This document shows positions 1 to 22,257 of a stretch of 22,257 nt of DNA, piece by piece. This DNA is from a virus, in IMG/VR virus record IMGVR_UViG_3300032223_000149, positions 1-22,257 of that record. The stretch is one strand, 5' to 3'. Position numbers and translations under genes: made by a program. The notes under the pieces were generated by a model. It ran no database searches and was not told the DNA's origin. It saw nothing but the letters and a program-made list of their open reading frames with translations. Each line of letters starts with the position of its first letter. The stretch's first letter is position 1.

Positions 1-1
1 G

Positions 2-241
2 CCTATTGGCGAAGTTGTAGTCGAAAGCATGGGTGTGCGTGGGTCAGATGCTATGCAAGTTCGGCTGCACTTTTACAAAAAATTCCCACCAATCGGGTCA
101 AAAATCTACACCGCACCACAGCGCCCGTGGGTAGGGCTGACGGATGAGGACAAACAAGAGTTAGATGAAAAATATGGTAATGATTACTTAGCGCATCTTG
201 ATGCAATTGAAGCCAAACTTAAGGAAAAAAACAATGGATAA
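2..241 (+). CDS. Hypothetical phage protein, 5' end cut by window edge
   Basis: The reading frame is open to the left edge of the window, so the ATG at 29 is probably internal and the gene begins outside. The visible residues before it (PIGEVVVES) continue smoothly into the rest. The visible part is 79 residues: a mixed, partly aromatic segment, then RPWVGLTDEDK, then a charged helical tail (EAKLKEKNNG). A VGLTDEE-type tail is, from memory, frequent in small phage early-region proteins, but I cannot assign a function. The stop at 239-241 overlaps the start of the next gene by 8 bases, which suggests a co-transcribed plus-strand early or regulatory cluster. Confidence 0.7.
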   Translation, partial: PIGEVVVESMGVRGSDAMQVRLHFYKKFPPIGSKIYTAPQRPWVGLTDEDKQELDEKYGNDYLAHLDAIEAKLKEKNNG

Positions 242-467
242 ACCGCTAGACCAAGAAGGAATGTACTTAGTGCATGAAACTAAACGAATAGAGCAAATTA
301 AAGATTATGCTTATCCCTGCATGATGGCTGAAAGGTCTATTAAAAACGTGTATAACCTAATAACTACAGGCAAATCAGATCAAGCTATTACGGAGTGCAT
401 TTCCGCAATCGGTGACCTTCAAGACATCATTACTATTATTCAAAATGCGAAAATCAAGACACGTTGA
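234..467 (+). CDS. Small hypothetical helical protein (77 aa)
   Basis: The start is taken at the ATG at 234 rather than an in-frame ATG at 198. It has AAGGA at 221-225 at good Shine-Dalgarno distance, and it overlaps the previous stop by only 8 bases. The protein (MDKPLDQEGMYLVHETKRI...) is mostly predicted helix, with no membrane segment and no motif I recognise. Its 3' end overlaps the next gene by 23 bases. It sits in the plus-strand cluster of small genes that converges on the late operon. Function unknown. Confidence 0.65.
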   Translation: MDKPLDQEGMYLVHETKRIEQIKDYAYPCMMAERSIKNVYNLITTGKSDQAITECISAIGDLQDIITIIQNAKIKTR

Positions 468-714
468 CATTAGAGCCGCACTACTTAAAGCAGAGGATGG
501 TTTAACAAGGAAAGAATTGTCCGAGTTAATTGGGGTTGAAATTGATTCTATTAGAAGGGCCGTAAAATCAATGCCAGATGTTTATATAGACAGATGGCTA
601 ACAAAAGGAAATGGTGCGCCACGGCCTGTTTATATGGCGGTAGAAGTGCCAGAGGATTGTCCTAGCCCAAGAACAAAGCGCGTTCGTCAATTCGGCGATT
701 TTGCAAACCCTTGA
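445..714 (+). CDS. Putative winged-helix DNA-binding protein (89 aa)
   Basis: The chosen start is the ATG at 445, where a clean basic N-terminus begins (MRKSRHVDIRAALL). A GTG at 412 would add 11 residues lying wholly inside the upstream gene. Residues about 8-45 read as helix (IRAALLKA), then GLTRKELSELIGV and a second helix EIDSIRRAVKSM, which is a helix-turn-helix layout. A beta wing follows (VYIDRWLTKGNGAPRPVYMAVEVP). This suggests a small regulator, but no operator is visible and the assignment is inferred from pattern only. The last 53 bases lie antisense to the 3' end of the lysozyme gene, so the two convergent genes share coding DNA. Confidence 0.7.
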   Translation: MRKSRHVDIRAALLKAEDGLTRKELSELIGVEIDSIRRAVKSMPDVYIDRWLTKGNGAPRPVYMAVEVPEDCPSPRTKRVRQFGDFANP

Positions 715-1138
715 GAGGCTTACCGTTAGCCATGCAATACTTTAGGAATTCTTCCGCAGCGCCCTCAAAATCTCCGCGCAAAATCTTTTGACGGAGGGTT
801 GAACGCTGTAATGTTCCCAGGCCAACATTGAAGCTAAAGCTAACAAGAGCATCAAATTGGCCTTGGGTAAGGTTAACGGGAATAAACCGTTCCACGCCGC
901 GCTCAAAACGCTGAAGGTCTGTGGCAAGAATTCCATTTACTTCCTCCATGCTGAACTGGCGGTCATCTTCGGGTTTAAGGGCAAATCCATCTCTTAATTC
1001 AATCTTCATTGCGCCTTGGTCGGGGTAAAGCACATGACCAACGCCAATAGTCCACAACTTTGCTGGGCAACGGTATGGGCGTTGTTTTACGCCTTCGTGA
1101 TGTTTAATTACCCCAAGGGCTTTGTCAGATACTTTCAT
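662..1138 (-). CDS. Endolysin: T4-type lysozyme (glycoside hydrolase family 24)
   Basis: A 158-aa muramidase that should cleave the MurNAc-GlcNAc bond of peptidoglycan at the end of infection. Near the N-terminus it reads HHEGVKQRPYRCPAKLWTIG. E15 matches T4 lysozyme E11 and T30 matches T26. The residue at the T4 D20 position is C24, with the same 9- and 15-residue spacings; a Cys here is common in the CPAG subgroup. The C-terminus RRIDERALFLG is the usual end of the family. There is no signal peptide or SAR segment, so release should depend on the holin encoded just upstream. The start ATG overlaps the previous stop (ATGA at 1135-1138). The stop is TAG. Confidence 0.93.
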   Translation of the reverse strand: MKVSDKALGVIKHHEGVKQRPYRCPAKLWTIGVGHVLYPDQGAMKIELRDGFALKPEDDRQFSMEEVNGILATDLQRFERGVERFIPVNLTQGQFDALVSFSFNVGLGTLQRSTLRQKILRGDFEGAAEEFLKYCMANGKPLKGLQNRRIDERALFLG

Positions 1139-1290
1139 TTTTTTACCATGCTTTGTACACAGCCTACTTTATATCCAAGATCGCGCCATTCTTTAGCCGC
1201 CCGTTGGCAAGCGGTTTCACCTTCAAAGTAACCAATAATAAGAATGCTATTCATGTTAATGCCCGTCACAAGGACAAGCGTCCAGATCAT
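1135..1290 (-). CDS. Small membrane or secreted protein of the lysis cassette (51 aa)
   Basis: The start is set at the ATG at 1288-1290 because it forms an ATGA overlap with the holin stop. A longer frame from 1362 would run through holin coding sequence. The N-terminus (MIWTLVLVTGINMNSILIIG) is hydrophobic and could be a signal anchor. It is followed by a short charged domain with two cysteines (ETACQRAAKEWRDLGYKVGC) that could pair in the periplasm. Tiny two-Cys proteins of this layout are common near phage lysis genes. A spanin-like role is possible from position, but there is no lipobox and no long coiled coil, so I leave the function open. The stop overlaps the lysozyme start. Confidence 0.7.
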   Translation of the reverse strand: MIWTLVLVTGINMNSILIIGYFEGETACQRAAKEWRDLGYKVGCVQSMVKK

Positions 1291-1802
1291 TTTCCAAACG
1301 CCCGACCACCAAAGTGGAATGCAATGATGCTGGCAAACAGGGCTTGTGTGTTGGAATCCCAAAGACGTTCAGCCAAGGCGGGAAAGGCCACGCCGTTATT
1401 CCAACCGTAAACAAACATCCCAACATCCACAAAGCACAGCAGGAAAAAGAATCCTAGCGTGATAAAGCTACGGACACCGGCACGAAGGTTTTTCATCCAT
1501 TGGCTTGTGCCTTCGTTTAGTGATTCATCATGCTGATAGATTGCGTTCATCTCAGCGACCTGGGCGTTTACCAAATTCTCGGTGGCCTTGGCGGTTGTTT
1601 CCATCTCTAGCTGCTGGGTATGTATCTGCTCTACCCTTTCTTGCGCTTCAAAGCCTGCTTTGCGAAGTTCTAACTCACGCTCAATCTGCATTTGTGCTAG
1701 CGCCAGTTCGTGCTTTTTATCTTGCCGATCTTGAAAGAAGTCCAACAATTTGGGCAAACCGCCCATTAGGAAAGAAATCAGGGTTGAAAGGATTGTGAGC
1801 AT
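1287..1802 (-). CDS. Putative holin with three membrane segments (171 aa)
   Basis: The start ATG at 1800-1802 overlaps the previous stop (TAATG) and has GGAG about 9 bases upstream, so the longer frame from 1835 is rejected. Topology: an N-terminal hydrophobic segment (LTILSTLISFLMGGLPKLL), about 80 charged helical residues (HELALAQMQIERELELRKAG...), then two hydrophobic stretches (FITLGFFFLLCFVDVGMFVY and ALFASIIAFHFGG). This matches the layout of the 'holin of 3TMs' family known from phages and gene-transfer agents. It would form the inner-membrane lesion that lets the lysozyme reach the wall. Position between membrane-protein genes and lysozyme supports this; the assignment is by topology and context. 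Confidence 0.8.
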   Translation of the reverse strand: MLTILSTLISFLMGGLPKLLDFFQDRQDKKHELALAQMQIERELELRKAGFEAQERVEQIHTQQLEMETTAKATENLVNAQVAEMNAIYQHDESLNEGTSQWMKNLRAGVRSFITLGFFFLLCFVDVGMFVYGWNNGVAFPALAERLWDSNTQALFASIIAFHFGGRAFGK

Positions 1803-2275
1803 TAATGTTTCTCCATCAAAATTGTTAACCACCAAAAAGACATTCCTAGCAAAAGAAGCACTAGCGCCCCGCCCATTAACCAGGTCAAGAATTCGTCCAT
1901 TTCCTCTTTCTTAGCCTTGGCGTTCTTTTCGTCCAGTATTTCCTGCGTTTTGCGGTCTTGAATGAGCTTGTTGCGCTCAATTAATAACTGCTGCCACAAA
2001 TCTGCGTTGCCCGACATCACAAAGTAGTTGTTCAACTCGCGTTCAGCATCTGCCAATTGTTTGGCTTGCATAACGATTTCAAAGGCTTGCGCGGTGTCGG
2101 ATTGGGCAAAACTAGACTTAGGCTTAGATGCGGCTTTCTGCACCACATCTTTAGCCTCAAAGAACTTCATCAAGTCGCCAGATACGGCCTGTATGTCCTA
2201 GCCTAATGCAATGGCGGCTTTTACCCCTTTAACGGCGGCTTGTGCAGTCGCAAAGGCGGTAATCGGGTCGATCAT
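1802..2275 (-). pseudogene. Membrane-anchored lysis-region protein with internal amber codon
   Basis: Read through one in-frame TAG at 2198-2200, this is a 157-residue frame. The ATG at 2273-2275 forms a perfect ATGA overlap with the upstream stop, and the frame ends in TAATG with the holin. The first 25 codons (MIDPITAFATAQAAVKGVKA...) are followed by TAG, then DIQAVSGDLMKFFEAKDVVQ and a continuous helical protein with one C-terminal membrane segment (TWLMGGALVLLLLGMSF). From memory, relatives in other phages run through this point with Lys, so AAG to TAG is the simplest origin. Without readthrough, products would be a 25-aa peptide plus a restart at ATG 2170 (122 aa; weak ribosome site). 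Function unknown, possibly a holin partner. It may be functional by suppression or restart, so 'pseudogene' is provisional. Confidence 0.7.
2198..2200 (-). other. In-frame amber (TAG) codon 26 of the 1802-2275 frame
   Basis: On the minus strand the codons read GGC TAG GAC, with uninterrupted coding before and after. The same ten bases, GGCTAGGACA, also surround the lysozyme stop (658-667). TAG is used as the final stop of at least three other genes here (lysozyme, 11538-11873, endonuclease), so there is no sign of general TAG reassignment. Confidence 0.9.
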
Positions 2276-2442
2276 TTTGCATGTGTTAAAAGTGTAAACA
2301 CTACGCTACCCATACCAATCAACATCGCACCAGCCGCATTCATAATAATGCGTTCCATGCGTTTTAGCCTGGCGTTAATCTGGTCGTATCGTTCCGCACA
2401 AACGGCTTCATGCGAATTTAATCGTGCTTCAGTCTCGGTCAT
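2272..2442 (-). CDS. XhlA-like small membrane protein (56 aa)
   Basis: This gene is under 60 codons and was found by translating the gap. It begins at the ATG at 2440-2442, which overlaps the fibre stop (ATGA), and ends in TGA overlapping the next ATG (ATGA at 2272-2275). The N-terminal half is an amphipathic charged helix (MTETEARLNSHEAVCAERYD, then QINARLKRMERI). The C-terminal half is one membrane segment (GAMLIGMGSVVFTLL). This arrangement resembles XhlA/haemolysin-type phage proteins, which act with holins in lysis. The family call rests on layout, not on a search. Position at the head of the lysis cassette agrees. Confidence 0.78.
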   Translation of the reverse strand: MTETEARLNSHEAVCAERYDQINARLKRMERIIMNAAGAMLIGMGSVVFTLLTHAK

Positions 2443-2981
2443 GATTTTTGAATGAATGCTAGTGCGTAATAGGTCGGAAGATACGTTCCCACGTTGCTGG
2501 TTGCAGAAGATGTAAAACCACCCGTGTTACCTACTGCATAGGTGTTACCAGCGCCAACTACAAACGAATCTTTAAGGTTAGGCGTACCATTTGAACCATC
2601 GCAAAGGTAATATCCTGATGGAATAGAACTAATAGAACCTGACCACATAATGATGCCACCAGAAGGAACTGCGCTTACCGCAGATGTCGTTCCAATGATG
2701 CCGTAAAGATTGTCGTAAGTCTGAATGACATTGTTGCCAGAGTCAGCCAATACAAACTTGTAATTGCTACCCGATGTTAGCCATATCTCATTTGGTGGCC
2801 TACCATCCGTGCCTAGCTGGATAGGATTGGTGTTAGCAATAGTTCCCGCCGAGGTGGTAAAAGTCGATGCAGGCGTAGTTGTACCCGCAAGGTAAGTGTA
2901 AATAAATCCCCCGTTAAGAGGAATGCCAGTGGTGGTAAAGAATTGGAATCCGTTACCTATGGGTGAAAGATTAACGCTCAT
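2439..2981 (-). CDS. Short tail fibre with collar-like C-terminal domain
   Basis: 180 aa. The N-terminal part (SPIGNGFQFFTTTGIPLNGG, then a Thr/Ser-rich stretch and GTDGRPPNEIWL) is a type common in podovirus fibres and likely a beta-rich attachment domain. The C-terminal part carries a phage collar-type sequence: GGIIMWSGSISSIPSGYYLC, DGSNGTPNLKDSFVVGAG. This fold often forms the receptor-contacting tip of tail fibres. AAGGA precedes the ATG. It lies between the large ejection-type gene and the lysis cassette, away from the main fibre block, so it may be a separate appendage. Confidence 0.8.
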   Translation of the reverse strand: MSVNLSPIGNGFQFFTTTGIPLNGGFIYTYLAGTTTPASTFTTSAGTIANTNPIQLGTDGRPPNEIWLTSGSNYKFVLADSGNNVIQTYDNLYGIIGTTSAVSAVPSGGIIMWSGSISSIPSGYYLCDGSNGTPNLKDSFVVGAGNTYAVGNTGGFTSSATSNVGTYLPTYYALAFIQKS

Positions 2982-2983
2982 TT

Positions 2984-5242
2984 TTAGTCCTTAGTTAACC
3001 CGCCAAACGGATGCGTTGCTTGTTTTGCAAACGCATCTTTATTATGTTTTTCAGCAAATTGTCTAATCATTGACACCACAGGAATTGACATTCCACTTGT
3101 TGCACCAGCAAGTTTAGCCTCACCCGCACTTGTTAAACCTTGTTTAGCCAAATCTGACAACATACTGCTATAAGTGTTTGAATAATTAAACGTACCTGTT
3201 TTTGGCATTCCAATTTTGCTTGCTAACAATCCAATTTCTGATACGCCCTGCATAGCTTCTGGATGCAATGCTTCATTTAAGCTAGATTTATTGTCACGCA
3301 AAAATTTAGCAAAAGATGCTGGTTGCAAATCGTTTTTTGCACTAATTGCTGCATTTTTTGCTCTATCTAATTCACCAAATGTAATTGCTTGATGTGCAAT
3401 GTCATTAGGGTCTATTTCTGCTTTCATACGCCTTATTGCTTCGGGCGTTGCTGATGAAACATATTTTTTGTGAAATTTTGCAGCGTCTAAACTTTCGCCT
3501 TGAGATGAAACATCTTCTAAACTTGCCGCTTCTTTTATTGCTGCTTTATATGCAGGATTGTTTCTAATAATGTCTTGACGTTCTTTATACAAATTTCTTG
3601 CTTTGTCTGCCAAAGATTTTAAATGGGCAGCTTGTGGATCAAATGCTGCATTTTCTTCACCAAAAATAGGCAATTTTTCTAATTCGTTTCTTGCTATCCA
3701 TGCTGCTTGTCTACTTTTACCATCAGTTGCAGAACGCATTTCATCAGCCAAATTACTGCGAACAGCCTCATATCCTTCAAATGTAGGATTTTTATAAAAT
3801 CTTTCTAAATCTGATTTTAAATCTGAAGATAAATAATTTTCTTTATAATTTTTTGAAAGTTCATTTGCAATATTTTCTTTAACCGTTCCTACATCAATAG
3901 GAAATTGTCCTCCATTTGCATCAGTTAATTCTTTATATGCTTTTGAAATTGCATTTTTTCTAATAGCATCTTTTGCTGATAAACCATTAATTTCATGTTG
4001 TCCAAGTTCAGACGCATCAGCTAATGGATTAATGTCTGGAGCGTGTTGTTGTTTTAAATTGTCAAAAGCACCCGCTATTTGTGCTGGTTGTTCATTAAAA
4101 TGGGTTTGCAATTCTGGGGTTTCACCACGTTTATTCCATTCAGATGCATAGCCTTGTGTGTCTCCTATGCGTTGACTTGTTGTTAAATTAACTTTATGTT
4201 TTTCTTCAAGTGCTTTTGTTTGCAAAGCAGGAAGATTAACGGCATTAGGGTCTTTTGATTTAATAAATTGATTAAGTTCTGGGGATGCAGTTGCAAGGGA
4301 TGCATCAATGTTGCTTGCTAATACATCAGCAGGAGCAACACCAGCAGCGCCTACGCTTGAAGTCGTAGTAGTCGGCGCACCTGTTTCCATTGTTGGCTCA
4401 ATACGACCACCTTTAGCCGCAAATTGTTGTTGCATACCAGCTAAACCAGAACCTTTAACCCCTGGCAATACTGCATTTGCTTTTTTTATTACTGCTTTAC
4501 CACCTTTATAAACGCCTGGAACTAACATCAATGCGGTATTTACGCCTTGTTCAATATCTGTAGGACTAATTCCTGTTTTTTCGCTTCCATATTGAGATGC
4601 TTGTGTAACACCTTCTCCTACTTTTTGTAATCCTTGAGTAAGTAACGAGCCTTGATAACCTGGAGTTTCAACAGTACCTGTAAGCCTGCCAACAGGATTT
4701 GCTATTGCACCAGCAACTTTTTGTGATGCTTCTTGTGCTTCTTTATCAGTTAATCCAAATGCTCGGCCTGTCCAATAACCTACATTTCCAACCACCGCAG
4801 AAGGAGCATTTGCAACAAAATCAATAGCTGCCATATTTTCCCCAACAGCACGTTGTTTAAGTTGAAAAGCACGTTTAAATGCGTTGCCAACAAATCCTAA
4901 ATCTTGTTCTAAAGGAGCAGCGGGCTGCTCTCCAGATACTAATGACCGTAATTGATCTGTTGGTTGTCCTGTTGCTTGAACTGTTGGGGCGTATGAACCA
5001 CCAGGTTCAAAACCTTGTTGTCTAGGCGTTGGAAAATTAGCTTGATAGTAAGATTGCAACATTGGAGCAACTTCACGTTTTCCTTGTTCCGCTTCTAATT
5101 GGAATTGTTGTAATAATTCTGGCGATAATTTAGTACCACCCCATTTCATGTTTGAAGGAGGTGTAGAAGGCCGCGAAGCAGGCATAGCTGTGCTTGACCC
5201 TTGTTGGTCATCTCCAGCAATGAGAGAACGTAAATCAGCCAT
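2984..5242 (-). CDS. Large putative internal virion (DNA-ejection) protein, 752 aa
   Basis: The gene starts with a TAATG overlap with the previous stop. It is the third of three large genes lying where P22 encodes ejection proteins gp7, gp20 and gp16, so a gp16-like internal virion role is inferred from position. A LRSL[IV] motif occurs twice (residues 4-8 and 98-102). After a disordered Pro/Gln-rich N-terminus comes a weakly hydrophobic Gly/Ala-rich part (AIDFVANAPSAVVGNVGYWT), then a long helical, Lys/Asn/Glu-rich region to the C-terminus. I see no catalytic motif (no lytic transglycosylase or peptidase signature). Base composition is clearly more AT-rich than the flanking genes; for example 3841-3900 is 25% G+C. 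Confidence 0.6.
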   Translation of the reverse strand: MADLRSLIAGDDQQGSSTAMPASRPSTPPSNMKWGGTKLSPELLQQFQLEAEQGKREVAPMLQSYYQANFPTPRQQGFEPGGSYAPTVQATGQPTDQLRSLVSGEQPAAPLEQDLGFVGNAFKRAFQLKQRAVGENMAAIDFVANAPSAVVGNVGYWTGRAFGLTDKEAQEASQKVAGAIANPVGRLTGTVETPGYQGSLLTQGLQKVGEGVTQASQYGSEKTGISPTDIEQGVNTALMLVPGVYKGGKAVIKKANAVLPGVKGSGLAGMQQQFAAKGGRIEPTMETGAPTTTTSSVGAAGVAPADVLASNIDASLATASPELNQFIKSKDPNAVNLPALQTKALEEKHKVNLTTSQRIGDTQGYASEWNKRGETPELQTHFNEQPAQIAGAFDNLKQQHAPDINPLADASELGQHEINGLSAKDAIRKNAISKAYKELTDANGGQFPIDVGTVKENIANELSKNYKENYLSSDLKSDLERFYKNPTFEGYEAVRSNLADEMRSATDGKSRQAAWIARNELEKLPIFGEENAAFDPQAAHLKSLADKARNLYKERQDIIRNNPAYKAAIKEAASLEDVSSQGESLDAAKFHKKYVSSATPEAIRRMKAEIDPNDIAHQAITFGELDRAKNAAISAKNDLQPASFAKFLRDNKSSLNEALHPEAMQGVSEIGLLASKIGMPKTGTFNYSNTYSSMLSDLAKQGLTSAGEAKLAGATSGMSIPVVSMIRQFAEKHNKDAFAKQATHPFGGLTKD

Positions 5243-6780
5243 TAGTCCAAACTCCCTTTAGTTATGAGTTTTTGGATATTGTCATACTTTTCAGCAAACA
5301 ATTTACGATTTCTTTTTACTGCATCAATTTGATGTTGTGGAGCATTTGCAGGCAAACTATAACCAAGCAAATTATCAATTTGTGCTTTTTGTTCTTTAGG
5401 GTCTGAAACATTTTGATAAATGTTCATTGCTTGAAACACTTTAGAGTCTGCGTTTTTAGACCATTCTTGTTGAAACTTTGCCATGTTGTTGTCGCCATAT
5501 TTTTGTGCAAATAAATTTGCAGCAGGCGCTTTTAATTGAAGTTCAGTTTTCTTTGCATCAATTCGATGCATGATGTTAAGCAAAACATCTGGATTGTAAG
5601 TTTCTGTTCCATTGGCTTTTGCCAACAAATCTTGCCTACCAACCGTGTCAACGCCATCCGCTTGTAATTGAGCAATTTGAAGGTTTGCCAAATCTTTAGA
5701 CAATTGTTGATAGTCTGAACTTCCAAAAAAAGTTTTTGCGTTTCTTAAAACTGTTCCTGTTGCGCCACTTGAATAAAATGCACCTGGATTAAGTTTTGTA
5801 ATTGCTTTAAATGATTCTTCAACATTTCTATTCATTTCTGCTGAATTGTTTAAGCCGTTTGTTAATGAAGTTCTTAATTTAATACCATTAGCTAGCGCTT
5901 CTTGTTCACCTGGCAATGGAATGTATTGTTGCGTTGTACGTTTTGGAAATGGCGCAACAACAGGCGCACTTAATCCAAATGTACCACCCATTGCCGCAGG
6001 CGTTAAGCCTGATTGCGTTTCTGTTGGCGGCGGTTCACCTCCCGCAACACCTTCTGCAATTCCTACTTTTGCCGTTGTTGGTGCAAAAGCGCCGGTTGTG
6101 GTTGTAACTGTTCTTCCTGTATCGCCTACGGTTATTTTTGGTGTTGGCACAAATGCTTCAAATCTGTCTTTTTCGCTTAAAGACTTAGATGCCTCTTGTG
6201 CTGCAAATGCTCGAATTTTGCTTGGGCTTGCTGTTTTTAATGATGCGGGAAGTTGCGCCATCGATTGTTTTCTAACATCATCTGGAACATTAAGCGCATC
6301 TAGTGTCTTAGTCATGCTGTCAACAAGGTCTTGATATGAAGCATCTTCCTTTGTTGCAATAGGTAACAAATTACCCGCTGCAAGGCCGTGCATTTTTATA
6401 AATCTGTCAGCAGTATCGGTATCTACTTTTAATGCAGCAGATTGGGCTTGGCTTGCTCCAGTTTGTGCTTGTGAACCAGCCAATGCTATGCGTGGCACTG
6501 CTGTTTTTGCAGCTACTTCCGCTTCAGTTCCTGCCCGTTGGGATTCTGCAATAGCACGGGCAACATCAGGCCCATAAGTATCTTCAAGTTTTTTATATTC
6601 AAGTTGCCGTTGTTTTAGCAATTGTTGATTTTGCTGCAACTCTAATTGCTTGGCCTGCAAAGCCAAAGGATTCATTTGCTGCGCTTGCTGGTATTGCTGA
6701 ACGCCCGATGCCATGTTCATCATGTCTGCCAGCGAAGTCTGCTGGACAGGATTGGTGTAACCAGTAAAAAAGTCTGCCAT
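5242..6780 (-). CDS. Putative internal virion (DNA-ejection) protein, 512 aa
   Basis: This is the middle member of the three-gene set between the gp10-like tail genes and the lysis region. AAGGAT precedes the start ATG. Residues about 30-75 are Gln/Leu-rich and likely coiled coil (QAKQLELQQNQQLLKQRQLE). A Thr/Pro/Gly-rich linker follows near residues 215-270. The last 200 residues are helical (GNNxAEMN, YQQLSKDLANLQIAQLQADG, then KKTELQLKAPAANLFAQKYG). No enzyme motif is visible. By order it would correspond to P22 gp20, but sequence resemblance is not evident to me. It shares the AT-rich composition of the next gene. Confidence 0.58.
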   Translation of the reverse strand: MADFFTGYTNPVQQTSLADMMNMASGVQQYQQAQQMNPLALQAKQLELQQNQQLLKQRQLEYKKLEDTYGPDVARAIAESQRAGTEAEVAAKTAVPRIALAGSQAQTGASQAQSAALKVDTDTADRFIKMHGLAAGNLLPIATKEDASYQDLVDSMTKTLDALNVPDDVRKQSMAQLPASLKTASPSKIRAFAAQEASKSLSEKDRFEAFVPTPKITVGDTGRTVTTTTGAFAPTTAKVGIAEGVAGGEPPPTETQSGLTPAAMGGTFGLSAPVVAPFPKRTTQQYIPLPGEQEALANGIKLRTSLTNGLNNSAEMNRNVEESFKAITKLNPGAFYSSGATGTVLRNAKTFFGSSDYQQLSKDLANLQIAQLQADGVDTVGRQDLLAKANGTETYNPDVLLNIMHRIDAKKTELQLKAPAANLFAQKYGDNNMAKFQQEWSKNADSKVFQAMNIYQNVSDPKEQKAQIDNLLGYSLPANAPQHQIDAVKRNRKLFAEKYDNIQKLITKGSLD

Positions 6781-6789
6781 GATAAATCC

Positions 6790-8328
6790 TTATGGAACAG
6801 TAGGCGTAGTAGGTTGCGCTTTGCCGGTTTGACCTAATAAACTAGCTAAGAATGTAGCATTACCCGCAGAATTTACACCGCCTGCCGCAGCTTGTGCTTG
6901 TCCAAGCAATGCCGCTGCCGTAGCGTTTGCCATGCCGGTATTGAGGCCGGTAATGTTTGTGCCGTAAGAAGTTCCCGCATTTGCCGCACCCGTGTTTGCG
7001 GTTTGACCAATTCCCGCCATGTTTGACAGGTTGTTGTAAATGTTGTTGCGTTGCGTTTGGTAATTTTGAAAGGCGTTTTGATACGCATTGCCAGCATAAT
7101 TTTGCGTATAGTTTTGCAAGCCTTGTAAAGTGTTACCAGACAATGCACCACCACCTACGTTGGCCGCCCGTTGATTAGCCATTTGCCCCTGTTGGAGCAT
7201 AAAATCGTAATTAGGAGCCAATCCAGCAGCAAGGTCATTTTTATCAAATTGGTGCGTTAAGTAACCAGTACCCGTGCCCATTGTGGTGGGCTGACCTGTT
7301 ACGGGGTCGTATTGTTGGTATTGACCGCCGCCAAGTTGACCAAGTTGATTAAGCGCATTTACGCCCGTAGCTTGATAAGGCTTTTGAAAACCTAATTGTT
7401 GGTTGTAAATGTCTTTTAAGATGCCTTGAGAAGCCGCCGTAGCGTCTTTTTGTGCTTGTAGACCCTGACCTATTGCGTTATATGTATTTGCTGACGTAAG
7501 CGCACCAGCAGCGCCAGAGGCTAATGCGGCAAGTTGAGTGCCGTTTAATCCTGTTGCGCTTTTTAGTTTGTCTAACAAGCTAGGGTCGCCATTTGCTGCT
7601 GCGGTTGCGGCTGCGCTTGCTTGTGATGCAATGTCAGAAACAGCAGGAGGAATAACCCCATTAGCAGTAACAGTGCCACCACCGGCGGCTGGTGTTGTAA
7701 GACCTGTACCGCCACCCATGTTAGCAAGGCTAGTTCCTGCAAGTGCTAATGGTGCGTTAGCCGCCGCGCCTACATTTGAAAGCGCGGTTAATCCAGTTCC
7801 CCCACCCATACTTGCAAGATTAGTACCGCCAGCCGTTAATGCGTTACCAGCAGCAAGGTCTGCATTTGTAGCCGCAGTCAATCCTGTGCCGCCGCCCATA
7901 TTAGCAAGGCCAGTTCCTGCGGTTAACCCTGTACTTGATGCCGCAACGTCTGGAGCAACAGTTGCAGCAACTTCTGGCGCAGTCATTGCTGCAACTTCTG
8001 ATGCTGGTAATGCTGCCGTAGCACCGCCAAATAAATCAGCAGCAATAGGGCCAAGAAAATATGCGCCTGCACCTAATGCAGCAACAGGGCTTTGTGCAAA
8101 TGACTTTACGTAATCAGAAAAACTTGCTGGGTTTTGCGGCGCTTGGTAAAGCACATTTTGATTAGCACCATATACTGAACCGTCATTTCCTACCCATGCT
8201 GGCTGACCTTGGTAAGTTGTTGGTGTATATGTAACTCCAGCTTGATCGCCTGCTATAACCCATTGCGGCGTTCCCGCTGGGTAACTTTTACCTGTTCCTG
8301 GCGCTGCGGTGTAATATTCTCTAGCCAT
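6790..8328 (-). CDS. Putative DNA-transfer (gp7-type ejection) protein, 512 aa
   Basis: AAGGA precedes the ATG. The C-terminal half contains a pattern I know from podoviral DNA-transfer proteins: a Gln/Asn-rich region with FQKPYQATGVNALNQLGQLG, NYDFMLQQGQMANQRAANVG, GGALSGNTLQGLQNYTQNYA and NNIYNNLSNMAGIGQTA. These proteins are packaged and leave the virion with the DNA. The N-terminal half is very rich in Ala, Gly and Thr and contains three copies of [NS]MGGGTGLT-type repeats spaced exactly 30 residues apart (positions 138-151, 168-181, 198-211) and a short triplication (ASEVAA, APEVAA, APDVAA). It lies directly after the tail genes, matching the P22 order. Confidence 0.72.
   Translation of the reverse strand: MAREYYTAAPGTGKSYPAGTPQWVIAGDQAGVTYTPTTYQGQPAWVGNDGSVYGANQNVLYQAPQNPASFSDYVKSFAQSPVAALGAGAYFLGPIAADLFGGATAALPASEVAAMTAPEVAATVAPDVAASSTGLTAGTGLANMGGGTGLTAATNADLAAGNALTAGGTNLASMGGGTGLTALSNVGAAANAPLALAGTSLANMGGGTGLTTPAAGGGTVTANGVIPPAVSDIASQASAAATAAANGDPSLLDKLKSATGLNGTQLAALASGAAGALTSANTYNAIGQGLQAQKDATAASQGILKDIYNQQLGFQKPYQATGVNALNQLGQLGGGQYQQYDPVTGQPTTMGTGTGYLTHQFDKNDLAAGLAPNYDFMLQQGQMANQRAANVGGGALSGNTLQGLQNYTQNYAGNAYQNAFQNYQTQRNNIYNNLSNMAGIGQTANTGAANAGTSYGTNITGLNTGMANATAAALLGQAQAAAGGVNSAGNATFLASLLGQTGKAQPTTPTVP
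7696..7917 (-). repeat. Three in-frame repeats at exact 90-base spacing
   Basis: Repeat units at 7876-7917, 7786-7827 and 7696-7737 encode AGTGLANMGGGTGLT-like segments. They differ at wobble positions, so the repeat is old or under protein-level selection. They lie inside the gp7-type gene. Confidence 0.85.
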
Positions 8329-8337
8329 AATTAGTCC

Positions 8338-8568
8338 TTATACGTTGTAATAAGGAATTTTATAAGCATTACCGTTAACGGTGACATTTATAAATCCTAC
8401 TGGATTAGCTGGCAACGTAGCAGAACCAGCGGTTGCAGTCGTAGCACTAGAAAAATTAAGCAAATTAAGGAAAAACTGCTGCCATGCGCGGGATGGGCGG
8501 TTTGTGTTTGCATCCAAAAAAGGCGCTTGTGGATACGGATTAATTTGCTGTGTGTTACTTAGTGCCAT
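8338..8568 (-). CDS. Small conserved structural protein (76 aa), function unknown
   Basis: The start is the ATG at 8566-8568, which overlaps the upstream stop (TGATG); the frame is open one codon further at a TTG. The protein reads SNTQQINPYPQAPFLDANTN, then RPSRAWQQFFLNLLN and a beta-rich end with GSATLPANPVGFINVTVNG and AYKIPYYNV. From memory, this ending recurs in small phage proteins downstream of tail genes. By position it might correspond to the P22 gp26 tail-needle slot, but at 76 residues without a coiled coil it cannot be a classical needle. Its role is unknown. Confidence 0.7.
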   Translation of the reverse strand: MALSNTQQINPYPQAPFLDANTNRPSRAWQQFFLNLLNFSSATTATAGSATLPANPVGFINVTVNGNAYKIPYYNV

Positions 8569-10562
8569 CAATTTTCCCCATTTGTCGCTTTAAGATTTGC
8601 GGAAATAATTACCGCATTTACAGGGTCGCTAATCGACACCTCAAACACTCGATCACGAGCCATGCCCAAACGCCGCCAAATAGCGCGGTTTTTGTATTTG
8701 CCAATTTGACCTATGCTTGTCCAATATTCCCGCGACCAAGTAGAACCACCATCATTTGACCAGCGCAACATAGCTTGCGGGTTAGTTGTTGTTTGTGTCG
8801 TATCCGCAGTTTTAACGCCAATAATGTATTGGGAAAGAGGCTCAATTGTTAAGGTTGCAGTAGGCGCAATATTGTAAGTTGTGCCTAAATAAATTGAAGA
8901 TGTGTAGGACGATTGACTAAGTGAAAGACCAGTAGTTCCAACACCAGGCTGAAACTGAATTTGCAATTCATCAAAATATTGACGTTGCAAGTCTGTAACC
9001 AAATGAGGCGCACGGCGCAGCCTACGGACGTTTTGCCCGTTATCGGTATAGTTTTCTTTGTCTAAGTAATAGATTTTGCCGTTTTCATAGTCGCCAACTA
9101 AAACTAAACCTTGAAAAGAAGCCGAGCAATTACTACGGTGACGTTGGTACGTTCCATCCGAAGCCATAGACAACCATTTATGCCACATCCCAGTGGTGGA
9201 GTCATACGCCCATGTAAGGTTTAGCGTAGGAAAGGTCGTAACGTAAACTTCATGGCCTTCTAGCTGGTAAGTGTACGAAATAGCGTCATTGATATATTGG
9301 TTTGTCAGCGTGTTTTCTACCGCATGGGTTGATATACGCTGCGGGATATACCCGTTCATTTGCATGATTTGCGCTTGCCCTCGGTTGTTCCGAGATACAT
9401 AAGCGAACGAATTACCTAGCCGCGCAACAGAAAAAGGTGCTGCAATGCCGTGCTGGGTAGATGTGCCTGGAATTCTTTGAAACGGGAAAGGCACTGCACC
9501 CACATCGCTCCAAACCTCGGACGAAGATTCACCCATTAGGTAAACTTCCCGATGGTCAACAATTAAGGCCACCAACTTGTCCGAACTACCATCTTTAAAA
9601 GCGTAGCTAGTAGATGGCGAAATAGTGCTTAATAAGTTAGACGAACCCCATTGCTGTGTGCCAGGGTTGTTGTAGACAAAATAATTATCAATGATGTCTA
9701 CCGAAGTTCCACCGCTAAAAGCGCCATCCGTGCTTGGCAATACGCTAAAGTTAAGCGCATACATTGTTTGACCAACCGCAATAGTATGAGCAACACTAAT
9801 TGTATAAGTACCTATTCCACCTGTACCCGTGCCTAAAGCGGTAATGATTGTTCCCGCCGTAATGCCTGCACCTTGCAAGGTTTGGCCTAAATAAATAGTG
9901 CCAGAGGATACCGCAGACACAGTTAATGTAGTTCCTGCAATGGTCGCCGTAAACCTAGCACCAACAGCAGTAGACGTTAAAGGTTCAGCCAATACGGTTT
10001 GGCTAATGTTTACGTTATAGGTTCCTACGCCGCCCGTCCCTGTGCCCAAAGACGTAATCACGGTTTCTGCCGTTACACCGATACCCGTTAGGCTTTGATT
10101 AGCGGTAATTGTGCCGCTGCTAACATTTGTAACCGTTAGGGTAGTACCGCTAACAGAACCAGTAAATACGGCGTTTGCAGGGCTAGAAATGCGCCATGTG
10201 TACCGATAAGCCCCGTCCACAATATAAGCGTTTAAGCCGTTGTCAGAAATGCCAACCCGACCCGCCGAGGAATTAAGAATGCCGACAACCGTTGCGCTTA
10301 GATTAGACGTAAAGACGTAAACGTAAGGCCCACAAACAACGACCATTTGGCTGCCGCCCGACAAAGTACGCATTCCGCGCACCTCGGCATTGTTTAGCAC
10401 GGCTTGAAGGGTTAGCCCTGGCGTTGGGTAAAGCGCAACAATACCGCGAACACCAGGTTGTTTTAGTGGGTCAACTTCGGGAAAAAAGTTAATACATTCC
10501 TGCGATTCCTGATAAATCGAAGGTGCTTCGTATGATGGGCCAACAAAGCCAAAATCAGCCAT
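8568..10562 (-). CDS. P22 gp10-like tail hub / packaged-DNA stabilisation protein
   Basis: 664 aa. The N-terminus (GPSYEAPSIYQESQECINFF), the segment LYPTPGL, and the distal blocks (GDYENGKIYYLDKENYTDNG, RWSNDGGSTWSREYWTSIGQ, KYKNRAIWRRLGMARDRVFE) are the hallmarks of the P22 gp10 family. In P22 this protein closes the portal channel after packaging and carries tailspikes and needle. The next gene upstream is gp4-like, the usual neighbour. Residues about 133-265 hold two tandem copies of a Thr/Gly-rich beta module that P22 gp10 lacks, just before the LPSTDGAFSGGTSVDIIDNY segment. The Shine-Dalgarno is AAGG. Confidence 0.92.
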   Translation of the reverse strand: MADFGFVGPSYEAPSIYQESQECINFFPEVDPLKQPGVRGIVALYPTPGLTLQAVLNNAEVRGMRTLSGGSQMVVVCGPYVYVFTSNLSATVVGILNSSAGRVGISDNGLNAYIVDGAYRYTWRISSPANAVFTGSVSGTTLTVTNVSSGTITANQSLTGIGVTAETVITSLGTGTGGVGTYNVNISQTVLAEPLTSTAVGARFTATIAGTTLTVSAVSSGTIYLGQTLQGAGITAGTIITALGTGTGGIGTYTISVAHTIAVGQTMYALNFSVLPSTDGAFSGGTSVDIIDNYFVYNNPGTQQWGSSNLLSTISPSTSYAFKDGSSDKLVALIVDHREVYLMGESSSEVWSDVGAVPFPFQRIPGTSTQHGIAAPFSVARLGNSFAYVSRNNRGQAQIMQMNGYIPQRISTHAVENTLTNQYINDAISYTYQLEGHEVYVTTFPTLNLTWAYDSTTGMWHKWLSMASDGTYQRHRSNCSASFQGLVLVGDYENGKIYYLDKENYTDNGQNVRRLRRAPHLVTDLQRQYFDELQIQFQPGVGTTGLSLSQSSYTSSIYLGTTYNIAPTATLTIEPLSQYIIGVKTADTTQTTTNPQAMLRWSNDGGSTWSREYWTSIGQIGKYKNRAIWRRLGMARDRVFEVSISDPVNAVIISANLKATNGEN
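9768..9953 (-). repeat. Inserted beta module, copy 2 (gp10-like protein)
   Basis: Encodes residues about 204-265: FTATIAGTTLTVSAVSSGTI, AGITAGTIITALGTGTGGIG, TYTISVAHTIAVGQ. It is in tandem with copy 1, separated by about seven residues. Confidence 0.85.
9975..10166 (-). repeat. Inserted beta module, copy 1 (gp10-like protein)
   Basis: Encodes residues about 133-196: FTGSVSGTTLTVTNVSSGTI, a hydrophobic middle, then GTGTGGVGTYNVNISQTV. The copy at 9768-9953 and the one in the gp4-like gene share this pattern. Confidence 0.85.
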
Positions 10563-10587
10563 GTTTATACCTTAATAACGGAATAAG

Positions 10588-11559
10588 TCACCTCAAAAAT
10601 CCGCCCGTAAGTATCCAACCAGCGTCTTTAGAACGCCCCGTAAGCAACGCATCCGCATACCGCGAAACCATTTGTGGGCGCATATTGGTACGCTTGATTG
10701 TCGCTTTTGCTTCGCCTGCAAATTTTTGAATCATGCTGATTTGGACGGGGCTTGCTTTGCCATACATAGGCATTAGGCGTTCTGCCAAACACCAGCGCAA
10801 CGTATTTATGTAACCTTGCGGAATACGCATGATGTCGTACATGGTTGTAAAACGGGCAAAAATAGTATCCGTAAAGATGTGCATTTCGCCTTGCGCGGGA
10901 TTAGGCCAAACACTCAAATTACCCAAAGTATCACCAGGGTTGTAATACAAGGCTTTAGGCCAAGGGCCATTTAATGTTTTTAGACCAATTAATGAATAAT
11001 CGTCTAGCGTTAAAACCGCTACAGGGTAATCAAGACCGCCGTTTAAAATAGGCTGACCATTAGAAGTCGTGTTAATCCTTACATAAGCAGAATTTACACG
11101 CAATGGCTTTTGGTAATAACCTGTAATGGTTGTACTGGCTACCGTTTGGGATATGTTTACCTGATACGTCCCAGCTTCTAGAACATCACCGCCAGCGCCG
11201 CCAATAAACGACACAATGGACGTTCCTGCCGTAATTCCAGTGCCGGTTAAGGTTTGGTTTAGCGTGATAGCGCCTGACGTAATAGCCGTAACGGTTAGGA
11301 TGTTGCCCGTGATTGAGCCGGTAAAACTTGAGCCGACAGTACCGCCTGGGCCAATTGTGTATTGGGTTTGTCCATTAACTACGGGAAAAATAATTTCCGT
11401 GAAGTTATAGACCATCATATCTTCGTTAGACCATTGATCCAACATATCGTTGAGCATGTCGAACGCATCTTGCGCTGCTTCGGGCGTTGGCGTTTCACCG
11501 GCTTCCAATGCGCCGATGTCTTTTAACGATCTGGATACTATGTCGATTGGCTGGGCCAT
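10588..11559 (-). CDS. P22 gp4-like tail accessory factor / head completion protein
   Basis: 323 aa. The N-terminus ([20 protein letters not shown], then [20 protein letters not shown]) and the C-terminal half ([43 protein letters not shown]) fit the P22 gp4 family. That protein binds the portal ring and prepares it for the gp10-like protein. P22 gp4 is about 166 aa; this one is longer partly because of an inserted beta module at residues 79-147, placed between [10 protein letters not shown] and [11 protein letters not shown], which are normally close together. The start ATG has GGAG upstream and lies inside the end of the previous gene (22-base overlap). I do not see a peptidoglycan hydrolase motif. 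Confidence 0.9.
11119..11325 (-). repeat. Inserted beta module, copy 3 (gp4-like protein)
   Basis: Encodes residues about 79-147: [39 protein letters not shown], then [18 protein letters not shown]. The framework matches the two copies in the gp10-like protein. Confidence 0.85.
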
Positions 11560-11873
11560 TGTTGCTCCAAGGTAAACACAGGCGGTTTCCAGGGAGGCAC
11601 AACAGATTTCGTCTTACCAAGAAGCGCCAATTGTTCCTCTAACCGTGATTCTATTACATTTTTCCCGTATTGGGTCGCACCTTCCTTTATCCAAGAAATC
11701 ACCTGATCTTCGGTAACTTCGGCGTAAGGTGTCTTTACGTTGAACTTGTCAAAATCCCAATTTCCTTCAGTTTCCACTACATTTTTGTCATCAGTAGCTA
11801 AAACGTGATACTTAGCGTGGGTTATAACCTCGCCTTCTACGGAAATATCAAGAATTTTCCAAGTTGTAATCAT
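11538..11873 (-). CDS. Conserved small phage protein (111 aa), function unknown
   Basis: [20 protein letters not shown] opens a beta-rich domain of about 70 residues. It ends in [20 protein letters not shown] followed by the helix [13 protein letters not shown] and a Pro-rich tail ([10 protein letters not shown]). Small proteins with this start and the 'EDQVI.WIKE' segment recur among structural genes of aquatic phages, to my memory as an uncharacterised family. It sits between the fibre block and the gp4-like gene, so a virion or assembly role is plausible. The start overlaps the previous stop (ATGA). The stop is TAG and lies 22 bases inside the gp4-like gene. Confidence 0.78.
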
Positions 11874-12004
11874 TCTTTTTTTAATTGCTCTTTAGCTTCT
11901 TTTTGCAGCGCATCAATTAATTGGAATACTTCTTGATATGGACGCGAGCCAAGGTAAGCTAAAACTGAATTAAGCAAATTTACGGATAGGGATAGTTTGT
12001 TCAT
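11870..12004 (-). CDS. Very small conserved phage protein (44 aa)
   Basis: Found by hand between two larger genes. ATG at 12002-12004; TGA at 11870-11872 overlapping the next ATG (ATGA). The product MNKLSLSVNLLNSVLAYLGS continues with RPYQEVFQLIDALQKEAKEQ and a Lys-rich end, i.e. two predicted helices. Small proteins of the form 'MNK-x-LxxN-x-ILxxLGxxP...v..LI..lq' recur in phage structural regions, to my recollection, without known function. Tight packing on both sides (6 bases to the upstream stop) supports it as a real gene. Confidence 0.72.
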   Translation of the reverse strand: MNKLSLSVNLLNSVLAYLGSRPYQEVFQLIDALQKEAKEQLKKE

Positions 12005-12010
12005 TATTTA

Positions 12011-12385
12011 TTAAACTGAAGTAATGGTTTGCCATGCAGAGCCAGAATAAACGCAAAGTTTTGATAAAGTTGTATCAAATACAATTGTTCCTGCACTTGG
12101 TGTAATTGCGTTCTTTTGCGTTGTTGTCATGTTTGGAAAACGCACGCCCTTAGTAGTGCTTTGAGCGTCAATAATTGCAGTTGCAGCAGGAGAACTTGTA
12201 CCAATACCTACATTTTGGCTTGCGTCTATATAGACAGCGTTTGTTCCTGCCGTAGAGAAGCCTAGCGTAGTAGACGTAGGGAAATACATCCCCGTGTTGC
12301 TAGATGTCGTGTTGGATTCGGCAGGGGCTGCTGCGCTGCCAAGTACGTTTTGGATGCCAGCGGAGCCAGAAATTACGACTGTCAT
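12011..12385 (-). CDS. Small tail-fibre-type protein (124 aa)
   Basis: The N-terminus MTVVISGSAGIQNVLGSAAA resembles the M-x-x-x-ISG-x-x-GI opening of the 348-aa fibre upstream, suggesting a shared short attachment sequence. The middle carries the fibre motif NVGIGTSSPAATAIIDAQST and the end carries RFPNMTTTQKNAITPSAGTI and VYSGSAWQTITSV, both common in phage and bacterial tail-spike-like proteins. It is probably a minor fibre or adhesin component. The start overlaps the stop of the putative fibre chaperone (ATGA). Confidence 0.75.
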   Translation of the reverse strand: MTVVISGSAGIQNVLGSAAAPAESNTTSSNTGMYFPTSTTLGFSTAGTNAVYIDASQNVGIGTSSPAATAIIDAQSTTKGVRFPNMTTTQKNAITPSAGTIVFDTTLSKLCVYSGSAWQTITSV

Positions 12386-12546
12386 TGTGTTACCTCATCT
12401 GCGGGTAGGGGTTGGTTACCGGCCTCAATCCAAGCTAGGTATTGCTGGTAGTCGGTGTTGGCTTCATCTAGTGGAATACCAGCACTATCAGAAGTTCTAA
12501 TAATAATAGTTACTTCGTTTTGGTCGTTTTTGCCTAATTTATACAT
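12382..12546 (-). CDS. Putative tail-fibre assembly protein (XkdW-like, 54 aa)
   Basis: A short gene found by translating the gap. ATG at 12544-12546, one base after the upstream fibre stop; TGA at 12382-12384 inside the next ATG (ATGA). The protein begins MYKLGKNDQNEVTIIIRTSD and continues IPLDEANTDYQQYLAWIEAG and NQPLPADEVTQ. The signature 'IP.D..NTDYQ.YLAW...GN.P.PAD' is typical of small XkdW/tail-fibre-assembly proteins, which help neighbouring fibres fold or attach. Placement between two fibre genes fits a chaperone for one of them. Confidence 0.78.
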   Translation of the reverse strand: MYKLGKNDQNEVTIIIRTSDSAGIPLDEANTDYQQYLAWIEAGNQPLPADEVTQ

Positions 12547-12547
12547 T

Positions 12548-13594
12548 TTATAACTCCGCAAGAGAAGTGTATGTTCTTGAAAACCTATAACCGCCAGTTG
12601 CAGATACTGTGGTTTCGCCGCCAGCGGAATAAGTTGTAGAACCTAAATTTGCTTGTGATGTGCCAGCAGCAGTATTTGTGTTTAAAGTATCTGTATATGT
12701 AACTGTTGGTGTTGCACGCATAGTGACTGCAAAAGGCGCAATACCGCCCACAGAGCCGCCCGTAATGTTGTACCCTGACATTGCAAGAAAGCCGGTTTGA
12801 TAATACCTTTGACACAACATAAACTCCGTACCATAAGGCCTAAAGTCAAAGCTAGTGGCAGTGCTGCCTTTCTCTAGCTGTACGCCTGTGATATAAAAGG
12901 TAGCGTTAATAGTTGAAATAACTTGCGTTTGACCTGTTACACCAGATAAGTAAGACCCAGACCAAGCGTTTGCTGTTCCCAAATACGTTGAACCCACACC
13001 AAGCCCCCAAATCAGTTCAAGGCCAGTACCATTAGTTGTTAGCCATGTTCCGCTTGTATCGCCTGTCAATGTAATTGTTTTCTTTTCCCAAGTATCTGCT
13101 ACGCTAATTGTGTAACTAAATGGATAAGAACGATTTTGTCCGCCGTTTTGCAACGCACCACCAAAAGTGCCAGTAAGACTTGAACGAGTCCAAAAAGAAA
13201 AAGTAAACGTAGCCGCAGAAGCAGTGCCAAGACCAAAATCTGCTACGTTGTACCCTTCAATACGTTGCCCAATTTGATAGATTTGTGTTGCTCCAATAGA
13301 CGCATCAGCAGTTGTTACAGTTGCTTTTAACGAGTAAGTGAAACCCTGCCCAGTTGGAACGCTAGAATTTTGTTGAAGTGTAAACACACCATCTGATGTT
13401 TGACCATATCCATAAAAACGGTCTACGCTATATTGAAGAGCAGCAGTGTTGTTAATCGTTACAGCCGCCCCCGCATTACGCTGGTCTATGACCATGCCGC
13501 CGTTGATGATGCGGTTGCGATAGCCAAAGGTGCTAGCAGAGTCAAACTGACCCGCTAAGGTAATTCCCGTTGTACCCGAAATCGCTAACGACAT
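12548..13594 (-). CDS. Tail fibre / receptor-binding protein (348 aa)
   Basis: The opening MSLAISGTTGITLAGQFDSA is followed by RNRIINGGMVIDQRNAGAAV and YSVDRFYGYG. Later blocks are SFWTRSSLTGTFGGALQNGG, DTSGTWLTTNGTGLELIWGL and FYITGVQLEKGSTATSFDFR with PYGTEFMLCQRYYQT. This is a fibre domain widespread in phages, probably a lectin-like beta-sandwich that touches the host surface. The start ATG has GGAGAGCAACA upstream, located inside the last codons of the homing endonuclease (10-base overlap). A decayed second copy of this gene's first nine codons lies upstream of the endonuclease. Confidence 0.85.
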   Translation of the reverse strand: MSLAISGTTGITLAGQFDSASTFGYRNRIINGGMVIDQRNAGAAVTINNTAALQYSVDRFYGYGQTSDGVFTLQQNSSVPTGQGFTYSLKATVTTADASIGATQIYQIGQRIEGYNVADFGLGTASAATFTFSFWTRSSLTGTFGGALQNGGQNRSYPFSYTISVADTWEKKTITLTGDTSGTWLTTNGTGLELIWGLGVGSTYLGTANAWSGSYLSGVTGQTQVISTINATFYITGVQLEKGSTATSFDFRPYGTEFMLCQRYYQTGFLAMSGYNITGGSVGGIAPFAVTMRATPTVTYTDTLNTNTAAGTSQANLGSTTYSAGGETTVSATGGYRFSRTYTSLAEL

Positions 13595-14274
13595 TGTTGC
13601 TCTCCTTTATGTTTGCAATTATCAAAATGCCATCTGGTTGCTGCACCGCGACCATAGCCGCTTGTTTGGCAATGTGGGCATACCCATGTAAATTCCCTTA
13701 TGGATGCGGAAATTTTCTCAATTACATCTGGCCTGTGATTTTTACCTGCCATTGGGCTAACCTTACCTTTTAAACCTTGGCTTATCTTTGCCCGTGTTTC
13801 ATCTGTAAGTTTTTGCCCTTTTCTTGGCGAAGGCAAACCTAGCCTAAGCGACCTAGTTAACGCTAGTCTAGCAGGGTCTTTCATTGCTAAAAGCACAGCA
13901 TCACTAATTTTTTTCCTTGTTTCTGGGCCAGATTTTTTACCCTTGTTCCAAGGCGTAATACCCATCCTAAATTTGTTTCCAAAACTTACCGGCGGATTAC
14001 CGCCGCCAGCTACGCAGTTCCAGCCTATATCATCAGTTGGGCGCAGCTTGCGCTCAATATCCAAACAGTAATCGTTATCCGCAATCAAAATCTTGGTCTT
14101 TACCAAATTGTCCCAACCGTACTTATCAATAGCAAATTTAAGATGCCTATTTTCTGTTCGTTTGGAATGTTGAGTAAAACGAATATCTGCGTTTTTGGAC
14201 ACGCCAATGTACCCCTGACTCATCATGTCAGTGTGGTCTTGGCAACGTATCCAGTAAACGCTGCTTGCAGTCAT
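13585..14274 (-). CDS. GIY-YIG homing endonuclease (free-standing)
   Basis: 229 aa. The catalytic domain carries VYW at 6-8 and YIG at 22-24, with R32, H36, H44, E74 and N86 matching the key residues of I-TevI-type GIY-YIG nucleases. The middle has NUMOD-like DNA-binding repeats (GPETRKKISDA, LTDETRAKISQGLKG, RPDVIEKISAS). The C-terminus has a C2HC zinc-finger pattern (C199-x2-C202 ... H216-x3-C220, with RWHFDNC). All elements look intact, so the enzyme may be active. It sits between two fibre genes without an intron around it. Its start overlaps the stop of a 10-codon fibre remnant (ATGA), and its last codons contain the ribosome site of the next fibre. Confidence 0.93.
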   Translation of the reverse strand: MTASSVYWIRCQDHTDMMSQGYIGVSKNADIRFTQHSKRTENRHLKFAIDKYGWDNLVKTKILIADNDYCLDIERKLRPTDDIGWNCVAGGGNPPVSFGNKFRMGITPWNKGKKSGPETRKKISDAVLLAMKDPARLALTRSLRLGLPSPRKGQKLTDETRAKISQGLKGKVSPMAGKNHRPDVIEKISASIREFTWVCPHCQTSGYGRGAATRWHFDNCKHKGEQQCR

Positions 14275-14303
14275 TTGGTTGTGCCGGAGATTGCTAATGT
14301 CAT
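14271..14303 (-). pseudogene. Ten-codon remnant of a fibre gene 5' end
   Basis: Directly after the stop of the upstream gene (TAATG) lies ATG ACA TTA GCA ATC TCC, encoding MTLAISGTTK before a TGA that overlaps the endonuclease start. The downstream fibre starts MSLAISGTT. 20 of the first 27 bases match and the differences are almost all at wobble positions. I read this as the original gene start, separated from its body by insertion of the endonuclease. As a leader it may still keep ribosomes coupled into the endonuclease. Confidence 0.75.
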
Positions 14304-14848
14304 TATGCTGCCCTCACCATTGCTGCTTGGAAATATGTACTAGCTACACCTGAACCTATTGTGCTATTTGCACCAACAATTGCATACGCTTCAACATAAT
14401 CGGTTGAACCATTCATAAAAATAAGAGCTGAAATTGTAGTAACCACTACGCTAACATTATTGTAGTTCCCTGTCTTAAAAGAACTTCCATTTTTATATAA
14501 ATAAATAGCTGCCGCTATTGCAGAACCAGTAGAAAATGCGGCGTTAAATTGATAATAACCAGCAATTTGTGGTGTAAATCTATTAGTTAAATCGCCGTTG
14601 GTTACTACTGTTCCTGAACTAAAAGCAGACGCTGTATCAAATTCTTTTGTTTGAAAACTTATTTTTGTAGCAGTTGAAGCTGTAATGGCTTGACCAGAAC
14701 TCTGATAAGCGCTAAACGCTGGCCCGTTTACCGCAAGTGTTGCCGTAAGGTCAGGCAGCGTCAGAACTTGGGTATTGTTTGTATTAGGTGCGGCAATGGT
14801 CAGCGTGCCTGTGCCTGCTGCGTTGCCTTGGATTTTTACTACGCTCAT
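14303..14848 (-). CDS. Fibre protein with C1q/TNF-like domain (181 aa)
   Basis: The N-terminal 45 residues form a common phage fibre lead-in (MSVVKIQGNAAGTGTLTIAA, TQVLTLPDLTATLAVNGP). From FSAYQSSGQAITASTATKIS onward comes a jelly-roll type domain: FQTKEFDTASAF, FTPQIAGYYQFNAAFSTGSA, AAIYLYKNGSSFKTGNYN, TDYVEAYAIVGAN. This matches C1q-like domains seen on phage and bacterial adhesins. The likely role is a trimeric, receptor-contacting tip. The start has AAGGA upstream, overlapping the end region of the previous gene. The stop overlaps the remnant ATG (TAATG). Confidence 0.82.
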   Translation of the reverse strand: MSVVKIQGNAAGTGTLTIAAPNTNNTQVLTLPDLTATLAVNGPAFSAYQSSGQAITASTATKISFQTKEFDTASAFSSGTVVTNGDLTNRFTPQIAGYYQFNAAFSTGSAIAAAIYLYKNGSSFKTGNYNNVSVVVTTISALIFMNGSTDYVEAYAIVGANSTIGSGVASTYFQAAMVRAA

Positions 14849-14857
14849 ATTATTTCC

Positions 14858-14980
14858 TTAAACGACTGTCCAAACTGAACCCGTTGGAACGGTTACGGTA
14901 ACGCCAGTGTTAATTGACACAGGGCCAAAAGTACCAGCGTTGTAATTAGTAGTAATGGTGTAGTCCGTAGTCACCGTTTG
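14858..14980 (-). repeat. Duplicated C-terminal fibre tail, copy A
   Basis: Encodes TDYTITTNYNAGTFGPVSIN TGVTVTVP then TGSVWTVV. It is related in DNA and protein to 15494-15616; both end with the same coding bases just before the stop. Confidence 0.8.
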
Positions 14981-15478
14981 ACCATTTTGGATAAAAACTT
15001 GATCTGCTCCACCACCTGTAGCGCCACCGCCTACGCTTGTCCAGGTTGTTCCATTGTAGCCTTCAAACTTTGTGTTATCGCTATTAAAACGGATGTAACC
15101 AGAAGCGCCCGTAGGCCGTTGCGCCGTTGTTCCTACGGGAAGCAAAACCGCATCCGTAGAACTAATTGCTAGTTTTACCGCTGGAGAACTTGTCCCAATG
15201 CCTAAGTTTGTGCCGGTAAAAGTTAACCCCGTGGTTGAAGTTAGCGTAGTTGAACTGTTGGCAAAAAGAATGGTGTTTGGCGTATAAGAAGTTATCCCCG
15301 TGCCGCCACCAGCTACACCTAACGTAGCAAACGATAAAACGCCGCTTCCGTTTGTCAATAAAGCCTGACCATTACTGCCATCCGCGCTTGGCAGCGTGAA
15401 ATTGGTTGTGCTAGTCGTGTTAGGGCCAATTACATTAACTGCGCCACCTAACGTAGCTTGAAAAGTTAAAGTACCCAT
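14858..15478 (-). CDS. Tail-fibre protein (206 aa)
   Basis: Fibre-type motifs in order: TTNFTLPSADGSNGQALLTN, GVAGGGTGITSYTPNTILFA, NLGIGTSSPAVKLAISSTDA, LPVGTTAQRPTGASGYIRFN and NDNTKFEGYNGTTWTSV-like text (SDNTKFEGYNGTTWTSVGGG). These are repeated across many phage side fibres. The last 40 residues (TTDYTITTNYNAGTFGPVSI ... TGSVWTVV) are homologous to the C-terminus of the next gene upstream. AAAGGA lies before the ATG. Confidence 0.8.
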   Translation of the reverse strand: MGTLTFQATLGGAVNVIGPNTTSTTNFTLPSADGSNGQALLTNGSGVLSFATLGVAGGGTGITSYTPNTILFANSSTTLTSTTGLTFTGTNLGIGTSSPAVKLAISSTDAVLLPVGTTAQRPTGASGYIRFNSDNTKFEGYNGTTWTSVGGGATGGGADQVFIQNGQTVTTDYTITTNYNAGTFGPVSINTGVTVTVPTGSVWTVV

Positions 15479-15493
15479 TTTGTGTTCCTTTGA

Positions 15494-15616
15494 TTAAACG
15501 ACTGTCCAAACCGAGCCGGTAGCAATCGTGACCGTCACGCCGGTATTGACCGAAACAGGGCCAGCCGATAGGCCGTTATAACCCGCTGCAATTGTATAGC
15601 TTGTCGCCACCGTTGT
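15494..15616 (-). repeat. Duplicated C-terminal fibre tail, copy B
   Basis: Encodes TSYTIAAGYNGLSAGPVSVN TGVTVTIA then TGSVWTVV, matching copy A over about 38 residues. Confidence 0.8.
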
Positions 15617-15724
15617 GGCGTTTTGGATGATGCCGTTGGTGGAAATTTGAGTACCCGCAACCAATTCGCCCGTAGTCGGGTTGTAGTTCTCAGCTAACTG
15701 GGATAGGTTGCGGGGTATGCTCAT
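15494..15724 (-). CDS. Short tail-fibre-type protein (76 aa)
   Basis: The N-terminus MSIPRNLSQLAENYNPTTGE is an opening shared by many phage fibre genes. After a short linker it goes straight into the duplicated C-terminal tail ending TGSVWTVV. It looks like a minimal fibre made of only the attachment and tail modules. It may be a functional small component or what remains after deletion of a central domain. The start overlaps the upstream stop (ATGA at 15721-15724); the ribosome site is weak, which suggests translational coupling. Confidence 0.75.
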   Translation of the reverse strand: MSIPRNLSQLAENYNPTTGELVAGTQISTNGIIQNATTVATSYTIAAGYNGLSAGPVSVNTGVTVTIATGSVWTVV

Positions 15725-16011
15725 ACTTCAGTCCATTGGCAAGTTTGTTCGTCTAAGACGTAATTACCGTCTGGTTTAGGTGGAATAAACGCATCTCTTT
15801 GTGGGTCGTAGGTGTATCCAATTCCTGCGTAATTCTTACGAAACGGCGTGCCGCCTAACATATGTTGACCCGCTACAGTGTTGTAACTAGTTTTTTTCCA
15901 GATAGTTCCAGTCATTTCATGGTATATAGCCTCTCCATCAAGAGGTTCATCAACACCCACAATAACTCGAGTAACAATGTTGTTTTCGTCAATTTCTGCA
16001 AAATGTGCCAT
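15721..16011 (-). CDS. Conserved phage protein of the fibre region (96 aa)
   Basis: The sequence MAHFAEIDENNIVTRVIVGV, then GTIWKKTSYNTVAG, GTPFRKNYAGIGYTYDPQRD, AFIPPKPDGNYVLDEQTCQW is a pattern I associate with a conserved small protein found among tail genes of marine and freshwater phages. Its biochemical role is unknown. A virion component or fibre accessory is plausible from position. The upstream region is AT-rich with no clear Shine-Dalgarno; the upstream stop is 6 bases away. Confidence 0.78.
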   Translation of the reverse strand: MAHFAEIDENNIVTRVIVGVDEPLDGEAIYHEMTGTIWKKTSYNTVAGQHMLGGTPFRKNYAGIGYTYDPQRDAFIPPKPDGNYVLDEQTCQWTEV

Positions 16012-16016
16012 ATTAT

Positions 16017-17024
16017 TTATATCGGTGTAAACGATCCGCTGTTCTTAAATATATGGGTGACGTAACCGCCGCTAACATTTATTATGTCGCCACCGGTGGC
16101 TAAAGCTGCTGCTGCTGGGTATTTAATAATGACTACACCTTTACCTCCGTTGCCGCTTACCGAATTTCCTGTTCCAGTATGACACGCGCCGCCGCCACCA
16201 GAGCCGGTATAAACTTGACCAGCGCCGGGAAAATTTCCTGAAGTATAAATAGCGCCAGCACCACCACCCGCAGAACCCGGTGCAATACTTCCACCACTAC
16301 CTAAATTAGCATCTCTACTGCCTCCTCCTCCACCTGCAAATTGCACTTCTGCTCCAGTGACATAACCCACACTAGAACTTGTTGCAAGAGTAGTACTTAT
16401 TAAAGACGCTAAATTAGTGCCGATACCGCCCGTACCGGCAGGGGATGTTGTACCCACACCAGACGTTCCTGCGGCTCCAGAACCTCCTCCACCGCCGCCG
16501 TAACCTGCTGCTGTAGAGCCAAGACCACCAGCAAATCCTTGTCCACTGGTTCCTGCTGCATTTGTATTGGTTTCTGCCCCGCCGCCTCCACCTGAACCAC
16601 CAGATAATGGGCCGGGATTACCACTAAAGAATGCGCCGCCCCTACCGCCTCCTACTGTAGAGATAGATAGCCCCGTTCCAATAAGAGATGATGTGTTTCC
16701 GTTAGTAGGAGTGGAAGCACTACCCGCACCGCCAGCACCAACGATTACCGCATACGCGCCCGATCCCGCTGGAACTGTAAATGCCGTACCGCCGTTATTG
16801 GTTAATAAACCACCCGCGCCGCCGCCGCCGCCGTAATAATAAGAACCACCCGCGCCGCCTCCAGCAACAACTAAATATGTTGCGTTAATTGCGTTAGCAT
16901 TGGGCCATGCTCCTGTTTGCTGCGCTTGTAATTGATCAGATGTTTTCCAAATTCCAGCAGCAGCGCTAGAAGAATTTGTTGCCACAATTGGCGACATTAC
17001 AGAAGCCTTATATCTAGTAGACAT
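16017..17024 (-). CDS. Glycine-rich adhesin / tail fibre (335 aa)
   Basis: After MSTRYKASVMSPIVATNSSS and GIWKTSDQLQAQQTGAWPNA, the central 220 residues are dominated by Gly-rich runs (YGGGGGAGGLL, GGSGGGGGAETN, GYGGGGGGSGAAG, FAGGGGGSRDANLGSGG). A closing cap follows (GGKGVVIIKYPAAAALATGG, ISG-like NVSGGYVTHIFKNSGSFTPI). Glycine-rich phage adhesins of this kind can fold as polyglycine-II bundles, as shown for phage S16 gp38, with loops that bind the receptor. The call as adhesin is from composition and context. The start overlaps the upstream stop (TAATG). Confidence 0.8.
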   Translation of the reverse strand: MSTRYKASVMSPIVATNSSSAAAGIWKTSDQLQAQQTGAWPNANAINATYLVVAGGGAGGSYYYGGGGGAGGLLTNNGGTAFTVPAGSGAYAVIVGAGGAGSASTPTNGNTSSLIGTGLSISTVGGGRGGAFFSGNPGPLSGGSGGGGGAETNTNAAGTSGQGFAGGLGSTAAGYGGGGGGSGAAGTSGVGTTSPAGTGGIGTNLASLISTTLATSSSVGYVTGAEVQFAGGGGGSRDANLGSGGSIAPGSAGGGAGAIYTSGNFPGAGQVYTGSGGGGACHTGTGNSVSGNGGKGVVIIKYPAAAALATGGDIINVSGGYVTHIFKNSGSFTPI

Positions 17025-17395
17025 TAGGTAATAGCCTCATACGATGCCGTTAATTCAATTGCGCTTGCAGTTCCAACAGTCACCACAATAGACTGCGCTT
17101 CACCTAAGTAAAAGGCCGTGCTTTTGTCCACAATCACAATCGCGGCGTTGATCGGCACAGTTACTTGATAAATTAAACGATAGTTTGTACCTGCTCCAGC
17201 CGCTGCGCTATTAATTGCCACAGTTACAGTTGCCGCAGAGCCGGTTACATTTGCTGCAACAATGTTATCAATCTTATTAACCGTATTAGAAGCAGGCGTA
17301 AGCGCAGTCCAAGTTGTAGCCGATGTGGTGCTTGGGATTAAATAAGACGTATTTCCGTAAATGGATGTTACGTTGACGATATTTGGATTTGCCAT
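17024..17395 (-). CDS. Small conserved virion-type protein (123 aa)
   Basis: MANPNIVNVTSIYGNTSYLI opens an all-beta domain with DNIVAANVTGSAATVTVAIN, YQVTVPINAAIVIVDKSTAF and YLGEAQSIVVTVGTASAIEL. From memory this is a frequent structural protein of aquatic phages, encoded near fibre genes and with an immunoglobulin-like feel. Its role in the virion is not known to me. GAGG lies before the ATG. Confidence 0.78.
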   Translation of the reverse strand: MANPNIVNVTSIYGNTSYLIPSTTSATTWTALTPASNTVNKIDNIVAANVTGSAATVTVAINSAAAGAGTNYRLIYQVTVPINAAIVIVDKSTAFYLGEAQSIVVTVGTASAIELTASYEAIT

Positions 17396-17404
17396 TTTTT
17401 AACC

Positions 17405-20281
17405 TCAATATCCGAAGATCATCGCCATTGCGATACTCTTGCCCGTTGTAATTCCTGTGATAGCCGTGGTGATAACCAAGGCCTCTACGATGTCGCCTAC
17501 CGCGCAAGCCACGTTAAGGGTAAAACCTGTTCCGCTTGTGGCTGTGTAATCAGAGCCGGTTAACAACACGCCATTAACGTAGATTTGAAGGTAGCCAACC
17601 GCATAAGTTACCGTAAAAGCCGTTTGTCCTGCCGTAGCGGTAAAGGTTGTCCGAGTGTAGGCGCTTGCACCACCAGACGCATTTATCGTAACCGCGCCTG
17701 TGCCGCCAGCCGGTGAAATTGTGACGTTTGTACCCGCAACTATTTGTGATACGCCACCCGATGCTGCCGCCCAAGATGCCGTAGTGCCGTTAGAGGTCAG
17801 AACGTAGCCGTTTGCACCGATGCCTAATCGAGTGGCGCTATTTGTGCCGTTTCCGATGATTAGGTCGCCGGTGGTTGTGATGGGCGATAAAGCGTTGAAC
17901 GCTGCGCCTGCCGTGGTTTGACCTGTGCCGCCGTTTGCGATAGCCACCGTTCCCGTTACGTTAGCAGCATTCCCGCTAATATTGCCGCTTACTTGAGAGC
18001 CTGGCAGACTCAATGCGCTTAATGTGGTTAACGTGCTATTACTAGAGGCCGTGATATTTGCCGCTGTTCCCGTGGTGTTTTGGTTTAGCGTAGGAACATC
18101 AGCCGCTTGAATAGCCGACATTAAAACGTTTGTTCCATTACCCCGTAGGTAATAACCCGATGTCGTAGCCCCTGCAAACGCATTCATTGCCGTTTGTTGA
18201 GTGCTTGCACCCGACCCGCCATTAGCAATAGCCACAACGCCGGTAACATTTCCTGCCGTGGTTGCCGATGTCGCCGTAGACGCATTACCCGTCAAAGCGC
18301 CCACAAAAGTCGTAGAAGTGACCGAAGTTAAGCCAGCAATGGTTGTTGCAGTCCCGCCAAGGCTAACCGCAGTTGACCCGATTGTGATGCTGGAGTTAGT
18401 CAGCGCCCCATTAGGAATGTTTGTCAGGCTTGCGCCAGAACCGCTAAACACCGTTGCCGACAATGTGCCGGTGGACGGGACATATTGATATTTCGTTGAA
18501 CTGGTGTACTCAGTCGATAAAGTCCCGCTAGTGACAGAAGCAAACAAAGGATAACGGGTCGTAGCGGTAGTCGTATCGTCCGTAATCGTAATTGCGGAAG
18601 TAGGCGTTGTCCAAGTCGGCGTACCCGAAGCATTAGACGTTAAGACTTGCCCAGAAGTGCCCGCCGCAGTAAACGCATAAGACGTACCCGTGCCATACGC
18701 AACCGTGCCAGCAGTCGGAGTCGCTGTACCATTTGTTCCCCCGTTCGCAATTGGTAGCGTCCCTGTTACGCCGGTTGTTAAGGGTAAACCCGTGCCATTT
18801 GTCAGCGTTACAGAAGTTGGAGTGCCTAAAACAGGCGTTATTAATGTGGGACTAGTAGAAAGTACATTACTTCCAGAGCCGGTGCTGCTTGTTACGCCCG
18901 TGCCGCCCGATGCGACAGGCAAAGTGCCGGTGGTTAACGCCGAAGTTGACGTAGCGTAAACCGCGCCGCCCGAAGTAAATGTGGTTAGTCCCGTGCCACC
19001 ATTGCCGGTGTTTAATGTGCCAGCCAGCGTAATTGCGCCGTTTGTAGCCGAACTAGGGGTAAACCCTGTAGTTCCTGCGCTAAAACTTGTGACCGCTACG
19101 CCAGAAACAGATGACCATGCGGGTAAACCCGAGGAAACAGTTAAGACTTGTCCTGCCGAACCAATGCCCAACATTGCAGTCGTAGCCGATGCAGATTGAT
19201 AGGGAAGTGAGCCAGCCGCGCCGCCTGCAAGGTTTGTCGCCGTGGTTGCGGTGGTTGCCGAGCCTGCGGTTGTAGCCGAAGTCGCGGTAGCTGCATTTCC
19301 ACCAATAGATAAACCGCTTGCAGTGCCTGTTAAACCCGTGCCAGGGCCGCTAAATTGAGTGGCTGCGGTGATAGTGCTGCCACCAACCGTAGAACCGCTA
19401 ATTGGCGTTCCTGTGATTGAGCCGCCCGTAATGGATACGTTGTTTGCGTTTTGGGTGGACATTGTGCCCAGCCCCGAAACTTGCGTATTTGCAATGGCAA
19501 TTGCGGTGTTTGATGCGCTAGTTACTTGCCCTTGGGCGTTTATCGCTAATGTTGGAACACTTGAGGAAGTGCCATAAGAAGCCGCGCTAACTCCAGTATT
19601 GGCAATACTAAATGTGTAACTTGCAAGGCTTAGACCCGTTCCCGCAAAATAAGATGTTGCGCTGGCAAGTTGCGACCATGTGATATTGGTAACGCCTAAC
19701 GTTCCGCTTGTGGGGATAGTACACGCCCAACCCGAGTTTTGTTGCGTTGCACCATTTTGGATAAAGGTAAACGCAGATACAAGCGAAGCGTAAGTGTTTG
19801 CATCAGTTGACCGTGACCAAGCGCCTGTTGCCGCAACATAAATGCCGTTTTCCGTTTGATTGGTTTGGTTTTTTACCAATACCCTATCACCTACCAAAGT
19901 GGTGTAACCATCAATGGTTTGCAGGCCAGAAAGCGTAATGTTTATGGTTGTTGTTACCTGACATTCCGCTTTTATTTGATAGCCTTGGACGCTCATGTCC
20001 ACATAGGCTTTGTTTACTAAGTCCGTTGCGCCCGATGCAGTAGTTGAAACCGTGCCGGTGGTTGTTGCAATGTTAGTAAAAACGCCCGTTGACGGGGTTG
20101 TAGCGCCGATTGTGCTGCTATCAATCGTGCTGCTTGTAATGTGTAGACCTGATTGGTCTGGTGAAATTGTCGCCGTAAATGGCTGACCCTGCCCGATAAA
20201 CGTTTGGAACGTATTGTCCAGATTAAACAATGCCTGTACAGGCAGGATGTTTTGGTCTATCGTTTTAGCAGGGTCAGACAT
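17405..20281 (-). CDS. Long tail fibre, 958 aa
   Basis: This is the largest gene in the window. The N-terminus (NILPVQALFNLDNTFQTFIG) may attach to the virion. Next comes a domain with DLVNKAYVDMSVQGYQIKAE, GYTTLVGDRVLVKNQTNQTE and NGIYVAATGAWSRSTDANTY, common in phage fibres. The shaft is Thr/Ser/Gly/Ala-rich with repeated GTL/GTV-x-IANGG[TS]G units. The end is FTATAGQTAFTVTYAVGYLQ, IYVNGVLLTGSDYTATSG, a typical C-terminal fibre domain. The trimeric shaft and distal receptor tip are inferred. It ends 10 bases before the next gene. Confidence 0.88.
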   Translation of the reverse strand: MSDPAKTIDQNILPVQALFNLDNTFQTFIGQGQPFTATISPDQSGLHITSSTIDSSTIGATTPSTGVFTNIATTTGTVSTTASGATDLVNKAYVDMSVQGYQIKAECQVTTTINITLSGLQTIDGYTTLVGDRVLVKNQTNQTENGIYVAATGAWSRSTDANTYASLVSAFTFIQNGATQQNSGWACTIPTSGTLGVTNITWSQLASATSYFAGTGLSLASYTFSIANTGVSAASYGTSSSVPTLAINAQGQVTSASNTAIAIANTQVSGLGTMSTQNANNVSITGGSITGTPISGSTVGGSTITAATQFSGPGTGLTGTASGLSIGGNAATATSATTAGSATTATTATNLAGGAAGSLPYQSASATTAMLGIGSAGQVLTVSSGLPAWSSVSGVAVTSFSAGTTGFTPSSATNGAITLAGTLNTGNGGTGLTTFTSGGAVYATSTSALTTGTLPVASGGTGVTSSTGSGSNVLSTSPTLITPVLGTPTSVTLTNGTGLPLTTGVTGTLPIANGGTNGTATPTAGTVAYGTGTSYAFTAAGTSGQVLTSNASGTPTWTTPTSAITITDDTTTATTRYPLFASVTSGTLSTEYTSSTKYQYVPSTGTLSATVFSGSGASLTNIPNGALTNSSITIGSTAVSLGGTATTIAGLTSVTSTTFVGALTGNASTATSATTAGNVTGVVAIANGGSGASTQQTAMNAFAGATTSGYYLRGNGTNVLMSAIQAADVPTLNQNTTGTAANITASSNSTLTTLSALSLPGSQVSGNISGNAANVTGTVAIANGGTGQTTAGAAFNALSPITTTGDLIIGNGTNSATRLGIGANGYVLTSNGTTASWAAASGGVSQIVAGTNVTISPAGGTGAVTINASGGASAYTRTTFTATAGQTAFTVTYAVGYLQIYVNGVLLTGSDYTATSGTGFTLNVACAVGDIVEALVITTAITGITTGKSIAMAMIFGY

Positions 20282-20282
20282 A

Positions 20283-20627
20283 TTAGCTTTGATCGCCGAC
20301 AGGGGTTACATAAACCAATGAAGGGCCAGCCGCCGCGCCAATCATGCGAACATAAAAAGGCACAGTTGGGCAAGCCAGCACAATGGGCGAACTCATTGCA
20401 GCGGGAAGCAGAAAGTCGCCAGGCGTACCAGACACCGGCAACACAGCAGCCCCTACGTTAGCATCCCCCATTTTGACCGCAACGGCGACAGCGCCGGTGT
20501 TTAAGAACGAAGCAAAGTTAACTTGGTCGTTCGTTTGGTCTTCAACAATGGTTGCCGTAGTAGATGATGCTGTCACAGAAATAGCGGTTGTTTTACCCGC
20601 TAACCGTAAGACAGACGTATTAGCCAT
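20283..20627 (-). CDS. Small hypothetical structural protein (114 aa)
   Basis: MANTSVLRLAGKTTAISVTA, TIVEDQTNDQVNFASFLNTG, VAVKMGDANVGAAVLP and FLLPAAMSSPIVLACPTVPF describe a compact all-beta protein without charge clusters or membrane segments. It resembles small capsid- or fibre-associated phage proteins, but I cannot name a family. It has no clear Shine-Dalgarno and starts 3 bases after the upstream stop, so coupling is likely. One base separates it from the long fibre start. Confidence 0.72.
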   Translation of the reverse strand: MANTSVLRLAGKTTAISVTASSTTATIVEDQTNDQVNFASFLNTGAVAVAVKMGDANVGAAVLPVSGTPGDFLLPAAMSSPIVLACPTVPFYVRMIGAAAGPSLVYVTPVGDQS

Positions 20628-20629
20628 GA

Positions 20630-21070
20630 TTAAAGTTGGGCAACGTGAACGATGCCAAAATTAAGAGTCAAGGCTTCACTTAAAGAGCCGCCGCTTGCGT
20701 TGGAAATCACAATGGTAAATGAACCATTGGCAACTGCCGCAATTGAAAGCAAATAAGTTCCAGCAGTAGCAGCGCCAGAGGCCAATGCAACAACAGGAAT
20801 ATCGTAAGCACTAACTGCGCTATTTGTAACTACAAACGCAACTTCAGCCGCCGCTGCAAGTGCCGCATTGTTTGTCACAATTTGGCCTGCTGCTGCATTG
20901 ATTGTTACGCCAGTAGATTTGCTAGTCGCCTGAGTGACAGAAGAAACGGCAGTAGTAGGGCTACCAGTGGTGTAACCCATTTGGCCTGTTACAGAATTTA
21001 CTAGGGAATAGTTGGCATCGATAATATCTTGGTCAAGATATGCTGCGCCAATTGCTTGGGAGTTTGACAT
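20630..21070 (-). CDS. Conserved structural protein, possibly head fibre (146 aa)
   Basis: The central part, TQATSKSTGVTINAAAGQIV, TNNAALAAAAEVAFVVTNSA, GSFTIVISNASGGSLSEALT and NFGIVHVAQL, is a pattern I have seen in small phage proteins encoded beside the coat gene and sometimes annotated as head fibre or decoration proteins. The function is inferred from this and from position. It is the first gene after the terminator, with AAGGA close before the ATG and a TATAAT hexamer farther upstream. Confidence 0.75.
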   Translation of the reverse strand: MSNSQAIGAAYLDQDIIDANYSLVNSVTGQMGYTTGSPTTAVSSVTQATSKSTGVTINAAAGQIVTNNAALAAAAEVAFVVTNSAVSAYDIPVVALASGAATAGTYLLSIAAVANGSFTIVISNASGGSLSEALTLNFGIVHVAQL

Positions 21071-21126
21071 TTTGATTCCTTAAAAAAAGAATAGGTAAAT
21101 TATAAAAGAAAAGGCCACCCTGTAAT
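21071..21126 (-). promoter_or_regulatory. Candidate promoter after the terminator
   Basis: On the minus strand, ATTACA (21121-21126) and TATAAT (21099-21104) are 16 bases apart, ahead of a Shine-Dalgarno AAGGA and the ATG at 21068-21070. The -10 box is perfect but the -35 box matches TTGACA at only 4 of 6 and overlaps the terminator loop. The region is AT-rich, so chance is possible. Confidence 0.35.
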
Positions 21127-21139
21127 AGAGTGACCTTTT
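21096..21139 (-). terminator. Intrinsic terminator downstream of head genes
   Basis: Minus-strand arms at 21128-21139 (AAAAGGTCACTC) and 21109-21120 (GGGTGGCCTTTT) form a 12-base stem with two G.U pairs and a 7-base loop, followed by the T-rich run TTCTTTTATAATTT. On the plus strand the tail is not T-rich beyond the stem, so it should act on minus-strand transcripts. It separates the coat/head gene pair from all downstream late genes. Confidence 0.8.
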
Positions 21140-21148
21140 CATGGAGTC

Positions 21149-21167
21149 ATTTCAGATTAGCTGAAAT
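21149..21167 (-). repeat. Perfect 7-base inverted repeat over a stop codon
   Basis: ATTTCAG and CTGAAAT flank ATTAG, with the TAA stop of the 144-aa gene (21157-21159) in the loop. A small hairpin could form just before the terminator; its role is unknown. Confidence 0.6.
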
Positions 21168-21591
21168 CGTAGCCGTAAACGTATACGTCAAACGTAGCAC
21201 CAACAACGACTGAGGACAGTCCTGCGGTTACATTCAAGTACAGGTTTTGTACAGTTACTGCGGTGGTCGATGCCGAAGGAGCAACCAGCGACACGCCTTG
21301 AGGGGTACTCAAGTTAGCCGCAGTGATTGCGCCGTACAAGCTAGAACCACCCGAAGTAGTTGCTACGCCCAATGCCAAACCAGTAGGGGTAACCGAAGCG
21401 CCCGAATTGTTCAGATTGGTAACAATCAGACTTTGCGGCAAAAATACCGTGCTGTTTGTTACTTGGATAGCGTAGTTGCCGGTTGTGTTTGCATTTACGC
21501 CTTTGATAACACCAATGACTCGCAGAGTTTGATTGGTGGTTACATTGGACGGATGCGAAGAAACCGTAGTTGCTGGGCCTGGATTTGCCAT
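21157..21591 (-). CDS. Head-associated hypothetical protein (144 aa)
   Basis: This gene directly follows the coat protein gene (18 bases apart) and has a strong AAAGGA ribosome site. MANPGPATTVSSHPSNVTTN and TLRVIGVIKGVNANTTGNYA lead into an all-beta, Thr/Ser/Val-rich sequence ending YLNVTAGLSSVVVGATFDVY. It has no motif I recognise. A capsid decoration or stabilising role is plausible from adjacency to the coat gene and from the shared terminator-bounded transcript, but it is not shown by sequence. Confidence 0.75.
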   Translation of the reverse strand: MANPGPATTVSSHPSNVTTNQTLRVIGVIKGVNANTTGNYAIQVTNSTVFLPQSLIVTNLNNSGASVTPTGLALGVATTSGGSSLYGAITAANLSTPQGVSLVAPSASTTAVTVQNLYLNVTAGLSSVVVGATFDVYVYGYDFS

Positions 21592-21609
21592 GATAAGTTC
21601 CTTTCTTAA

Positions 21610-22257
21610 TTAAGCTGCGATACGGCAGGCCAACTCAGGATAGAGAGGCGCCCAACCATACAAGACATCAAGACGGGTTGGAATTGAGTCGTTATTGATG
21701 GTGTACTGACGCACAACACGCATAGACAGACCGATTTCCTTATCGCTTGCACGACCAGCAAAGTGAACGCCATCAGGCAGTTCCAAGTCAGCGACTGCAA
21801 GCGTAAACGCATTGCGGTGCATCATAATGTTTTGCGGGGAGGCCACGCCGGTGTTGTTAAACGCCGTAATGTTTTGCGAACCGCTAGAGGTAACGCTAAC
21901 GTTTTGGAATTGACCAGCAGTGATAACTGCGGGAGAAACCGTTACGTTAGTAGCGCCAGTGCCGACAGTCGTGGTGGACAGAACTACGAAGTTACGCAGC
22001 TTGCCATACGATTGACGATTCTGTGGGTTGACAGCGTAAACACCAGGGATGGTGAAAGTGTCGCCAGCATTCAGAGTTGATGCCGAAGAAGCGGTCATAG
22101 ACAAAGTGCTGCTGTAAGCCCAACCAGAGGACAAGAAGCCAGTAGCCGTTGTTACGTTGATTGCAATGGTGTTTGCGCTCCACGAACCAAAGGTTTGGCT
22201 TACAACGTTCTGGTCTAGTTTCCAGTTAACGCCAGCGGAATCACGACCCATCAAGCC
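21610..22257 (-). CDS. P22-type major coat protein, C-terminal half (5' end cut)
   Basis: The frame is open to the right edge, so the gene starts outside. The visible 215 residues compare with about 430 in P22 gp5. The end is characteristic: MHRNAFTLAVADLELPDGVH, FAGRASDKEIGLSMRVVRQY, DSIPTRLDVLYGWAPLYPEL, ACRIAA. The segment before it (SANTIAINVTTATGF, LNAGDTFTIPGVYAVNPQNR, Thr/Val-rich strands) is consistent with the inserted I-domain region of P22-like coat proteins. It assembles the icosahedral head. It is the first visible gene of the late block, with scaffold, portal and terminase expected just beyond the window. Confidence 0.9.
   Translation of the reverse strand, partial: GLMGRDSAGVNWKLDQNVVSQTFGSWSANTIAINVTTATGFLSSGWAYSSTLSMTASSASTLNAGDTFTIPGVYAVNPQNRQSYGKLRNFVVLSTTTVGTGATNVTVSPAVITAGQFQNVSVTSSGSQNITAFNNTGVASPQNIMMHRNAFTLAVADLELPDGVHFAGRASDKEIGLSMRVVRQYTINNDSIPTRLDVLYGWAPLYPELACRIAA

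Follow-up and report, generated by a model that had tools for sequence, protein, structure and literature searches.

A module of about 65 residues was found once in the gp4-like portal adaptor and twice in tandem in the gp10-like nozzle protein of a P22-like podovirus, and it is probably an old, promiscuous, non-immunoglobulin (non-Ig) decoration domain carried in loops of two neighbouring tail rings. The window, that is the whole stretch of 22,257 bases analysed (an IMG/VR record), represents by its gene content the structural half of a P22-like podovirus, and the virus carrying it is of the lake type with an ordinary P22-like tail machine. A partial P22-type coat protein gene was found at 21613-22254, and further genes encode a lysozyme, a DNA-ejection-like protein and fibre proteins. 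The gp10-like head-closure/nozzle protein (8568..10562, minus strand; 664 aa) matched phrog_578, head closure Hc3 (E 2e-95), and the needle head protein of Pam1 (7eeq; E 2.8e-16), and by these sequence matches it belongs to the P22 gp10-type head closure proteins. The gp4-like portal adaptor (10588..11559, minus strand; 323 aa) matched phrog_12985 (E 7e-39) and, in a profile search, P22 gp4 (E 1.2e-5). Its model was superimposed on P22 gp4 (8u10_m) with Z 15.1 and rmsd 2.1 over 112 residues, and the helical-bundle fold together with the profile match places it among the P22 gp4-type adaptors. Between the coat gene and gp4, about 10 kb (11538-21591) is occupied by fibre-like and small beta-rich genes, including a 958-aa protein matching head-decoration and tail-fibre PHROGs. 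A homing endonuclease with a NUMOD3 motif (13585-14274; phrog_314, E 2e-23) lies amid the tail-fibre genes, and in MW202674 an endonuclease gene is placed between gp4 and gp10.

All three module copies lie on the minus strand. In the gp10-like protein, copy 1 covers residues 133-197 (9972..10166; profile E 6e-26), followed by copy 2 at residues 204-268 (9759..9953; E 4e-26), and the gp4 copy covers residues 79-148 (11116..11325; E 8e-25). With a profile built from the modules of related loci, the E values of the three window copies were about 1e-24 to 1e-25; tblastn from gp10 copy 1 reached gp10 copy 2 at E 1.9e-17 and the gp4 copy at E 1.3e-13. The three copies are true homologues, as the earlier note on this DNA had proposed. 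No further credible module was found among the window ORFs by the profile search, the next best match having E = 0.0025 (10.9 bits). The GTGTGGVGTY turn, which had been described as a general feature of the module, is missing from the gp4 copy of the window and was present in just 51 of the 226 modules of a sample chosen independently of the turn. At the DNA level the copies were found to be 51-59% identical, as measured on locus L004, a stand-in both of whose proteins are 100% identical to those of the window; because of this low identity the copies are regarded as old.

The window proteins were aligned to those of 12 annotated relatives. Two Manatee Spring genomes (MW202520 and MW202674) contained the module in gp4 and none in gp10, whereas the other 10 relatives contained no recognised module in either protein. 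The gp4 proteins of nine relatives, including Rhodoferax phage P26218, Pseudomonas phage PAE2 and Vibrio phage VvAW1, were 232-249 aa long, the module-free length, against 323 aa in the window; module-free gp10 was about 456-491 aa long against 664 aa, and the gp10 of MW202520 reaches 528 aa because of an unrelated C-terminal insert. The ordinary relatives of the two window proteins thus lack the module. In the gp4 alignment the module fills exactly one gap, from '...YTIGP' to '..RPL....A', and in the gp10 alignment the tandem pair fills one gap, from 'Y.W.SP' to '.F..LP', after core column 103. Each insertion is therefore a single block between segments that are adjacent in the module-free relatives, and the description of a clean insertion stands. 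Inserts of at least 20 residues after gp4 core column 70 belonged to module-bearing proteins in 181 of 192 cases. At the same gp4 site, Xanthomonas phage PBR31 and its relatives (L389, L562, L564-L567) were found to contain a divergent insert of the VSG..GIPAGATVTAI type, which in a profile comparison matched the module weakly (probability 63%, E 7e-5, 38 columns). A tblastn search of INPHARED with the gp4 module returned three records, all from Manatee Spring; the same search with the gp10 module returned 0 matches, the low-complexity filter probably masking the query.

The module is predicted to be a small all-beta barrel that folds autonomously. With gp10 copy 1 alone as AlphaFold2 input, supported by an alignment of 142 diverse modules, the mean pLDDT was 97.2, and strands were found at residues 2-19, 26-30, 37-41 and 50-69; the first and the last strand are long, so that insertion into a loop is easy to picture. 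The closest solved fold was chain 1 of the Arthrobacter phage Bridgette particle (8eci_1; Foldseek E 0.028, TM 0.75; VIA-align Z 7.2, rmsd 1.9, 63 residues), a Z score that falls in the warning range of the tool and may reflect only a common arrangement. It was followed by the F1-ATPase N-terminal barrel and an IF2 domain (Z about 5.5). These scores suggest a common small-barrel arrangement, short of proving kinship. The 8eci chain is a head component with no detectable sequence relation to the module, whereas the module is an insert in tail proteins.

In the full gp4 model (mean pLDDT 81.7), strands E52-59, E66-69 and E152-232 were found between the helices, and the module was placed between E66-69 and E152-166 of this beta region, keeping its own strands at 75-95, 103-105, 114-120 and 131-148. 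Residues 76-152 of this model again matched 8eci_1 and translation-factor barrels, and the models accord with the earlier view of a separate domain. P22 gp4 lacks the module, as had been stated, and the beta region in which it lies in the window protein is also mostly missing from P22 gp4. The match of the model to T7 gp11 (Z 10.9) extends over 164 residues, longer than that to P22 gp4 (112). By fold and profile the window hosts belong with the T7 gp11/P22 gp4 adaptors and the P22 gp10-type proteins. T7 gp11 contains a five-strand fibre dock that P22 is without (PMC6702177), and since the module lies in the beta region of the model that seems to correspond to this dock, it is probably located at the outer adaptor-nozzle groove.

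No Pfam or NCBIfam family matched the module at E up to 1, except for chance matches to FeoA and RecA, and no sequence relatives were found in the PDB, 8eci chain 1 included. Matches to antibody light chains in the PDB (E 0.09-0.9) are apparently due to chance similarity to 'FTGSGSGT', and in the fold search antibody chains appeared only at E above 5 and probability below 0.05, the best matches being 8eci_1 and F1-ATPase barrels. No sequence match to the Ig-like classes Big_1, Big_2, I-set and FN3, which are the ones reported from phages (Fraser et al. 2006, as described in PMC9022992), was found, and by none of the sequence tests is the module an Ig domain. The comparison with Ig-like domains made in the earlier note holds as an analogy only. 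According to PMC9022992, phage Ig-like domains are small beta domains, promiscuous in virion proteins and absent from some relatives, as is the module; they occur in tail tube, capsid, baseplate and fibre proteins, and sometimes lie within a core domain as in YSD1, and the module is likewise inserted. The module differs from them in its predicted barrel, which is nearest to a phage capsid chain and to the F1-ATPase/translation-factor barrel, and in that its host proteins also include portal adaptors, nozzles, sheaths and neck terminators. The profiles of PHROG 21413 (function unknown) and PHROG 38233 (tail fibre) contain the module and matched the three window modules at E 3e-12 to 4e-7, so that these belong to them, and nearly all module hosts match them; both are whole-protein families and not definitions of the module. 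No description of the module was found in the open literature, the search covering papers outside subscription.

Among the homologues collected (271 unique gp4 and 278 unique gp10 sequences), the numbers of modules in gp10 and gp4, respectively, were 2 and 1 in 97 rows, 0 and 0 in 86, 0 and 1 in 66, 0 and 2 in eight, 3 and 1 in one, and 4 and 1 in one; in the remaining rows gp4 was absent from the sequenced stretch examined. Modules in gp10 beside a module-free gp4 were found in 0 cases in this set. The pattern is nested: no module, a module in gp4 only, or a module in gp4 together with two in gp10. Outside the set, below its coverage limit, a distant gp10-like ORF (L203:1299-4840) was found to contain one module after other repeats, a different context, and the neighbouring gp4-like ORF was module-free. 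On a tree of 111 rows made from core columns only, with the root not inferred, the module in gp4 required one change (a clade of 55 rows, support 100), the modules in gp10 one change (25 rows, support 99, nested within the gp4 clade), and the doubling of the gp4 module four changes. No loss was found inside either clade on this tree. The direction 'gain' rests on the outer groups without the module, because the root was not inferred, and the PBR31 sister group, with its divergent insert at the same gp4 site, implies that the gp4 insertion may predate the 55-row clade. The module has been inherited vertically since insertion, with repeated later additions. In the gp10 of L198, L190, L192, L159, L218 and L374, another kind of repeat, about 70 residues long (TGGTGYAVNDTITV...GLTLTLTFG), was found to interrupt module 2 after the 'AGTxIT' strand and before the 'GTGxGGTGTY' hairpin, and in the gp10 of L254 a fourth module is apparently nested in the third, giving domains within domains.

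Other hosts were sought in three DNA-pattern samples, two drawn from viral contigs and the third from bacterial genomes. In the first viral and the bacterial samples, 216 host ORFs beyond gp4 and gp10 were found, falling into 95 clusters, and the module was internal in 200 of them. The host families include DUF3383 tail sheath proteins, neck terminators, cement proteins of the XM1 gp53/E217 gp24 type, Phage_cement, baseplate J, capsid, gpD-like decoration and tail-fibre proteins, and the module was also found in viral structure models, one of them of an HK97-type capsid protein. In the tail sheath of L304 and the neck terminator of L346, the Pfam match was split into two stretches, one of them starting directly behind the module. 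The module is common to virion proteins of many unrelated phages and prophages; its presence in gp4 and gp10, on which the earlier note had focused, is real but not special to them. Two bacterial genomes contained 7 and 8 modules, entirely or almost entirely clustered in some 17 kb of a single contig. In the bacterial genomes L348 and L369, neighbouring prophage-like structural genes carry one or two modules each (ORFs of 236, 310, 342, 509 and 818 aa, and of 328, 333, 479 and 663 aa, respectively), and these clusters suggest the decoration of a whole myophage-like particle. A cellular origin of the module was rejected, since within one bacterial order it was present in only 2 of the 150 genomes, one of them chosen for having it, and the hosts in bacterial genomes were mostly phage structural proteins where the family was recognised. 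Unexpectedly, collagen-repeat proteins of the giant virus Indivirus ILV1 (BFVD A0A1V0SCQ2 and A0A1V0SDM6) were found to contain a domain sharing 51% and 36% identity, respectively, with the module.

By a counting method, with dS near 1, the dN/dS of the gp10 modules was found to be 0.097 against 0.077 for the gp10 core, and that of the gp4 module 0.089 against 0.069 for the gp4 core. The module is under purifying selection almost as strict as that on the core, and rapid change, as would be expected if it determined host range, is not apparent; such low values are compatible with any conserved role.

The insertion and the distribution of the module are firmly supported, and its display on the virion surface is likely; no assembled-virion structure bearing the module was found. 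With 12 gp4 and 6 gp10 subunits as in P22 (PMC5850374), gp4 and gp10 would each contribute 12 modules to a virion. The position of the gp4 modules, which is probably that of the fibre dock in T7 gp11, would direct them outwards in the groove between adaptor and nozzle. By analogy, the modules might then serve as a constant surface decoration making weak contacts, either adhering to the cell envelope or to neighbouring fibres, a role like that thought for phage Ig-like domains and different from specific receptor binding. An adhesive or cementing role is a hypothesis at this stage. It is rather unlikely that the module is instead a cement that bridges adaptor or nozzle subunits, stiffening the head-tail junction or shaping the fibre-docking groove, without contact to the host cell. 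The nearest solved fold, the 124-residue Bridgette chain (8eci_1), is a putative cement protein, and dimeric capsid cement proteins have been reported from this phage (PMC13033339); some module hosts are themselves cement proteins (Phage_cement, XM1 gp53), and the strong purifying selection would suit such a role. However, a protein may contain anything from 0 to 4 modules, and these can themselves house other domains, which is hard to reconcile with a precise interface, and the module also occurs in contractile tail sheaths and in tail fibres.

Concerning origin, the gp10 copies may have arisen by duplication or conversion from the gp4 copy in the same lineage, which would be compatible with any function and which we consider unlikely. 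Both proteins bear the module, the gain in gp10 is nested in that in gp4, and the identity between the two gp10 copies (0.557) slightly exceeds their identity to other modules; but the gp10 copies were no closer to gp4 modules (0.51, 0.52) than to modules of unrelated proteins (0.52, 0.54), and the 64 alignment columns of a module tree are too few to resolve the origin of the gp10 pair. Among 32 gp10/gp4 pairs below 90% core identity, the protein identity of gp10 copy 1 to copy 2 was 0.550 in the same genome and 0.552 in different genomes, whereas copies at the same position were 0.64-0.72 identical across genomes. This lack of any within-genome excess argues against the gp4 origin, rules out recent gene conversion among the three window copies, for which a DNA check had been proposed, and gives no support to the suggested spread by recombination between repeats. 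Nor was any recent exchange at the DNA level between unrelated host genes found in a set of 1,170 modules, among which 0 pairs from different protein classes (gp4, gp10, other) reached at least 80% DNA identity; module pairs at this level among the other hosts had a similar flank in all but 1 of 64. In the doubled gp4 proteins, the second module was 0.46 identical to the first (few rows) and, not being its copy, looks like a separate recruit.

A reading of the insertions as passengers that permissive loop tips tolerate, kept folded but without selected function, is very unlikely: the same gp4 site accepts one module, two, or a divergent insert, and the module tips accept further domains, but there is no loss inside either clade, dN/dS is near 0.09 and close to that of the core, and the module recurs in many different virion proteins. 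A wider reading is put forward tentatively: the module may be a general decoration currency of freshwater and soil tailed phages, inserted independently into nearly every external class of virion protein, often into several of these classes in one phage, with a shared adhesive or cement function over the whole particle.

Few promiscuous domains are known to be grafted on many phage virion proteins, mainly the Ig-like ones, and the module would be a second, unrelated and very common one that is missing from Pfam and NCBIfam. Once defined, it would allow many unannotated inserts to be named and would prevent misannotation by the module alone, for example as 'tail fiber' through phrog_38233. Because module-free and module-bearing relatives share the same tail machine in a nested series, its function in decoration is directly testable.
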